Of a stretch of DNA of 64,000 nt, positions 1 through 64,000 are shown one piece after another (the first letter of the stretch is position 1; each line of letters begins with the position of its first letter). The position numbers and the translations under genes were made by a program. Origin of the DNA: Oligosphaera ethanolica. Its GTDB lineage: Bacteria > Verrucomicrobiota > Lentisphaeria > Oligosphaerales > Oligosphaeraceae. The notes under the pieces are model-generated. The model searched no databases. It was not told the DNA's origin and saw only the letters and a program-made list of their open reading frames with translations. The stretch spans positions 3,322,227-3,386,226 of the forward strand of contig NZ_JAUSVL010000001.1 of assembly GCF_030814695.1 (NCBI RefSeq), in the 5' to 3' direction.

Positions 1-1
1 G

Positions 2-400
2 GAGCAGGGCTACTATCTCGATGTCGCCGCGGATGCCCAGGGGCGGACGCTGTCCATGCTGAAGAATCGCGCGAGCACGCTTGGCGTAGTCATTCGCTGG
101 GACAAGTCGCAGCTGCCGAGCTTCTGCCAGTGGAAGCACACCACCGGGGCCAGCGAGGGCTATGTCACCGGCATGGAGCCGTCCATAAACATGCCCAATC
201 TGAAGAGTTTTGAGCGCCAGAAGGGCCGCGTGCTGACGCTGCAGCCCGGCCAGACCTACGCGATCGACCTGGCGATGGAAATCGCTGGCGATGCCAAGGC
301 CGTGGCCGCTGTCGAAGCTGAAGTCGCCGCCATCATGGCCGGTCGCAAGACCACGGTGCAGCAGCAGCCCGTGGCCAAGTGGTCGCCCTGCGCGAACTGA
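2..400 (+). CDS. DUF4432 family protein (aldose-1-epimerase-like), C-terminal part
   Basis: The reading frame is already open at the left edge, so the start lies outside the window; about 132 codons remain. The tail has the pattern typical of the end of DUF4432 proteins: a Gln-Trp-Lys segment (CQWKHTTG), then YVTGMEPS with an Asn-rich stretch, then a turn of the form L-x-PG-x-x-Y-x-I-D-L. DUF4432 proteins have a galactose mutarotase-like beta-sandwich and are thought to bind sugars; their substrate is generally unknown. An internal ATG at 56 is not needed, because coding similarity continues upstream of it. No further gene of this unit follows; a repeat-bearing gap comes next. Confidence 0.7.
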   Translation, partial: EQGYYLDVAADAQGRTLSMLKNRASTLGVVIRWDKSQLPSFCQWKHTTGASEGYVTGMEPSINMPNLKSFERQKGRVLTLQPGQTYAIDLAMEIAGDAKAVAAVEAEVAAIMAGRKTTVQQQPVAKWSPCAN

Positions 401-959
401 GGTGCGCTGCAAAAGAGTGATAGTCATTGGCACTCGGCGGTGGCGACCGTCAGGCCGCTGCCGCCGCTCTGCCATGGAGCCATTCGTGTCTTTATTTGAT
501 AATGTGCGAAATCTGGTGATAGAAAGAGAGACTTGACACAGTGTCTCTGAATCCTTTGCCTGCGCCATAGGCTACTGGGGGCCTTCCGTAATCAGTGCCT
601 CATAGAGGCGCCACAGTTCCGATGTCTTGGATGCAAATTTTCTGTAATCGTTTTCGGGTTGAGTTTGTCAGGTATCCGGTAGTGCCCCTACGGGGCACGA
701 TTGGCAGGAGAGCATTTTTCCCCAGGCTGAAGCCTGGGGTTAAGCATGGTTGAGCGCCTACGGCGCAAATTCATGCGCAACTGTTTGATAATCGGCCTAT
801 TGTAAAAATCCTTTTCGCAAAAGAAGAGTTTCGGTTACCTTGGTACCAGGAATCACCGATTGGCAACTACCCGTTTCATCAGAAGATTTCGCATAGTACC
901 TTTTATTCGTGTTTCTTCGTGTTCATTCGTGGTTTTTCTCTTTAATTTTGGACGCTGCC
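401..959. other. Intergenic region with relics of dispersed hairpin repeats
   Basis: No convincing gene is seen here. It holds several short GC-rich inverted repeats that recur near 47.4 kb and 50.8 kb: a GTGCCTC-type hairpin with CCACAG near 596-615, a GTGCCCC/GGGGCAC pair near 682-700, and a CCCCAGGCT/AGCCTGGGG hairpin near 720-742 followed by GCGCC/GGCGC. Here the last two are in opposite orientation to the later copies, so they look like rearranged remains. The stretch at about 909-945 resembles the ATTCGTGG repeat family seen near 41 kb. A weak GAGAC...GTCTC inverted repeat lies near 528-548. Confidence 0.5.
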
Positions 960-2219
960 ATGCCTGATGCCGAGCGCGCCGCTGCGATACGACGCAGCGA
1001 GCGGCGATTTTTTTTCGTGTACATGTCGTTGTTTGCGCCCTTTGCGGTATTGACGCCGTACATGCAGCAGCTGCTGCATTTTTATGGCTATCGCAAGGAC
1101 CAGATTGGCTACATACTTGGCGCGGTGGAGCTCATGGCGGTTTTGGCGCCGCCGGTGTGGGGGCTGTTGAGCGATCGCATCAAGCGGCCGCGGGCGGTGT
1201 TGGCTTTTACAGTGCTGATGTCCTTTCCGACCTTCTGCCTGCTCAGCGGCACCAATACGACGCTTGCGGCGATCGCCGTGGCGTTGCTCTTCGGTTTTTT
1301 CAATCGCCCGTCCATACCGCTGACGGACGGCCTGACCTTTAGTCGTTTCCGCCTGAGCGGTGCTGATTATGGCCATGTGCGCATTGGCGGCACCGTTGGT
1401 TTTGTGCTCTTCAGCCTGTTTTTTGAACGCGTGCTGCGCATCAGCCGGGACCAGGACGGCAGTCGCATCATCGCCATCCTGGGTGGCGCGCTGCTGCTGC
1501 AGTTTCTGATGGTCTTCGTGGTGCCGGCGCTGCCGAAGGCCAAGGCGGCCAAGGCGGACGGTGCGCCGCCGGCGACTGGCGAGGGCGAGGACAAGGTGTC
1601 GCCGGCGCCATCGGCGCCATTTGGCGAGCTCTTGCGGCTATGTTTGAAGCGCGGTTTTATTGCCTTTGTGTTCGCGGCTTTTTTGGCGCGCTTTGCGATG
1701 ATGAGCTACTACAGTTTTTTTACGCGCTATTTGAATGACGTGTACGACTTCAAGGCCGTCGGTTACATCTGGCTGCTCGGGTCGCTGTGTGAGATGCCGT
1801 TGATCTTTTGGAGTCGCCAGATCATGGCGCGTATTGGCGTGCGCAATCTTTTTGCGCTGGCGTTGCTGGGGACCGTTGTTCGCCTGCTGGGCTTCAGCTA
1901 TGAAAGCAGCCTGTGGGTGGTGATTGTCATGCAGCCATTGCACGCACTGACTTTCGGCGCCTACCACTGCGCGACCGTCACCTATGTGAGCAGCATCTTC
2001 CCTGCGCACTTCCAAGGCAGCGCGCAGACCATCTATTCCGCGCTCACAGTGGGTCTTGGCGGGCTGCTCGGTAGCGCAGTGGGGGGTGTAATCCTCGAGC
2101 ATCACGGCTACCAGGCCATGTACAGCTTTGCGGCCGCCGTGGCGCTTATCGGCCTGATGGTCTGCATTCTTTTGGTACCCAAACTGGACGACATGCGGCG
2201 AAAGGCCGGATCGCTATGA
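960..2219 (+). CDS. MFS transporter (sugar/nucleoside symporter-like)
   Basis: A 419-residue protein with about twelve hydrophobic segments. An early PPVWGLLSDRIKRPR motif matches the conserved MFS loop between helices 2 and 3 (G-x-x-x-D-x-x-x-R/K). A hydrophilic, Ala/Pro-rich loop in the middle separates the two six-helix halves. It belongs with LacY/NupG-like carriers; the substrate cannot be told. An in-frame GTG at 909 would add 17 residues, but that stretch is made of a dispersed repeat, so ATG 960 is preferred although its ribosome site is weak. The stop overlaps the next start by four bases (ATGA), which suggests co-translation with the phosphatase-like gene and perhaps uptake followed by dephosphorylation. 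Confidence 0.8.
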   Translation: MPDAERAAAIRRSERRFFFVYMSLFAPFAVLTPYMQQLLHFYGYRKDQIGYILGAVELMAVLAPPVWGLLSDRIKRPRAVLAFTVLMSFPTFCLLSGTNTTLAAIAVALLFGFFNRPSIPLTDGLTFSRFRLSGADYGHVRIGGTVGFVLFSLFFERVLRISRDQDGSRIIAILGGALLLQFLMVFVVPALPKAKAAKADGAPPATGEGEDKVSPAPSAPFGELLRLCLKRGFIAFVFAAFLARFAMMSYYSFFTRYLNDVYDFKAVGYIWLLGSLCEMPLIFWSRQIMARIGVRNLFALALLGTVVRLLGFSYESSLWVVIVMQPLHALTFGAYHCATVTYVSSIFPAHFQGSAQTIYSALTVGLGGLLGSAVGGVILEHHGYQAMYSFAAAVALIGLMVCILLVPKLDDMRRKAGSL

Positions 2220-3022
2220 CTACGCAACGCCAAACTAAGCACGAAACACTGGTGAAACTAGGCCGCATCGCCCGCGATGCCGGCGCCATTGTCCGGCGCT
2301 ATTTCGAGCATTTGCGCGGTGACGAGGTCAGCCACAAGGGCGCGACCGACATTGTCACCGTCGCTGATCGCGAGGTCGAGCGTTATCTGCAGCAGCGCCT
2401 GCACGAGGCCTTTCCGGATGTCGCTTTTTACGGCGAAGAGGGGCATTACGCGCCGCTGGCGACCTATGAGCGCGTCTTCATTGTCGATCCCATTGACGGC
2501 ACCACGAGTTTCGTGCATGGCCATCCTTTTCACGCGGTGTCGCTGGGCCTGCGTGAAGAGGGCCAGACCAGCGCGGGCGTGGTCTATCTGCCTTATTTCG
2601 ACCAGCTGTATTGGGCTGGGCGCGGGCAGGGCGCCTGGAAGGACGGCCGGCGCATACGCGTGTCGGCAAATGCCGAGATGCTGCAGGCGCTGGGCGGCAC
2701 TGGCTTCGGCTGCGTCCGGGCGCATGCTCAGCCTGACAACGTGCCCATGCTCCGCGAGATGATTTACCGCCTGCGGGGCTTCCGGACCTGCGGCTCGGCG
2801 GCCATCGATCTATGTTATGTGGCAGAGGGGCACTACGACGTCTATTGGGAGTACTTGCTCCAGCCCTACGATTGGGAGGCCGGCGCGCTGATCGTCGAAG
2901 AGGCGGGCGGGTGGGTGACGGGCTTTGACGGGCAGCCGCCGCGGGACGACGTCGGTCGCATCCTGGCGACCAATGGCTTATTGCATCACGAGATGATGGA
3001 CATAGTGGCAAAACACAGCTAA
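2216..3022 (+). CDS. Inositol monophosphatase family protein
   Basis: A 268-residue protein of the Li+-sensitive, Mg2+-dependent phosphatase fold. Key motifs are all present: the GEE acid pair near residue 73, the metal-binding DPIDGTTSF motif near residue 92, and the C-terminal YDWEAGALIVEEAGG motif that supplies the last metal ligand. The length is normal for the family (about 260-280). Likely reaction: hydrolysis of a sugar- or inositol-phosphate, or possibly 3'-phosphoadenosine phosphate, in the cytoplasm; the exact substrate is not readable. It starts inside the stop of the MFS gene (4-bp overlap) and is followed after 21 bp by an uncharacterised gene, so the three probably form one transcript. 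Confidence 0.88.
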   Translation: MTTQRQTKHETLVKLGRIARDAGAIVRRYFEHLRGDEVSHKGATDIVTVADREVERYLQQRLHEAFPDVAFYGEEGHYAPLATYERVFIVDPIDGTTSFVHGHPFHAVSLGLREEGQTSAGVVYLPYFDQLYWAGRGQGAWKDGRRIRVSANAEMLQALGGTGFGCVRAHAQPDNVPMLREMIYRLRGFRTCGSAAIDLCYVAEGHYDVYWEYLLQPYDWEAGALIVEEAGGWVTGFDGQPPRDDVGRILATNGLLHHEMMDIVAKHS

Positions 3023-3043
3023 GCAGCAAAGGACACGGCGACC

Positions 3044-4732
3044 ATGAACAACGCACTCAAACAACGACTACAGGAACTCGACAGCATCTACGACAGCGTC
3101 GTGTGTATGCCCAAACAGCCGTGTCAGAGCCCCGGCTACCATACGAAGATTGCCGACGGCACGCCTATTCACAGCACTGTCCGCGCGCTGGATTACGCGC
3201 TGTTGCTGCTCAAGTCCGGCGATGCCGCCGCGGCCACACGCGCGGCCGACGTGATTCGCGCCGTGCTGGTGCTGCAGGAATGCGATCCCTGCCAGGCGCC
3301 ATACGGCATCTGGCCGTGGTTTTATGAAGAGCCCCTGCCCAAGATGTCGCCGCCGGATTACAACTGGGCGGATTTCTGCGGCGCGCGTATCGCGGAGATG
3401 TTGATCAACCACGCGGCGGCGTTGCCGGCGGAGCTGGTCACGGCCATGCGGGCGGCGTTGTTGCGCGCGGGCATGGCGATCTTCCGTCGCAATGTCGGGC
3501 CGGGCTACACGAATATTGCCGTGATGGGCGGCGGCGTCTGCGCCATTGCCGGCGAGATACTGCAGGAGCCCTTCCTGCTGGATTATGGCTGCCGTCGCCT
3601 GGAGCATTTCATTGCGTACACCCGCGAGCAGGGCGGTTTCAATGAGTACAACAGCCCGACCTACACCATTGTGGTCGTCGATGAGGCCGAACGCATACTG
3701 CGCCTGGCGAAGACGGACGTCGTCCGCGCGCTGGCGCGTGGCATCCACGACATCGCCTGGGAGGCCATCGCGACGCATTTCCATCCGGCGACTGGCCAGT
3801 GGGCCGGTCCGCACAGCCGGGCTTACTCCGACACCATCAAGCCCGAGACGGCCTGGCGCATCGCCGCCGCCACCGGCGTTGCCGTCGGCGCGGTCACGCC
3901 GGCAGAGGCCGCCGCGCAGCTGGTCGAGATGCCGCTGCCCTGCCCGGAGAAATACCGTGGGTACTTCCAGGATGAAGATCGCCACGACTGCGTGGTGCAG
4001 CAGTACTGCCGTCGCGAGCCGGTGTCGCGTTCAACCACGGGCACGACGTGGTTTAACGGCGATGTCTGCCTCGGCAGCGTCAATCACGACAGCATGTGGG
4101 TGCAGCGTCGGCCTGTCGTCGCCTATTGGAAGAATGGCTCGGCGACTGCCGTGCTGCGCCTGCGCTTCCTCCATGACGGCAAGGACTTCGCGTCGGCTTT
4201 TGTGCGCACTGCCCAGGCCGAGGGGCGACTGCTCAGCGGCGTGACCATGCTCACCGACCAGGGCGATTACCACTGCCATCTTGATCGGCCCGCCAATGGC
4301 GTCTTCAGCGCCAGCGATTTTCGCCTGCGCTATGAGCTGCAGGCCGACGGCGCGGCTGTCGAGGAACTCCACGACGAGCGTTTCATCCTCAAGGCCGGGC
4401 CGTGGATGGCTGGCGTGCATTGCCACGCCGGGCGCTTCGATGGGCAGGACGTCGTCTGGGAAGCCGGGTGCGAAAATGGCCGCGCCTATGTCGATGCCGT
4501 GTGCTATCACGGTCCACAACGGGAGTTCAATTTCCGGCAGCTCGGCGATACGTGGCTGTTTGTCGCCATGGAGCTGCTCCACGCCGGCGAATTTCCGTCG
4601 GATCTCGGATTTGACGCACATCCGGAAGAGGCGTCGGCCGTTGCCTGGAGCGCCTGGCAGAACTACGGCCTGAATGTCGCCGTCAGTCGCCAGCCGCTGC
4701 CTCTCGGCCAGGCCATCAACACCGGTATTTAG
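3044..4732 (+). CDS. Uncharacterised 562-aa protein, possibly an alpha-toroid glycan-active enzyme
   Basis: A soluble protein without signal peptide. The N-terminal 300 residues are rich in Ala/Leu helices with a conserved-looking aromatic section (YGIWPWFYEEP, about 87-97) and a NEYNSPTYT segment near residue 205. The C-terminal half appears beta-rich. This two-part build (helical toroid plus beta-sandwich) recalls heparinase II/III-like and alginate-lyase-like proteins common in PVC genomes, and N-x-PTY resembles their substrate-facing helix, but I cannot assign a family with confidence. A purine-rich AAAGGA lies 10 bases before ATG 3044. It ends 18 bases before a strong palindrome that separates it from the convergent gene. 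Confidence 0.6.
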   Translation: MNNALKQRLQELDSIYDSVVCMPKQPCQSPGYHTKIADGTPIHSTVRALDYALLLLKSGDAAAATRAADVIRAVLVLQECDPCQAPYGIWPWFYEEPLPKMSPPDYNWADFCGARIAEMLINHAAALPAELVTAMRAALLRAGMAIFRRNVGPGYTNIAVMGGGVCAIAGEILQEPFLLDYGCRRLEHFIAYTREQGGFNEYNSPTYTIVVVDEAERILRLAKTDVVRALARGIHDIAWEAIATHFHPATGQWAGPHSRAYSDTIKPETAWRIAAATGVAVGAVTPAEAAAQLVEMPLPCPEKYRGYFQDEDRHDCVVQQYCRREPVSRSTTGTTWFNGDVCLGSVNHDSMWVQRRPVVAYWKNGSATAVLRLRFLHDGKDFASAFVRTAQAEGRLLSGVTMLTDQGDYHCHLDRPANGVFSASDFRLRYELQADGAAVEELHDERFILKAGPWMAGVHCHAGRFDGQDVVWEAGCENGRAYVDAVCYHGPQREFNFRQLGDTWLFVAMELLHAGEFPSDLGFDAHPEEASAVAWSAWQNYGLNVAVSRQPLPLGQAINTGI

Positions 4733-4749
4733 CCCCGCATCTTCAGTAG

Positions 4750-4769
4750 CCCCACGGCATGCCGTGGGG
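4750..4769. repeat. 20-bp perfect palindrome between convergent genes
   Basis: CCCCACGGCATGCCGTGGGG reads the same on both strands and lies between the convergent stops at 4732 and 4802. It is related to the CCCACGG-x-CCGTGGG hairpins near 23360 and 23455. It could fold as a bidirectional transcription barrier, but no T-run follows it, so a classical intrinsic terminator is not claimed. Confidence 0.6.
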
Positions 4770-4801
4770 TTACGAGTCGTGGAGCTGCGAGTTGTGGGTT
4801 G

Positions 4802-7594
4802 TCACGGGTTGATGACTTTGACTTCGAAGCGTTTGAAGGCCATGGTTGCGGGTTCTTGACCGGGAATGGGGATGACGGCTTCGAGGTCGTCTTCGCTGGT
4901 ATTGACGGCGATGACGGTTTGTTTGCCATTGACGGTTTTTGCCCACCATTCGACGCGGGCGGCTTTTTTGACCTCGACGGTGCCGGCGTGGGTGGTGCCG
5001 GGGGCGAGGATCAGCGGTCGAAGATCACGGATGTCCTTGACGACAGCGCAGAGAGCGTCCCATGCGTGGGGCACGTGGGCGACGGTGTAGAACTGCTTTT
5101 GGTGTGACGCGTACCACCACCACCACAGGCCATTGACGGACTTGACCACGCCGACGAAGGCGGCGGCGCGCATCCAATCGGCGTCCGGCGCGAATTGCGC
5201 GGGATCGACGGGCTGTTTGGCCCGGAAGGCCTTGGTCTGATTCCTGTCGTAGCAATGGATGAGGAGGGTGATGGGCGAGTCGTGGAGGAGGAGTTCGCGG
5301 TGGCTGGCGATGGTGTTGACGATTTCCGCGGGTTTGGCGTAGCTCTGGGTCCAGTGGGTGTCCCAGGTGCGCCGGTACTTGTTCATGCCGTTGCCCCAGG
5401 TGGTCATCACCACGGGATGATAGGGGTCCAGCTCGCGGACCAAGTCGGCCAGACTGGTCAGCAGCGCCGGCGAGACGTACTGCTTGGCAATTTCCGGCTC
5501 GTCGTACAGGTACCAGCAGAACAGGCCGGGATGGTCGGCCAGAGCGCCGACGCGTTTGGCGAGGTGCTCGAAGTTGCCCTGGACCATGCCGTTGCCGCTG
5601 CCTACGCCGCGGTCAAAGCCGATGAAAGCCCGCAGGCCATTGGCGGCGCAGGCGTCGAGGTACTCCCGGCAGGCGACGTCGTCTTGGCTGCCCTCCCAGC
5701 GGTAGGTGTGGACGACTTCGAAGCCGGCGCCCTTGATCAGCGGCATGTCGTCCGGTAGCACCTCGTAGATGCCCAGGGGGAAGATTTTCTGGCCGTTCTG
5801 GTTGTAGTTGCCATCGGCGTCGATGACGACGGCGTCGGGCGGTTTTGGTGCGTGGAGCAGCCAGAGGACTTGGTTGGCGCGGTTACCGCTGGGGTCGGTC
5901 GCGGTGGCCTGCATGGTATTCAAGCCGCGCGGCCAGCCGGCGGGCAAGGTCAGGTTGTATTCGAAGCGGTTGTCGCCCAGGGAGCGCGGAGCGCTGACGG
6001 TGACGGCTTGGCCGTCGCCGACGGTGGCAGTGAGCTTCGGCGCCTGCGCGCTTTCGTCGCTGACGACGATGGCGACGCTGCTATCCGGTGCGATGACGCG
6101 CCAGGCGCGGCCGGTGATGATGGGCGGCAGGCAGTCTTGGCCCACTGGCACGGCGTGGGTGAAGGACCACGGCTGCACATCGGTGCAGCCCTTGGAGGTG
6201 ACGCGCCAATGCCAGGTGCCGGGCGGCAGGGGGTCGCGCAGCTGCCAGCTGGCGTCGACGCCGAGCTCATAGCGGCGAGTGGCGGCGGTGGCGGGGAAGG
6301 CTTCGTCGCGGGACAGTTCGAGGATGTAGGCGCTGACGCCTGCCAGGGGCGACCAGGTGAAGAAAGGCGTGTTGGTGGCCAGGACGATGTCGGGTTCGGG
6401 GCTGATTTTGTCCACCGAGATGTCGATTTGGCGCATGCTGAAGTCGTCGAACCAGGCGCGGCCGGCGCCGCGGAGGGCGAGGAAGACGGATGCGAAGCCG
6501 GCGTCGTCGGGTGCGCGGAGGCCCTTGCATTGTTTGAGCTGCCAGTCCGTGGTGCCGAAGACATCGCAGGCGTACTGGCCAGCGGCGAGCCACTTGCCGT
6601 TGGCGTCAGACCATTCCACGATGAGACCCGCGCCGACGGAGGACATTTTGCCGGGCTTGGCCACGACATTCTCGGTTTTGACGAAGCAGGATGCATCGTA
6701 GGCCATGCCGCCGATGATGGGCACTTGTCGCGTGATATAGACCGTTTCGGTCATCGGGTCATTCACGGTCAGACAGGCGGCCTGCTCGCCGGAGTGGACG
6801 CTGTCGCGGTCGAGGGCCGCTGTCTTGCCGAACGCCCAGGTGTCCTGGCCGTCTTCGAAGCCGGCGTTGGGAAGCGTCATGGCCGTCACGCGGCGCAGTG
6901 GCGTGCGCAAGAAGCGCTGGCGTTTGGTGACGACGTCGGGTGCGAAGTCCTCGACGGCGAGTTCCACGGTGGCGGCGATGGGCTTGGCTTCGTCGCCGAC
7001 TGGCGTGGACATGATATAGCGGATGTTTTTAAGCGACGTGTGGCGTTTGTCCTGGAGCGTGAAGCCAAAGGGGCCCTCGGTGCGGGTGAAGGTGTAGCGG
7101 ACGTCGGGCAGGTCAAGGGCCAGCGTGCGGTGTCCGCGATCGGAGAGGACTTCCTCGTCATTGATGCTGATGGACTGGCCATCGCCGCGTAAGAAGATCG
7201 CGCCGCTGGCGGTCTTCATGCTTTCGGGGGGGATGTAAATGCCGAATTCGACGGGGCCGGTCGGCTGTGCGAGCATATCGAGGGCAATGCGCAGTGTTTT
7301 GTCGGTGAAGGCGAGGGTGAGATTGGCGTCGGCGTGCTGGTCCTGTTTGTGCCAGGTGAAGATATCGCCATCGCGGGTCATGGCGGCATTCTGGAGATTG
7401 AAGCGCTGTTGTTTCCAGCCGGGCGTGAAGGCAGCGATGCCGATGCCGCTGATGAGGGGTTTGCCGGCGTAGGACACGGCGATGTTGCCGCCGGCGCCGG
7501 TTGTGAGCTGCCAGTTGCCGATGGCGGTGCTGACGTCCTGCGCGGCGAGCAGGCCGGCGCTGAGCAACAAGGGCATGAGCATCTTTTTCAACAT
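4802..7594 (-). CDS. Large secreted protein with Ig/FN3-like modules and a C-terminal TIM-barrel glycosidase-like domain
   Basis: 930 residues. The start at 7594 is set by an AAGGAGG site 7 bases upstream and gives a signal peptide (MLKKMLMPLLLSAGLLAA). An open frame extends further upstream but runs into the GH36 gene, so it is rejected. The first 250 residues are beta-rich. About 280-450 resemble a carbohydrate-binding jelly roll (NAGFEDGQDTWAFG...). About 470-620 look like FN3/Ig modules (FFTWSPLAGVSAYILELSRD). From about 640 a barrel-like region begins (IFPLGIYEVLP), with an acidic strand end in LFCWYLYDEPE, suggestive of clan-A glycosidases of the GH5/GH42 type. The enzyme class is inferred only. 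A co-directional gene encodes an alpha-galactosidase, pointing to a galactoside-degrading unit. Confidence 0.65.
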   Translation of the reverse strand: MLKKMLMPLLLSAGLLAAQDVSTAIGNWQLTTGAGGNIAVSYAGKPLISGIGIAAFTPGWKQQRFNLQNAAMTRDGDIFTWHKQDQHADANLTLAFTDKTLRIALDMLAQPTGPVEFGIYIPPESMKTASGAIFLRGDGQSISINDEEVLSDRGHRTLALDLPDVRYTFTRTEGPFGFTLQDKRHTSLKNIRYIMSTPVGDEAKPIAATVELAVEDFAPDVVTKRQRFLRTPLRRVTAMTLPNAGFEDGQDTWAFGKTAALDRDSVHSGEQAACLTVNDPMTETVYITRQVPIIGGMAYDASCFVKTENVVAKPGKMSSVGAGLIVEWSDANGKWLAAGQYACDVFGTTDWQLKQCKGLRAPDDAGFASVFLALRGAGRAWFDDFSMRQIDISVDKISPEPDIVLATNTPFFTWSPLAGVSAYILELSRDEAFPATAATRRYELGVDASWQLRDPLPPGTWHWRVTSKGCTDVQPWSFTHAVPVGQDCLPPIITGRAWRVIAPDSSVAIVVSDESAQAPKLTATVGDGQAVTVSAPRSLGDNRFEYNLTLPAGWPRGLNTMQATATDPSGNRANQVLWLLHAPKPPDAVVIDADGNYNQNGQKIFPLGIYEVLPDDMPLIKGAGFEVVHTYRWEGSQDDVACREYLDACAANGLRAFIGFDRGVGSGNGMVQGNFEHLAKRVGALADHPGLFCWYLYDEPEIAKQYVSPALLTSLADLVRELDPYHPVVMTTWGNGMNKYRRTWDTHWTQSYAKPAEIVNTIASHRELLLHDSPITLLIHCYDRNQTKAFRAKQPVDPAQFAPDADWMRAAAFVGVVKSVNGLWWWWYASHQKQFYTVAHVPHAWDALCAVVKDIRDLRPLILAPGTTHAGTVEVKKAARVEWWAKTVNGKQTVIAVNTSEDDLEAVIPIPGQEPATMAFKRFEVKVINP

Positions 7595-7664
7595 GGCGAT
7601 CCTCCTTGGACTGGACTTGCTGGGTTGAGAGGCGTATTTGGGAAAATGGTCAGGGGTGGCTGGT

Positions 7665-9704
7665 TTAGCTGCGCAGCCGCTGGTAGAAGCACAGGGCGCA
7701 GGATCGGGGCTGGGGCAGTTCGAGGCGCAGACCGGCGGCGAGGTCAGCGCCACGGCGGCGGTCGCTGTGGCCGTCGGTCCACTGCAGCTCGTAGATGGCG
7801 TCGGGTGACAGTCCTTGCAGGGCGTAGGACTGTTGCGCGGCGGGGCATTCGGGGCGGCGGAAGGCCATGACCATGCCGCGATCTTCCTCCGGCAGATGGG
7901 CCTGGTAGGCGCACCAGTGACTGAGGTCTTCGGGGCGATCGCTGAGCGGGTAGTAGTCACCGTCGCGCAGGATGGGACGGACGCGTTGGGCGATGGCCAG
8001 CGCGCGCCGGTGGAAGTCCCAGTTGGTTTCTGGGCCGGGGCGGCGGTTGTCTGTGCCCCAGGGCTTGAGGGATACGCCGGTGGCGAGCATGCTCAAGACG
8101 TCGTAGTCGTCATTTTCGGGCAGCCAGCTGCAGCCGGCGTGCTGCGGTAGCCAGTCATTCAGGTAGAAGTTTTCGACTTGCGAGCCTTCGCGGCGATGAT
8201 CGGGGTAGCACTGCAGGTCGCTTTGCCAGAGTGGTATACTGCGTGAGAGCAGCTCGAAGTCGAGGCGGCGGCCGCCTGAGGCGCAATTGTCGATGAGCAT
8301 GTCGGGGTAGGTTTCGCGGAGGGCATCCCACAGGCGGTAGAGGCCGTCGATGTGCTTCATTTCGGCGACGCCGACGCGGTCGGGTGCGTCCATTTGCGCC
8401 CAGTAGGGCAGGGTGTTGAAATTGAAATCCTGGCGGTAGTAGTCGATGCCCTCCTCGTCAATGAAGTCTTTAAGGGTATTGAGGAGCCATTGCCAGGCGT
8501 CAGGGGCGCCGAGATTGAAGAGCAGATCGTCGTTTTTGCCGACGAGCCACTCGGGGTGTTCGCGGAGGATTGCGGCCTGTGATTTGCGGTGGACGCGTTC
8601 GGGTTCAAACCAGGCCAGGAATTTCATGCCGGCGGCGCGGGCGGCGTCGCTGACGGGTCGCAGGCCCTGCGGGTGCGGGCTGCGGTTGATGCGCCAGTTG
8701 CCGACGCGGATGGGCCAGTCGCTGGGGCCGTCGAGGTGGGTTTCGAAGTGATGGGGGCATTTGCCGTCGAAGCCGCTCCAGCCAGCGTCGATCCAGAAGA
8801 CATCGTAGGGCAGTTGTTGTTCGCGGATGACGCGGATGCGGTCGAGCATATTGGTGGACTGCATGCCGCCCCAGGTCACGAAGGAAATTGGTGCGGTCAG
8901 CAGCTCGCCGCGCGAGTCCCGTGGCGAATGGACTGCGAGCATGTGCCGACGGAAGACGTTTTGGGCGGCGCGGATGCCGATGCCATCGCGGAACTGCAGG
9001 CAGAACGACGGCTGCCGCAGGCGTTCGCCAGGGAGCACCCGGAAATGCGTGTTGAGCATGGACACGGCGATGCGGCCGGTCTGGCCGTCATTCCGGAACT
9101 GCGCTTTCCAGGCGCCGCTCCAGCCCACGGCGACATTGACGCCGTGCAGGTCGTCGTAGTCCACCCCGAAGTAGGGCATGAAGGTGCTGGAAGAGCGCCC
9201 CTCGACGGCGCGCAGTTCGAGGTCGCGGCTGCCAGGGTGATTCCACAGATCGGCATGCATGGCGACGAAGTCGCGGAAGGCGCAGTCCGATCCGAGGTTG
9301 TAACGCACGCCGAGGTGTGAGCTGAGCAGTCGCTGTTCGCGCTCCATGCAGAGCAAGGGCAGGCGGTAATCCAGCATGAACAGGTCTTCGACGATGTCGC
9401 AGGGGCGATCGCCGACGCCGTGCAGGACGGGCGTATATTCGATCACCGGCCGGTCGTGGAATATCCGCACGGACAGATGCAGCTCCAGCACGCCCGGGTC
9501 GACGTCGTAGGTGACGTCCAGGCGCCGGACGCCGGCGGTGGCGGTGGTTGCGTCGTTGGTGTGGACCGTCCGTGGCAGGGTCGTCGAGTCCAGGTCGCGG
9601 CCGCCATAGCGCAGTGAGAAAAGCCGCCGGGGTAGAAACGCGGTGGCGCTGCCGTCGCCGTCGCCCCACAGACAATCGGCAACGAGGTCCTGGTAACGAG
9701 TCAT
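7665..9704 (-). CDS. Alpha-galactosidase, GH36 (melibiase)
   Basis: 679 residues, normal for GH36. The N-terminal part (about 1-260) is the beta-supersandwich; the barrel starts near DVFWIDAGWSGF (301-312). The expected nucleophile is Asp426 in YYRQDFNF; the conserved Cys-x-SGG-x-R motif is at about 474-480 (CASGGRR), and the acid/base Asp is probably Asp496 in LWQSD. The family hydrolyses terminal alpha-1,6-linked galactose in raffinose-type sugars or galactomannan. No signal peptide is visible, so it likely acts in the cytoplasm on imported oligosaccharides. A purine-rich AAGGAG precedes the ATG. It lies upstream of the secreted TIM-barrel gene by 70 bp on the same strand. Confidence 0.92.
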   Translation of the reverse strand: MTRYQDLVADCLWGDGDGSATAFLPRRLFSLRYGGRDLDSTTLPRTVHTNDATTATAGVRRLDVTYDVDPGVLELHLSVRIFHDRPVIEYTPVLHGVGDRPCDIVEDLFMLDYRLPLLCMEREQRLLSSHLGVRYNLGSDCAFRDFVAMHADLWNHPGSRDLELRAVEGRSSSTFMPYFGVDYDDLHGVNVAVGWSGAWKAQFRNDGQTGRIAVSMLNTHFRVLPGERLRQPSFCLQFRDGIGIRAAQNVFRRHMLAVHSPRDSRGELLTAPISFVTWGGMQSTNMLDRIRVIREQQLPYDVFWIDAGWSGFDGKCPHHFETHLDGPSDWPIRVGNWRINRSPHPQGLRPVSDAARAAGMKFLAWFEPERVHRKSQAAILREHPEWLVGKNDDLLFNLGAPDAWQWLLNTLKDFIDEEGIDYYRQDFNFNTLPYWAQMDAPDRVGVAEMKHIDGLYRLWDALRETYPDMLIDNCASGGRRLDFELLSRSIPLWQSDLQCYPDHRREGSQVENFYLNDWLPQHAGCSWLPENDDYDVLSMLATGVSLKPWGTDNRRPGPETNWDFHRRALAIAQRVRPILRDGDYYPLSDRPEDLSHWCAYQAHLPEEDRGMVMAFRRPECPAAQQSYALQGLSPDAIYELQWTDGHSDRRRGADLAAGLRLELPQPRSCALCFYQRLRS

Positions 9705-9865
9705 GGTTGCTGCTGCTCCTTCACGTCGTGCGGCACATGGTTTGGACAGGGTGGCTAAGCGCAGGCTACAAAGCTATTGCCTGCCGCCGGAAGATCAAGC
9801 GCTGGCAAGGCGGGCGCGTGAACGAATGGGGGACCGGGGATCGGTCTGATCTTTTGTCTTTATCG

Positions 9866-10023
9866 CGGACGGATTGGACGGATCGGACGGATCGGACGGA
9901 TCGGACGGATCGGACGGATCGGACGGATCGGGTTAGGGCGGACACATAGGTCCGCCCCTACGCGGACGGATCGGACGGATCGGACGGATCGGGTTAGGGC
10001 GGACACATAGGTCCGCCCCTACG
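9866..10023. repeat. 9-bp tandem repeat inside a duplicated 61-bp unit
   Basis: The unit CGGACGGAT is repeated about seven times from 9866 to 9930, then again three times from 9963. Each block is followed by the same hairpin-bearing stretch with GGGCGGAC...GTCCGCCC and ending CCCCTACG. The larger unit therefore occurs twice in tandem (about 9902-9962 and 9963-10023). The GGGCGGAC hairpin also occurs near 25280 in the opposite orientation. The region is non-coding; a plus-strand frame reading Thr-Asp-Arg repeats is a by-product of the 9-bp period. Confidence 0.85.
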
Positions 10024-10607
10024 CAGACGGATCGGTCTAATGCTCTTCACATAGCATGCGGCAATGACCGGGCACGCGGTGATGGCCGGCGAGGAGTGGA
10101 TTGGTAACCATGTGCAAGATCATTCGCCGAGGTTTTCAGCGCCGAAGGTGCGACCTAAGATAGCCCAGGGCAAGCGCCCGCAGGGCGCGCCGCCCTGGGT
10201 AAGGTGCCCCAACACAAAAGAGCCCTGAAAGGGCGACCTAAAAGACCTGCGACGATAGACAGCAGTGCAAAATACAGCGGCAGTCAATGAGTTCCATTGC
10301 CTCTTTGGCTCCGGTCAGCTTTGCCGACCGGGGCCAAAGAGGCTGAGGAACACGACCTTGGTTGGCGCTTTACCCAGGGCGGCGCGCGCTTTCAGCGCTG
10401 CTTGCCCTGGGCTGCTATGTTTCGCGCTTTCAGCGCTTTTGGCCGCTTCGCGGCGATAAAATGCCGGGGAGACATAGGATGTTGAGTTGAAATAACAAAC
10501 GCTAGAGAAATCGTTAAGTTAAGAGCATTGGCCGTATCTGCCTGATCGGTCTGATCTTCAGTCTTTTGCGCGGGTGGTTCAGGCGAGGGTGGTCAGGAGT
10601 GGGGTAT
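10024..10607. other. Intergenic mosaic of dispersed repeat modules
   Basis: No gene is seen. Modules shared with other intergenic parts of the window: a block starting CTCTTCACATAGCATGCGGC near 10041 that recurs at about 46472; a CCCAGGGC...GCCCTGGG inverted pair near 10163-10198 that recurs near 46578; and a CCTCTTTGG...CCAAAGAGG hairpin near 10300-10343 that recurs near 50160. A GATCGGTCTGATCTT direct repeat lies near 9838 and near 10545, about 700 bp apart, on either side of this mosaic. Function unknown; copies differ in module order. Confidence 0.6.
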
Positions 10608-11354
10608 TCAGGCGAGGGTTTTGCCGTCGATGGTGCCGATAGCGACTTCGAATTCGCCTTTGCGGGCGATGCGGTCGGCGCGGCCGTCCTTGATCCAGAC
10701 CACGGTGTCGGAGGCGCTGAGCATTTTCATATCGTGGGTGGCGGTGATGACAGTGATGCCGAGTTGTTTTTTCATATCGGCGAGGAGCTGGATGATTTCT
10801 TCGCCGGTATGGAGGTCGAGGTTGCCGGTGGGTTCGTCGGCGAGGACGATGCCTGGCCGGTTGACCAGTGCGCGGGCGATGGCGATACGCTGCTGCTGGC
10901 CGCCGGAGACTTGCGCGGGCAGGTGGGTGAGGCGGTGGCCGAGGCCGACCAGGTCGAGTATTTCGGCGGCGGCGGCGCGGGCTTTCGCGGGGGATTCGCC
11001 GGCGAAGATGCGCGGGAGGGCGACATTTTCGACGGCGGTCATGGTTTGGATCAGATTAAAGGACTGGAAGATGTAGCCCATTTTATGGCAGCGAATCCAC
11101 GCGAGCTGTTTTTGGTTGAGTTCCTGGAGATTGCAGCCATCGACGCTGACGCTGCCGGCGCTGGGGCGGTCAAGGCCGCCGACCATGTTGAAGAAGGTCG
11201 ATTTGCCGGAGCCGGAGGGGCCGAGGATGGACAGGTATTCGCCGCGGCGGACATCGAGGCTGATGCCGCGGAGGGCGTGGACCTGTTCGGCGCCGAGCTG
11301 GTAGACCTTGGTGACGTCGTGGGTCGTGATGATGATGTCGTCGGCTGGTTTCAT
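10608..11354 (-). CDS. ABC transporter ATP-binding protein, MacB/LolD type
   Basis: 248 residues. Walker A is GPSGSGKST (about 45-53), the signature is VSGGQQQR, and Walker B is GIVLADEPTGNLD with the extended TGNLD typical of the MacB/LolD/FtsE branch. A conserved His follows in ITATHDMKML. Proteins of this branch power FtsX-type permeases that work on substrates in the outer leaflet or periplasm (lipoproteins, peptides, macrolides) and do not pump through a classic channel. Its start overlaps the stop of the small FtsX permease by four bases, so these two are the natural pair. It is the last gene of the seven-gene operon. Confidence 0.93.
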   Translation of the reverse strand: MKPADDIIITTHDVTKVYQLGAEQVHALRGISLDVRRGEYLSILGPSGSGKSTFFNMVGGLDRPSAGSVSVDGCNLQELNQKQLAWIRCHKMGYIFQSFNLIQTMTAVENVALPRIFAGESPAKARAAAAEILDLVGLGHRLTHLPAQVSGGQQQRIAIARALVNRPGIVLADEPTGNLDLHTGEEIIQLLADMKKQLGITVITATHDMKMLSASDTVVWIKDGRADRIARKGEFEVAIGTIDGKTLA

Positions 11355-12025
11355 TCTTCGACCCTCATCGCATCGACGGGTTGTTTACGGGCGGCGATGT
11401 ACGCCGGGAGAATGGCGGCCATGACGGACAGGAGCGTGCCGGTGATCAGGGACGTGGTCAACGAGCGCACGATGCTGAGCACGGGCAGGTTGGCGGCGAT
11501 ATAGCCGTGGTAGTTGGTCGTGGCGACGCCGATGGCGACGGCCAGGCCGATCAAGCAGCCCAGGACGGTCCCCGCGACGCCTTGCACGGACGACTCGATG
11601 AAGTAGGAGCGGACGATGAAGCCGTCCAGCGCGCCGAGGCATTTGAGGGTGCCGATTTCCTTGATGCGTTCGGTGACGCTCATAAGCATGGAGTTGATGA
11701 TGCCCACCAGACAGGCCAGCAGGGACAGCACGATGAGCAGCACCATCATGCGGTCGGGCGCGTCGCCGGCATAGATGTCCACGCCGGCTTGTTGCAGGAG
11801 GACGTTCAGGACGGCGTCGTCGGCGCGAACCAGCGCGCGGACGATGTCGTTCATCACTTGCATGTAGGTGAGGAAGGCAATGGCCAGGACCACGCCGGAC
11901 ATGGTGATCAGCGAACGGAAGAAGCGGCGCCGGATGCCCGCCCAGCTGACCTGGAAAGAGACTGCCCAGCTCACCTGGCGTTGTTCGGGGATGACGGTGT
12001 TGGTCATGGTTTGTTCTGCGTTCAT
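11351..12025 (-). CDS. Minimal FtsX-like permease lacking a large periplasmic domain
   Basis: 224 residues. The N-terminus has one membrane segment (SLITMSGVVLAIAFLTYMQVM, about 38-58); three more follow in the FtsX domain: VLLIVLSLLACLVGIINSML, a pair around GVAGTVLGCLIGLAVAIGV, and SLITGTLLSVMAAILPAYI. The conserved motif SVTERIKEIGTLKCLGA, which couples MacB-type permeases to their ATPase, is intact. Between helix 1 and helix 2 only about 45 residues lie outside, against roughly 200 in MacB. This is therefore a stripped-down permease. Alternative start 12007 is possible. Stop and next start overlap (ATGA) with the ATPase gene. Confidence 0.85.
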   Translation of the reverse strand: MNAEQTMTNTVIPEQRQVSWAVSFQVSWAGIRRRFFRSLITMSGVVLAIAFLTYMQVMNDIVRALVRADDAVLNVLLQQAGVDIYAGDAPDRMMVLLIVLSLLACLVGIINSMLMSVTERIKEIGTLKCLGALDGFIVRSYFIESSVQGVAGTVLGCLIGLAVAIGVATTNYHGYIAANLPVLSIVRSLTTSLITGTLLSVMAAILPAYIAARKQPVDAMRVEE

Positions 12026-12066
12026 GGCTGCTGCTGCCGGTGGGCCCGGCAGGGGGCGTTGCGGGG

Positions 12067-14817
12067 TCAGTTGCGGTTGAGGTCGATGCCCAGGCGTTTC
12101 TGCATGATCAGCGACAGGACCATCGCCAGGGCGACGATGAAGAATTCACCGACGATGAGGCCGACGAAGAGACAGCGGACGCTGCGGTAGCCGTCCTTGT
12201 TCGAGTAGCGGGTGACGAGGGCTTTGGCCAGCCAGCCAAGGAGGACGGAAAACCAGTAGGTGCGCATGATGGGATTGACCAGCATGATCAGGCCGATGGG
12301 GTGGGGCAGCCAGAAGCGTGTCTGGCGGAAGTAGAGCAGGGCGGCCATGAGCGACGCACCGAAGAGCAACCAGAGGCGGCCGGCCCAAGTCGCGGTCGGC
12401 GGCACTTTGGAGATGTCGCCGATGCGGGTGAAGAGGCCCTTGGGGAACATGGTGAAGAACCAGTTGTGCATGGCGTCGGCGCCGGTGTCGTAGGACATCA
12501 TCAAGGCGACGGTAATGGCCGTTACGGCGGCGATGGCGATGGCGATGACGATGGCGATGTGGTAGCGGACGCGGGACATCTTGAGGTCGTCACGGATTTT
12601 TAGGGCGTTGGCCATAGCCGGGGCGATGAAGGCCTTGATGTCGAGGAAAAGTACCGCGTAGTAGACCATGAGCGGCGCGAAGAGCGGCGGCGCGGTGACG
12701 CCGTGGTCGAAGCCCCAGATATGGCGGATGAGGTGGAAGGGGCTGACCCACGCCTGGAAGCCCATGATGCCGCCTTCGGCGACTGCGCGAATCAGGCCGA
12801 TGGTGATGACCATGATGATCACATAGCCGAAAAGCGCATAGAAGAGATGGACGCCCATCACCCGCCACAGCAAAAACACCAGCAGCATGGACCCGCCGAG
12901 AAACAGCGCCGAGGAAATGCGCAGCTCGCGGCGCTCGTCGGCGCTGACATTTTCCAGCTTGTCGGGCTGCAGCGCGCACAGCAGCATGTGCCGGCATTTC
13001 CACAGCACCAGCGAGGCGAAGACCAGCAGGGCGCCACCGCCGATGGCAAAGCGGAAGTTGAGGGTGTACCACCATTCGCCAGGGAAGGAATTTTCGTTTT
13101 GGCCGAAGCCGAAGGCGACCAGGATGAGCAGCAGCGCCATGTAGAAGATATGGAAGAACCAGAGTGAGAAGGACACTTTCTGGGGGATGAGGAAGGCGAT
13201 GCCGATGACGGTGAAGAAGATGCTTGAGCGGGCGCCGTAGAGCAGTCCTTTGAACATGCTGTTGCGGATGAATGGCGTCCAGGCCTTTTCGAGGTCCAGC
13301 GCGGTCAGGCCGGGCAGCCATTCGGTGCGGCAGAGGAGGTTCCAGCCCATGACGCCGGCGGCGATGGTGAAGCCGGCCCAGAACAGGCCGCTTTTGAAGA
13401 GCGGGGGGATGATCGTGCGTTGCTGGTCGGCGTCGCCGAGCTGGCTGTCAAAACCGGCGAGGAATTCGGGCAGTTCGGCCAGCGGGAAGATGAGTTTTTC
13501 GTGATAGGCCCACTGGCGGAAGATCAGCACATTGAAGCTCAGCAGAATCATGTAGCTCAGGGCGACGACGACGCCCCACCAGGCGAGCGGCCGCAGCCAG
13601 TGATGCCAGGGCAGATCGCCGAGAAAATAGCGGTGGAGGGACGCGTCGAAATCGCTGAAGGCGGCGAGGACGCCGTCGAGCTGGTCGCCGCTGATGGCTG
13701 GTGCCTGCGCGGGCCAGCGGTCGGCGAGGCCGCGCAGCTCGCCGGCGGAACTGGCGACGAGATTACAGAGGGTGATTTCCTGGCGCAGGCGTTCTTGTTC
13801 GCGGCTGTTGGCGAGACGCTCCTGGTCCTTGTTGGCGCGTTGTTTGCGGAGGCGGTCGATGTCGGCTTCCATGCGTCGGACATCGTCCATGGCGGCGACG
13901 CGTTTGCGTTGGTTGAGCTCGATGAGTTCTTCGTCGATATGATGCATGGTGGTGGCCAGTTCCTGGTCGATGGCGACGAGGGTGGCGAGTTGTTGCTGGA
14001 GGCCGCTGTCGTCGGCGACGGGATCGAGTTCGGCGGCGGCCACGCGGAGGGCGCCGGGCGGGTCCAGGTGGTCGGGGGCTTTTCGGGCGAGTCTGGCGGC
14101 CAGCAGGCCGTGGTTGAGGCGGGCCAGCCGGCGGAAGTAGCTGGCCGGGTCGTCCTTGAGGGTGTAGAGGGCGCCGGGGTAGGCGCGTTTGCCTTTGGGG
14201 AGGCCGCGGCGGAAGACATCGACCTTGGCGAAGGCCTTTTCGCGGTGTTCCTGGAGGGCCTGGCGCAACGCGTCGGCGTCCTGTTCGGCTTGGGCGATCC
14301 GGTCCTGGAGCTGATTGACGGCGCTGGCGTCGGGTGCGTCCTTGGCATATTCGGCGGTGAGCAGATCGCGGTCGCGGGCGACGGCGGCGAGTTTTTCGGC
14401 GTATTGTTGAGCGAGGGCCTGTCCGCCGGGTTCAGAGATGAAGAAGTTCTCGTTGAGGTATGGCTCGACGTAGCGGTTCCATTCGGTTTGGTCGGTGTTC
14501 CAGTGTCGATTGAAGACGGCGCTGATGATGGGCACGAGTTGTGCGGTGAGGCCGAAGGTGGCGATGCCGGAGGCGACGGAGCACATGGCGAAGACCAGTA
14601 GCAGTTCGGACAGCGCCAGCGGCTTGATGAAGCGGCAGAGCCGCAGCAGCGGGTTGATGACCACGGTGAGGGCGATGAGCAGCACGAAGGGAAAGAGCGG
14701 TACTTGGTTAGGCGCCGCTAGCATGTAGTGCCGGTTGTCCAGCACGACGGTCAGCGCGGCGAAGAGCGCCGTGAAGACCGTGCCGATGAGGATGGACCGT
14801 ATGGTGATGTTTTTCAT
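12067..14817 (-). CDS. DUF6785-type OPT-like membrane protein with long coiled-coil insert
   Basis: 916 residues. The N-terminus has about three membrane segments (IRSILIGTVFTALFAALTVV; VPLFPFVLLIALTVVINPLL; LALSELLLVFAMCSVASGI). Residues from about 140 to 385 are soluble, charged and rich in Glu/Gln/Arg heptads, suggesting a long periplasmic coiled coil. From about 390 on come about ten further hydrophobic segments. The end (LLGWLAKALVTRYSNKDGYRSVRCLFVGLIVGEFF) is the typical close of DUF6784/DUF6785 proteins, which resemble oligopeptide (OPT) transporters. Substrate unknown. It follows a second OPT-like gene by 16 bp, so two related proteins are made together, perhaps as a heteromer. Confidence 0.75.
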   Translation of the reverse strand: MKNITIRSILIGTVFTALFAALTVVLDNRHYMLAAPNQVPLFPFVLLIALTVVINPLLRLCRFIKPLALSELLLVFAMCSVASGIATFGLTAQLVPIISAVFNRHWNTDQTEWNRYVEPYLNENFFISEPGGQALAQQYAEKLAAVARDRDLLTAEYAKDAPDASAVNQLQDRIAQAEQDADALRQALQEHREKAFAKVDVFRRGLPKGKRAYPGALYTLKDDPASYFRRLARLNHGLLAARLARKAPDHLDPPGALRVAAAELDPVADDSGLQQQLATLVAIDQELATTMHHIDEELIELNQRKRVAAMDDVRRMEADIDRLRKQRANKDQERLANSREQERLRQEITLCNLVASSAGELRGLADRWPAQAPAISGDQLDGVLAAFSDFDASLHRYFLGDLPWHHWLRPLAWWGVVVALSYMILLSFNVLIFRQWAYHEKLIFPLAELPEFLAGFDSQLGDADQQRTIIPPLFKSGLFWAGFTIAAGVMGWNLLCRTEWLPGLTALDLEKAWTPFIRNSMFKGLLYGARSSIFFTVIGIAFLIPQKVSFSLWFFHIFYMALLLILVAFGFGQNENSFPGEWWYTLNFRFAIGGGALLVFASLVLWKCRHMLLCALQPDKLENVSADERRELRISSALFLGGSMLLVFLLWRVMGVHLFYALFGYVIIMVITIGLIRAVAEGGIMGFQAWVSPFHLIRHIWGFDHGVTAPPLFAPLMVYYAVLFLDIKAFIAPAMANALKIRDDLKMSRVRYHIAIVIAIAIAAVTAITVALMMSYDTGADAMHNWFFTMFPKGLFTRIGDISKVPPTATWAGRLWLLFGASLMAALLYFRQTRFWLPHPIGLIMLVNPIMRTYWFSVLLGWLAKALVTRYSNKDGYRSVRCLFVGLIVGEFFIVALAMVLSLIMQKRLGIDLNRN

Positions 14818-14833
14818 GGATGCCCGGCTGCGC

Positions 14834-16840
14834 CTAGAAAATCAGTGGCGCCATCATTTTGTTGAGGATGGTAAAGGCGACGGAGACCATGCCGATCAGG
14901 CCCATGCCGCAGGAAAAGCCCGCCAGTAGAATGGGCGTGTATTTCATCCATTGGTCGCCATAACGCCGGCGGAAGTAGAAGCGGCCGACCAGGGCGCCGA
15001 TGAGTTCGAGGGCGACGCCAGACGGCGTCGACTGGCCGAGACCGCGGACCATGCCGAAGACGAGGAGCGTGGGCAGGCCCAGGCAGGACAGGACCGTGAA
15101 GGAAACGACGCCGGCGCCCAAGCCGGTGAGGACGTATTTGAGGCGTAGCGCCTCCATGAACATGGATCCGCCTTCCATGGTCGAGCTGTAGGTCAGGCAG
15201 AGGTTTTTGGCGTTGAGGTCCCACATTTTCTGCGCGTAGGGGTAGGCGGCCGAGGGCACGTCGGCCATCTTCCAGAGCAGCTGGGAGAAGACAATGGAGG
15301 CGATGATGATGATGGGCACGGTCACCAGCTGCGTCTTGATCTGGCTGACGATCTTGGTGCCGGTGAGCTCCAGCACGCGGAAGTTCACCGTCGCCACGCC
15401 GTAGTTGGGGATGGGCACCGGTGCAAACCAAATCTTCACGCCCTTGTAGCCGCTGAGGATGTAGGTGGCTTCCTTGATGTAGGGGATGCTCAGCGCCTGG
15501 CCGCAGAGCCCTTCGAGCTTCGCCGTCGCATAGGACAGCAGCGGCGTCAGCACCAGCGCGTAAGCGACGAAGAAATGCCAGGGGAAGCCCTCGATCAGCC
15601 AGCAGGACAGGCCGATCCAGAAGGCGTTGCTGAAGGCGTAGATGCCCAGAGCAATGAAGATGGAGAAGTCGCCGCGCCGCGGGTCGTTGATGAAGAGGCG
15701 CTTCCAGGCAGACTCGGGGCGTTCGCCGGGCAGGCTGCCGCTTTGCATGAGGTTGCCGCGGCGGATGCGCCAGGAACGGATCGCCGGGGTGAAGATTTTG
15801 GCGACACTCACGGTGGTGATGGCCAGGGTCAGGCCCAGCGAGAATGACAGGTAGAAGTCGACGTTATTGCTGTAGAGGGTGTTGATTACGTCCATTTGCG
15901 GGTCCCAGTGCGAGAGCACGCCGCGGTGGTACAGGACGGGATTGAGGAAGAGGGTGAAGACGACGCCGAAGGCGCCGCCGATTACGGCCCAGAAAGGCAG
16001 GACCATGCCCTGGAAAAACCACAGGAGGTTGAAACTGATGTTCATCGGCGCCGCCGGCAGAAATTTGGACACGGCGGGCGTGAAGTCCACCCAGGGAATG
16101 GGCAGGGGCTGGATGGGCTTGTCCAGGAGGGCGCCGCTGATGGCCGGGATGGCGATGTAGAAGACACCGAAGCTCAGGCCGAGGATGGACCCGAGGGAGA
16201 AACATCGCCAGCGCCAGCGTTCGCTGTTCACCTTGGTTTCGGCCAGCGCGGTGATACCGGCGGCGGCGACAGGCGCCATGGGGAAGGGCAGTTCTTCGAC
16301 GTCGTTGGTGATGCGGTAGAGGACATAGCCGAAGCCATACTGGTCCAAGCGGCTGACCAGCAGACCGACGATGATCAGCATGATGGGCCCGAGCCAAGCC
16401 TTGGTGAAGAAGGTGTGGCCCTGCGCGCGGATGACGTCAGCCGACGGCGCCCACCAGGCGGGTATTTCCTGGGCGACGCCCATGGCGTTGGCGTAATCGG
16501 ATTGGACGAGGTACTGGTTCCAGAGCAGGCCCTGGAAGGGCGAGGCCATGGCGAGGCCGGCCATGTAGTAGAAGATGTAAATCTCCTGCATCTTGAGCTC
16601 TTTGAAGGAGCGCCTGGCGACTTCGGCGAAGAGGATGATGGTCACCCAGCGGGCAGCGCTGTCCATATTGGCTTCCGGGCCAACGACGAGGGACAGGTAC
16701 ATGCTGCCGGGCATGATGAGCATGCCGAGGAAGACGGCGCCGATGACGGTCTTCCAGGTGAAGCCGTCCTCAAAGTGCTCCGGTGGCTCCATCAGCCGCC
16801 GGTACTGTTCGAGTTCCTTGTCCTGGGTGTGTCTGGCCAT
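14834..16840 (-). CDS. OPT-like membrane protein (DUF6784/DUF6785 family)
   Basis: 668 residues, close to the usual family length (about 600-680). The protein has a short charged N-terminus followed by some fourteen hydrophobic segments. Features typical of the family: an early TWKTVIGAVFLGMLIMPGSMYLSL, the ELPFPMAPVAAAGITAL stretch after a FGYVLYRITND segment, and a C-terminal GVALELIGALVGRFYFRRRYGDQWMKY close. Members are found in archaea and PVC bacteria and resemble OPT oligopeptide/metal-chelate carriers. In this locus it lies 5 bp after the giant FtsX permease and 16 bp before its longer paralogue. The role is unproven; context suggests moving or handing over a peptide-like compound. 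Confidence 0.8.
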   Translation of the reverse strand: MARHTQDKELEQYRRLMEPPEHFEDGFTWKTVIGAVFLGMLIMPGSMYLSLVVGPEANMDSAARWVTIILFAEVARRSFKELKMQEIYIFYYMAGLAMASPFQGLLWNQYLVQSDYANAMGVAQEIPAWWAPSADVIRAQGHTFFTKAWLGPIMLIIVGLLVSRLDQYGFGYVLYRITNDVEELPFPMAPVAAAGITALAETKVNSERWRWRCFSLGSILGLSFGVFYIAIPAISGALLDKPIQPLPIPWVDFTPAVSKFLPAAPMNISFNLLWFFQGMVLPFWAVIGGAFGVVFTLFLNPVLYHRGVLSHWDPQMDVINTLYSNNVDFYLSFSLGLTLAITTVSVAKIFTPAIRSWRIRRGNLMQSGSLPGERPESAWKRLFINDPRRGDFSIFIALGIYAFSNAFWIGLSCWLIEGFPWHFFVAYALVLTPLLSYATAKLEGLCGQALSIPYIKEATYILSGYKGVKIWFAPVPIPNYGVATVNFRVLELTGTKIVSQIKTQLVTVPIIIIASIVFSQLLWKMADVPSAAYPYAQKMWDLNAKNLCLTYSSTMEGGSMFMEALRLKYVLTGLGAGVVSFTVLSCLGLPTLLVFGMVRGLGQSTPSGVALELIGALVGRFYFRRRYGDQWMKYTPILLAGFSCGMGLIGMVSVAFTILNKMMAPLIF

Positions 16841-16845
16841 GGTCG

Positions 16846-19800
16846 TCAGTCGCCTGCCGGGGTGGGTGGGTTGTCGTGGTTGTTGGTATGGGTGGTCGCG
16901 GTCGGCGGTGCGTCGGGGTAGAGCGTGCGGCCGCGGCGGCAGAAGTCCTGGTGTTCAGCGGGGCTGAGATTGCGCCAATGGAGGAGGTAGCTGCGCATTT
17001 TCTCCAAAAATTGCATATTGGTGGCGGCCCAGTTGCTGTCTTGGCCGGAGAGCCTGGTGTTGGTCATGGTGAGGCGGTATGCCTGAACGCGGTCGTCGTA
17101 GGCGGTGGTGAAGAGCAGGTCCTGGGTGACGCCGAGGTCGAAGGGGGCGAGGGCGACCTGGTAGCGCAGAGTTAGGCGGGGGCGGCCGGCGTTGTCGAGG
17201 TCGATGCTGGCGTCTTCGCGGTGGGCGATGAGATCGCCGAAGGACGCTTCGGTGAAACGGCTGAAGTAGCTTTCGAGGTAGCCGTTGATGCCGTAGATGA
17301 GATTGGGCTGGTAGATGAAGGGGAAGACGACGGGCATGACGCGGCCGTCATGACGTGGCAGAGACCACTTGCGCTTGCCCGACGGCACCGCCGCGCGGGT
17401 GGCGACCATGGAGGGATAGAGGGTCGACAACAGCACGATGACGATGGTGAAGAGGATCACATAGACCACGCTCAGGGACGAGAAATTGAGGTTGATGTCC
17501 TGGATGAGGCCGGTGCGGGTGAGGACGATGCTGGCCAGCTGGCCGATGAGATAGCCGCCGACCGAGCCGATGACGCTGTACACGAAGGCCTCGGCCAGGA
17601 AGAACATGCCGATGTGCGTGGGGTTGAGGCCGACGGCGTTGTAGATGGCGATTTCGGCCTTGCGCTCGAAGACCGATCCGAGCATGGTGTTGAGGATGAT
17701 GGTGCTGGAGATGAGCAGCGGGATGATCAGGAAGGCCAGGCCGCCGATGGACGTACGGTAGCCCTCGCCGATGAAGTAGACGCCGGCGGCGGTGCCGCGC
17801 TTGGCGTCTTCACCCAGCTGGAAAGGCTCGCGGCTGCTGATGGTGAATTTGCTGGCGTTGGTGATGGTCAGCAGCTCGTCGACGACGGGCCAGATCGGCT
17901 GGCCGTCGTGCAGTTTGGCGGAGATGCTGTAGGGCTGGCCGCCCAGGCGCTGGCAGCGGCCTTCGGGCATGATCAGCAGCGCCGAGAGATCGACGTAGAA
18001 GACGCCGCTGTCGGCGGCATCGCCGCTCTGTGCTGCCATGGCGCTGAGGTCCTGCTCGCCGGCGCTTTGCTGAACGAGGGCCTTGATGGGCAGGATGGGC
18101 CGCTGGTTGATATCCTTGAGCTGCAGGAACGCCTGGTCGTCGAGAATGCCGGCCACGCGATAGGCGTCGCCTTCGTAGAGAATGCTGTGCTGGGCGAAAT
18201 TCGTGTCGTCGATGCCGAGGGCCTTTGCCAGTGCTTCCGGCACGATGACTTCGTGGACGTTGCCGTCCTGGAAGAAGCGGCCGGCGCGCAGGGGCAGGGG
18301 GCCGAGGAAGCCGTCTTCAGCCAGCGGCAGGCCGAGGATGGCATCGAGCGTGGCGTTGCTGAGGCCGGCCGAGGGGGCGGTGGCGTCGCCGGCATCGCTG
18401 GCGTTGGCGTGTCGTTGCACATCGATGCGGAAGGGGACGACGCCGTCGGCGACTTTGGTGGGCATCAGCCAGCGGCGGACGGCGAGGTCGGCGCGGCTGC
18501 TGAGGATTTCGCGGAGACTGCGGAGGGTCGCTTCGTCCATGCGGCTGTTGCCGGGCCAGTGGATCATCAGGCCGGTGTAGGGTGCCTGGCGGGCTCGGCT
18601 GATGATGGTCGGGCTGAGTTTTTTGGATATGCTGGTGAAGGCGAGCATGGTGAAGGTGACCAGGACGATGGTGGCGGTGGTCAGGGCGGTGCGGATGCGC
18701 CGGCGCTTCATGTTGTTCACGCCGATGAGCATGGCGGATTGCCCGACGGTGGAGAAACCGGCATCGCCAGTGTCAAAACCCGCGCCCGTGCGGAACAGCA
18801 GCTGCATCTCGCCCTCAAAACGACCGTGGAGGATTTTGATGACGAAGGCGCCGAGGCCGCCCATGACGAAGGCGATGAAGATCGCCTCCGGTGCCTGCGC
18901 GACCCGGAAGGCCGGGTGGATATTGCGGAAGACCAGGAAGGTCAGCACGAAGAGCGCGCAGAAAGCGGCCATTTCCTGCTCGATTTTCTTGCAGCGGAAG
19001 AGCAACTTTTCCGCAAAAAAGCAGAAGGGCAGCATTAGGGCGAGGTAGAAAACGACGGCCTTGAGCATGTCGTTGGTGACTGCCGTCATGCGTTTGTAGG
19101 CCTTGAGGTGGGCGCCGACGGCCTCGTGCAAATGGCGCAGATAGGCTGGGGAATCCGCTGCCTGCTGCGCATCGTCGGCTTTAACGAGCGCGCTGTCGCC
19201 GCGTTCGAGGAAAATGCGGGCGAGCTCGTCGGAGGTGCCGCGGAGTTTTTTCATGCGGTCGTGATTGAGCACGGACATATCCTTGGCGGCGCGGGCGAAG
19301 AAGTCCGGTCCGATTTCGTCAGGATGGCCGAAGCCGACGCCGTCGGGGTGTTTGGCGCTGGCATTGACGGCGAGGACGCGCTCGGCGGTGAGCAGTTTCA
19401 GCGTCTCGCCCTCTTCCATGAAGACCGCCGCCGAACCGCCGCTGCGGTTGAAGGTCTTGCGCGTGTAGGGCGACGAAATGCCGCTTAGGCCAAATTTCTT
19501 GGGCGTGGTATTGAGGCGGCCATTGAGGACGAGGAAGTTCGCTTCGGTGATGGGGCCGACCGCTATGGCCGCCGGGTTATCGCGGGTGTGAATGGGGAAT
19601 TCGTGGCAGGCAAAGAGCGCGAGCGTCTTGTCGAGGGTATTGCGGTATATCCCTGACGACATTTTGTTTTCGGCGTCGCCGGCGTCGATGACGTGGTTGA
19701 TGGTGATGAAGTCGTCGTCAAAGGCGAAGGCGTTGGTGTTGAGGGACTGCGCGGTGACGCCGTAGAGGACGGCGACGGCGCGTTCGTCGGTGAGGGCCAG

Positions 19801-21873
19801 ATATCCGGTGAAGACATCGCCGGAGCGCAGGAGGCGGTCGCCATCTTGCGGGTCGTGCATAAGCAATATGCTGCCCGGCACTGGCAGCTGCGGCAGCACG
19901 GACGCGGAAAAGTCGTCGTACTTGAAGGACTTGACCTGCACGCCCCAGATGGGCTGCCAAGCGCGGGACTGATTGGTGGGCGTCTGCAGCAGCGACGGGT
20001 CGGTTAGCGCCGGGTCGCTGAAGAGCCGTGCGCAGAAGGCGCCGAGGAATTGCGCGGCGTCAATCCGCAGCTGCGGGTCGATGGCTTCCGGCCGGTCGGC
20101 GGTGGTAAACAGCCGGTTGTAGGAGCTGAAGACGTTGCGGACGGCGAAGGCCGGCGTGGGGCCCGCTGCCTGGAAGACGCTGACGGTCTCCGAGCTGCGC
20201 GGGAAGTAGTGGCTTTCGGGCAGGCCGCCCTGGCGGGTCATGCCGTCAACGAAAGTCATGCCGGTGGCGGCGTTGCCTGCGTCGGCGATTTCGTCGGCGA
20301 TGGCGGTGGCGTGGACGCCGAAGGGCTGTTGCCAGCGGCCGGCGCAGGTCGGATCATTGGCGGACAGGCCAAGCAGGCGATTTTGCCAGCTCAGCTCCAG
20401 ATTCAGGACCAGCTTGACGCTGCGCATGCCCAGGGTGCTGCGCACGGCGTTGTTGGCCGTGACCCGCGCCATTTCCTGGCGATTGAGCTCGGACCACGAC
20501 CGGCGCGTGTCGACGATCTCGCGGACATAGCTGCGGAGGATGCCGACCTCCACGTCGTCGAGCTCGCTCAGCTTGGTGCGGATGCCGGCTTTGTTGAAGA
20601 GGGTGAGGACATTGACGTAGTGCTGACGCTGCGCGTCGAGCTCCCGGCTGCGCTGGCGGGCTTCCTCTGCCGGGATGCTTTTATCCCGGGTGAGTCTGAG
20701 GAGCTGTCCTTTGAGGAGATTGACTTCGCGGCGGGCGAGGTCAACGATGGGCTCTTTGACGCTGATGTTCTTGCCGGTGGTGGAGTCGACCAGGTCGCGC
20801 AGCTGGATGAGGAAGGCTTCGTCTTCGGCGCTGGGTGGATCGAGGGACAAGCGCTGGTAGTGGCCGAGGAACATCTCCTCATTGCGCAGGCTTTGGTTGA
20901 CGCTGTCCAGCAGCTGCTCGACTTTGCTGCGCGGCGTCAGCAGATTCCAGGCGAGGATACGCTCGCCGAGGACATTGCGGGTGTGGGCATTCACCACGCA
21001 GAAGAGGACGCTGCGCGCCGGCGGCGCCGCCCGAAATCGCTGATAGAGCTCCAGGAGGAGGCGGAGATTGGCCTGCGTCTGGCCGCCGCCGCAGAGTTCG
21101 GGCACGATGGCGTTGCTGTCCATGGCCGCGCAGAGGACGATGACGTCGTTGCTTAGCTGCGGATCGGCGCCAGGCACAAGCGCCCAGAGATTGCGCAGCT
21201 CGCGATTCGTCCAGCGCGATGGCGCGGCCTGCACCGTCGCGGATAGCGACGGCGTGGCCGTGAAGGCGCCGCGAAGCTGTGCGGCGGCGTTCGCCGCGAG
21301 GTAATAGCGTGGGATGGCGACCTCGCCGCCGGTCATTTTGTCCACGGCGTCCTGGTAGTCGTTGGCGCCGTCTTCGAGGAAGATGAAGCCGAGTACGCCG
21401 AAACGGAGGAGGCGCCGCCAGGCGTCGCCGCAACTGAAATCGAGGACGGCGATGGCGCCGGCAAGCGGCGTGCCGGCGATGCGCGCCAGCGCGGCGCCGT
21501 CGCCGGAGCCCACATAGACTAGCGGCGCCGAGAAGTCCGCCGCGGCAAAATTGCCCGGGCGGACGACGCCGGGCTGCATGGCGTAGAGGCGCATGGCGGC
21601 ACTGCCGGCCACCGTCAAGGTGGCCACGCCGGGCTCAAAACAGGGCGCCACAAAGCGCATGTCGCCGTGCTCAGTGCCGCCTTCGCGGAAGAATGTGGCG
21701 ACGGCCTCTTCGCAGGCGAGATTGGCCGGCGACCCCGGCGCGCCCATGGGCAGTTCGGGCAGGGCGGCGGTGGCGGCGCTGGCGATGATCAGCAGCAGCC
21801 ACAGCATGAGCCGCGCGCCTATGCGGGGGCGTTGCCGGCCGGTGCCTGCTGGGTTGTGATGTAGCGTGGGCAT
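16846..21873 (-). CDS. Giant FtsX-type permease with PA-like and degenerate M28-peptidase-like ectodomain
   Basis: 1675 residues. Start 21873 is chosen for AAGGA upstream; it gives a membrane anchor or signal (LMLWLLLIIASAATAALPEL). Residues about 85-175 resemble a protease-associated (PA) domain; about 200-290 follow the M28 peptidase pattern (NDVIVLCAAMDSN..., then SVLFCVVNAHTRNVLGERIL), but the metal His-x-Asp reads AMDS and the catalytic Glu-Glu reads NAH, so catalysis is unlikely. A long extracytoplasmic part follows. Membrane segments begin near residue 930. The FtsX domain is near 1370-1500 with ERKAEIAIYNAVGLNP as the coupling motif. A soluble tail of about 170 residues ends the protein. 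Its partner is most likely the ATPase at the head of the operon. Confidence 0.8.
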   Translation of the reverse strand: MPTLHHNPAGTGRQRPRIGARLMLWLLLIIASAATAALPELPMGAPGSPANLACEEAVATFFREGGTEHGDMRFVAPCFEPGVATLTVAGSAAMRLYAMQPGVVRPGNFAAADFSAPLVYVGSGDGAALARIAGTPLAGAIAVLDFSCGDAWRRLLRFGVLGFIFLEDGANDYQDAVDKMTGGEVAIPRYYLAANAAAQLRGAFTATPSLSATVQAAPSRWTNRELRNLWALVPGADPQLSNDVIVLCAAMDSNAIVPELCGGGQTQANLRLLLELYQRFRAAPPARSVLFCVVNAHTRNVLGERILAWNLLTPRSKVEQLLDSVNQSLRNEEMFLGHYQRLSLDPPSAEDEAFLIQLRDLVDSTTGKNISVKEPIVDLARREVNLLKGQLLRLTRDKSIPAEEARQRSRELDAQRQHYVNVLTLFNKAGIRTKLSELDDVEVGILRSYVREIVDTRRSWSELNRQEMARVTANNAVRSTLGMRSVKLVLNLELSWQNRLLGLSANDPTCAGRWQQPFGVHATAIADEIADAGNAATGMTFVDGMTRQGGLPESHYFPRSSETVSVFQAAGPTPAFAVRNVFSSYNRLFTTADRPEAIDPQLRIDAAQFLGAFCARLFSDPALTDPSLLQTPTNQSRAWQPIWGVQVKSFKYDDFSASVLPQLPVPGSILLMHDPQDGDRLLRSGDVFTGYLALTDERAVAVLYGVTAQSLNTNAFAFDDDFITINHVIDAGDAENKMSSGIYRNTLDKTLALFACHEFPIHTRDNPAAIAVGPITEANFLVLNGRLNTTPKKFGLSGISSPYTRKTFNRSGGSAAVFMEEGETLKLLTAERVLAVNASAKHPDGVGFGHPDEIGPDFFARAAKDMSVLNHDRMKKLRGTSDELARIFLERGDSALVKADDAQQAADSPAYLRHLHEAVGAHLKAYKRMTAVTNDMLKAVVFYLALMLPFCFFAEKLLFRCKKIEQEMAAFCALFVLTFLVFRNIHPAFRVAQAPEAIFIAFVMGGLGAFVIKILHGRFEGEMQLLFRTGAGFDTGDAGFSTVGQSAMLIGVNNMKRRRIRTALTTATIVLVTFTMLAFTSISKKLSPTIISRARQAPYTGLMIHWPGNSRMDEATLRSLREILSSRADLAVRRWLMPTKVADGVVPFRIDVQRHANASDAGDATAPSAGLSNATLDAILGLPLAEDGFLGPLPLRAGRFFQDGNVHEVIVPEALAKALGIDDTNFAQHSILYEGDAYRVAGILDDQAFLQLKDINQRPILPIKALVQQSAGEQDLSAMAAQSGDAADSGVFYVDLSALLIMPEGRCQRLGGQPYSISAKLHDGQPIWPVVDELLTITNASKFTISSREPFQLGEDAKRGTAAGVYFIGEGYRTSIGGLAFLIIPLLISSTIILNTMLGSVFERKAEIAIYNAVGLNPTHIGMFFLAEAFVYSVIGSVGGYLIGQLASIVLTRTGLIQDINLNFSSLSVVYVILFTIVIVLLSTLYPSMVATRAAVPSGKRKWSLPRHDGRVMPVVFPFIYQPNLIYGINGYLESYFSRFTEASFGDLIAHREDASIDLDNAGRPRLTLRYQVALAPFDLGVTQDLLFTTAYDDRVQAYRLTMTNTRLSGQDSNWAATNMQFLEKMRSYLLHWRNLSPAEHQDFCRRGRTLYPDAPPTATTHTNNHDNPPTPAGD

Positions 21874-21919
21874 TCCTGATCCTTGCCGTTGGCGGCGTAT
21901 GTGCATGCCGGCGCGCGCG

Positions 21920-22300
21920 TTAGCGCACACCGATGACGATGATATTCCTCTGCGTGAGCGATTTGAGAAAGTCCGCGATGCACAGCTCGGCTTCGCGGCG
22001 GTTGCTGCGGTACTGGCTGGCGAAGGCGTCGACGATGTCGGCGACGCAGCGCCGGCCGTCAATCTGCTTGATGACGAAAGCGCCGATGCTGTCCAGGCGG
22101 ACTTTGCGCGTGCCGGCTGCGGTCTGGAAGAAGCCGAGGAAGCCGCGGCGTGGCGGCACGGGCACCTGCACGAGTACGTGGCCGTCGTCGTCTTCGCGGT
22201 AGGTCACGCCCGGCGTGATGGCGGGTATGCTGCGCAGTGCGTCCCGTCGGCTGACGGGCGCTGCGGGCTGGCTCTGTCGGCTGTCGTCATGTCGCGGCAT
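21920..22300 (-). CDS. PqqD-like protein
   Basis: 126 residues. The C-terminal 60 residues match the PqqD fold: a hydrophobic strand, IGAFVIKQIDGRRCVADIVDAF, then a helix and DFLKSLTQRNIIVI. PqqD domains bind leader peptides and pass them to radical-SAM or other modifying enzymes. No such enzyme is in this window. The first 45 residues are polar and Pro/Ser rich. ATG 22300 is preferred over upstream codons because it leaves a 19-bp gap to the ATPase gene, with GGAG upstream. Placement between an ATPase and a huge permease suggests it holds a peptide or protein for export, or acts as an adaptor of the transporter; this is inference. Confidence 0.75.
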   Translation of the reverse strand: MPRHDDSRQSQPAAPVSRRDALRSIPAITPGVTYREDDDGHVLVQVPVPPRRGFLGFFQTAAGTRKVRLDSIGAFVIKQIDGRRCVADIVDAFASQYRSNRREAELCIADFLKSLTQRNIIVIGVR

Positions 22301-22319
22301 GGCCGTGGTTTTACTCCGG

Positions 22320-23075
22320 TTAAAGTGCGTGGCCGTCGATGTGGCCGATGCGGATATCGAGGTCTTCGCGGCGTTCGAGGCGGTCGGCCCGGCCATCGCG
22401 AATCCACAGGATGCGGTCTGAGGCGTCGAGCATCTTCATGTCGTGGGTGGCGGCAATGACGGTGACGCCGTCCTTGTCCCGCAGCTGCCGGAGCAGCGAA
22501 ATCATCTCGCGGCCGGTATCGACGTCGAGATTGGCGGTCGGTTCGTCGGCCAGGATGATCACGGGGTCGTTGGCAATGGCCCGTGCCACCGCCACGCGCT
22601 GCTGTTGGCCGCCGGAGAGCTCGTAGGGCCGGTGGAAGAGTCGCTCGCCAAGGCCGACTTTGTGCAGGATGCCGGCGGCCTTCTCCCGCGCGTCGTCCGC
22701 GCTCAGGCCGGCGAAAATCATCGGCAGTGACACATTTTCCAGTGCGGTGAGCACCGGCAGGATGTTGTAGGACTGGAAGATGTAGCCGATTTTGTGGCAG
22801 CGCATCCAGGCTAGTTCATAGGAGTCGAGCTGCGCCAGGTCGATCTCGTCCATGAAGACCATGCCTTCCGTGGGCGAGTCGATGCCGCCAATCATGTTGA
22901 ACAGCGTGCTCTTGCCCGAGCCAGACGGGCCCATGATCGACAGATATTCGCCGCGGAAGATGTCCAGCGATATGCCGTCCAGCGCCTTGGTCACGGCTTC
23001 GCCGCTGCCATAATAGCGCTTGACGTCCAGTACGCGGACGACAATATCTGCGAGAGTGTCGGACTGCTCAGCCAT
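22320..23075 (-). CDS. ABC transporter ATP-binding protein, MacB/LolD type
   Basis: 251 residues with Walker A GPSGSGKST, signature LSGGQQQR, Walker B VIILADEPTANLDVD and a switch His in IAATHDMKML. It belongs to the same branch as the ATPase at 10608 and shares its C-terminal WIRDGRADR pattern, so the two probably arose by duplication. AAAGG 6 bases before the ATG supports the start. It is the first gene of the seven-gene minus-strand operon; the next gene follows after 19 bp. A clear promoter was not found in the 150 bp upstream, although TATATT occurs about 80 bp before the start. Confidence 0.93.
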   Translation of the reverse strand: MAEQSDTLADIVVRVLDVKRYYGSGEAVTKALDGISLDIFRGEYLSIMGPSGSGKSTLFNMIGGIDSPTEGMVFMDEIDLAQLDSYELAWMRCHKIGYIFQSYNILPVLTALENVSLPMIFAGLSADDAREKAAGILHKVGLGERLFHRPYELSGGQQQRVAVARAIANDPVIILADEPTANLDVDTGREMISLLRQLRDKDGVTVIAATHDMKMLDASDRILWIRDGRADRLERREDLDIRIGHIDGHAL

Positions 23076-23245
23076 GGCGGACCTTTATGCGCAATGTGCG
23101 ACTCGGCAATGCAGCAGACGACGCCCACCGCGCCGCCGCCGCCAAAGTCAGCAATATAACGGCCTGCAACCGCCTTTCTTGGCAATCAGCCCGAAATCGT
23201 GAAAATCACCGTAATATCCCAGGGATGTCGGGGGTGTTTTTGTCT

Positions 23246-23520
23246 CACGCGAAGGCTGTTGGGGCTCACGCGAAGGCGCGAGGTATTTTTTCTCACGCGA
23301 AGGCGCGAAGGCGCGAAGGCGCGAGGCATTTTTTCTCACGCGAAGGCGCGAAAGTTCTGTGGCCCACGGCTTGCCGTGGGCTCTTTTTTTCTCACGCGAA
23401 GGCGCGAAGGCGCGAGGCATTTTTTCTCACGCGAAGGCGCGAAAGTTCTGTGGCCCACGGCTTGCCGTGGGCTCTTTTTTTTCTCACGCGAAGGCGCGAA
23501 AGCGCGAAATTGTAGGGGCG
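23246..23520. repeat. Repeat cluster of CACGCGAAGGCGCGAA units with terminator-like hairpins
   Basis: At least six blocks beginning CTCACGCGAAGGCGCGA are arranged head to tail, some with the inner GGCGCGAA period doubled or tripled. Two blocks (starting about 23335 and 23425) are near-identical over about 90 bp and carry a CCCACGG...CCGTGGG hairpin followed by a run of T. The block ends near 23511 with a GGGCGGACC stretch. Frames on both strands are open only because the units keep a multiple-of-three period; no gene is claimed. The same family recurs at 25247-25343, so the AbiE pair is bracketed by it. The rest of 23076-23245 shows no gene. Confidence 0.85.
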
Positions 23521-23563
23521 GACCTGCGTGTCCACCCTCTGCTGGCGTCGTGTCGAAAATAGT

Positions 23564-24424
23564 TTACTGATCAGTTTGTTTGAGTTTGTCCAGCTGTCGC
23601 AAAAACAATTTCCTGCTCCATAAGGCAAGCGAGGGTTGTTCGGCCACACGCACGAAACGACGGACATCTTCTACGGCTTGTTTCCAGTTCATGGAGTTGA
23701 TTTTCAGTTCCAGCTCATGTAGTAGCCACGCCTTGTCAACCGCGATGGCTTGGCCTTGCCACGGGCCCATTTGATTGATAGCCGAAGTCAAGAAGACATA
23801 ATTGATGCCGGTGTGATTGCCGGTGTACCAGATAAAATCGTACCAGTCCCGTCCCTTGATATACTCACGGCAGAGCAAGGCATGAAGTTTTCCAGCAAAC
23901 AAGCTGGGCCTATCCTGAACCGCGACCGCTGAAACAAACGGGAAGTCCAGATATTTTAACTCATGACCACTACCCGCTGGCGGGTTGGTGTCCACCTCCA
24001 GTTTGATGCTTATTTTCGCCATCAAGCCGCTTTGGTTGGGGTGGCGCAGGTCGATCACTTTGCCGAGAGAATTGTCCTTTAGGAATGCTTTTTTAACTGT
24101 TGCATCGGCCTTGTCGCGGTCGCTGATTTCAATGTTATAGCCGTAAGCCGCCAGTTCATCGGTCAGATGTTTGATATGGTCTTGCAAGTGGAAATCAGCA
24201 GTGGCCTCTTTCAGAATAAAATCCATGTCCTCCGAAAAACGATTCAGCGCATAGAAGATACGCAGGCAGGTTCCGCCCTGGAACAACGCATGTTTGAAAA
24301 AGTCACCTCGGCCAAGAGCGGCCAGCACCACTTCCTGGGTAATCTCGCGAATGGCCTGTTGTTCTTCAACATCCGTTTTGCAGTTATAGTTCGCTAGGCG
24401 CTGTTGGATCATTTGCACGCTCAT
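23564..24424 (-). CDS. abiEii: AbiEii-type nucleotidyltransferase toxin
   Basis: 286 residues. The nucleotidyltransferase core is visible: GGTCLR at about 50-55, and SEDMDFIL at about 64-71, with Asp66 and Asp68 as likely metal ligands (G-G-T then D-x-D). This matches the AbiEii/DUF1814 group, type IV toxin-antitoxin toxins that modify tRNA or bind GTP and stop growth during phage attack. The start overlaps the stop of the antitoxin gene by four bases. Codon use is less GC-rich than that of the neighbours, and repeats flank the pair, both pointing to horizontal gain. Confidence 0.88.
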   Translation of the reverse strand: MSVQMIQQRLANYNCKTDVEEQQAIREITQEVVLAALGRGDFFKHALFQGGTCLRIFYALNRFSEDMDFILKEATADFHLQDHIKHLTDELAAYGYNIEISDRDKADATVKKAFLKDNSLGKVIDLRHPNQSGLMAKISIKLEVDTNPPAGSGHELKYLDFPFVSAVAVQDRPSLFAGKLHALLCREYIKGRDWYDFIWYTGNHTGINYVFLTSAINQMGPWQGQAIAVDKAWLLHELELKINSMNWKQAVEDVRRFVRVAEQPSLALWSRKLFLRQLDKLKQTDQ

Positions 24425-25083
24425 GATTTCACCCCATCAAGCCAGCCGTTCAGAAAACGCTTTACCCGGCCATTGCTGTAATTGTCCAATAACGCTTGGA
24501 GTTCTGCGGTCGTCACGCGGGCCAGTTCATCCTCGTCGATTCGCAGGCTGCCGATGGGTTCGTTAATACCCGTCCAGTGCAACTGGTGAACGTAGAGATA
24601 GTCAACCAGCGCTTTTGCGGGCGAAGCCATGAAAAAAACATTGCCGTTGTCATCGTTGTAGCGCTGAACGCCATGGAAGAACGTGTGCTGTGGAACACGC
24701 TGGTAACTGAATACACCCAGCGGCGTCGCGAATTCCTTGCTGTTGCCAAAGCTCGCGCAGGTGCATGCGTAGACCGCCTCTGGGATCCAGCCGTGGTGAC
24801 TGAGGGCGGTTTCCATGCTGATGTAACTGGGGCCGTAAATCCGCTGGGCTAAACTGTAAACGCTAACCGGCTTTTTCTGGTATTCCGGGGCCAGGCAGTA
24901 CAGGCCACGGCGGATATTCAAAATCTCCCCGGCAGCTATCGCCCGCTTGATCAGCCCGTGACGACTGAAGTCCGTTCCTTCAAGCAAAGCGGCTACGTCC
25001 GGTTGCGTAAATACCCCCGTTGGCGCTTTGAAAAATTGTTTTGTCAGTTTGTTCATGCCTTTGTTCTTAGCAGAAATGGTCAC
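24421..25083 (-). CDS. abiEi: AbiEi-type antitoxin / transcriptional repressor
   Basis: 220 residues from GTG 25083, or 211 from ATG 25056. An N-terminal winged-helix is followed by the AbiEi core: FTQPDVAALL, GEILNIRRGLYCLAP near 55-70, then YISMETALSHHGWIPE, and a DYLYVHQLHW region. In the known family the antitoxin blocks the toxin by a type IV mode and represses its own promoter by binding repeats. Here a good promoter and repeated GTGACTACT sites lie directly upstream. The GTG start has AGGAG upstream, but that site lies at the predicted transcript 5' end, so the ATG at 25056 may be the real start. Confidence 0.87.
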   Translation of the reverse strand: MTISAKNKGMNKLTKQFFKAPTGVFTQPDVAALLEGTDFSRHGLIKRAIAAGEILNIRRGLYCLAPEYQKKPVSVYSLAQRIYGPSYISMETALSHHGWIPEAVYACTCASFGNSKEFATPLGVFSYQRVPQHTFFHGVQRYNDDNGNVFFMASPAKALVDYLYVHQLHWTGINEPIGSLRIDEDELARVTTAELQALLDNYSNGRVKRFLNGWLDGVKS

Positions 25084-25086
25084 AAA

Positions 25087-25169
25087 GTGACTACTCCTGT
25101 AAAGAATACTATGGTTTTAGCAAGAAGTCAATATAATTATCGGAAATAGTCGAGATGTGACTACTTCTG
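25087..25169. promoter_or_regulatory. Putative AbiEi operator repeats
   Basis: GTGACTACTCCTG at 25087-25099 and GTGACTACTTCTG at 25157-25169 are direct repeats with one mismatch, 70 bp start to start. A shorter inverted form (AGAAGTCA) lies at 25123-25130 between them. They flank the predicted promoter at 25103-25131. AbiEi antitoxins are known to repress by binding repeats at their promoter, so these are the natural candidate sites. Confidence 0.55.
25103..25131 (-). promoter_or_regulatory. Sigma-70 type promoter for abiEi-abiEii
   Basis: On the minus strand TTGACT (25131-25126) and TATTCT (25108-25103) are separated by exactly 17 bases. The predicted transcript start, near 25096, is very close to the GTG start and about 40 bases before the ATG at 25056. 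Confidence 0.6.
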
Positions 25170-25246
25170 CGAAATACTGCCGTGCGGTTCATGGCACATG
25201 TGTTGCTTGGCAGTCCAGTCGGGTTGACGAGACGCCCGGGGGCTTT

Positions 25247-25343
25247 TGCCTCACGCGAAGGCGCGAAGACGCGAATCTGTAGGGGCGGACCTATGTGTCC
25301 GCCCTTTTTTTTCTCACGCGAAGGCGCGAGGCCGCGAAGAAGA
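25247..25343. repeat. Second CACGCGAAGGCGCGAA repeat cluster
   Basis: Two CTCACGCGAAGGCGCGA blocks (about 25249 and 25312) flank a GGGCGGACC...GTCCGCCC hairpin followed by a run of T (near 25280-25311). Same family and orientation as the cluster at 23246-23520, on the other side of the AbiE genes. The remaining bases to 25452 hold no visible gene. Confidence 0.8.
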
Positions 25344-25452
25344 CAAAGACAAGGATGAATGGCGGCTTGTCTTGCCGCTGCGCGGCAATTCACGCCGCCG
25401 TCCCGGCGGCACTTGTTGGGGCCAACCACTGCCGTGTGTTTACGGCGGTGCA

Positions 25453-27105
25453 TTATTCAGCGGATGGCGCGGGTTGTTCGGCGACGACGACGGCGGTATC
25501 GGGCGCCTTGCCGGAGTAGACGGCCAGGTAGTGGGTGTTGCCGATGGTGGTGGCGTTGGCGTTGCCGGCGTCGAAGGTGACCGCGCTGCCCAGGGCGACG
25601 GCTGCGGACATGGGCCAGCCGAGGGGATTGGCGATGACGTCGTCGGGTTTGACGACGCGGCGGCGGAGGACGCCGCGGCCGCGTTCGTAGTAGTAGTTGC
25701 TCAGCAGGCCGGTTTTGGCGTCGAAGACCAGGCTCGGGGTTGAGGCGAGGACATCGCCGATGTTGGTCTGAGTGCGTGTCCAGGTCGCGCCGTAGTCGGT
25801 GGACAGCATTTGGAATTGTGCGCGCGTCGTGGTGGTGCCGCCTGTTTCCGTGCGGGCGATGGCGAAGATTTTGCCATCGCCGAGGTACACGGCGGCGGGC
25901 TCGGTGGGCCATTGCGCCTTGGGCAGATCGGCCTCGATGGTGGTTTGCGTCCAAGTCGCGCCATTGTCGGTGCTGACGATCTTTCCCCAGTGATGGCAGG
26001 GGCCGTCGTTGCGGTAGTCGCCCGCGAACCACAGGGCCATGAGCCCGACGGTGGGGACCGCGAAGACGTCGGTGATCTGCATGGGCATTGGGTCGAGTTT
26101 CGGGGTTGAAATGCGCTCGAAGGTGACGCCGTCGGTGCTGCGGTAGAGATCGTGGTGCCAGTCTGGGCCGATGCAGCGCACCCACAGCAGCATGGCGCCG
26201 TCGTTGTCGAGGCCCTTGCCGATGGCCACTTCGCCGTAGCGCGGGGTGTTGGCGATGACGGTCTCGGGCGTCCAGGTCTTGCCCCGGTCCGTGGAGGTGC
26301 GTGCGTAGACGGCGCGGGCGTCTTCGCCGATGCTGTGTCCCGAGCCGCGGCTGTAAACGCAGACCAGCTTGTCGCCGATGGCCTGGATCATCGGCCACGA
26401 GTTGTAGCCGCTGACGTCCTGTACGACGCGGGTCGCGGGCAGGGCCTTTAGGGGCGTGATTTTGACCATGGCCAGGCCGGTGGGGCGGGTGAACGTGTCG
26501 GCGGGATCGCCGGGCTCGCGTTGAATGCGCAGGTAGAGCGGCGCATTCGCGTCCACGGGATAGTACGATTCCAGGACGATGCTGCGGGTGTGGAACGGCG
26601 CGGCGGGCAGCGCGCTGCGCACGGGTGTGCCGACAACTTGGCGCGTCGGGTAGGGCTCGCCAGGCACCAGTTGCGAGAGAATGACCCGATAGACGTCTTC
26701 GTAGGCGGCACTGGTCTCTTTGTCCGTCGTGGTGACGACAATCTCGACTCTGACGGCCGCGCAGCCGGCGGGGAGGCTGGGCACGAGTCCGCAGACAGAC
26801 TGGCCGACCGTGCCGCCCGACAAGGACCACACTGGCAGGTGCGTGGAGCCGCTCGTCATATTTACCAGCGACGGCTGGCCCGTCGCGATCGTCAGCTGAT
26901 TCGCAGTCAGGTAGATCGCCGGGGCGTCCAGCTCGCAGGAGCTGCCCGGTGCCTGGCTCGGCGCTTCTGCGGCGCCCGCGCCGGCGCCGGCGAGCAGCGC
27001 TAGGTGCAGGAAGGTGATGGGCATGACGCCTTGGCCGAGGGCGCTGAGTGAACTGGCCAGGGCGCCCTTGCTGAACGCTGATCCGGCGGGGTGGGTGACG
27101 GACAT
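25453..27105 (-). CDS. Sialidase-like protein with BNR/Asp-box repeats
   Basis: 550 residues. The N-terminus has a hydrophobic stretch ending in Ala-rich sites (ITFLHLALLAGAGAGAAEAPS), preceded by about 28 polar residues, so an atypical export signal is likely. Residues about 40-220 are an uncharacterised beta-rich region. From about 230 a six-bladed propeller begins, with Asp-box motifs of the form S-x-D-x-G-x-T-W: TSTDRGKTW, STDNGATW and STDYGATW, plus a weaker STDGVTF. The family cleaves or binds sialic acids or similar sugars; catalytic Arg/Tyr residues could not be placed with certainty. AAGGAG before the ATG supports the start. It lies downstream of a ceramidase-like gene on the same strand. 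Confidence 0.78.
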   Translation of the reverse strand: MSVTHPAGSAFSKGALASSLSALGQGVMPITFLHLALLAGAGAGAAEAPSQAPGSSCELDAPAIYLTANQLTIATGQPSLVNMTSGSTHLPVWSLSGGTVGQSVCGLVPSLPAGCAAVRVEIVVTTTDKETSAAYEDVYRVILSQLVPGEPYPTRQVVGTPVRSALPAAPFHTRSIVLESYYPVDANAPLYLRIQREPGDPADTFTRPTGLAMVKITPLKALPATRVVQDVSGYNSWPMIQAIGDKLVCVYSRGSGHSIGEDARAVYARTSTDRGKTWTPETVIANTPRYGEVAIGKGLDNDGAMLLWVRCIGPDWHHDLYRSTDGVTFERISTPKLDPMPMQITDVFAVPTVGLMALWFAGDYRNDGPCHHWGKIVSTDNGATWTQTTIEADLPKAQWPTEPAAVYLGDGKIFAIARTETGGTTTTRAQFQMLSTDYGATWTRTQTNIGDVLASTPSLVFDAKTGLLSNYYYERGRGVLRRRVVKPDDVIANPLGWPMSAAVALGSAVTFDAGNANATTIGNTHYLAVYSGKAPDTAVVVAEQPAPSAE

Positions 27106-27227
27106 GGTTGGCTCCTTGATATTGGAAGGGGAAAAGACTACATAATGCGCTTGCGTGCAGGCCGAGACTGACAGCGCTGTGACCGCGTCGGTGGGTAATT
27201 TACTACTGCGAACGGCCTCTCACGACA

Positions 27228-28535
27228 TCATTTTTTGAGATCGCGTAGGAGGGCGTTGCCATGCTCGATGATAGCCTCAGCGACACCCGCCCGGTATTTG
27301 GAGCTACGGGCTTCGTAACCGCCCTCGTCGTAGGCATCCCGAGTTGGGTAATATGCTTCGGAGCCGTTGGCACAGCAGCAGTACAGCGTCATCGCGAAGG
27401 GCGATGCGGCCTTGACGCTGCGGCCAATCTCAGTGAAGGGCTCGCCGGGGGCGCCCGTAATGGCAATGTCGCCGAAGGCCAGCGCGCAGAGGTGGAGCGG
27501 GAGTTCGTCCGGGCCGTGCTCCAGGCGTTTGCGCGTGTAGGCCTCAGCCACGAGGGTCGTCACGCCCATGCCGGTTTCCGGAATATCGGCGTCGCGTCCC
27601 GCTTCGTGCAGGGCGATGATCGCCTCCGCCTTCCGCACCAGCTCCGCACTGACGCGGCTGGACGGCACGTTAATCGTGCGCTGCGCAAAGACGACCTTGT
27701 CGCCCGCGATCGCTGCGGTCTTGCCATAGACCTGCAAGACGGCGCCGGCAATGCTCCGGCCCATGTGCTTGGAGTGCTCGTAACCACCATTGCTGTCCCA
27801 GGTGGGGGCATTGACGTTGATGTGGTTCGTGTCGCCTTGGGCGCCGTTGAAATACACGCAATGGACATTGTCCAGAACGCGTTCAAGTGAGGTGCGGACA
27901 AAGCCCGGGAAGTCTGCGGAGAAGAGGGTGCCGCCGATCACATCGGGGTGGACCTGGAAATTCACCAGCAGTATCTCGGGAGCGTTTTCACGGGTAATGC
28001 GGACTAGCTGCACGGTTTCGTCGGGCATCCCGATGGGCGCGGCGATGTTTTGGTTACGCCGGCCTGGGTTCGTGCGCGTCGTGCCGTCTTTCATGCGGAA
28101 ACGCCGGATGAAGGCAATGTCCTTCAGGGTGTTGCGGGCGATGCCGACAGTTGCCGGCTTCAGGTCTGCGACTGCAAGCGTCGCCGCGTCTGCCACCCGG
28201 CGGAAAAGCATCTCGTTGTAGAGGGGGTCCTTCTGGTACAAACTGTCGTAAACCACCGGTCCCGTATGCGTATGGGTGCAAGCCACGAACACTGCTTCGC
28301 GTGGAAGACCCGTGCGTTGGGCAACCGTGTCGCGGCAGATATCGCATTCTGCCTGGTTGATGCCGATAATGTCGAGGACGAGGGTGACGGCGGTATGTTC
28401 ACCGTCACTATACGCGACGGCATTCACGTAGAGCGGATCACGGATGCCGCTCGCGCGGCGTTCGCTGTAGTAGCCTTGCATGAAGATACCGAAGGGAGGC
28501 GTGATGTCGAGTCGTGCGAAACCTGCTGAGAGCAT
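27228..28535 (-). CDS. Neutral/alkaline ceramidase-like N-terminal domain protein
   Basis: 435 residues from ATG 28535, chosen for AAAGGA 7 bases upstream. Family marks: an opening SAGFARLDITPPFGIFMQGYY, a metal-binding ACTHTHTGP motif near 85-93 with the two His typical of neutral ceramidases, a FNGAQGDTNHIN motif near 235, and a C-terminal GSEAYYPTRDAYDEGGYEA. PVC bacteria carry many such proteins; few have proven ceramidase activity, and the missing signal peptide here suggests a cytosolic hydrolase acting on an unknown amide. It sits between a sugar-phosphate isomerase-like gene and a sialidase-like gene, all co-directional, which may point to glycoconjugate breakdown. Confidence 0.8.
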   Translation of the reverse strand: MLSAGFARLDITPPFGIFMQGYYSERRASGIRDPLYVNAVAYSDGEHTAVTLVLDIIGINQAECDICRDTVAQRTGLPREAVFVACTHTHTGPVVYDSLYQKDPLYNEMLFRRVADAATLAVADLKPATVGIARNTLKDIAFIRRFRMKDGTTRTNPGRRNQNIAAPIGMPDETVQLVRITRENAPEILLVNFQVHPDVIGGTLFSADFPGFVRTSLERVLDNVHCVYFNGAQGDTNHINVNAPTWDSNGGYEHSKHMGRSIAGAVLQVYGKTAAIAGDKVVFAQRTINVPSSRVSAELVRKAEAIIALHEAGRDADIPETGMGVTTLVAEAYTRKRLEHGPDELPLHLCALAFGDIAITGAPGEPFTEIGRSVKAASPFAMTLYCCCANGSEAYYPTRDAYDEGGYEARSSKYRAGVAEAIIEHGNALLRDLKK

Positions 28536-28621
28536 CGTTGTTCCTTTCACTGCTTTCAATAGCGGACCTGGCCTTTTGGGCTGGTAGTGACCGATGGGCG
28601 CTCACAGTGCGCCTGGCCTTC

Positions 28622-29473
28622 TCACTGTGCCAGTGTGAGAAGATAGCGCCCCGTTTGCTGGGCGACGTGCAAATAAGTGGGCAGGAGGGCGTCCGGGATT
28701 GACCCGTACACGAATTCGTAGATGAAATTGCCGGGGTAGGCGCTGTCATGCAGATAGCGCATGTGCGCTTCCCAGTCGATGCCACCGAAAAATGGTGGCA
28801 GATGGAGGTCTTTGTTGTAGTAGTTGTCGTGGACATGCGTGCAGAACAAGCGCGGGCCGACCTGCTGCAGCGCCGCGAGCTGGCCATCGCCGTAGGTGCA
28901 GCGGGCGTGGCCGAAGTCCCAGCAGCAGCCGACCGCCGGATCATCGAAGCGGTCAAGCACCGCCAGCACTTCCTCGATGGTCGAGGTATAGCGCGAGCGT
29001 CCGTTGACTTGCGGGCCAAAGCCGTCCTCGAAGAGATTTTCTACGGCAATGCGAATGCCGTGCTGCTTGGCCAAGTCCACAATGGGCGCGAGGGTGTCGT
29101 AGGTGGCGTTGAGGATCTCCGCTTGGTCAAAGCGATCCGTGACCCGGTATTCGTCGGCGTGGACAACCAGGAATTGCGCGCCGAGAATCGCCGCTGCGCG
29201 CACGGCGCGCGGGGCAATCTGGGCAAAACGCCCCGCACCATCTTGCTGATAGCGGAAAAAGGGACAGTGTGATTGATGAACTACCAGTCCCTGCCGGTCG
29301 ATTTCCTCGCGGCGCTGCTGGGCCACGTGTTCCCAGTCGTCACCGAGTTCGCTGAGGTAGTCTAGCTGGATGAAACCGGCATCGCGACAGAGTCGCAGTG
29401 CCTCCGCAAAAGACCGCCCCTGGGGATTCCCGCGTTGTTTCCGTACATAGCCGGGGTTGATGCCGAGTTCCAT
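28622..29473 (-). CDS. Sugar phosphate isomerase/epimerase (AP-endonuclease-2-like TIM barrel)
   Basis: 283 residues. GGAGG 6 bases before ATG 29473 fixes the start. The barrel follows the xylose-isomerase-like/IolE pattern: VVHQSHCPF, FLVVHADEYR, IRIAVENLFEDG with a metal-ligand Glu, VGCCWDFGHARCTYGD with Asp and His, and LFCTHVHDN with His. These residues form the usual divalent-metal site. Likely reaction: isomerisation or epimerisation of a sugar or sugar-derived acid in the cytoplasm; the substrate is unknown. It is 86 bp upstream of the ceramidase-like gene and probably in the same transcript. Confidence 0.86.
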   Translation of the reverse strand: MELGINPGYVRKQRGNPQGRSFAEALRLCRDAGFIQLDYLSELGDDWEHVAQQRREEIDRQGLVVHQSHCPFFRYQQDGAGRFAQIAPRAVRAAAILGAQFLVVHADEYRVTDRFDQAEILNATYDTLAPIVDLAKQHGIRIAVENLFEDGFGPQVNGRSRYTSTIEEVLAVLDRFDDPAVGCCWDFGHARCTYGDGQLAALQQVGPRLFCTHVHDNYYNKDLHLPPFFGGIDWEAHMRYLHDSAYPGNFIYEFVYGSIPDALLPTYLHVAQQTGRYLLTLAQ

Positions 29474-29560
29474 GCCGTTCCTCCACACTATTTTTTGGGA
29501 GACGATGCGATGATGGATGCGCCGCCGGAGATCATCCGTACGGGGTGTATTTCTTACCCA

Positions 29561-30880
29561 TCAATGTTGTTGGGGTGGCAGAAAATTCGTGTAATAGGGC
29601 AGCAGATAAAGCGGAATATTGATCAAGCCGTCGTCCGCGCGTAAATTTTGCATGGAAAAACGTAACGCCACTGCCGGGCGATATTTTTCTCGGTAGACTT
29701 TCAAACTACGAGCTCGGACATTCAAACCGGACTTCGCTTCCACCGGAAGTATTTCGGCTCCCTCCTGCATGACGAAATCGACTTCCGCCATATTGCCGCT
29801 GGTCCAGTAAAACAAATTTTTCTTTCCCAGCGTCAGTAGTTGTTGTTGAACAAAGTTTTCAATCAATCGTCCCCGGTATTCGCTGAAAATGTCTGCGTTC
29901 AGCATTACGCTAGTCGCTGGGATGTCGGCTAGGCGACGCAGTAAGCCAGTGTCGGCCAGATAGAGTTTGAAACTTTTCCGATCTTCATATGCTGCCAGGG
30001 GGATGTGCGGTTTTTCGATTCGGTTCAGTTTGTTGACTAGTCCGGCTTCTTGCAGCCAACGCAGCGCATCTTCCAACTCACGTGCTCGCGCACTGGGTTT
30101 GACTTCCCCGTAGATGAACTTGGCATTCTCCCGAGCCAACTGCAAAGGAATTGATTTCCACAGCAGAAAAAGTTTTGCGATGTCCGCTGCTGGCGCATGT
30201 TTGGAAAAGTCCAACTCATAGGCGTTGAGAATATCGTCCTGTATTTTTTCCGCCGCCGCAATATCCTGGCTGGCAGCATAAGCACTCAGCACTTCAGGCA
30301 TTCCGCCCAGCGTGATGTACAACCGCAAATATTTTTCAAATTGATCTGCAATAGCTTGAGTGAGCGGAACAACTTCATGCAGTGAGCGGGCATACTGGGC
30401 CAGTTGCGGGTCTGCCGCGCGAAGATATTCATCAAACGAACAGGGGTGCAATTCCAGAAAGTTGACTTTGCCGACAGGGAATCCGACTTGAGCTGACAAC
30501 GTTATGCCAAGCAGGGAGCCGGCGGCAACGATGGCATATTCCGGCTTCTCCTCGCAGAAGTACTTCAAGGAATTCAGCGCGCGGGCTGATGCCTGAACTT
30601 CGTCAAAAATAATTAATGTCTTTTTGGGGGTGATCTTTGTCCGTTCCAACAGAGCGAGTTCCATGAGGATACGATTGGGATCAATGTCCTTAGCAAAGAC
30701 AGACTGAAGCCGCTCATTCCGTTCAAAATTGAAATATGCCGTATTTTGAAAATGGCGTTTCCCGAACTCCTGAAGCAGCCATGTTTTGCCGCATTGTCGT
30801 ACCCCGCGCAAGATCAGCGGCTTGCGCATGGCGGCATTCTTCCATGCCAGTAGTTGCGTCATCAAATTGCGTTCGATCAT
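29561..30880 (-). CDS. AAA-family ATPase with DUF4143 C-terminal domain
   Basis: 439 residues from ATG 30880, with GGAGG 6 bases upstream. Walker A is GVRQCGKT (26-33), Walker B is TLIIFDEVQAS near 88-98, followed by AAGSLLGI. The second half carries the DUF4143 pattern: YRGRLIENFVQQQLL and a nuclease-like stretch with the acidic VDFVMQEGAEILPVEAKSG. These ATPases are widespread accessory genes of unknown role; the C-terminal fold belongs to the PD-(D/E)xK group, and D...E-x-K is present here (VDF...VEAK). Lower GC than neighbours suggests it was acquired. It has no obvious operon partner. Confidence 0.85.
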   Translation of the reverse strand: MIERNLMTQLLAWKNAAMRKPLILRGVRQCGKTWLLQEFGKRHFQNTAYFNFERNERLQSVFAKDIDPNRILMELALLERTKITPKKTLIIFDEVQASARALNSLKYFCEEKPEYAIVAAGSLLGITLSAQVGFPVGKVNFLELHPCSFDEYLRAADPQLAQYARSLHEVVPLTQAIADQFEKYLRLYITLGGMPEVLSAYAASQDIAAAEKIQDDILNAYELDFSKHAPAADIAKLFLLWKSIPLQLARENAKFIYGEVKPSARARELEDALRWLQEAGLVNKLNRIEKPHIPLAAYEDRKSFKLYLADTGLLRRLADIPATSVMLNADIFSEYRGRLIENFVQQQLLTLGKKNLFYWTSGNMAEVDFVMQEGAEILPVEAKSGLNVRARSLKVYREKYRPAVALRFSMQNLRADDGLINIPLYLLPYYTNFLPPQQH

Positions 30881-30951
30881 ACAGTTCCTCCAAGTGTTCA
30901 TTTGTGCTTAATGTGTCACTTGGCGCCCACAAGTCAACGAATTATCTATCG

Positions 30952-30975
30952 AAAACGTGATTATTTACACGTTTT
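30952..30975. repeat. Short inverted repeat AAAACGTG / CACGTTTT
   Basis: An 8-bp perfect stem with an 8-base AT-rich loop lies downstream of the propeller gene and upstream of the DUF4143 gene. The T-run at the end of the arm suits an intrinsic terminator for the minus-strand propeller transcript, but the stem is short. Confidence 0.4.
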
Positions 30976-31086
30976 TCATGGATGTTATGTTTTTTCGCCC
31001 GCAAAATCCTTGCCATGCCGGTTGCGGCGATGACGCTTCCAGCCTGAAAGCCACCGTGGCATTGCGTGATACGAGGAGATATGGGG

Positions 31087-32538
31087 TCATCCCATGTAGA
31101 GGACGTATGGCTTGGGGATATTGCCGGTGATGAAATAATAGATGACGCCGATCAGGCTTGGCGTCATGGCGCCGAGGATTTCACCGGCGATGATGCCGAT
31201 CATGAGTGGTTTCATGCGGCTGTAGAGTTGGCTGTTGCCGTATTTGAGAACGATCAGTTTGACGATCCAGCCAAGGATGAACGAGAAGCAGAACAGGGTG
31301 ATATTGGGCGAAATTCGCCGCCCGTCGGCTTGTTTTTCAGCAGCGTTTGCGGACAGTTTTCCGGAGGTGATCGGGGTGACATCAATTTGGTAGATGGCGC
31401 GGCGGCCTTCGTGGGTCGAGTCGAAGCAGACTTTGCTGCTGTGGCGGTTCCAGCGGGTATGGAGATCGCAACGCGAAGAGGTATTCATATCCGTGATGGA
31501 TGTGAAGGCACCGATTTGCCGGCAGCGCCCGGAGGCCAGTTCGTAGAGAAAAAGCGGCTGCGTGGCGTTTTCCACGGGGTAGCGGTCGGTGAGCAGCCAG
31601 CGACGATCCGGCGAGTAGTTGCAATGGCCGTCGGACAAGAAGTTGTCCTCGCCAATCTTGTGCATGTCGCCAGTGATGATATCGACCAGGTAATAGCCGT
31701 AGATGCCGCGCTGTGGCGCCTCCAGCCATACCGCCAGACGGGCGTCGTCGAAAAACGAGAAATGAGAGATTTTCGCATCTTCGATGGGAATGGCCACGTC
31801 ATTGCCTAGGCAGTCCATGGACAGCATTCGGGAGAAAAATCCTGTATGGCCGGCCTTGGGTCCGCCGGATGCCCAGCGGTGCAGGACCACGAAGCGCGTT
31901 CCGGCCGGCGAGTAGGTGAAGTGGTTGAACCAGGTCTTGGCTTCCGGCCCGGGGAGGACCTTGCCGACGTGGAGGGCGTCGGCAAGCGAGAAAATCAGTC
32001 GTTTGTCACCCGTGGCCAAATTGCCGAGGTAAATACCGTCTTTTTCCGGCGCCAGTTCGTCGCCGAAGGGGTCGGCGAGTTCGGCATAGCCGTAGCCGGG
32101 GCGGCTGGCGTGCACGCGTTCAAAATTGCCGGTGACGACGTCGCGGCCGTTGGGCGCGATGTCATAGGACGCGAAGCCGATGACGTCTTCGGCGCCGGTG
32201 GTCAGCGAGTGAATGACGGTGACAAAGCGTCCATCCCGGCGGTCATTGAAGACCAGGGTGTCGTTTTCCCTTCCCGGCAGCCAGCGGAGCATGCAGCCCT
32301 GCTGCCAGTTCCAGGCCCGGGTTGCGGCTATGGGGCTGAAGCGGCACTTGTCGGCGGTGTCAATGACGCCGATTTGCAGTACGTCGTCGGCGCCGGGATC
32401 GTGGTCCATGAAGGAGCTTCTCTGGGCGAGAACAAAGCGCTCGTCGGAGTTCCATGGGCATTTGTCATAGTAGCCGAAGAAATAGTGGTAATCGTCGTCC
32501 GGGGTGATCCGTTGCACGGGGAGCACGCAGTTTTCCAT
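31087..32538 (-). CDS. Oligogalacturonate-lyase-like beta-propeller fused to OPT-like C-terminal tail
   Basis: 483 residues. Residues 1 to about 385 are a complete TolB/PL22-like propeller: FGYYDKCPWN, HFTYSPAGTRFVVLHRW, HCNYSPDRRWLLTDRYP and RCDLHTRWNRHSSKVCFDSTHEGRR, the last being the usual end of such proteins. After a short linker come about 80 residues with two hydrophobic segments (ITLFCFSFILGWIVKLIVLKY; MIGIIAGEILGAMTPSLIGVIYYF) that match the closing part of DUF6784/DUF6785 OPT-like proteins. No stop separates them. The simplest reading is a fusion by deletion or capture of an OPT gene end. ATG 32538 has AGGAAG upstream. It follows the GH39-like gene by 31 bp. Confidence 0.75.
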   Translation of the reverse strand: MENCVLPVQRITPDDDYHYFFGYYDKCPWNSDERFVLAQRSSFMDHDPGADDVLQIGVIDTADKCRFSPIAATRAWNWQQGCMLRWLPGRENDTLVFNDRRDGRFVTVIHSLTTGAEDVIGFASYDIAPNGRDVVTGNFERVHASRPGYGYAELADPFGDELAPEKDGIYLGNLATGDKRLIFSLADALHVGKVLPGPEAKTWFNHFTYSPAGTRFVVLHRWASGGPKAGHTGFFSRMLSMDCLGNDVAIPIEDAKISHFSFFDDARLAVWLEAPQRGIYGYYLVDIITGDMHKIGEDNFLSDGHCNYSPDRRWLLTDRYPVENATQPLFLYELASGRCRQIGAFTSITDMNTSSRCDLHTRWNRHSSKVCFDSTHEGRRAIYQIDVTPITSGKLSANAAEKQADGRRISPNITLFCFSFILGWIVKLIVLKYGNSQLYSRMKPLMIGIIAGEILGAMTPSLIGVIYYFITGNIPKPYVLYMG

Positions 32539-32569
32539 TGAGGTGCCATCTTCCTGACCAGCAGGGGCC

Positions 32570-35515
32570 TTATTGAGCTTGGGTATCCAGCGCTTTGTCC
32601 ACCACCATGATGCCATTGGGGTTGACGGGGATGCCGGTCAGTCGTCGTTGGTCGCCGTGAGTGGTCGCCTGTAGCAGGCGCAATTCCCGGCCAGTGGCCA
32701 GATCAAGGACCGCGGCTTGTGCTGGCAGGGCGTCGGCGGGGCCGGTAAGCGTGATCTCGCCGCTGAAATCCGGCAATTCGCCGAGTGGTTTTGACCAGAG
32801 CACCAGCACGGCGCCGCCGGTGGCCGGATCACGGAATGGGTGCAGGATCGGCTGGCAGGCCGCCAGCGGGTAGTTCAGCTTGACGCCCGTCGGTACGCTT
32901 TGGCCTTTGGGGACGATGACGAACAGCCGCGACGGCGAGCGACGCTCTTCCAGGTTCCACTGGCCAATGCGCTCGGGGGTATCTTCCCATTCGCCCTGGG
33001 GCAGCTCGCGTTCGCCGTCAAGTACGCGCAGTTGCGCGGGTTCGATCGTGCTTTCCAGGTCGAGAAAGTAGCGGTCAACATGTTGAGTTTTGGTGTTGAG
33101 CATGGATGATCGCCAGTGCAGATCACGGGGATGATAGTCGACAAGTGGGATGTCAGTGACGGCGACCGTCGTGGTCGTGGCTTCGAGGCGTTTGTCGAAC
33201 CAGTCTCTTGCCCGCCGCCAGGCTTGTGCCAACGGCGTCTGCTTGTCGCTGAGCGCCAGGGCGACGCGTTGCCAATATTCCGGCCGGCCCAGGCCGAAGC
33301 GGTCGCTGATATACTGCTGCGTGAGATCTTCCGGCGAGGCAAAATCACGTGTCAACGGTGGCTCTGAGGTGAGGGGGAGACTGTCCTGATCGGCCAGAAT
33401 GAAGCTGTAGTCCGTGAGAGGCAGGTTTTCCAACACGGCCCAGTCGCCGTCTCGGCGGATGGTGGCGGTGCGGACGGCGCCGTCCATGAGGTCGACATAG
33501 ACTGGTTTGGCTAGCTGTTCGGGCGTGCAGCGCACCCGTATGGTACAGCTGTCCAGAACCCCGGCGGGGCCTGGTCGCGAATCCAACCACCAGGAGATGA
33601 AGAGCTTCTCGCCGCGCACAAAGGGCAGCACGCGGGCTTTGACGGCGGTGGACGTGCCGCTGGTGGTGACTGCGAGCGACTGGATGTCGAGAGGCTGGGC
33701 GGTCGTCGTGGTCAGCACGACACGCGCGGCATGCGCAGTATTAGGCCGGAATTCCGGCGGATAGCGGCGGCATAGGGACGTCATGCCGTCGGGTGCGGCT
33801 CGCAGCGGCGTTTCGTCGCCGATTGCTTCGAGCACTTTCCCGGCGGCATCGAGCCAGATCAGCCGGGCGTCAATGGTCTCCGCATTGCTTTTCACCGTGG
33901 CTGATAGATCGACGTTCTGCCGCGGCGGTATGGGGATGGACGGGCTTTCCCAACGTGACGCAACCGCAAACGGTTTGGGGGTGTAGAGCGACTGTCTGCT
34001 TTGTTGGTGATCGTCAATGGCAACGGGCACGGCGCTTGGTTTCAGGCTGTCGTCCAAAATGGCCGCCACATTGCGGATGGCGCAGTATTTGATAGTGGGA
34101 GTGCCATCCGCCCGGAGCAGCGCTCCCGGGTGTTCCATCTCCGGCGTCGCTTTTAGTGTCTGCCAGAAACTGACCGGGATGCCCAGAGTGCGTTCGTAAA
34201 GAAAACGGCGGCCGATGTGCCGTGCTTCTTCATAATCGGAGATGCCGCTTTCGGCGCGATCAACCCCGCCTACGGCCTGTACTTCGGTTTGCCAGACGAC
34301 CAGTTTCGGATTCACACTTTCGATCAGTTTTCTGAACTCGGCCAGCGCATCGGCGTGGTCGACACGCGCGCTGGCATACTCGGGGCGCCAGCGGGGCGAG
34401 TGGATGCCAATGACGTCCACCCAGTCGCCCAGGCCGGTGCTCAGCATGCCTTGCGCAAAATCCATGTCGTAGCCGACTAGGCCGCCACTGATGATGGTCA
34501 GACTGGGATCGACACTGCGGATCACTTGGGCGTAGGCGATGACCGTCTGGCCAAATTCAATGGGGTTGGGTACGGGCTTCCAGAATTTACCGATATTGGG
34601 TTCGTTGCCAATTTCCCACACCCGGAGGTCGCTGTGCAAGGCCGTTACTATTTTTTTCAGCTGCGCCAGGCGTTGCGCCAACTCGTCGCCAGTGGGCAGG
34701 TGGGTGATGGGCACGTGAGCGAGAAGCTGAAATTTGTGCCGAAGCAGCTCCGCGCGTATTTTTTTGGCATGTGGAGAGTCCACGTCCAGCGGCATGCGGG
34801 CGGCCCATTTGACGCCGGCGGCTGCGAGGCGATCAATATGCGCGGTGGTCAATTCACCTATCTGGAGATTTGCGCCGACCATGGATGGGCCGACGTCCTC
34901 CGTGCGGCGTGACGCGAGATAGCTGAAGGGCTGGTCAAAAACGAATGCCGTCTGCGGCGTTGCCGCTGTCGGGGCAGCCAGTGGCTCGGTCAGCTCCACG
35001 CGGTCCACGGCAAAGGCGTAGTCGTGGCTTGCGTCGCAGCGAATACCTACTTTGACCACCCGGGCCAGGTTCGGGTTTTCGTGCCGGAAGACGGACGGGT
35101 CCCGGGAAATATCCACCGTGAAGCGTTGCCAGTCGTTGCCTTTGATCGTCCCGAGCTCCCAGAACATCTGTCGGCCGCGCTCATCGACGGCCTTGGCGTA
35201 CATCTGTCGTGTTCGCCCGCCGTCGCCGCGCAGCCAGAGGGTCAGATGCCTGTGCTGCGACCAGTCCCACACGCCGTCCGGACAGGTTTTGGTCAGCCAG
35301 TAGAAGTGGCTCTCGGCGGCTTTGTCGGTGACCAGTAGGGCCTTTTTCCCCTCGGCCGCATCATCGCTGAGGCTGAGCGTGCTTTGGCCGGTGCCGGTGA
35401 TATTGCCCTCCGCAACCCAGTTCAGGCTTTGTTCGAAGTCGTCCAGGAGCAGATTGGCGTGGGCAATGCCCGCGAGTAGACAGGTGCTGAGAATGCTGCG
35501 AACAATCGTTTTCAT
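32570..35515 (-). CDS. Secreted GH39-like glycoside hydrolase
   Basis: 981 residues. AAAGG 7 bases before ATG 35515 marks the start and leaves a clear signal peptide (MKTIVRSILSTCLLAGIAHA). Residues about 25-190 form a jelly-roll carbohydrate-binding-like domain. The barrel follows: WEIGNEPNIGKFW near 310 carries the acid/base Glu of clan-A enzymes, and KLVVWQTEVQAVGG near 420 carries the likely nucleophile Glu. The rest is beta-rich with Ig-like portions. GH39 and related members act on xylosides, iduronides or rhamnosides; the exact activity is open. It is flanked by a pseudopilin/LacI pair upstream and by the propeller gene downstream, forming one polysaccharide module. Confidence 0.75.
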   Translation of the reverse strand: MKTIVRSILSTCLLAGIAHANLLLDDFEQSLNWVAEGNITGTGQSTLSLSDDAAEGKKALLVTDKAAESHFYWLTKTCPDGVWDWSQHRHLTLWLRGDGGRTRQMYAKAVDERGRQMFWELGTIKGNDWQRFTVDISRDPSVFRHENPNLARVVKVGIRCDASHDYAFAVDRVELTEPLAAPTAATPQTAFVFDQPFSYLASRRTEDVGPSMVGANLQIGELTTAHIDRLAAAGVKWAARMPLDVDSPHAKKIRAELLRHKFQLLAHVPITHLPTGDELAQRLAQLKKIVTALHSDLRVWEIGNEPNIGKFWKPVPNPIEFGQTVIAYAQVIRSVDPSLTIISGGLVGYDMDFAQGMLSTGLGDWVDVIGIHSPRWRPEYASARVDHADALAEFRKLIESVNPKLVVWQTEVQAVGGVDRAESGISDYEEARHIGRRFLYERTLGIPVSFWQTLKATPEMEHPGALLRADGTPTIKYCAIRNVAAILDDSLKPSAVPVAIDDHQQSRQSLYTPKPFAVASRWESPSIPIPPRQNVDLSATVKSNAETIDARLIWLDAAGKVLEAIGDETPLRAAPDGMTSLCRRYPPEFRPNTAHAARVVLTTTTAQPLDIQSLAVTTSGTSTAVKARVLPFVRGEKLFISWWLDSRPGPAGVLDSCTIRVRCTPEQLAKPVYVDLMDGAVRTATIRRDGDWAVLENLPLTDYSFILADQDSLPLTSEPPLTRDFASPEDLTQQYISDRFGLGRPEYWQRVALALSDKQTPLAQAWRRARDWFDKRLEATTTTVAVTDIPLVDYHPRDLHWRSSMLNTKTQHVDRYFLDLESTIEPAQLRVLDGERELPQGEWEDTPERIGQWNLEERRSPSRLFVIVPKGQSVPTGVKLNYPLAACQPILHPFRDPATGGAVLVLWSKPLGELPDFSGEITLTGPADALPAQAAVLDLATGRELRLLQATTHGDQRRLTGIPVNPNGIMVVDKALDTQAQ

Positions 35516-35676
35516 GCTACGGCCTTTCATTGCTCGTTGGGGGTTATTTCGAGTAAGGGAGCCAGAAGGCGGTGCTGGCGCCTCCCTGATTCATGGGCGT
35601 TAGGTACCGTCTCCCGCAGGAAAAAGAACCGCGTAGGCCTTTTCCCGTCGGCGATGAGAACCCATCCACGACGATA

Positions 35677-36363
35677 TCATTGCGTCGGCTGGGGTATCCA
35701 GTGCTTGTTGTATGGTGCTGCCCGCATGCTTTCCACATGGCCGTCGATAAACTGCGCGTTGAACGAATTCATGTGCCAATCACCCAGGTAATAAGCGGAA
35801 CCGCCGGTCGCATAGGCCTTGTCGACATGGAATCTTTCCCACATATTCAAGGTTTGGCAATCAACCGCCTGTATCGTCTGGCTGGGTTTGGTAAAAGCCG
35901 AAATCAATCGCGCGTCCTTGGTATAGAGGCCCGTCGATGAGTAGAGTTTGATTTGCCCCACTGTGTTCTGGTGGCAACCGTAAGAGAACGTCATTGGGCT
36001 GGGTGTCCCTGTCGGCCGGTTGGACGTTGTCGTGAACGATTTTGAAGGACAGACATAGGCCTTGTAATCGCCGACAAACGGCGCCAACAGATCCTGGAAG
36101 CGGTAGAATTGTGATGTCTGTCCCTCGGGATGGTATTGACTGACGCATACAAAGCCGTCGTAGGTGTCGCTATACATGGTGGCCGCTGTGCCTATCTGCT
36201 TCAAATTGCTGGTGCAGGATATGGCGCGGGCCTTTTCTCTGGCCTTGCTCAGTGCTGGCAAGAGCATGGCCGCCAGAATGGCGATGATCGCGATAACCAC
36301 CAGCAGTTCAATCAAGGTGAAGGCGCGCTGCGGGGACTTGGAGCTCAATGCTTTGTTCGTCAT
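35677..36363 (-). CDS. Pseudopilin-like protein with prepilin N-terminal methylation motif
   Basis: 228 residues. The prepilin cleavage/methylation motif is complete: a basic leader, then [25 protein letters not shown] with Glu at +5. After it comes [19 protein letters not shown], a segment shared with the protein at 47640, and a C-terminal FIDGHVE of the H-x9-DG type. Such proteins are abundant in Lentisphaerota and related phyla; they are thought to be secreted through a type II or type IV pilus-like system, with unknown role. It starts 4 bp after the LacI stop, so the regulator and this protein are co-transcribed. GAGGAG precedes the ATG. Confidence 0.88.
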
Positions 36364-36367
36364 GACC

Positions 36368-37396
36368 CTACTCCTCTTCGTTCGCACAACAACAACCACA
36401 GGACTCGCGATAATACGTCTCAAAAGGCAAGTGGACTGCAACGGCTGGAGATTGATGATTGTGGCCCAGGCGGGCCTCCAGCAGCTTCATCATCGCTCCC
36501 GCGACCCGTTCCGAGGCAACGCCGGCGGTCGTTAGCGCGGGGTTGAAAAAAGAAGAAATCTGGTGGTTGTCTATTCCCGCGACGGCGATGTCCTCGGGTA
36601 CGCTGTAGCCGCATTGGCGCAAGCCATTCATGACCCCGATCGCGGTAATGTCGTTGTGGCAGAGTATCGCTTGCGGCTTGCTCTCGTGCTGCAACAGATC
36701 GCCGATGGCGTCTCGCGCCGTTTGCATGTCCTGCGCGGGCAACAGAAATAAACGCTTGGCGCTTTCCAAACCCGCCGCTTGCATGGCCGCAAAATAACCG
36801 CGTTGGCGGATGGTGTTACGGTCTACTCCGAGATACCAGATGTTGCGAAATCCGTGCTTGCGGATGAAGTGCTCAGTCAGTTTTCGCGCCATGGCGACAT
36901 AGTCGATGCAGAGGCAGTCGACACAAACGCTTGTGGCATTGCTGAAGGTGACAACCGCAATGTCCTGCTTGAGCGCGGCTTCCAGAGCCGGCCAGAAGTC
37001 CTTCTTCTCAACCACACCGGTAATTTTGCCGATGATCAACCCGTCCACTTGCCGCCCCGCCATGTCGCGGATTCGCGAACTGAGCTCGTCCTCGTCTTGA
37101 TAACCACTGACCAGTAGCTGATACCCCGACGCATGCACCTGCCGGCGCAATGCCTCTATCAACTCGCTGCGAACCGGATTGCTCAACTCAGTGGCGATGA
37201 GACCGATGGTCTGAGTGCGCTTCTGTACCAGGCCCTTGGCCATCATGTTCGGTGAATAACCCAGGCGAGTCGCCGTCGCACGTATCAATACCTTGGTCTC
37301 TATGCTGATCCGCGGATGGTCGCTCAAAGCACGACTCACCGTCGTGTAGCTCTTTCCCGATTCCCGCGCTATGTCGATGATGGTTACGCGCGCCAT
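36368..37396 (-). CDS. LacI-family transcriptional regulator
   Basis: 342 residues. The N-terminal helix-turn-helix ([28 protein letters not shown]) and hinge region are typical. The ligand domain from about 62 has the periplasmic-binding-protein form ([50 protein letters not shown]). The C-terminus ends in an unusual Cys cluster (CGCCC). It likely controls the downstream pseudopilin and GH39-like genes and itself, by binding the two perfect palindromes upstream. The inducer would be a sugar. AGAGGA precedes the ATG. Confidence 0.92.
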
Positions 37397-37425
37397 AGGT
37401 GACTATCCTCTGTAGGGTGGCATTT

Positions 37426-37441
37426 GCGCAAACGTTTGCGC
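37426..37441. promoter_or_regulatory. LacI-type operator 1
   Basis: GCGCAAACGTTTGCGC is a perfect 16-bp palindrome with the central CG common to LacI-family sites. It lies 30 bp upstream of the lacI-type start. Confidence 0.8.
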
Positions 37442-37458
37442 GGGGGGCTCCTAAAAAA

Positions 37459-37476
37459 CGCGCAAACGTTTGCGCG
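37459..37476. promoter_or_regulatory. LacI-type operator 2
   Basis: CGCGCAAACGTTTGCGCG is a perfect 18-bp palindrome containing the same 16-bp core as operator 1. The centres of the two sites are 34 bp apart, close to three helical turns, so two dimers would bind the same face. Confidence 0.8.
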
Positions 37477-37546
37477 AATGCCATATGATAATTTGTGGCG
37501 GTGATTTGTCAAATTTATTTTTGGGGTGGGGGAGGGATTTTTTGGC

Positions 37547-37605
37547 GTAATCGGTCAGTAACCACCCCGGTGGGGAAAACACTGGGGTGGTTACTGACCG
37601 ATTAC
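37547..37605. repeat. Solo inverted pair of MITE left ends (22-bp perfect arms)
   Basis: Arms 37547-37568 and 37584-37605 are perfect inverted repeats starting GTAATCGGTCAGTAACC, with a 15-base loop. The arm equals the left end of the element at 50353 (and nearly that at 46349), now facing itself. No flanking direct repeat is seen, so this is likely a collapsed remnant. It lies between lacI and the HipBA-like pair and may act as a transcription barrier. Confidence 0.7.
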
Positions 37606-37635
37606 TTACCTTGTTTTGTAGCGGTTTACCGTTTT

Positions 37636-37673
37636 TTGCTTTTGTTTTATCGGACGCTATACTATCTCATAGT
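37636..37673 (+). promoter_or_regulatory. Promoter and putative HipB-type operator
   Basis: TTGCTT (37636-37641) and TATACT (37658-37663) are separated by 16 bases. ACTATCTCATAGT (37661-37673), a 5-3-5 inverted repeat, overlaps the -10 box and is a candidate site for autorepression by the HTH protein encoded just downstream. Confidence 0.55.
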
Positions 37674-37702
37674 TAGAATAAATGACAATAAAGGACAAAA
37701 AG

Positions 37703-38014
37703 ATGACTGATAATAATGAAATACAGTTATTGACCCCGATGGACGTGATGAAGAATATGGCGAACAAGGCACGGCAGTTGCGTCTTGCCCTGAATATGCC
37801 GCAGGTGGAGCTGGCTCGTCGGGTCGGTGTGGCGGTCGGCACAGTCAAACGTTTTGAGAATACGGGCGCGATTCAGTTTAAACACCTGTTGCAAATCGCT
37901 CTGGTGCTGGGACGGCTGGACGATTTTGAATCGGTTTTGCGTCAAGATGTTTTGCCAAAATCCCTCTTTGGTTTGAAAGAGCCTCAAAAACGCCAACGCG
38001 CGAGATCAAAATGA
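37703..38014 (+). CDS. HTH antitoxin, HipB/XRE-like
   Basis: 103 residues. ATG 37703 is preferred over ATG 37682 because AAAGGA lies 7 bases upstream. The helix-turn-helix is seen at about residues 20-60 (ARQLRLALNMPQVELARRVGVAVGTVKRFENTG), with the usual recognition helix. The tail is basic. In HipBA systems such a protein represses the operon and holds the kinase. Its stop overlaps the start of the HipA-like gene by four bases, and an inverted repeat covers the promoter upstream. AT-richer sequence than the surroundings suggests acquisition. Confidence 0.82.
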   Translation: MTDNNEIQLLTPMDVMKNMANKARQLRLALNMPQVELARRVGVAVGTVKRFENTGAIQFKHLLQIALVLGRLDDFESVLRQDVLPKSLFGLKEPQKRQRARSK

Positions 38015-39162
38015 AACTCAACGTTTTTTTGCATGCTTACGGACGCCGTTGTCAGGTCGGGTTGCTGTATGAGGAGAACAGTCGGATTTTCTTTGAATAC
38101 GCGCCGGATTTTCTCGCGAGCGGTATTGAGCTTTCCCCTTTCAAACTGCCCTTGCGTCCCGGTGTGTTTGAGGATGGCAAATATACCTTTGACGGCTTAT
38201 ACGGACTTTTCAATGATAGCCTGCCGGATGGCTGGGGCTGCCTGTTGTTGGATCGCAAACTTCGGAAACAAGGTATGCGGTATGATGCGATTACGCCCCT
38301 GCACCGACTTTCGCTGATCGGGCATAATCCCATGGGCGCATTGGAATATGAACCGGCGGATGCCGGTGATGACACCATATTGCCGGTGGAGCTGGATTCG
38401 CTTTCTGGTGAAGTCGAAAACATCCTTGACGGCAAAGATTCCGAAGTTCTTGATGAACTGCTCAAACTCAACGGTTCATCGGGCGGCGCGCGACCGAAGA
38501 TTACGGCGTATGTGTCGCAGGACCGCAAACATATCATCCACGGCGGTGCGGTCTGTCCGTCAGGATTCACACCATGGATCATTAAATTCACCGAGAAGCG
38601 GGACGGCAATGGTTTTGGCGAACTGGAGTATCGTTATTCACTGGCCGCAAAGATGGCTGGGATTGTGATGCCGGCAACGCACCTCTTTCCGTCGCGACTT
38701 GGGAAAGGGTACTTTGGCGTCGAACGTTTCGACCGTACTCCGGAAGGGAAAGTGCACGTTCACACCGCTTGCGGATTGCTCCATGCCTCGCATCGTTACA
38801 GTTGTCTTGATTACGAAAATCTGTTAAAGCTGACAACGATTCTGGTCAAAGATCGGCCGCAGGTCGAACAGATGGTCTTGCGGATGATTTTCAACGTCAA
38901 AAGTGGAAATCGGGACGATCACAGTAAAAACTTCTCGTTCCTGCTGGACGACAAATCCCACTGGCAGCTTGCACCGGCTTATGATCTCACGCCATCCGCA
39001 GGGATCAATGGCGAGCAGACTGCGATGGTAAACGGCAAAGGCCGTGGCATTACCGACGCCGATCTTATCGTCGCGGCGCAAACCGCAGACATTGTCGCCA
39101 AGGAGCTCCGCCTCATGCTGGACCGGGTCAACGCCGCAATTGCCCATTATCGGCTATGTTGA
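38011..39162 (+). CDS. HipA-like serine/threonine kinase toxin
   Basis: 383 residues. N-terminal HipA-N region (FDGLYGLFNDSLPDGWG, 60-76), the nucleotide-loop motif GSSGGARPK (155-163), a catalytic SGNRDDHSKN (298-307) with the HRD-like Asp, and AYDLTPS (323-329) for metal binding. Family proteins phosphorylate aminoacyl-tRNA synthetases (GltX, TrpS) or related targets and cause dormancy. The length is normal, with no lesion visible. The GTP/ATP loop contains the residues needed for autophosphorylation control (SSGG). It is co-translated with its HTH partner through ATGA. Confidence 0.88.
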   Translation: MKLNVFLHAYGRRCQVGLLYEENSRIFFEYAPDFLASGIELSPFKLPLRPGVFEDGKYTFDGLYGLFNDSLPDGWGCLLLDRKLRKQGMRYDAITPLHRLSLIGHNPMGALEYEPADAGDDTILPVELDSLSGEVENILDGKDSEVLDELLKLNGSSGGARPKITAYVSQDRKHIIHGGAVCPSGFTPWIIKFTEKRDGNGFGELEYRYSLAAKMAGIVMPATHLFPSRLGKGYFGVERFDRTPEGKVHVHTACGLLHASHRYSCLDYENLLKLTTILVKDRPQVEQMVLRMIFNVKSGNRDDHSKNFSFLLDDKSHWQLAPAYDLTPSAGINGEQTAMVNGKGRGITDADLIVAAQTADIVAKELRLMLDRVNAAIAHYRLC

Positions 39163-39392
39163 ACCAGTAAAGTTGTTAATAACACGGCATCGACATGGGT
39201 TGAACCGTCCAGCTGCCAAAGTTAATTTTTATGCGGCACCTTCATTTCCGCTACAACATGCATTGCCCCAATGTTCGAGGCTCGTTCAGAATGGATTGCC
39301 TTGAATAGTGCTTATTTCCCCCATGCCGCGCACAGGGCCTTTTCTTGCGGCGGTCAGCTTGCTTAGGGAAAGAGTCGTCCGGTGTTTTGGGC

Positions 39393-39434
39393 AAAAAAAC
39401 AGAACGGCGGCCGTTGGAAACAACGGTCGCCGTT
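39393..39434 (-). terminator. Rho-independent terminator after tRNA-fMet
   Basis: Read on the minus strand, a near-perfect stem (AACGGCGACCGTTG with CAACGGCCGCCGTT, loop TTTC) is followed by CTGTTTTTTT. It lies 8 bases after the tRNA 3' end. Confidence 0.88.
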
Positions 39435-39442
39435 CGTGTTAT

Positions 39443-39519
<77 letters not shown>

Positions 39520-39674
39520 TCATTGAGCATTGACAACGAGGATTAAGATACCGTAGAGGGGGGATTTTGCAAGCGCGAACTGTCAAAAAAGTTGAAGATT
39601 TTCCCGACTTGTCCGGTTTTTACGTTACGGTCATGGCTGTGGGTGGGGACCTGACGTCCTGAGTGGGTGACTTG

Positions 39675-40964
39675 TCAGGCCTGAAATTTTTCACGGAGGG
39701 CCCAGAGGCCGAGGGCGGGGTTGGAGATATAGAAGATTTTTTCGCCATTGGGGAGGGTATTGAAGCCGTCCTTGAGGGTATTTGGGTCGTAGCGTTGCAT
39801 CATGGTGTCGAGGTCGGCGACGTCGAAGCCGGCGGCGACGAGGTCTTCTTTGGGCATATTTGGTCCTGGGCAGTAGGTGATGCGGAAGCGTCCTTCGCTG
39901 GAGCCGTGGATGAGGTGTGCGGCGGCGCCGAGGTTTTGGCGCAGGTCTTCGTTTTCGGCGACGGCTTTAAGGGTGGCGGGTGTGCCGTGGTAGCCGTATT
40001 TGCGGATGACGCGGTCATTTTGCGGGTCTTCGCCGAACTGCTTGAGTGCGGGGGCGAGGATGATGAGGTCGCCGTCGTCGGCGATCATCATGCGGGTGCG
40101 GTAGATGGCCTTGTTGCCCAGCCAGGTGCTTTTGAATTCTTCGGGGTCGAGGTAGACGACGGCTTTTTTGACGGGTTCGTCCATGAGGTCGAGATTGACT
40201 TGCTGGGAGAGTTTGACGCCCATGGCGAAAGTCTCGTCGTCATCGCCAATGAAGAGCCCGCGCATGTCCATGCGCTTGGTTTCCTGGTTTTTGGCCATGA
40301 CGGTGAGGACGTAGAGGATGGGCAGGTCGCCCAGGAAGGTCTTGCAGCCGTAGTTGAAGAGTTTGCGCACGGGCGTGTCGTTGACGCCCATGATCTTCTC
40401 CATATTGCAGGACGCGCCGATGAAGTGCGATTTGTTGATCATGTCCGAACCGCCGACGCCGACCATGATGTTCTTGGTGTAGTTGGCCATGCCGACGACT
40501 TCGTGGGGGACGATTTGGCCCACGGAGAGAATGAGGTCGTAGCCCTGGAAGAGGATTTTGTTGCACTGGACCTGCACGCTGTAGTCCAGTTTGCCTTCCG
40601 ACCACTCTTTGATGAGCGAGCCGGGGACTTCGCCGAGGGTGACGACGTCGTTGCGCCAGTCGTGGACGATGAAGCGGTCGAGGGGAATGTCCGCACCGAA
40701 CATGGTTTTGATCTCGTGTTCAGTCATGGCGAAGTGCGTGCCCAGCGCGGGAATGATGTCCACCTGCGCCGTGGGGCTCAGCAGCTTGTAGAGCATGTTG
40801 GTGAGCGGGCCGGCATTGGAGTTCAGGCGGGTGAAATCCGGCGGGATGATGAGCACTTTCTTCAGCGGGCGGTCGATTTGCGCCAGGGCGTTGCGGAGCA
40901 TGGCGAGCTTTTCGGCGTCGCTGATGGCAAGGGTGGTGCCGGCTTTATGGGCGTAGGTCGTCAT
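39675..40964 (-). CDS. LarA-like nickel-pincer racemase family protein (DUF2088)
   Basis: 429 residues from ATG 40964 (AAGGAA upstream). An extended open frame further upstream runs through repeats and into the glycosyltransferase and is rejected. Family features: IIPPDFTRLNSNAGPL near 40-55, ALGTHFAMTEHEI near 72-84 with the conserved His pair, and VGQIVPHEVVGMANYTKNIMVGVGG near 145-170. LarA enzymes racemise or epimerise 2-hydroxy acids with a nickel-pincer nucleotide made by LarB, LarC and LarE; those genes are not in this window. Its substrate is unknown. It stands alone with repeats upstream. Confidence 0.82.
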   Translation of the reverse strand: MTTYAHKAGTTLAISDAEKLAMLRNALAQIDRPLKKVLIIPPDFTRLNSNAGPLTNMLYKLLSPTAQVDIIPALGTHFAMTEHEIKTMFGADIPLDRFIVHDWRNDVVTLGEVPGSLIKEWSEGKLDYSVQVQCNKILFQGYDLILSVGQIVPHEVVGMANYTKNIMVGVGGSDMINKSHFIGASCNMEKIMGVNDTPVRKLFNYGCKTFLGDLPILYVLTVMAKNQETKRMDMRGLFIGDDDETFAMGVKLSQQVNLDLMDEPVKKAVVYLDPEEFKSTWLGNKAIYRTRMMIADDGDLIILAPALKQFGEDPQNDRVIRKYGYHGTPATLKAVAENEDLRQNLGAAAHLIHGSSEGRFRITYCPGPNMPKEDLVAAGFDVADLDTMMQRYDPNTLKDGFNTLPNGEKIFYISNPALGLWALREKFQA

Positions 40965-40978
40965 GGGGCGTTCCTTGT

Positions 40979-41200
40979 TGTTGGGTGGGAACCACGAATA
41001 GAAATCGGTGGGAACCACGAATGGACACGAATGGACACGAATAAATGCAAATGGGCACGAATAACTCTGTGGCGGACTGGCGTCCGCCACAGGGGGGGGA
41101 AGGTTGGCAAGAGCGGGTGGGAACCACGAAGGGAAATCGGTGGGAACCACGAAGGAACACGAATGAACACGAATGGACACGAATAAATGCGAATGTTTTT
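40979..41200. repeat. ACGAATGGACACGAATGG-type repeat cluster
   Basis: Several copies of GGGAACCACGAA followed by (T/G)GGACACGAATGGACACGAATAAATGC are spaced through this stretch, with a GTGGCGGAC...GTCCGCCAC hairpin near 41069-41091. Two larger blocks, about 120 bp apart, are near copies of each other. A reverse-oriented fragment of the same family precedes the MFS gene near 902-945. Non-coding, function unknown. Confidence 0.75.
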
Positions 41201-41262
41201 TTGGCGTAATAACGTAATGTCGCGACAGGCGCTGGCAAGGCCGCCGGTAGATGATGGCCAAT

Positions 41263-42384
41263 TCAAGATAGTGATTGGAAGAGGGCGCGCATGGTGTCGC
41301 TGTGGGTGCGCAAGGAATAGCGGGTGGCGTGGGCGCGTGCAGAGGCAGCAGCAGCGGCGCGCGCGGGAGCGTCGTCGACCCACTGCGCCAGCGCGGTGGC
41401 GATGGCGGCGGGATCGGGTGCACAGAGTGTGGCGGCGGGGCAGTCGGCGAGGACTTCGGAGTGGCCGGCGCCGGTGCAGGCCACGACGGGTTTGCCGAGG
41501 GCGAGTGCTTCGATGAGGGTGCGGCCGAAGGGTTCGGCAGTGGCCATTGCGGCCAGGACGTCGGTAGCGGCAATCCACGGGAGCGCCGGGCCGGGGGCGG
41601 TGACGAAGAGCACGACGTCGTCCAGGCCCTGGCGTGTGCAGTGTCGGCGGAGTTCCGCGAGGAGCGTTTCGCCTTGGCGGTCACGGGCGCGGCCACGAAT
41701 GATCGCGCGCAGGGCTGGGCGGTTTTGCCGCAGCAAGGCGATGGCGTCAAGAAACAACCGGTGGTTCTTCCAGGCGATGAAATCGGCGGCGATGGTCACC
41801 ACGATGGCGTCCGCCGGGAAAGGCGTTATTGCCGGGGGCGTGGCGGCGATGGCAGCGAGATCGAAGCCGTTGGGGATTACGCAGAGGCGCCCGGGCGGCA
41901 GCAGCGACCATTTTTGGGCGACGGCCCCGGATATGGCCACGACCTGCGGCGATAAACGGCGCGCAAGCACGCCGGCGAGGCCTGCTGGTGCTTGCAGATC
42001 GCGGTCATGGATGACAACGGCCGCGTTGCGGATGAGGCGTGGACTCAGCAGCATGGCGGCGCGCAGGCCATTGGCGTGGATGATCGTCGGAGCAAAATCC
42101 GCTACGGCCGCAGCGATGATGCTGGTGCAGGCACGACGGTCGCGGACGAATTGCCAGAGGCCGCTGGCGTTTGCCGGCCAGTGTCGCGCGCGGATGGCGT
42201 GGACAGGCAGGCCGCGCTGTTGGGCGTCGTCAAGGAGACCGCCGGGCGCGTGGTCGGCGGCGACGAGTTGCATAGCGACGCCCTGGTCATGTAGGGCCTG
42301 GATCAGCGTGCGCAGGCTTTCTTGGGCGCCGCCGTGGAAAGGCGCGCTGTCCAGGAACAAAATGCGCATAGTGCGGTCAGGCAT
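41263..42384 (-). CDS. Glycosyltransferase, GT4-like
   Basis: 373 residues from ATG 42384; ATG 42369 (MRILFLD) and 42453 are alternatives with no decisive ribosome site. The N-terminal Rossmann half has FLDSAPFHGGAQESLRTLIQAL, the usual substrate loop of GT4 enzymes. The second half has VIPNGFDL, IAADFIAWKNHRLFLDAIALL and the nucleotide-sugar motif AAMATAEPFGRTLIEALALGKPVVAC, where the E-x7-E pattern (EPFGRTLIE) is intact. It is a retaining transferase, probably for envelope or exopolysaccharide sugars at the inner membrane. It is divergent from uvrB and separated from it by about 245 bp. Confidence 0.85.
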   Translation of the reverse strand: MPDRTMRILFLDSAPFHGGAQESLRTLIQALHDQGVAMQLVAADHAPGGLLDDAQQRGLPVHAIRARHWPANASGLWQFVRDRRACTSIIAAAVADFAPTIIHANGLRAAMLLSPRLIRNAAVVIHDRDLQAPAGLAGVLARRLSPQVVAISGAVAQKWSLLPPGRLCVIPNGFDLAAIAATPPAITPFPADAIVVTIAADFIAWKNHRLFLDAIALLRQNRPALRAIIRGRARDRQGETLLAELRRHCTRQGLDDVVLFVTAPGPALPWIAATDVLAAMATAEPFGRTLIEALALGKPVVACTGAGHSEVLADCPAATLCAPDPAAIATALAQWVDDAPARAAAAASARAHATRYSLRTHSDTMRALFQSLS

Positions 42385-42628
42385 GGCGTGTTTCGGGGTG
42401 GCCGGCTGGCGTTGCGGGGTGACGGGCAGGAGGATGGTGGCATCGTGGGGCATTGCGGATGAGCTTCCGTGCAATGACTGCGGCTGTATTATAGTATGTT
42501 CACGCCGCATGACCAGCAAAGAGAGCGGCCGGCGATTTTCCTGATGCGCAACTGACAACACGCGATAGGCCGGCAGCGGTCGTGCGACGCTCTGACGCAT
42601 GAAATAATCATGGCCGTGGGAAGACATT

Positions 42629-44593
42629 ATGCCAGACAAGCCATTTATTGTCCATTCGGAATACCAGCCGGCGGGTGACCAGCCGCAAGCGATTGACGCG
42701 TTGGCGCGCGGTATTGAGCGCGGTGACCGCTATCAGACCCTGCTGGGCGTGACGGGGTCAGGCAAGACCTTCACGCTGGCCAACATGATTGCCAAAGTAC
42801 AGCGGCCGACGCTGGTGGTGTCCCACAACAAGACCCTGGCGGCGCAGCTCTACAGTGAGCTCAAGAGCTTCTTCCCCGAGAACGCCGTCGAGTACTTTGT
42901 CAGTTACTACGACTATTACCAGCCCGAGGCGTACATTCCGCAGACGGACACCTACATCGCCAAAGACAGCGCCATCAATGACGGCCTGGAGCGCCTGCGG
43001 CTGGCGGCAACGGGCGCGCTGCTTGAACGCCGGGATGTGATCGTCGTGGCCAGCGTGTCCTGCCTGTACGGCTTGGGCTCGCCGGAAGACTTTTCTGACA
43101 TGCGCGCGAAGGTACTCGTCAGCCAGGATTTGTCCCGCGACGAACTGCTGCGCAAGCTGGTGGAGATCCAGTACACGCGCAACGACATCGCCCCGGAGCG
43201 CGGGCAATTTCGCGCGGCCGGCGACACCCTGGAGATTTATCCGTCGCACCGCGAGGACTTCCTGCGGGTGGAGTTTTGGGGCGACACTGTCGAGCGAGTG
43301 ACGCGGCATGACCCGACCACGCGCAAGATGACCGAGGACCTGCAGGAAGCGATTATCTTTCCGGCCAAGCACTTCGTCCTGCCGCAGGAGCGCGTCAAAG
43401 CCGCCGAGGCGAGCATCCTGCAGGAATTGGACGAACAGGTCGCCAAATTCGAGCGTGAGAATCACCTGGTCGAGGCACAGCGCATCCACCAGCGCACGAC
43501 CTACGATATGGAAATGCTCAAGGAAATCGGCTACTGCTCGGGTATCGAGAACTACTCGCGGCATCTCACCGGCCGCGCGCCGGGTTCACGGCCCTACACG
43601 CTGGTGGATTATTTCCCCGATGATTTCGTGACGATCATCGACGAATCGCATGCGACGCTGCCGCAGGTGCAGGCGATGGCGCGCGCTGATCGCAACCGCA
43701 AGCAGACGCTGGTGGACAACGGCTTTCGCCTGCCGTCGGCGCTGGACAATCGCCCGCTTACCTTCGAGGAGTTCTCGGACTTGCAGCACAACATCGTGTT
43801 TGTGTCGGCGACGCCGAGCGATTACGAGATGAGCCTGACCACGCCGGTGGAGCAGGTCGTGCGACCGACTGGCCTGCTCGACCCCGAGGTCGAAGTGCGC
43901 CCGCTGGCTGACCAGGTCGATGACGTCATTGAAGAAATACGCCTGCGCGCCGCCCGCAATGAGCGCGTGCTGGTGACGACGCTGACCAAGCGCATGGCCG
44001 AAGATCTATCGGATTATCTGCGCAAACTCGACGTCCGCAGCCGCTATCTGCATTCCGATCTGGACGCCATTGAGCGTGTGGATATCCTGCGCAGCCTGCG
44101 TGCTGGCGAATTCGACTGCCTGGTGGGCATCAATCTGCTGCGCGAGGGCCTGGATTTGCCTGAGGTGTCGCTGGTGGCCGTCTTGGATGCGGACAAGGAG
44201 GGCTTTCTGCGCTCGGAGCGCTCGCTGATCCAGACGGCGGGCCGCGCTGCCCGTAACGAAGGCGGCAAGGTCATTCTCTACGCCGACAAAATTACCGACA
44301 GCATGCAGCGGATGATCACGCTGACGCAGGATCGGCGCGAAAAACAAAAGGCCTACAACGCCGAAAATGGCATTACGCCCACGACGATCCGGCGCAATAT
44401 CCAGACCAGCCTGCGCATTTACGAAGAAGCCGAACGGACGGTCGCCGACACGATCGGCGAGGAAGAGAGCGTCTACGACGTGCTGGAGACCATCCGCCAG
44501 CTCGAACAGGAAATGCAGGAGGCCGCCGCAACGCTGGAATTCGAGCGCGCCGCGATGCTCCGCGATCAAATCATCAAATTGAAGAAGAAATAA
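42629..44593 (+). CDS. uvrB: UvrABC excinuclease subunit B
   Basis: 654 residues, normal for UvrB. Walker A GVTGSGKT (40-47), the beta-hairpin [22 protein letters not shown] that clamps damaged DNA, helicase motifs such as [11 protein letters not shown] and [50 protein letters not shown], and a C-terminal UVR motif ([18 protein letters not shown]) that contacts UvrC. All domains are intact. It acts with UvrA and UvrC in nucleotide excision repair; neither partner is in this window. GGAAG precedes the ATG. Confidence 0.98.
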
Positions 44594-44625
44594 GCGCCGC
44601 GTAGCGCACCGTGGAAAGGACTGTA

Positions 44626-45309
44626 ATGGCCTATCAGGATCAGGTATGGGCTGCCGGGTTGGTAGCGAAAGTCGAGGCGAAAGTACGGGAATTACTGGCG
44701 GAGAGTCCGTCCTGTCATGACTGGGATCACACCCAGCGCGTGTGGCGGACGGCGCGGCACTTGGCCGAGCTGGAATCGGCGGATATGCTACTGGTCGAGG
44801 TCGCCGCGCTGATGCACGACATTGGCCGCGTCGCCGAATTACGCGACCAGGGACGGACCTGCCATGCGCGGCTGGGCGCCGTCATGACGCCGGAGGTCCT
44901 CGCCGGCCTAGGCGTCAGCTGCCATGCCTTCATTGACGCCGTTGCCGAATGCGTGCGCAGCCATCGCTACCGCCAGCGCGATGGCGTCGGTCCGCAGAGC
45001 CTCGAGGCCAAAATCGTCTATGACGCGGATAAATTGGACAGCATGGGCGCGATCGGCATCGGCCGGTCTTTTCATTTTGCCGGCCGCGTCGGCGCACGCG
45101 TACACAATCGCGAGGAAGAGGCTCTCAATTCCGCCAGCTATAGCGTGGAGGACTCGGCCTACCGGGAATACTTGGTGAAGTTGCGCTATTTGCGCGACTG
45201 CATTCTCACGCCCAGCGGCCGGGCTCTCGCCGAACGCCGGCATCAGTTCATGGTGGATTTTTTCGACGAGATCAACCGCGAAGTGCGTGGCGAGGACCTG
45301 GCGACGTGA
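44626..45309 (+). CDS. HD-domain phosphohydrolase (YedJ/YpgQ-like)
   Basis: 227 residues from ATG 44626, which has GGAAAGG close upstream. The HD motif is intact: CHDWDHTQRVWRTA with the first His, then LMHDIG with His-Asp, and YDADKLDSMGAIG with the distal Asp. Family members hydrolyse nucleotides or phosphate esters with a divalent metal. The ending with RHQFMVDFFDEINREV matches the family. It follows uvrB by 32 bp and may be in the same transcript, so a role in nucleotide clean-up is possible. Confidence 0.87.
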   Translation: MAYQDQVWAAGLVAKVEAKVRELLAESPSCHDWDHTQRVWRTARHLAELESADMLLVEVAALMHDIGRVAELRDQGRTCHARLGAVMTPEVLAGLGVSCHAFIDAVAECVRSHRYRQRDGVGPQSLEAKIVYDADKLDSMGAIGIGRSFHFAGRVGARVHNREEEALNSASYSVEDSAYREYLVKLRYLRDCILTPSGRALAERRHQFMVDFFDEINREVRGEDLAT

Positions 45310-45361
45310 TTGCGCCCAGCGCGGCGCGCAATCGCGAAGCCGCAGTGATTGGAGAGGCACG

Positions 45362-46330
45362 ATGGCAAAACCACGCGTAGGCATTAGCGCTTGTCTGCTT
45401 GGGCGGAATACGCGCTATGACGGTCGCGCCAAAGGCGCGCCGGAGCTTATCGCCGCCCTGGCGCCCGACGTGGAGTGGGTGCCACTCTGCCCGGAAACCG
45501 ATGCCGGCCTGGGCGTGCCGCGGCCGCCCATGGACCTCTATCGGCTGGCCGACGGCCGTATCGCCGCTATCACCCCCGAGGGGCATGACTGCACGCCGCA
45601 ACTCGACGCGTGGATCGCGGCGACGCTGCCCGCGCTGCGTCGCGGTGGTCTCGATGGCGCCATACTGAAAGCCCGCAGCCCCAGCTGCGCCATCGGCACC
45701 GCGCTACTGCATGACGGGGTGCCAGGACAGAACGGCAATCCCGGGTTGGCTACTTACAGCGCCAGCGCCGGCGAGGGCGCGCCAAAATCGGTCGGCGGGA
45801 CTGCCTCCGATGGCGCCTCGGCGCCTGGCGTGTTTTGCGACGGGCTATTTGCGGCGGCGCTTAAGCGCGACATCCCCGAGCTGTCCTTGGCAGAGGACGA
45901 AGACCTGCGCAGCGCGGCGCAACGGGAGCTGTTTCTGGCGCGTCTGCGCGTCCATCAGCGCCTGCGTCGCGACCGCCGTTGGCTGCTGGTGATCTTGGCG
46001 CTGTTGTTGGCGCTGCTGGCGTTTATGCTCTCCAGTCCGGCTTTATCGCGCTATTTGCCGCCCTGTCCACTGCATTATTTGAGTCATGGTCGCCTGACCT
46101 GTCCCGGCTGCGGCTTTACGCGCGGTTGGCAAGCGCTGCTTGCGGGTGACTGGCGCGGTGCCGGCGTGTATCATCCCTTCGCGTTTCGGCTGTTGCCGTT
46201 GCTGGCCCTGGTGGCGCTTGGGCATGGGCTGCTTTGCCGTTGGCAGCGCCGGCGCTGGCCGTGGTCGCAGTGGCTGTGGACAGCTTTGGGCGCCTGGCTT
46301 GCCGCCTGGCTGCTGACCTTGCGGGGCTAA
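45362..46330 (+). CDS. DUF523 (TudS-like) domain fused to DUF2752 membrane domain
   Basis: 322 residues from ATG 45362 (GGAGAGG upstream). Residues 1 to about 165 are DUF523: GISACLLGRNTRYDG, VPLCPETDAGLGVPRPP and SPSC, giving the three Cys (11, 43, 109) that hold the iron-sulfur cluster in the 2-thiouracil desulfurase TudS. From about 200 come a membrane segment (WLLVILALLLALLAFMLSS) and DUF2752, with CPLHYLSHGRLTCPGCGFTRGWQALLAGDW and two more membrane segments. DUF2752 also has a conserved Cys-Pro-x-Cys-Gly. The order desulfurase-like then membrane Cys-domain is unusual. Function of the whole is unknown; a sulfur or metal link is a guess. Confidence 0.85.
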   Translation: MAKPRVGISACLLGRNTRYDGRAKGAPELIAALAPDVEWVPLCPETDAGLGVPRPPMDLYRLADGRIAAITPEGHDCTPQLDAWIAATLPALRRGGLDGAILKARSPSCAIGTALLHDGVPGQNGNPGLATYSASAGEGAPKSVGGTASDGASAPGVFCDGLFAAALKRDIPELSLAEDEDLRSAAQRELFLARLRVHQRLRRDRRWLLVILALLLALLAFMLSSPALSRYLPPCPLHYLSHGRLTCPGCGFTRGWQALLAGDWRGAGVYHPFAFRLLPLLALVALGHGLLCRWQRRRWPWSQWLWTALGAWLAAWLLTLRG

Positions 46331-46348
46331 AAGGGGGCGAGCTACAAT

Positions 46349-47510
46349 GTTATCGGTCAGTGTACACCCCGGTGGGGAAAACACCGGGGACAATTTGCAG
46401 GAAACCCACGGCCAGTCGCCGTCCAGCCATTACCCATAGGTGGCTAACCAGGCAGCGGATTTCATGGGAGCAATGCTCTTCACATAGCATGCGGCAATCG
46501 CCGGCGATGAGTTGATTGGTAACCATGCACAAGATCATTCGCCGAGGTTTTGAGCACCGAAGGTGCGCCCTAAGATAGCCCAGGGCAAGCGGCGCCGAAG
46601 GCGCGCGCCGCCCTGGGCTATCTTAGTCCGCGCTTTCAGCGCTTCTGCCGCTTCGCGGCGGAAATGCACGACGAGAAAAGGCTGCTTGGTTGAAACAACA
46701 AGTGCCATGGATACCGTTAAATGCAGAGCATCGGTTTCATAGGAGCCATTGAGAACGGATGCACGTCATGCCTCGTTCTGGCATCGTGGGAAGCGGCGTG
46801 CCTCGCCAATGTGGCGCCCTCCGGGCGCAATTCCAAGTTGCTGTCACACCCCGGGTTGCGGCGCCCTCCGGGCGCCTCACCCGGGGTTATGCATGGTACG
46901 GCCCTCCGGGCCGAACTTGGCCGAACTGACGACGTGATTTGTCCGATCCGAGCCGAAAACCACCATCATTCAATGGCTATGTTTCTTCGCCGTAGGCGCT
47001 TAACCATGCCCGGGGTTATGCATGGTACGGCCCTGCGGGCCGAACTTGGCCGAACTTGGCCGAACTGACGACGTGATTTGTCCGATCCGAGCCAAAAACC
47101 ACCATCATTCAATGGCTATGTTTCTTCGCCGTAGGCGCTTAACCATGCCCGGGGTTATGCATGGTACGGCCCTGCGGGCCGAACTTGGCCGAACTTGGCC
47201 GACCTGACGACGTGATTTGTCCGATCCGAGCCGAAAACCACCATCATTCAATGGCTATGTTTCTGCGCCGTAGGCGCTTAACCATGCCCGGGGTTATGCA
47301 TGGTACGGCCCTCCGGGCCGAACTTGGCCGACCTGACGACGTGATTTGTCCGATCCGAGCCGAAAACCACCATCATTCAATGGCTATGTTTCTGCGCCGT
47401 AGGCGCTTAACCATGCTTAACCCCAGGCTTTAGCCTGGGGACGCGGCCTGCCAACAGGTAGTGCCTCGTAGAGGCACCACAGTTTTGGTTATCAATCACT
47501 GACCGATTAC
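46349..47510. mobile_element. Non-autonomous IS66-type element (MITE), long copy
   Basis: About 1.16 kb without a credible gene. The left end GTTATCGGTCAGT and the inverted right end ACTGACCGATTAC match in 12 of 13 bases. It is flanked by GCTACAAT (46341-46348) and GCTACTAT (47511-47518), a 7-of-8 direct repeat. IS66-family ends start GTAA and make 8-bp duplications, which fits. Inside are modules shared with the copy at 50353, an extra block (about 46472-46640) shared with 10041-10200, and four tandem copies of a 139-bp unit. Confidence 0.78.
46881..47416. repeat. Four tandem copies of a 129-139-bp hairpin-rich unit
   Basis: Units begin at CCGGGGTTAT: 46881, 47010, 47149 and 47288. The first is ten bases shorter because it lacks one of the two ACTTGGCCGA stretches. 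Each has a GGCCCT(C/G)CGGGCC hairpin, a GATTTGTCCGATCC stretch and GCGCCGTAGGCGC-type pairing (some units read TCGCC). The copy at 50353 has the unit once, so it was amplified in this element. Confidence 0.9.
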
Positions 47511-47639
47511 GCTACTATCGACTAATTGTTGGTCGCAGCTCTTGTCAGGCACAGATGAATGAAGTACACTTTGCAATGTTGTGGCGGTTCTTTATCTGCC
47601 CAGCCAAGAGAGAGTGCATCAACGGTGAAAGGGATTGTC

Positions 47640-48386
47640 ATGCTGAATGTGCGCAGACGTAAATCAGGTGGCGTATCGGGGGAGTTCACCCTAATTGAGT
47701 TGCTGGTGGTGATTGCGATTATCGCTATCTTGGCGGCGATGCTGTTGCCGGCCTTGTCGAAAGCGCGCGAGAAAGCGAGGGCCATTTCTTGCGCCAGCAA
47801 CGTCAAGCAGTTCGGGCTGGCGCTGGCCATGTACACGGACGAAAATGGGCACGCGCCCTACCAGTACAGCTCGGGCTGCTGGGGCCCCAACAGCAGCACA
47901 TCCAAGGCATCGTCAGTGACATCGTTCTACGGACGCCTGCATCCTTTTATTGGCGATTACAAAGTGTGGAAATGCCCGTCGGCCAATTCCGTGGTGACCG
48001 GCGACTACGCGCCGCAAATCGGCGTGTACGAAATCGGCTATTTTTTCAATGGCGTCATTTTCCAGACTGCCATGCCCCAGAGTGCGGTCAAGCGGCCGTC
48101 TGAGGTGGCTTTTATGCGTGAAAACCGCCGGCTGAGCAACGAAACGGTACTGCGGCCGACTTCCGTGGCGAAGTACGCTGCCGAGGATTTTGGTGATACC
48201 TGGGGCCACTTGGAAAGTGGCAGCACGGCCGACCGTAATCACAACGACGGTGGCAATCTCGGTATGCTCGACGGCCATGTCGAATTCCGCAAAGGCATTG
48301 CGATGCGCTACAATGTCTTCGGGTTGACGCCCGATGATACCAGCAACGACCGCGTGCACAGCCTCAAGACCTATTTCGACTACTGA
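47640..48386 (+). CDS. Pseudopilin-like protein with prepilin N-terminal methylation motif
   Basis: 248 residues. GAAAGG 7 bases before ATG 47640 marks the start. The motif [24 protein letters not shown] follows a basic, glycine-containing leader, but the residue before Phe is Glu instead of the usual Gly or Ala (GEFTLIE), so the cleavage site may differ. The segment after it ([20 protein letters not shown]) matches the protein at 35677. The C-terminus has [20 protein letters not shown], the H-x9-DG signature. Probable extracellular or surface protein using a type II/IV pilus-like route. It is monocistronic, ended by a clear terminator. Confidence 0.88.
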
Positions 48387-48425
48387 GTGCGGGAGCCTGA
48401 GTTACAAGCCATCGTGAAACGTACT

Positions 48426-48465
48426 GCCAGCCATTCGGCGTTGCGCCGGGTGGCTGGCGTTTTTT
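48426..48465 (+). terminator. Rho-independent terminator after pseudopilin gene
   Basis: GCCAGCCA (48426-48433) pairs with TGGCTGGC (48451-48458), and six T follow (48460-48465). The end touches the queA stop, which is convergent. Confidence 0.85.
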
Positions 48466-49501
48466 ATGGCACGAGTAGCATGCAGTCGCCGTAGCTGTAG
48501 AAGCGGAAGTGCTCTTTGACGGCGAAGTCATAGGCGGCCATAACGTGCTGGTGGTCGCAGAAGGTGCAGACGAGCATCAGCAAAGTCGATTGCGGCAGGT
48601 GAAAATTGGTGAGGAGGCCGTCGGGAATGACGGGTATGCGTGGTGGGTAGAGAAAGATGTCCGTGCGGCCGGAGCCGGGTTTGACGCGGCGCGTTGTCGG
48701 GTCGGCGCAGGTCTCGAGGACGCGGACGGTGGTTGTGCCGACGCAGAAGACGCGGTTGCCCTCGTCGTGGGCGCGGTTAATGGTGTCGGCGCACTCGGGT
48801 GACAGCACGTAGGTCTCTTCGTGCATGACGTGGTCTTCGATGCGTTCGACGGCGACGGGCTTGAAGGTGCCGGCACCGACGTGCAGAGTCAGTCGCGCGA
48901 TGCGCACGCCTTTTTCCTGCAGGCCATTGAGAATCTCCGGGGTGAAATGCAGCCCGGCGGTGGGCGCCGCCACGGCGCCCGGTTGCTGGGCGTAGACCGT
49001 CTGGTAGCGAATCTTGTCTTCGTCGGAGGGCTCGCGGTCGATGTAGGGTGGCAGGGGCGTCTTGCCGTCTTTGTCGAGAATAGCCAGGACGTCGTCGTGA
49101 TCAAAACGAACGCAGAAGGTGCCGTCGTCATTTTTCTCTTCGACGATGAAACCGCCGCTTTCTTTGTGTTCGAGTTCGACGCGTGATCCCGGCGGCAGGC
49201 GGCGGCCGGGGCGCAGCAGGCACTGCCAGCGGGCGTTGCCGAGTTGTTCGAGGAGGAATGCCTGGACGCGGCCGCCGGTGGGCATGCGGTGGCCCCAGAG
49301 ACGCGCGGGTATCACGCGGGTGTCATTGAGGACGAGGCAGTCGCCGGCCTGCAGGTAGGACGCGAAGTCGGTGAAATGCCGTGCCTGATGGGCACCGCTG
49401 CACCGGTCAATAACGAGCATGCGCGAGTCTTCCCGCCGTTGCGCGGGATGCTGGGCGATGAGCTCGGGTGGTAGATGATAATCGAAGTCGGATACGTTCA
49501 T
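48464..49501 (-). CDS. queA: S-adenosylmethionine:tRNA ribosyltransferase-isomerase
   Basis: 345 residues, normal for QueA. Recognised by MNVSDFDYHLPPELIAQHPA at the start, LVLNDTRVIPARLWG, the PTAGLHFT motif near 185, LHVGAGTFKPV near 215 and a GLLTNFHLPQSTLLMLV motif near 305. The enzyme adds the epoxycyclopentane moiety from SAM to preQ1 in tRNA during queuosine synthesis. It sits 48 bp after smpB on the same strand. No lesion seen. Confidence 0.97.
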   Translation of the reverse strand: MNVSDFDYHLPPELIAQHPAQRREDSRMLVIDRCSGAHQARHFTDFASYLQAGDCLVLNDTRVIPARLWGHRMPTGGRVQAFLLEQLGNARWQCLLRPGRRLPPGSRVELEHKESGGFIVEEKNDDGTFCVRFDHDDVLAILDKDGKTPLPPYIDREPSDEDKIRYQTVYAQQPGAVAAPTAGLHFTPEILNGLQEKGVRIARLTLHVGAGTFKPVAVERIEDHVMHEETYVLSPECADTINRAHDEGNRVFCVGTTTVRVLETCADPTTRRVKPGSGRTDIFLYPPRIPVIPDGLLTNFHLPQSTLLMLVCTFCDHQHVMAAYDFAVKEHFRFYSYGDCMLLVP

Positions 49502-49549
49502 GCGTGGGACTCGTTGAGCTGAAAAGCCAGGCTGGAATGGTGCGCCGGT

Positions 49550-49999
49550 CTAACGACGGGCGCTGATGACGCGGCGGATCTCACGGTCGTCAGTGCGTTT
49601 CTTAATGGCTTCGCGCTTGTCGTGGACGTTCTTGCCGCGGCATAATGCCAGTTCGACCTTCACTTTGCCCTTGTCGTTGAAATACATCGACAACGGTACC
49701 AGCGTCAGGCCTTTGCTTTCCACGCTTTTCTTGAGGCGGAGGATCTCGCGTTTATGCATCAGCAGCCGGCGGGTTCGGCGCGGCTGGTGATTATTGCGGT
49801 TGCCTTGTTCGTAGGGCGCGATGTGCGCGCTCTGCAGGAGCAGCTGGCCGTCCTGCACGGCGGCATAGGCGTCGGTGAGCGACACGCCGCCGGCGCGGCA
49901 GGACTTCACTTCGGTGCCGGTCAGTTCAATGCCGGCTTCGAAATGCTCCAGCACTGCGTAGTCGTGCCGGGCTTTTTTATTCTGAATGATGTTTTTCAT
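49550..49999 (-). CDS. smpB: SsrA-binding protein
   Basis: 149 residues from ATG 49999. SmpB marks: IIQNKKARHDYAVLEHFEAGIELTGTEVKSCR, the HIAPYEQGN stretch, RRLLMHKREI and the C-terminal DKREAIKKRTDDREIRRVI tail that enters the mRNA channel. It carries tmRNA to stalled ribosomes; the tmRNA gene is not in this window. The ATG has no strong Shine-Dalgarno; TTG at 50014 is in frame but less likely. Probably co-transcribed with queA. Confidence 0.96.
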   Translation of the reverse strand: MKNIIQNKKARHDYAVLEHFEAGIELTGTEVKSCRAGGVSLTDAYAAVQDGQLLLQSAHIAPYEQGNRNNHQPRRTRRLLMHKREILRLKKSVESKGLTLVPLSMYFNDKGKVKVELALCRGKNVHDKREAIKKRTDDREIRRVISARR

Positions 50000-50352
50000 G
50001 GTGGCTGAAAGCAAAAAAACGGGCGCCTTGACGAAAACAAAGACAAGCTGTTACTATAATCCGCCAAAGAGGCGATAAAAGCCGCGCTGAGCGTGGAGCG
50101 GAAAAACGCCGGGGAGGATAAGGTACTGGACGGCGAAGACGTTGCATTGGGTTCCATTGCCTCTTTGGTTCCAGTCAGCTTCGCCGACTGGAACCAAAGA
50201 GGCCGAGGAATACGAGCAATATTGGCGCCTGACCCAGGGCGTCGCTTGCCCTGGGCTGGTATGTTTCGCGCTTTCAGCGCTCAAAAGCCGCCGGGACGGC
50301 GGCGGTCTCAGGATGCGGTCCCAAGAGATGAATGCTGCCGGAACGGCGGTCC
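50000..50352. other. Intergenic region with a CCTCTTTGG hairpin module
   Basis: No gene seen. It carries a long hairpin near 50158-50201: CCTCTTTGGTTCCAGTC pairs with GACTGGAACCAAAGAGG around a short centre. A related hairpin is at 10300-10343. A CCCAGGGC/GCCCTGGG pair follows near 50235-50260. The last 8 bases (GGCGGTCC, 50345-50352) are repeated directly after the element at 50353-50849. Confidence 0.6.
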
Positions 50353-50849
50353 GTAATCGGTCAGTAACCACCCCGGTGGGGAAAACACCGGGGACAATTT
50401 GCAGGAAACCCACGGCCCGCCGCCGCCCAGCCATCCGACCTTGATTTCCGCCGACCTTTGCGGCAGCCGGTTTCATAGGAGTGATGGATATTGAATGCTA
50501 GGCATGTCGCCGACGTCAACCCCAGGTAAGCAAGTGAGGCGTGACGTGTCAAGTCAATGTGGCGCCCTCCGGGCGCAATTCCAAGTTACTGTCACACCCC
50601 GGGTTGCGTCGCCCTTCGGGCGCCTCACCCGGGGTTACGCATGGTACGGCCCTCCGGGCCGAACTTGGCCGATCTGACGACTTGCTTTGTCCGATCCGGC
50701 CGAATGCCACCATCATTAAATGGCTATGTTTTGCGCCGTAGGCGCTTAACCATGCTTAACCCCAGGCTTTAGCCTGGGGACGCAGTCTACCAACAGGCAG
50801 TGCCTCGTAGAGGCACCACAGTTTTGGTTATCAATCACTGACTGATTAC
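50353..50849. mobile_element. Non-autonomous IS66-type element (MITE), short copy with perfect 8-bp target duplication
   Basis: 497 bp, non-coding. Ends GTAATCGGTCAGT (50353-50365) and ACTGACTGATTAC (50837-50849) are inverted with one mismatch. Perfect direct repeats GGCGGTCC flank it at 50345-50352 and 50850-50857. The inner part is a chain of small GC-rich hairpins: CGCCCTCCGGGCG, GGCCCTCCGGGCC, GCGCCGTAGGCGC, CCCCAGGCT/AGCCTGGGG and GTGCCTCGTAGAGGCAC. It shares most of its length with the element at 46349. No transposase is present, so it would move only in trans. Confidence 0.85.
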
Positions 50850-50986
50850 GGCGGTCCCAGGATGACAAAGCGGCGGCGGGCGGGTTGTTGTCCTCGTCTG
50901 GATATGCCGTACATTAAGGCCGTGCTGGCGATTTACGGTTTCCTCCACGAACAGGCACTGGTTCTCAGCGGCAGAAAGGCGATGCA

Positions 50987-53098
50987 ATGAAAGTGATATG
51001 TTTTGGTGACAGTCTGACGTCCTGCGGTGGCCCCGGCGGTCGTTACAGCGACATTTTGCAGGATCGTTTTCCGGAGTTGCGCATTGTCAATCGTGGCATT
51101 GGCGGGCAGACCTTTGTTGAAGCGAAGGAGCGTCTGGCGAGCGACGTATTGGCGGAGCGTCCGGACGCCGTGTTGGTTGAGTACGGCGCCAATGACTGGT
51201 GGCGTGACGAGCGGCCGCCGGCGGTGTGGGCGGCGGATCTCGCGGAAATCATTGAACGCATCCAGGCGATTGGTGCGAAGGTGGCGGTGCTGGGCGTCTT
51301 CGGGCTGTATCGCGATCCGACGAGCGGCCAGTTGCGCGAGAAGGACTACGGCAGCGACGAGCGTTCGCGGGCGTATCGCGAGCTGGAGCGCGCCGTCGCC
51401 GAGAGCCACGGCTGTCCCTACGTGGCCAATATCCAGCAGGACATCATTGACGACCGCTGCTGTTGGGGCGATCGCAATCATCCCAATGAGCACGGCAATC
51501 GCCGGGTGGCAGACCAGATAGCGCCGGTACTGACGGCGTGGTCGGGCTACCAGGAGCGGCCCGTGCGCAAGCAGCGTCTGCGGACGACTCGGGACTTCTG
51601 GGACGAAGCAGTCGCGCTGGTGCCCGCGCAGCTTGCGGCGGTTTGCGGTGAACGCCGCCTGAGCTACGGCGAGGCCGACGCTCTTGCCGGCGAGCTCGCC
51701 GTGGGGCTGCAGCGCGCTGCGGGCAAGGCCCGCCCAATGGTGGCGGTATGCCTGCCGAATAGCATGGAGTACTTCTTGCTCTACTGGGCGCTGGTGAAGA
51801 TCGGCGGTGTTATTGTGCCGATCAATCCGTGGTTGAAGGAGGATAGCCTTGATGCGATTTTAGCCACAGTCGCCCCCGATGTGCTCATTGTGCAGGGGCG
51901 CGGCGACAAGGAGATTCTGACCAGTGCCGGTAAACGGCCGGCCCTGCCGGTATTCAGCCTGGACGACGACGCGGCCTTCGGCGGCTTCGCGTCGCTGTTT
52001 GTGGCCGGTGCAAAGCCCGCTCGGGAGGACTTGCCGGAGGACTTGCCGTCGATCATCATGCACACGTCTGGCACGACGGCGGCGCCAAAGGGCGCGGTCA
52101 TGCGGCATAACGATCTGATCTTCAATGTGATGACGACTATCAATGCCCAGGGCTTCCGGCGTGGCGACATCCATCTGCTGGTCAATCCCATGTTCCACTG
52201 CACGGCGCTGTACAGTTCCCTGCCGGCGGCGGCCCACCAGCAATGCCCGGTGATCATCACGGCTGAGACGCAGCCCGATGCGCTGTTGAGCCTGGTTCAA
52301 CGCGAACGGATTACGACCTTCCTGACGGTTCCGGCCATCCTGCAACGCGTGGTGGCGTTGCCGAATCTGGCTCGTTACGACCTGAGCTCCTTGCGCGTGA
52401 TCGGTTACGCTGGCTCCTTCATGCCGGTGAAGACCGTCCGCCGTTTGCAGGAGCTCTTCCCCGAAGTCGCGTTGCATAATTTCTTCGGTTTGACCGAGAC
52501 GATTTCGGCGACGCATGTCCTGCATGGCGACGCATCGCTGGAGCGCCCCGATTCCATTGGGCGGACGCTGCCCTTTGTCACGGCGAGAATTGTGCGTGAA
52601 GACGGCAGTGACTGTGGGCCGGACGAAGTCGGCGAGCTATTGTTCGCGCGGGAGAATGTCATTGCCGGCTACTGGCGGCAGCCGGGGCGACTGGAGGAAG
52701 CGCTGGTCGAGATGGACGGCCGTCGGTGGTTCCGCACGGGCGACTTGGCCAGCAAGGATGCCGATGGCTACACTTTCATCAAAGGGCGCAAGAAGGACAT
52801 GATCATTGTTGGTGGCGAGAATGTCTTTGCGGCCGAGGTCGAGGCGGCACTGATGCTGCTGGACAAGGTCAAAGAGGCGGCGGTGAAGGGCATTCCGGCT
52901 ACGGGCGTGCGCGAATCGCTGGGCGAACTGATCAAGGCCTACGTGGTCGCTGAGCCGGACAGCGGTCTGACCGAGGTGGACCTGCGCCGGCATTGCCATA
53001 AGGTCCTGCCCTCCTACAAGATTCCCCACGTCATTACGTTTATCGATGCCTTACCGCGCAATCCTGCCGGTAAAGTGGTGAAAAATGAACTGACGTGA
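50987..53098 (+). CDS. SGNH hydrolase fused to acyl-CoA synthetase (AMP-binding)
   Basis: 703 residues; AAAGG 7 bases upstream of ATG. Residues 1 to about 185 form an SGNH/GDSL esterase: GDSL (7-10) with catalytic Ser9, Gly40, GAND (67-70) with Asn69, and DRNH (162-165) with Asp162 and His165, so the active site is complete. From about 205 an AMP-binding enzyme follows: HTSGTTAAPKG (359-369), NFFGLTE, a WFRTGDLA motif, GRKKDMIIVGGENV, and PRNPAGKVVK with the C-terminal Lys. It probably activates a fatty or aryl acid as CoA ester, perhaps after the first domain frees it from an ester. No signal peptide; a fused esterase-ligase is unusual. Confidence 0.88.
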   Translation: MKVICFGDSLTSCGGPGGRYSDILQDRFPELRIVNRGIGGQTFVEAKERLASDVLAERPDAVLVEYGANDWWRDERPPAVWAADLAEIIERIQAIGAKVAVLGVFGLYRDPTSGQLREKDYGSDERSRAYRELERAVAESHGCPYVANIQQDIIDDRCCWGDRNHPNEHGNRRVADQIAPVLTAWSGYQERPVRKQRLRTTRDFWDEAVALVPAQLAAVCGERRLSYGEADALAGELAVGLQRAAGKARPMVAVCLPNSMEYFLLYWALVKIGGVIVPINPWLKEDSLDAILATVAPDVLIVQGRGDKEILTSAGKRPALPVFSLDDDAAFGGFASLFVAGAKPAREDLPEDLPSIIMHTSGTTAAPKGAVMRHNDLIFNVMTTINAQGFRRGDIHLLVNPMFHCTALYSSLPAAAHQQCPVIITAETQPDALLSLVQRERITTFLTVPAILQRVVALPNLARYDLSSLRVIGYAGSFMPVKTVRRLQELFPEVALHNFFGLTETISATHVLHGDASLERPDSIGRTLPFVTARIVREDGSDCGPDEVGELLFARENVIAGYWRQPGRLEEALVEMDGRRWFRTGDLASKDADGYTFIKGRKKDMIIVGGENVFAAEVEAALMLLDKVKEAAVKGIPATGVRESLGELIKAYVVAEPDSGLTEVDLRRHCHKVLPSYKIPHVITFIDALPRNPAGKVVKNELT

Positions 53099-53114
53099 AG
53101 CAAGCGAGGACGCA

Positions 53115-54600
53115 ATGACGACGCGGGAGCAGCAACGAATACGGGCCTTGTGGGCGCTCAGCGTCGCGATGCTCCTGGCTATTTTCTGGCTACATCGCCG
53201 CGCCGAGCGGCAGGACGCTTCGCGTGCGGATGATGCGCGCGGCGCCCAGCAGGAAGCCGCGCGCGTTGGCGTCGTCGCACCCGTCGCGCCGGGCACTATG
53301 CCGGTCCTGCGGGACGCGGGCACCGGCGTTGCCCGTAGCCGCATTGCTCGCGTTGCCGGCAATGGCAGCTATGTGCTTGTCGCCCGTGATGCGGCGGCCC
53401 TTGCGGCATTGCGCCGCGCCCTGGTAGCCGCCGGCCTGCGGGAGCTCGGCAGCATAGAGGCATTGCGGATGCTGCGCGTGGGCGGCGAAGCCGATGCCCT
53501 GGCGCGTTTACTGGCGCAGCTGCCGGATGGAATCCGCGCGGAGGAAGACCGCGTGGTGTGGTTGCCGGAGCAGAATGTCACTGGCTGGACGGGCTACGCC
53601 GGCGTGCCCTTTCGGGACAAGCTGCTGCTGGCGATGAACATCGACCGCGAACGTAGCGATCGTGGCGATGGCGTGCTCATTGCCCTGCTGGACACGCCCT
53701 TGCTGGCGCATGCCAGTCTCGACGGCGCCAACATCAGCAGTTACGACCTTTTTGAGCTCGGTGTCGACGGCGCCTATGCGGGGCACGGCACGGCCGTGGC
53801 CTCGCTGCTGATCGGTCAGACGGCCGAGCTTGCGGGCATTGCCTCGGCGGCATCGCTGATATCGCTTCCGGTGATGTCTGGCGAGGGCGTCGGCAGCGCT
53901 TTTCAGGTCGCGGAGGCGATCTTTGCGGCGGTAGCTGCCGGTGCTGAGGTCATCTCCATGAGCCTCGGGACCTACGACGACAGCGCGGCACTGCGTGCGG
54001 CCGTGGCCTACGCCAGCGAGCATGGCGTGGTGTTGATTGCGGCGACGGGCAATGACGGCCTGGCGCAAGTCACCTACCCGGCGGCTTACGAGCAGGTGGT
54101 CGCCGTGGCCGCCGTGGATGCGCGCTGGACTCACGCTGGCTTTTCCAATAGCGGCGATGCCGTGGACATTGCTGCGCCGGGCGTCGGCATCGATGTGGCG
54201 GGAAGTGATGGCGTTGGCAATGAGGCCTTTTCGGGCACTTCGGCGGCGGTGCCCTGCGTCAGTGGCGCCCTGGCTTGCGTGTTGGCGGATGAGCCCGCTT
54301 TGTCCGCGCAGGACGCCATGGCGCTGTTGTTGGCGTATAGCAACGACAATGGCGCGGCTGGCGCGGACCCGCTATATGGCGAAGGCGTGCTCGCCTACGA
54401 CCGCGTCGTCGAGCGCGATCAGCCGGGTATCTATGACGCTGCTGCAGCCGGTCATGCCGCGTTGTATGCGGATGCCACGGCGGGTTTTCTGCCGATACAG
54501 ATATCGGCGCAGAACCGCGGCACCGAGCCGTTGCCGCAACTGCTGCTGACCGTGGTGCTTGCTGGCCGCGAGACGGTCTTTACCCGGAAGTTTGAGGGGT
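53115..54600 (+). pseudogene. Subtilase (S8) gene, 5' part, split by an IS element
   Basis: About 495 codons remain. An N-terminal membrane anchor (ALWALSVAMLLAIFWL) is followed by a propeptide-like part and the S8 domain with its full triad: Asp193 (IALLDTPL), His224 (AGHGTAVAS), Ser376 (FSGTSAAVP), and the oxyanion Asn313 (ATGNDG). The catalytic domain is whole; what is lost is the downstream beta-sandwich tail. Near 54598 host coding stops and IS sequence adds a few unrelated residues before a stop at 54647, so a truncated but possibly active protease could still be made. The rest of the gene is at about 56430-56648, in the same phase. Confidence 0.8.
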
Positions 54601-54656
54601 TTTCAACACAATCGTGCCTAATTTTCTTTTTTTTGCTCGAAATGTAGTCTAGATAC

Positions 54657-54684
54657 TTGACAAAAATTTGTGTTATATTATTTT
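54657..54684 (+). promoter_or_regulatory. Promoter of the IS transposase
   Basis: TTGACA (54657-54662) is followed after 16 bases by TATTTT (54679-54684), 33 bases before the likely ATG. Confidence 0.5.
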
Positions 54685-54717
54685 CTATCTGTACTTAAGT
54701 ATTGTAGGCTAGTTAAA

Positions 54718-56385
54718 ATGGGGCAGACTATGAAATACCGGGTTCAGCAATTCAAGAAGACGCAGCACGGGAAAATCTACCATTATTCTTGGATCGGGTA
54801 CAGCTACCGGACAGCGAAGGGCACGCCTACCTTCAAGCGTGTGGCCAGTTTGGCTGGGCTTCCTCCCGAAGCGGTCAAGGCCATCAGCAACTCTCTTTCG
54901 TCAAATGGCGAATCCAGTGACACCAATCTCAAGGTCGAGTTTTTGTCGGCCATTCCGCTTGGCGCGGAGGCCGTGGCGCATCACTTTGCTGATGAACTAG
55001 GCATCCTTGACGCGCTGGCTTGCCTGCCCGAACGGGATCGAAAAGTGGTTCTCGCCTTGATCCTTGATCGAGTCGTGGAGGCCTTTCCGCATTCCCGGAA
55101 GTCGCTGTTTGAAAACCTGCCAGGCAGCGGTCTGTCCCGGGTATGCGGTTTGGACGACGAGGATATCAAGCTGGAGCAGATGTATTATGCTCTGGATCAT
55201 TTGTTTCCCTGCCAGGATACCATCGAACACTATCTGTTCAAACGGAATCATCCGAACCAATCGCGCATGTTCCTGTACGACATCACCAGCAGTTATTTTG
55301 AGGGCAATGCGTGCCCGCTGGAGGCTTTCGGCTACAATCGTGATCACAAGCAAGGCAAGAAGCAAATCGTCATCGGCATGCTCACCGACCAGGCTGGCTG
55401 TCCCGTAAGTGTGGAGGTCTTCGAAGGAAACACCAGCGACCAAAGCACCGTCATGGACAGAATTGACTCGATGAGGAAAAAGTTCGGGATCGAGGAAATG
55501 GTCTTCATTGGAGATCGGGGCATGCTGACGCGGGCGAGACGCAACGACCTGACTGCCAGGGAATATGAGAAAATCAAGTACATCACGGCCTTGAGTCGCG
55601 ACGAGTTCACCCGCTTTGTCGAGGATGACGATCACCCGTTGCAGCTGTCTTTGTTTGACCGCACCAGGCTGGTGCAAGTGTCGCATGACGGAATCAACTA
55701 TGTGCTATCCTACAACCCCGAGTTGGAGGAACGCAACTGCGCCGACCGCGATAGAATGCTCGAAAAAACGGAGGCCGTCCTCAAAGGTATTGAAGCCAGT
55801 GTGCAAAAAGGGCGTCTGCGTCAGGAAAAACTCATCGCCAAAAGGTTGTTCTCCAAGTTCGACAAATGGAAATGCGCGCGCTTCTTCGATGTCGACTATG
55901 GCGAAGGACGTTTCAGCTATCGCCGCAAGGACGAACTCATTGAGTCCTACCGCGCCATGGACGGCTTCTATGTGTTTACCACCGATATCCTGGACATAAG
56001 CGCCGAGCAGACACGGGATGAATACCGTGGACTTCAGCAAGTGGAACAGACCTTTCGAACCATGAAGACGACGGATATCTTCATGCGCCCCATTCGTCTG
56101 TGGAATCCGGAGCGGGTCAAGGCGCACATTTTTGTCTGCATGCTGGCATACATGATCATCTGGAAGGCCCGCCACAAACTGGCGGAATTCACGGAGCCGC
56201 AAGGAGACCTGCGTGTTTCATTGCAAACGGCCTGGAGCAAGCTGGGCGAGCTGCAAATAGGGAAAATCAAGTTGGGAGACGAAGTCCATGAGCAGTTGAG
56301 CCAGCCGGAGGCTCAATGCCGGCAGCTACTCAAGCTGGCCGGATTGAGCGCATCCGCCATCAGCAAAAGTTTCCTACGTGGGTAG
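54718..56385 (+). CDS. IS1634-family transposase
   Basis: 555 residues from ATG 54718 (ATG 54730 is an alternative). DDE residues can be placed: first Asp in FLYDITSSYFEG, second Asp in MVFIGDRGMLT, Glu in YRGLQQVEQTFRTMKTTDI. The stretches GYNRDHKQGKKQIVIGMLTD and RPIRLWNPERVKAHIFVCMLAYMI are typical of the IS1634 (IS1549) group. It appears intact, so the element may be active. No second copy occurs in this window. Confidence 0.93.
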   Translation: MGQTMKYRVQQFKKTQHGKIYHYSWIGYSYRTAKGTPTFKRVASLAGLPPEAVKAISNSLSSNGESSDTNLKVEFLSAIPLGAEAVAHHFADELGILDALACLPERDRKVVLALILDRVVEAFPHSRKSLFENLPGSGLSRVCGLDDEDIKLEQMYYALDHLFPCQDTIEHYLFKRNHPNQSRMFLYDITSSYFEGNACPLEAFGYNRDHKQGKKQIVIGMLTDQAGCPVSVEVFEGNTSDQSTVMDRIDSMRKKFGIEEMVFIGDRGMLTRARRNDLTAREYEKIKYITALSRDEFTRFVEDDDHPLQLSLFDRTRLVQVSHDGINYVLSYNPELEERNCADRDRMLEKTEAVLKGIEASVQKGRLRQEKLIAKRLFSKFDKWKCARFFDVDYGEGRFSYRRKDELIESYRAMDGFYVFTTDILDISAEQTRDEYRGLQQVEQTFRTMKTTDIFMRPIRLWNPERVKAHIFVCMLAYMIIWKARHKLAEFTEPQGDLRVSLQTAWSKLGELQIGKIKLGDEVHEQLSQPEAQCRQLLKLAGLSASAISKSFLRG

Positions 56386-56425
56386 AGCGAAATTTCGCTG
56401 AAATTTCCCCGACCCACGCAGGAAA
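56370..56425. repeat. Hairpin at the 3' end of the transposase gene
   Basis: TTTCCTACGTGGGT (56370-56383) and ACCCACGCAGGAAA (56412-56425) are inverted with one mismatch. Between them are two GAAATTTC/GAAATTT stretches. It spans the transposase stop and may be a terminator that shields the element or part of the IS end. Confidence 0.6.
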
Positions 56426-56429
56426 TCAC

Positions 56430-56648
56430 GGCGAGGCCCTCAAACTTCCGTTTACCTTCACGGATGTCCAGCCGGGACAGGTCGTAAGCGATGTCGTGTC
56501 CGTGGACCTGGAGGTCATTCAGGGCGGCCAGGCGCTGATTCTCGAAAGCATCGTGAGTACCCCCGGCGTCGAGGACAGCAAGCCCGGCAATGAGACTCGG
56601 CGCTCGGTCATTGCCATGCCCGAGCCAGCGGACACCGCTGGCGATTAG
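56430..56648 (+). pseudogene. Subtilase gene, 3' part, beyond the IS
   Basis: A frame in the same phase as the 5' part gives LKLPFTFTDVQPGQVVSDVVSVDL followed by about 45 residues to a stop at 56648. The content (beta-rich, Thr/Val/Asp) suits the beta-sandwich tail found after S8 domains. It has no start of its own other than codons in IS sequence. It ends four bases inside the stop region of the convergent GHL10-type gene. Confidence 0.6.
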
Positions 56649-59119
56649 CGCTTGGGCGCGGGTACGGGCCACGACGTGGCGCCGAGGCTGAGCATTGGCA
56701 GGCAGCCCAAGGCGTTACGGTCGTAATCGAAGACCATGAAGCCGCGGAGGCCAGCTTGGCGCACAACGGCGATCTGCTCGGAGAATTTGACTGCGTCGCC
56801 GGGCGTTTTCCAGCAACTCATGCCGATGCCGGGGTATAGCGGTACCTTATGCGCCCAGGCAGACTGGCGTCGGCAGAGGTTCTGGAATTCGAGATTGCTG
56901 TCACGGTAATTCATTGGGCAGACGAAATCCAGCCAGTCGCGTTCGCACCACATGGACCAGTCCTGGCCGATGTCATCACGGCACGTTGGCCAGTTGCTGA
57001 AGACCGCTGCGGAGATTTGGATATTCGGGCGGACCTTTTTAGCCTGTGCGTGGACTTGCTGGACCACCGTGTTGATGGCGTCGCGGCGGAATTGCAGCCA
57101 TTGCGCGCGCAGGTCGTCATTGCTGCGCAGGTCCTGCGGCCAGTTGTCGACGACGGTGCCGATGCGTTGTTGGAAGCGCTCGCGACAGCCATCGCAGAAA
57201 CAGCCATCTTGTCCGGGGTAGCGGATGTAGTCGAAGTGGATGCCGTCGAGTGTGGGGTAGTTGCGGACCAGCTCGACCATCGCGTCGATTTCCTGCTGTT
57301 GGTTGATGGGGTTTGACGGGCAGAGCCAGCGAGGATTTTCCGTGCCGTCGTAGCTCTTCTGAGTGCGTTTTTGTGCGACAAGGGCGTCGATGACTTCTTT
57401 GCTGGCGCGTGACCCGCAGTTCCAGTTGACTTTCCAGACGTGGCATTTGACGCCGTATTTAGCGCAGGCGCTGAGGCATTGGGCGACTTGGTCGCCGCTG
57501 GTGGCGACGCTCTTGTCCGGCGTGAGGACTTTACTGGGGTAGAAGCTGGTCGCGCCCCAGAGCATATTCGGCGCGATGGCGTTGAAGCCGTGGTCGGCCA
57601 GGAATTTGATGGCTTCGTCCCAAGTTTTGCCGGGCAATCCGAAGGCGCTGTGGCACCAGAAGCCGCGGAAGTCGTCAGCCTGGCTGGGCTGGATGCGGCA
57701 CCACGCGGCGAGGGCGCGGTCACTGGCCTGGCTGCTCAAGGCGATGCCGTCCTGCCAGTTGCCGGCGGCGAGGGCGTCCAGGGCCTGTTGGCGGAGAGTG
57801 TTGGCGGCGGCCAAGTCGGCTTTGGCGGCGGCGTTGGCATTTGCCGGCATGGCGGCTGAGAGGGCGGCGAAATCGTGATGGCGGCCGATGACGCCGATGC
57901 GCGCGAATTCGGCGCGTGCGGCTTGTTCCCACAGTTTGGGCGCGAGGTGGCCGATGACGGCCATAAGGAATTGCCGCTTGCTGTTTTCCTGTGGGTTGTT
58001 CCAGACATGGCCGACGAAGGCGCCGTTGGGGGTGACGACCACGGCTGGCTGGCCGCTGTCGCTGCCGTCGGTGTTGCGCCAGGTTGCGATGATTTGGCCG
58101 GCGGTCATGGCCTTGACGATGTTGCTGTGGGGCGAGGTCTGTGGGGCGAAATCCGGTTGGCCGGGCAGTCGCGCCGGCGTAGCCTGGAAGCCCATGTAAC
58201 CACCGGCTGCTTCGGCGCGCTGCCAGCTACTGTCTGTGATGCCGAGCAGTTCGGCGATGCCGGGAGCCAGCGAGTAGCAGGCGATGATTTTGCCGCCGCG
58301 GGCCGCATACTGCTGCAGGAGCGCCAGCGCGTCGTCGGGCATGCGCGGATTGTAGGGCAGCACGACGATGCTGGGGGTCTCCAGCATGGCGGCGTTGAGA
58401 TCGAGGTCGGACAACGTAGCGCAGGCGATGTTCAGTGCGTCCACGGTGCTGCTGAAGGACGCCGCGTAGCTGCTGTAGCCCTTTGACTCGGGATTGTTAG
58501 CATGGATGTTCGATTCGGCGCGTACGACGATGATGTCTGGATTGCTGCCGACGATCGCCAGATTGGCGATGGCTGCGACGCTGTCTTGGTTGTCGCCGCG
58601 CCAGAACGAGATGCGGATGGCGTCAATGTGTTCCCAGCCGGCGGGGCTGCCTTCGATGCCGGTTTTGGCCTTGTCGATGACGACGCGGTTCCATTGGTCC
58701 GTGTACTGGGTATCGAAGCTGGTGGCGTACCAGCCATCGCCGCTGCGGAAATAGATGCGCATGCTATCGATGGGCGCGACGTCGCGGCAGAAGACATCGA
58801 ACTGGATGCCGCGGGCGCTGGCCAGGTCGAGTTTGACGGCGATGTCCCAGCTGGCGCGCGAGTGCGTCGTGCCGGCCAAATTGATGGGCAGGCGTGCGTA
58901 GCCGGCGTGCCCTGCGGGGCCGGCCTGCCAGAAGACCGGCAGCGAACCCTCCATGGGCGCGAAGAGCGCGGCTAGGGCCTCGGACGACGCATCGCTGGGT
59001 AAGATGGCGCGCATATCAGCGGGCATTGCCGGCGGCGGCGGGAATGGCGCTGGCGCTTGCTGGGCGATGGCGGCGACGCAGACGCTGAACATAAGCAAGG
59101 ACAGGACTTTGCTGATCAT
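56645..59119 (-). CDS. Secreted glycosyl hydrolase-like 10 (GHL10/DUF187) protein
   Basis: 824 residues. GGAGG 5 bases before ATG 59119; signal peptide MISKVLSLLMFSVCVAAIAQ. Residues about 40-215 look like a beta-sandwich binding domain; about 220-400 resemble a ThuA/glutamine-amidotransferase-like or beta-galactosidase trimerisation-like flavodoxin fold (SIVVLPYNPRMPDDALALLQQYAARGGKIIACY). From about 500 the GHL10 barrel begins: NAIAPNMLWG, YPTLDGIHFDYIRYPG, FCDGCRERF, ISAAVFSNW, and FVCPMNYRDS. Members are thought to cleave polysaccharide or peptidoglycan-type chains; activity is unproven here. Confidence 0.8.
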   Translation of the reverse strand: MISKVLSLLMFSVCVAAIAQQAPAPFPPPPAMPADMRAILPSDASSEALAALFAPMEGSLPVFWQAGPAGHAGYARLPINLAGTTHSRASWDIAVKLDLASARGIQFDVFCRDVAPIDSMRIYFRSGDGWYATSFDTQYTDQWNRVVIDKAKTGIEGSPAGWEHIDAIRISFWRGDNQDSVAAIANLAIVGSNPDIIVVRAESNIHANNPESKGYSSYAASFSSTVDALNIACATLSDLDLNAAMLETPSIVVLPYNPRMPDDALALLQQYAARGGKIIACYSLAPGIAELLGITDSSWQRAEAAGGYMGFQATPARLPGQPDFAPQTSPHSNIVKAMTAGQIIATWRNTDGSDSGQPAVVVTPNGAFVGHVWNNPQENSKRQFLMAVIGHLAPKLWEQAARAEFARIGVIGRHHDFAALSAAMPANANAAAKADLAAANTLRQQALDALAAGNWQDGIALSSQASDRALAAWCRIQPSQADDFRGFWCHSAFGLPGKTWDEAIKFLADHGFNAIAPNMLWGATSFYPSKVLTPDKSVATSGDQVAQCLSACAKYGVKCHVWKVNWNCGSRASKEVIDALVAQKRTQKSYDGTENPRWLCPSNPINQQQEIDAMVELVRNYPTLDGIHFDYIRYPGQDGCFCDGCRERFQQRIGTVVDNWPQDLRSNDDLRAQWLQFRRDAINTVVQQVHAQAKKVRPNIQISAAVFSNWPTCRDDIGQDWSMWCERDWLDFVCPMNYRDSNLEFQNLCRRQSAWAHKVPLYPGIGMSCWKTPGDAVKFSEQIAVVRQAGLRGFMVFDYDRNALGCLPMLSLGATSWPVPAPKR

Positions 59120-59256
59120 GAAGGCCTCCGATGGGTGTGTGGGACGCTGGGTTGTGGCCGGAAAGGCCAGAAACTAGGAACATCACGGGATGAACATACG
59201 GGTGAAACATAGTATATGGCACGGATTCGCGCTTGCGCCCTTCCGTTGTTGAAAAC

Positions 59257-60687
59257 TTACAGCCCCAGCTGTTTCATGCGTCGCCAGATGGTCGTGCGGT
59301 CGACGCCGAGACGCCGGGCCAGTTTACTGCGATTGCCGCCGCATTCGGCGAGCAGCGCCTTGAAGGCTTCCGGGCTGTCAGGCATGGCGTTGCTTTTGGC
59401 GTCATCCAGGCGTGGGTGGTCGGCAGCGTTGTTGGTGGTTTTGGCGAGGCGCTGCTTATCGGGACAATAGGCGTGTCTTAGTTCGACCATGCGTAATTCC
59501 ATGGGCAGATCGAAGAGCCCGATGAGCTTGTCTCGGCAAGTAACGAAGGCGTGTTCGATGGCATTTTCCAGTTCGCGGACATTGCCTGGCCAGCAGTAGT
59601 CCATCAGGCAATGCAGGGCCTCGTTGTCCACGCCGGCGATAGTGCGGCCAGTGATGCGATTGAAGTGCTCAATGAAGTGCGTTACGAGCAGGGGCAAGTC
59701 GCCCTTGCGTTCGCGCAGTGACGGCAACAGAATGGGGAAGACCCTGATGCGGTAATAGAGGTCTTCACGAAATTGACCGTCAAGTACCATCTGATGCAGA
59801 TCGCGGTGGGTCGCGCAGATGACGCGAATGTCAACATGGTGCGGTTTGGAATCACCGACCCGTTCGAACGTGCGTTCTTGCAGTACGCGGAGGAGTTTGA
59901 GTTGGCTGAGGAGGCTGATGTCGCCAATTTCGTCGAGGAAGATGGTGCCGCCATTGGCAAGTTCAAAACGGCCGGGTTTGTCCTGCACTGCGCCGGTGAA
60001 AGCGCCCTTGACATGGCCGAAGAGTTCGCTCTCCAGGAGTGTTTCGGAGAGCGCTGAACAGTTGACGCGGACCAATGGCTGGTCACGCCGGGCGCTCGCG
60101 TGGTGGATGGCTTCAGCGACGCGTTCCTTGCCCGTGCCCGTTTCGCCATGCAGTAGCACGGTCGCATCGGATGCCGCAGCCAGGTGAATGCTGCGATAGA
60201 CGTCCTGCATGGCGCTACTTCTGCCGGTCAGCCCAGGTGGTGGCTCGTGGAGGAGTTCTTTTTCGCCGAGGACGCTGAGTTGCTGTTCCAGGCGTTTGAC
60301 CTTGCGCAAGTCCGTAAAGCACTCAACGAGGCCTTTGATAGTGCCGTGTTGGTCGCGGATGACGCCGACATTGCGGAGCACGGGCAGGAAGCTGCCGTCG
60401 GCGCTGCGGATTTCACATTCGATGCTGCGTTCATCGAGTTCGCCGCGAAGCATTGGGCACTCGTCGGGGAGTTTGCGTGGGTCGCCGCACTGATTGCAGT
60501 GGAGGATGTTGCAGGGTTTGCCGCAAACGCGGTCGTGGGTGAGGCCGGTGAGTCGTTCCATCATGCGGTTCCAAGCGCGGATGTGGCCACGTGCGTCCAC
60601 GACCATAACGCCGTCGGGGATGGTTCTGAGGAGGATGTCAGCGGAAAGCCAGTCGAGGTCGGTCAGGGAGTCGGGGCATCTGTTCAT
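59257..60687 (-). CDS. Sigma-54-dependent transcriptional activator with PAS domain
   Basis: 476 residues from ATG 60687. A TTG start at 60816 would add 43 residues, but would place the TGTTGCA repeats inside the gene. A PAS domain at about 12-120 has Cys residues (KPCNILHCNQCG, and ECPMLRGEL) that could hold a metal or sense redox. The AAA+ domain has Walker A GETGTGKE, the sigma-54 contact loop ESELFGHVKGAFTGA, Walker B GTIFLDEIGD, and an Arg finger region. A Fis-type HTH ends the protein (NRSKLARRLGVDRTTIWRRMKQLGL). It controls sigma-54 promoters; the target may be the divergent thioredoxin-efflux operon, though I find no clear -24/-12 site there. Confidence 0.93.
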   Translation of the reverse strand: MNRCPDSLTDLDWLSADILLRTIPDGVMVVDARGHIRAWNRMMERLTGLTHDRVCGKPCNILHCNQCGDPRKLPDECPMLRGELDERSIECEIRSADGSFLPVLRNVGVIRDQHGTIKGLVECFTDLRKVKRLEQQLSVLGEKELLHEPPPGLTGRSSAMQDVYRSIHLAAASDATVLLHGETGTGKERVAEAIHHASARRDQPLVRVNCSALSETLLESELFGHVKGAFTGAVQDKPGRFELANGGTIFLDEIGDISLLSQLKLLRVLQERTFERVGDSKPHHVDIRVICATHRDLHQMVLDGQFREDLYYRIRVFPILLPSLRERKGDLPLLVTHFIEHFNRITGRTIAGVDNEALHCLMDYCWPGNVRELENAIEHAFVTCRDKLIGLFDLPMELRMVELRHAYCPDKQRLAKTTNNAADHPRLDDAKSNAMPDSPEAFKALLAECGGNRSKLARRLGVDRTTIWRRMKQLGL

Positions 60688-60702
60688 GGGTGTGGGACCT
60701 GG

Positions 60703-60751
60703 TGTTGCAGGTGTGTTGCAGATGTTGCAGTGGATTCTGTTGCATGCAACA
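60703..60751. promoter_or_regulatory. TGTTGCA repeats and palindrome, candidate activator sites
   Basis: TGTTGCA occurs at 60703-60709, 60714-60720, 60723-60729 and 60738-60744; the last is part of a perfect 14-bp palindrome TGTTGCATGCAACA (60738-60751). Three half-sites and one whole site in 49 bp, just upstream of the sigma-54 activator start and about 170 bp from the divergent thioredoxin gene, suit an upstream activating sequence or an autoregulatory site. Confidence 0.6.
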
Positions 60752-60919
60752 TAGCCCGTAAAAGGACCTTTGTCACTATGCAAGCCACAAGTTTCGTTTT
60801 GGCAGCTTGTTACCAACGATCAATCGTTTTGGCATGGAAGCTGATATAGAGCGATCGTAGTTGGCACATAGCCAAGACGGGTTGCACAAAAGAATCACAA
60901 CGAAAGCACGAGGTGGACA

Positions 60920-61249
60920 ATGTCAGAGCACATCCAGGAATTGAATGACCGTAGTTTTCAGGCCGCTGTGAGTGCGGGTGTGGTATTGGTGGATTTTTGG
61001 GCGCCGTGGTGTGGTCCCTGTCGCATGCAAGGTCCGATTTTGGAGAGTGTCGCCCAGCAGCTTGGCGCGGCGGCGCGGATCTATAAAGTGAATGTTGATG
61101 AGGCGCCGCGGACGGCCACCAGCTTTGGTATTCAAGCCATTCCCACGCTGGTGTTGCTGAAGGACGGCAAGGTCGTCAAGGTGATGACCGGCGTGCAGCA
61201 GGCCGCAGTGCTGATCAAGGCGGTGGCAGACGCTTCTGGGCGGGCATGA
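60920..61249 (+). CDS. trxA: Thioredoxin
   Basis: 109 residues with the WCGPC active site (30-34), FWAPWCGPCRM, the cis-Pro loop FGIQAIPTLVLLKDG, and no signal peptide. Length and motifs are those of classical thioredoxin 1, a cytosolic disulfide reductase. GAGG 6 bases upstream supports the ATG. It is followed 80 bp later by the RpiB-TolC fusion and then by a membrane-fusion lipoprotein, an unusual setting. Whether it is the main thioredoxin of the cell cannot be judged. Confidence 0.95.
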   Translation: MSEHIQELNDRSFQAAVSAGVVLVDFWAPWCGPCRMQGPILESVAQQLGAAARIYKVNVDEAPRTATSFGIQAIPTLVLLKDGKVVKVMTGVQQAAVLIKAVADASGRA

Positions 61250-61329
61250 CGCGACTGCCACGCGACTGCTATTACGCGGATTCCCCCGTGGATTCCTGCA
61301 GTTGAAAGCAGAAGAAAGGACATAAAAGA

Positions 61330-63324
61330 ATGAAGAACGGACATGAAATAAGGCAGCCGCGTTGGCGGGCATGGCGCATGGGTCTGGCCACGGCGTTGGC
61401 CATGGTTGTGGGCCTGGCTGGTGTGGCGATGGGCGCGTCGGCGACGGCGGGTTCGGCGCCATCGGTAAAGCGCGTGATAGCCATTGGTTCGGTGGCGAAG
61501 GCCTTTGCGTTGAAGGAAGCCGTTGAGCAGGATTTGCTTGCGGCGGGCCACGAGGTGATTGACAAGGGCTGTCATCGTGCCGATGATACTGTGAGCTACA
61601 CGGCGATTGGCGAAGCCGTGGCCCACGAACTCTATGCCGGCCGGGCGGAATTTGGCGTGGTATTCTGTAATTTTGGCTGCAGCGCATTGACTGGTGTGAG
61701 CAAATTCAAGGGCGTCATCGCCTTTGCTTGCGAAAGCGACCAGCCGGCGGAGATGTCCCGCCGCGCCAACGGCGCCAATGTGCTTTGCTTGGGGCAGTCG
61801 ACGGTGACGGTGGAAGAGGCCAAGGCCATCGTTCGCCGTTTTATCAGCACGGAATTTGTTTCTGACAGTGCGGAGGACGCCGTTAGTGTCGCTCGTCGGC
61901 AAGCCAGTGCGACGGTGAAGAACCGCGGCGAGGTGCCACGGCATGACGTCTGTGCGTTGCCCTTGGACATGATGACTCCCAATGCGTCGGTGACGACGGG
62001 GGTGGCAGGGGGGGAGACGGCAGTAATGATCGTTGGCGATGGCGAAGACGGCGCTGGTGGACTGGACTTGTCACAATGTATTGCCATGGCCTTGGCGAAC
62101 AATCCGGGGCTATCCCGTGAATCGTGGCAGGTGCGGGGTGCTGAGTCTGCGCATGACGTTGTTAAAGCCGCGCGCTTGCCGCAGCTTGCGGCGCAGGCCG
62201 GCGCGAGTTTTTATCGTGAAGACCGGATGATCAGTCCCCGTCGTGAAGGCGACGCGAGTGTTTTGGCGTTTAGTGACGAGTTGGCGTCGGCGCAGCTGGT
62301 CATGCAGTTACCGTTGTACACTGGGGGTCGTTTACGCAGCAGCGTGCTGGCGGCAGAGCTGACCAGCCAGGCCATGCGCCGGCAGTTTGCGCATAGTCGT
62401 GCGGAGTTGGTCTTCAACGTATCGAGTCTCTACTACGCGATTTTGCGTCAGCGCGAGCACATTGGTTCGCTGGAGTTTGCCCGCGGCGTTCTTGAACGGC
62501 ATCGGCAGGTCATGACGGACATGCTGGCGGCGCGCAAGGCCGCGCAGGTCGATGTGCTGCGCACCGAGGTGCGGCTGGCCGATCTGGAACAACAGCTGCT
62601 GCGCGAAACATATCGCCAAGACGTGCAATGCATGGCGATGGCGGCATTGTTGGGCATCGAGGGCGGCTGTGACAACTTCCACGTCAATGGCCAGCTGTCT
62701 GCGCGTAGTGATGTCGTTAGCGACGCCGATTTTTTGTTGCAGGACGCGCTGGCCAGCCGGGCTGATTACCAGGCGTTGTTGGCGCGCGTAGAGGCCCAGC
62801 GGCAACAGGTGCGTGCAGCGCGGGCGCGGCGTTATCCTGATCTGTCTTTTCGGGCGAGCTATGGCAACAGCTGGGACATGGAGGACAGCGAGGCCAACGA
62901 GGTGGGCGAGCTTGGCGTCGTAGTCAGCATGCCGTTGTTCAGTGGCGGTGGCATTTCTGCTGCGATAGCGCGTGAACAGGCCCTGCTGCTTGCGGCCGAG
63001 GAGTCGCTGCGGGAAAGTCGTTTGCGTATACAGGTCGAGTTGCAGAGCGCTCTCGCGGACATTCATTCTACCCATGCGCGTTATGACGTGACGAGTAAGT
63101 CCGTACAGCAGGCCGGTGAGTCATTGCGTATTGAGCAGGAGAAGTACAAGCAGGGGAAGGGGTCCATTACGGACGTGCTTGATGCCCAGTCGGCGCTGTT
63201 GTCGCTGCAAACGAGCTGCTATGCGGCTCTGGCAGATTGGAATACCGCCCTGGCTCGCCTCACCTTGGTGTCGGGGCGCTACGACGATGCTCCGCGTGAA
63301 GACGCGGGCGCCGCGGCTCACTAA
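61330..63324 (+). CDS. Exported RpiB-like domain fused to TolC-type outer-membrane factor
   Basis: 664 residues. The N-terminus has basic residues and a hydrophobic signal (LATALAMVVGLAGVAMGASA). Residues about 47-178 follow the RpiB/LacAB pattern (RVIAIGSVAKAFALKEAVEQDLLAAGHEVIDKG; EFGVVFCNFGCSAL; GANVLCLGQ; AKAIVRRFISTEF), with Cys113 at the place of the catalytic Cys. The phosphate-binding residues and the GTG loop are altered. Then a linker, and from about 240 an outer-membrane efflux protein (LDLSQCIAMALANNPGL; MQLPLYTGGRLRSSV; GELGVVVSMPLFSGGGISAAI; DVLDAQSALLSLQTS). The TolC part forms an outer-membrane channel with a periplasmic tunnel; the RpiB part would lie in the periplasm. GAAAGG precedes the ATG. 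Confidence 0.85.
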   Translation: MKNGHEIRQPRWRAWRMGLATALAMVVGLAGVAMGASATAGSAPSVKRVIAIGSVAKAFALKEAVEQDLLAAGHEVIDKGCHRADDTVSYTAIGEAVAHELYAGRAEFGVVFCNFGCSALTGVSKFKGVIAFACESDQPAEMSRRANGANVLCLGQSTVTVEEAKAIVRRFISTEFVSDSAEDAVSVARRQASATVKNRGEVPRHDVCALPLDMMTPNASVTTGVAGGETAVMIVGDGEDGAGGLDLSQCIAMALANNPGLSRESWQVRGAESAHDVVKAARLPQLAAQAGASFYREDRMISPRREGDASVLAFSDELASAQLVMQLPLYTGGRLRSSVLAAELTSQAMRRQFAHSRAELVFNVSSLYYAILRQREHIGSLEFARGVLERHRQVMTDMLAARKAAQVDVLRTEVRLADLEQQLLRETYRQDVQCMAMAALLGIEGGCDNFHVNGQLSARSDVVSDADFLLQDALASRADYQALLARVEAQRQQVRAARARRYPDLSFRASYGNSWDMEDSEANEVGELGVVVSMPLFSGGGISAAIAREQALLLAAEESLRESRLRIQVELQSALADIHSTHARYDVTSKSVQQAGESLRIEQEKYKQGKGSITDVLDAQSALLSLQTSCYAALADWNTALARLTLVSGRYDDAPREDAGAAAH

Positions 63325-63416
63325 GCGCCGGGTAGTCGCGGAGGCGCAGCTGTGGGTCATTTCTCGCGGCGCTTGCAGAAGAGAATTATTACGAGATAAA
63401 AAGAAGGAGAACGACA

Positions 63417-64000
63417 GTGAACATGCATCGCATAATCAATCGTGTGTGTCCGGCGCTGCTCAGTGCTGGTATGGCCGTAGTCCTAGCCGCATGTGGCCAG
63501 GCCAAGACCGAGATGACGAAGAGCAAGCCCACCGTGCGGGTGGATGTGGAAAAGGCGCGCCTGGAGATCATGGTGGAACGCCTGCAGACGACGGGTGATG
63601 TTATCGCTACCAACACCGTTGTGTTGGAATCGACCGTCGAGGGGCCCATATCGTTTTGTCCATGGCGCGAGGGCGACATCGTGGACACGGCTGGAGAGAA
63701 GCTCATTGTGATTGAGCGGCCCCTCTACCGCCAGGAATTGGCAGCGGCAGAGGCGGTGCTAGCGGTTGCGCAGGCCAAGCTGGACGACTTGTTGGCTGGC
63801 GCTCGGCCCGAGGAGATCGCCCAGGCTCGTGAGACAGTCAAGCATCTCGCGGATTGTACGGCGTTTGCCAAAGCGGATTTCGATCGCGTCCAGAATCTAG
63901 TGACCAGCGGGTCGTTGCCGGCGGAAGCCGCCGAGAAAGCCCGCGTCGATTACAGCAAATGCCACACGCAGCATGAATCGGCCAAAGAAAAGCTGGCGAT
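63417..64000 (+). CDS. RND/HlyD-type membrane-fusion lipoprotein, N-terminal part
   Basis: The frame stays open to the right edge; 194 codons are present. GTG 63417 has AAGGAG 7 bases upstream; ATG 63423 is the alternative. A lipoprotein signal ends in VVLAACG (lipobox), so the mature protein is lipid-anchored. It continues with VEKARLEIMVERLQTTGDVIATNTVVLESTVEGPI, the barrel-sandwich (lipoyl-like) part, and a long alpha-helical hairpin (RQELAAAEAVLAVAQAKLDDLLAGARPEEIAQARETV). These match periplasmic adaptors of tripartite efflux pumps. It follows the TolC-type fusion by 92 bp; the inner-membrane pump is expected beyond the window. Confidence 0.88.
   Translation, partial: MNMHRIINRVCPALLSAGMAVVLAACGQAKTEMTKSKPTVRVDVEKARLEIMVERLQTTGDVIATNTVVLESTVEGPISFCPWREGDIVDTAGEKLIVIERPLYRQELAAAEAVLAVAQAKLDDLLAGARPEEIAQARETVKHLADCTAFAKADFDRVQNLVTSGSLPAEAAEKARVDYSKCHTQHESAKEKLA

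Follow-up and report, generated by a model that had tools for sequence, protein, structure and literature searches.

A predicted periplasmic RpiB-family domain fused to a TolC-type outer-membrane channel in Oligosphaera ethanolica

Introduction

In the RpiB of Leishmania, Cys69 acts as the base, Thr71 as the proton shuttle, and the intermediate is held by the backbone NH groups of residues 70 to 74; ring opening falls to His102 and phosphate binding to His11, Arg137 and Arg141. The D45N, C69S, H102N and E149A variants of this enzyme (LdRpiB) are inactive (PMC4783025). The catalytic cysteine of RpiB is reactive and can be oxidised to sulfenic acid (PMC3212906). Another PF02502 protein, SqwI, belongs to the sulfo-transketolase layout for sulfoquinovose (PMC9594981, PMC11659671).

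In the outer-membrane channel OprM the N-terminus emerges at the equatorial ring and bears a lipid anchor (PMC8277102). TolC can carry a periplasmic accessory at the channel, YbjP (PMC13095208, PMC13082787); it is a separate DUF3828 lipoprotein with no known relation to the domain described below, and it serves as an analogy only.

The window analysed here, a stretch of 64,000 nucleotides from Oligosphaera ethanolica, encodes a protein that joins an RpiB-type domain to a channel of this kind. With TolC, OprM and VceC it shares two OEP repeats, the fold and an operon with adaptor and RND permease, but it has an N-terminal globular domain and a linker between signal peptide and channel that unfused homologues lack. 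With RpiB and LacAB its domain shares the Pfam family, the fold and the position of the catalytic cysteine, but the Asp-His pair, His99/102, Arg137/141 and the active-site loop are not kept and the domain is predicted to be periplasmic. Each part belongs to a known kind; what appears new is their combination and the rewriting of the loop. No description of RpiB-OEP fusions or of this operon type was found in the open literature searched.

Results and discussion

The initial annotation had proposed that an exported RpiB-fold domain is joined to a TolC-type channel at this locus, and the sequence bears this out. Positions 61330 to 63324 of the forward strand form a single uninterrupted reading frame with an ATG start, encoding 664 residues in which a signal peptide, a LacAB_rpiB domain, a low-confidence linker and a TolC-type channel (OEP-OEP) follow one another (Table 1). 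Residues 50 to 181 match PF02502 with E = 5.3e-30 (104.6 bits against a Pfam cut-off of 24.7), two stretches of the channel part match OEP (Pfam, E = 3.9e-58), and solved RpiB structures were matched by phmmer with E down to 9e-16. The hydrophobic leader (Kyte-Doolittle maximum 2.2 over 16 residues; 2.7 in the equivalent segment of a second fusion, G040, described below) is predicted to be a signal peptide, which would place the domain in the periplasm; pLDDT in this region of the AlphaFold2 model is mostly below 50. The two OEP repeats, the TolC fold, the signal peptide and the partner genes for adaptor and transporter mark the C-terminal part as a TolC-type outer-membrane factor.

Table 1. 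Features of the fusion gene and its surroundings (window positions unless a contig or locus is named)
Feature	Position	Strand	Basis
PAS/sigma-54-type regulator, divergent	59257..60816	-	NifA/NorR/PrdR-type matches; G040 counterpart in the same position, 64% identical
Cytosolic thioredoxin (WCGPC), first gene of the unit	60920..61249	+	TIGR01068, 112 bits against a cut-off of 96.8
Predicted signal peptide, residues 1-40	61330..61449	+	basic n-region, hydrophobic segment 17-38 with core 17-35, A-x-A near 36-40
RpiB/SqwI-like Rossmann domain, residues 47-178	61468..61863	+	PF02502 E = 5e-30; AF2 pLDDT mostly >90; Foldseek TM 0.76-0.80
Altered active-site loop C113-N-F-G-C117	61666..61680	+	alignments; G040 fusion has the same loop, the SqwI group CGSGTG
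C-terminal helix and tail, residues 179-210	61864..61959	+	like tails of stand-alone SqwI-type proteins (..EARDEM.ARGE..)
Flexible linker, residues 211-243	61960..62058	+	19% identity between fusions; no second signal peptide
TolC-type outer-membrane factor, two OEP repeats, residues 244-664	62059..63324	+	OEP E = 4e-58; Foldseek to TolC, VceC, OprN
Periplasmic adaptor (MFP) lipoprotein, runs past window end	63417..63998	+	RND_mfp, 174.5 bits
RND permease after the adaptor	G000:C1 about 3386968-3390063		RND_permease_2, 697.8 bits
Paralogous RND pump cluster, window genome	L104:1862-11367 (G000:C1 about 3824861-3834366)

The AlphaFold2 model of the whole protein was built on 35 aligned proteins derived from the window and the loci; because RpiB relatives were among them, the modelled fold is not independent of the sequence match. 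Domain and channel had pLDDT mostly above 90 and the linker (residues 204 to 231) below 50, and with a pTM of 0.62 the position of the domain relative to the channel is of low confidence. Foldseek ranked TolC, VceC and OprN first for the whole protein and RpiB lower. The domain modelled alone reached a pLDDT of 91.6 and matched LacB (4lfk_B, TM 0.80) as well as RpiB (1o1x, 2vvr), with TM values of 0.80 by query and up to 0.92 by target. The predicted fold is thus RpiB-like, as first supposed, and with the Pfam score it places the domain in the RpiB/LacAB family by descent and fold.

A search for other proteins with RpiB followed by OEP, which the initial annotation had suggested, was successful: the same architecture and operon occur in G002, a sister species with near-identical DNA, and in G040, a member of another family within the same order. 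The G002 frame differs from that of the window in 27 codons (NG86 dN/dS = 0.0027/0.049, ratio 0.054 over the whole frame), the G040 fusion is 51% identical to that of the window, and neither contains an internal stop. Identity between the window and G040 fusions is 57.6% in the domain core and 56.5% in the channel, compared with 19% in the linker; the domain is therefore held as tightly as the channel. The fusion is under purifying selection. Searches of 198 genomes of the class and of 388 sampled across the phylum turned up no further RpiB-OEP fusion, only stand-alone or differently fused RpiB, and a scan of genome contigs with short exact peptide patterns returned the sister MAG and ordinary RpiB only. 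The fusion is found in three genomes (the window genome G000, G002 and G040), as two independent lineages, metagenome-derived, and the fused loop is defined by two independent sequences only.

The domain had been taken for a plain RpiB relative, and here the initial annotation has to be revised. In a tree, the fused pair and the SqwI group are separated from RpiB with support of 100/100, the fused pair being the sister of the SqwI group and not nested within it (90/78). Closest to the exported domain are single-domain, signal-peptide-free proteins of the same order, class and phylum, with GSVVKGF and CCGSGTGAS motifs and a tail EARDExxxRG...ETL. They are encoded next to split transketolases, SQ-isomerase-like proteins (NF048012, E = 8e-51, under its cut-off), sulfoacetaldehyde-dehydrogenase-like proteins (NF047625, E = 6e-152, under its cut-off) and DASS transporters. 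We regard these relatives as SqwI-type cytosolic enzymes of sulfoquinovose sulfo-transketolase clusters, a name that rests on gene context. Given the tree, the common C-terminal tail (still discernible in the fusion as RGEVP) and the gene context, the domain is closest to SqwI-type isomerases and not to ordinary RpiB. It shares with SqwI the fold, a GSxxKxF start, the GCH, CES and CLG motifs and the EAR..RGE tail; SqwI, however, is cytosolic and single-domain, has a CGSGTG loop and is encoded in sulfosugar clusters, whereas the fusion domain is joined to a channel, predicted to be exported, has CNFGCS in the loop and lacks pathway genes beside it.

The ordinary RpiB of the window genome is a separate gene, fused to serine hydroxymethyltransferase. 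No second stand-alone PF02502 gene was found in this genome, its SQ isomerase relatives are only 31% identical, and the sulfoquinovose sulfo-transketolase pathway is absent from it; G040 carries a SqwI cluster as well as the fusion. A SqwI-type gene may have been duplicated, gained a signal peptide and been joined to a channel gene before or during spread between families. Both the architecture and the ancestry of the fusion are well supported.

Several other arrangements of these genes were observed. The fusion of RpiB with serine hydroxymethyltransferase (GlyA, by eye) lies at L001:1411-3198 (G000:C1 about 471146-472933), and long frames resembling it are present in most of the order's genomes. 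In other genomes of the phylum, L083 has an RpiB domain followed by an apparent deoxyribose-phosphate aldolase (MIDHTILKPEAT), and L085 and L087 look to be of the same type. Clusters of the SQ sulfo-transketolase type are widespread in the phylum (L042, L043, L045, L048, L049, L106, L108, L109), with a split transketolase and SqwI, an SQ isomerase in many and DASS and sulfoacetaldehyde dehydrogenase in some.

The initial annotation was right that the cysteine is kept and the rest of the loop altered to CNFGCSAL: C113 aligns with Cys69 of LdRpiB and follows strand 4, as the catalytic base should. Other parts of the machinery of a functional isomerase are not found. The CGTG-type loop is replaced (N114, F115, C117), with Thr71 as F115 and the backbone NH region 70-74 as N114-S118; the Asp-His pair (Asp10, His11) is V55-A56, Asp45 is S89, His99/102 is A146, and Arg137 and Arg141 have no Arg counterpart. 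Most of the phosphate-binding and ring-opening residues are missing already in the SqwI group; the change from CGSGTG to CNFGCSA is seen in the fusions alone, and both have it in the same form. The domain core has five cysteines (81, 113, 117, 134 and 153), all conserved between the two fusions; four of them also occur in SqwI-type enzymes, C117 being the sole one that is new. Since the RpiB cysteine can oxidise to sulfenic acid, C113-x-x-x-C117 could, we infer, form a redox or metal-binding pair. With the loop, the ring-opening His, the Asp-His pair and the phosphate-binding Arg changed or absent, the role of the domain is, as had been suspected, probably non-enzymatic.

The fusion gene stands in a unit of thioredoxin, fusion, lipoprotein adaptor and RND permease, with a divergent PAS/sigma-54-type regulator. 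The thioredoxin is kept upstream in G040 and in a further genome, G045; the G040 contig has regulator, thioredoxin and fusion and ends before adaptor and RND. The RND permease is closer to drug-type permeases than to CusA/CzcA, and no ACR3, arsenic or sulfosugar genes adjoin the fusion itself. A pattern search upstream of the thioredoxin gave no sigma-54 promoter in the window or G040 and one near-consensus site in G045, but the pattern is common (42 matches per 64 kb at two mismatches) and was not used as evidence. Upstream of the region, a transposase-like ORF was noted by eye at window positions 54670-56385.

An orthologous pump without the RpiB domain is present in G045 (L100, G045:C1771), where the RND is 80% identical to that of the window operon over the 350 residues on the contig, the adaptor 59% and the thioredoxin 61%. 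The order there is ACR3-like permease with CBS domains, channel, thioredoxin, exported DUF302 lipoprotein, channel, UspA-like protein, adaptor and RND, so that the DUF302 lipoprotein, between thioredoxin and channel, has the place of the domain in the fusion operon. DUF302 is absent from G000, G002 and G040, so the domain does not merely accompany it as an extra partner. Other RND relatives (68-74% identical) adjoin ACR3-like-CBS permeases; the ACR3-like proteins in three clusters score 82-87 bits against the ACR3 cut-off of 282.8. The second, paralogous RND pump of the window genome adjoins a full ACR3 (378.6 bits) and a SaoE/SO_0444-like permease and is probably part of a metalloid export cluster. 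From G045, the ACR3-adjoining relatives and this paralogue it follows that the pump type exists without the domain and that its family leans to metal(loid) clusters.

The fusion would best be explained as the outer-membrane channel of a tripartite RND-type efflux pump, a subunit that has acquired an exported and catalytically repurposed isomerase domain. Once exported and assembled, the channel trimer would carry three copies of this domain, each tethered to its equatorial ring by the flexible linker. There the domain may serve as an accessory module without enzymatic function; binding of a small ligand in the periplasm, or a reaction of the cysteine pair, might tune pump assembly or opening. 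We give about even chances to a ligand- or thiol-binding, non-catalytic periplasmic accessory domain with some effect on the pump; sensing, gating and the ligand itself are what we infer for it. Given that related pumps adjoin a thioredoxin and ACR3-type permeases, the first candidate ligand class is a metal(loid) or oxidant that reacts with thiols. A bolder proposal, that a dead sulfosugar isomerase has become a periplasmic sensor whose C113 and C117, on the channel's collar, detect a thiol-reactive metal(loid) or oxidant and gate the pump at its channel, is improbable. To our knowledge, no such level of control, the gating of an RND pump at the outer-membrane channel, is known.

Alternatively, the domain could be a passive structural module that takes no ligand and stabilises the trimer, or keeps the channel spaced or anchored within the periplasm, much like YbjP or the OprM lipid anchor. 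The exported DUF302 lipoprotein that takes the domain's place in the orthologous operon is in keeping with this, as are the N-terminal anchoring of OprM (PMC8277102) and the reported 3:3 binding of YbjP to TolC (PMC13095208). Such a module would not obviously need an identical CNFGCSA and all five cysteines in two families, however, and RpiB proteins are dimers or tetramers whereas the channel is trimeric; we consider it somewhat unlikely.

In a narrower form of the preferred explanation, the domain would be a thiol-based metal(loid) or oxidant buffer, its cysteines capturing As(III), Cu(I) or a similar soft ligand and passing or reporting it to the pump. The gain of C113-x-x-x-C117, the conservation of C81, C134 and C153, the thioredoxin in the operon and the ACR3-type permeases beside pump relatives all fit, but the ACR3-like proteins lie far under their cut-off, the RND resembles drug-type permeases more than CusA/CzcA and the cysteine positions may not meet in space, which leaves so specific a role doubtful at best. 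A working periplasmic enzyme, isomerising a sugar-like compound that the pump possibly expels, would make sense of the kept catalytic-base C113, Tyr90 and Asn147 and of a pocket fold that is intact in the model, and some proteins of the fold use non-phosphorylated substrates (4u8f, among the Foldseek matches). Against it, N and F have taken the places of the enediolate-stabilising Gly and Thr in the CGTG loop, Ser89 and Ala146 stand where LdRpiB has Asp45 and His102, two residues whose substitution abolishes its activity (PMC4783025), the operon is without a sugar gene and the pathway is absent from the genome; catalysis is accordingly hard to credit.

Finally, the initial annotation had warned that an internal start near residue 230 might betray two genes joined in error. 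Such a start is present: Met233 in the linker is preceded by purine-rich AGGGGGGGAGACGGCAGTA-ATG, with a GGGGAG stretch 9 bases upstream. The misjoin itself does not stand. A product begun at Met233 would have no signal peptide, the linker being too little hydrophobic to be one, in contrast to the unfused homologous channels examined, in each of which a hydrophobic leader of its own immediately precedes the OEP part; the corresponding G040 linker has no ATG, GTG and TTG codons only. That a frameshift, lost stop or wrong start joined two genes, the channel really being made from Met233, is with the same architecture in another family and a low dN/dS across the whole frame so improbable that it can be set aside.

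Conclusions

Being small and confidently predicted, the domain lends itself to a direct test of its role. The fusion is a clear example of a cytosolic enzyme fold relocated, on the predicted topology, to the periplasm with a rewritten active site. Outer-membrane factors are usually viewed as passive exit ducts; a conserved globular domain with a ligand pocket on the channel suggests that the duct itself can bear a sensor or accessory module.
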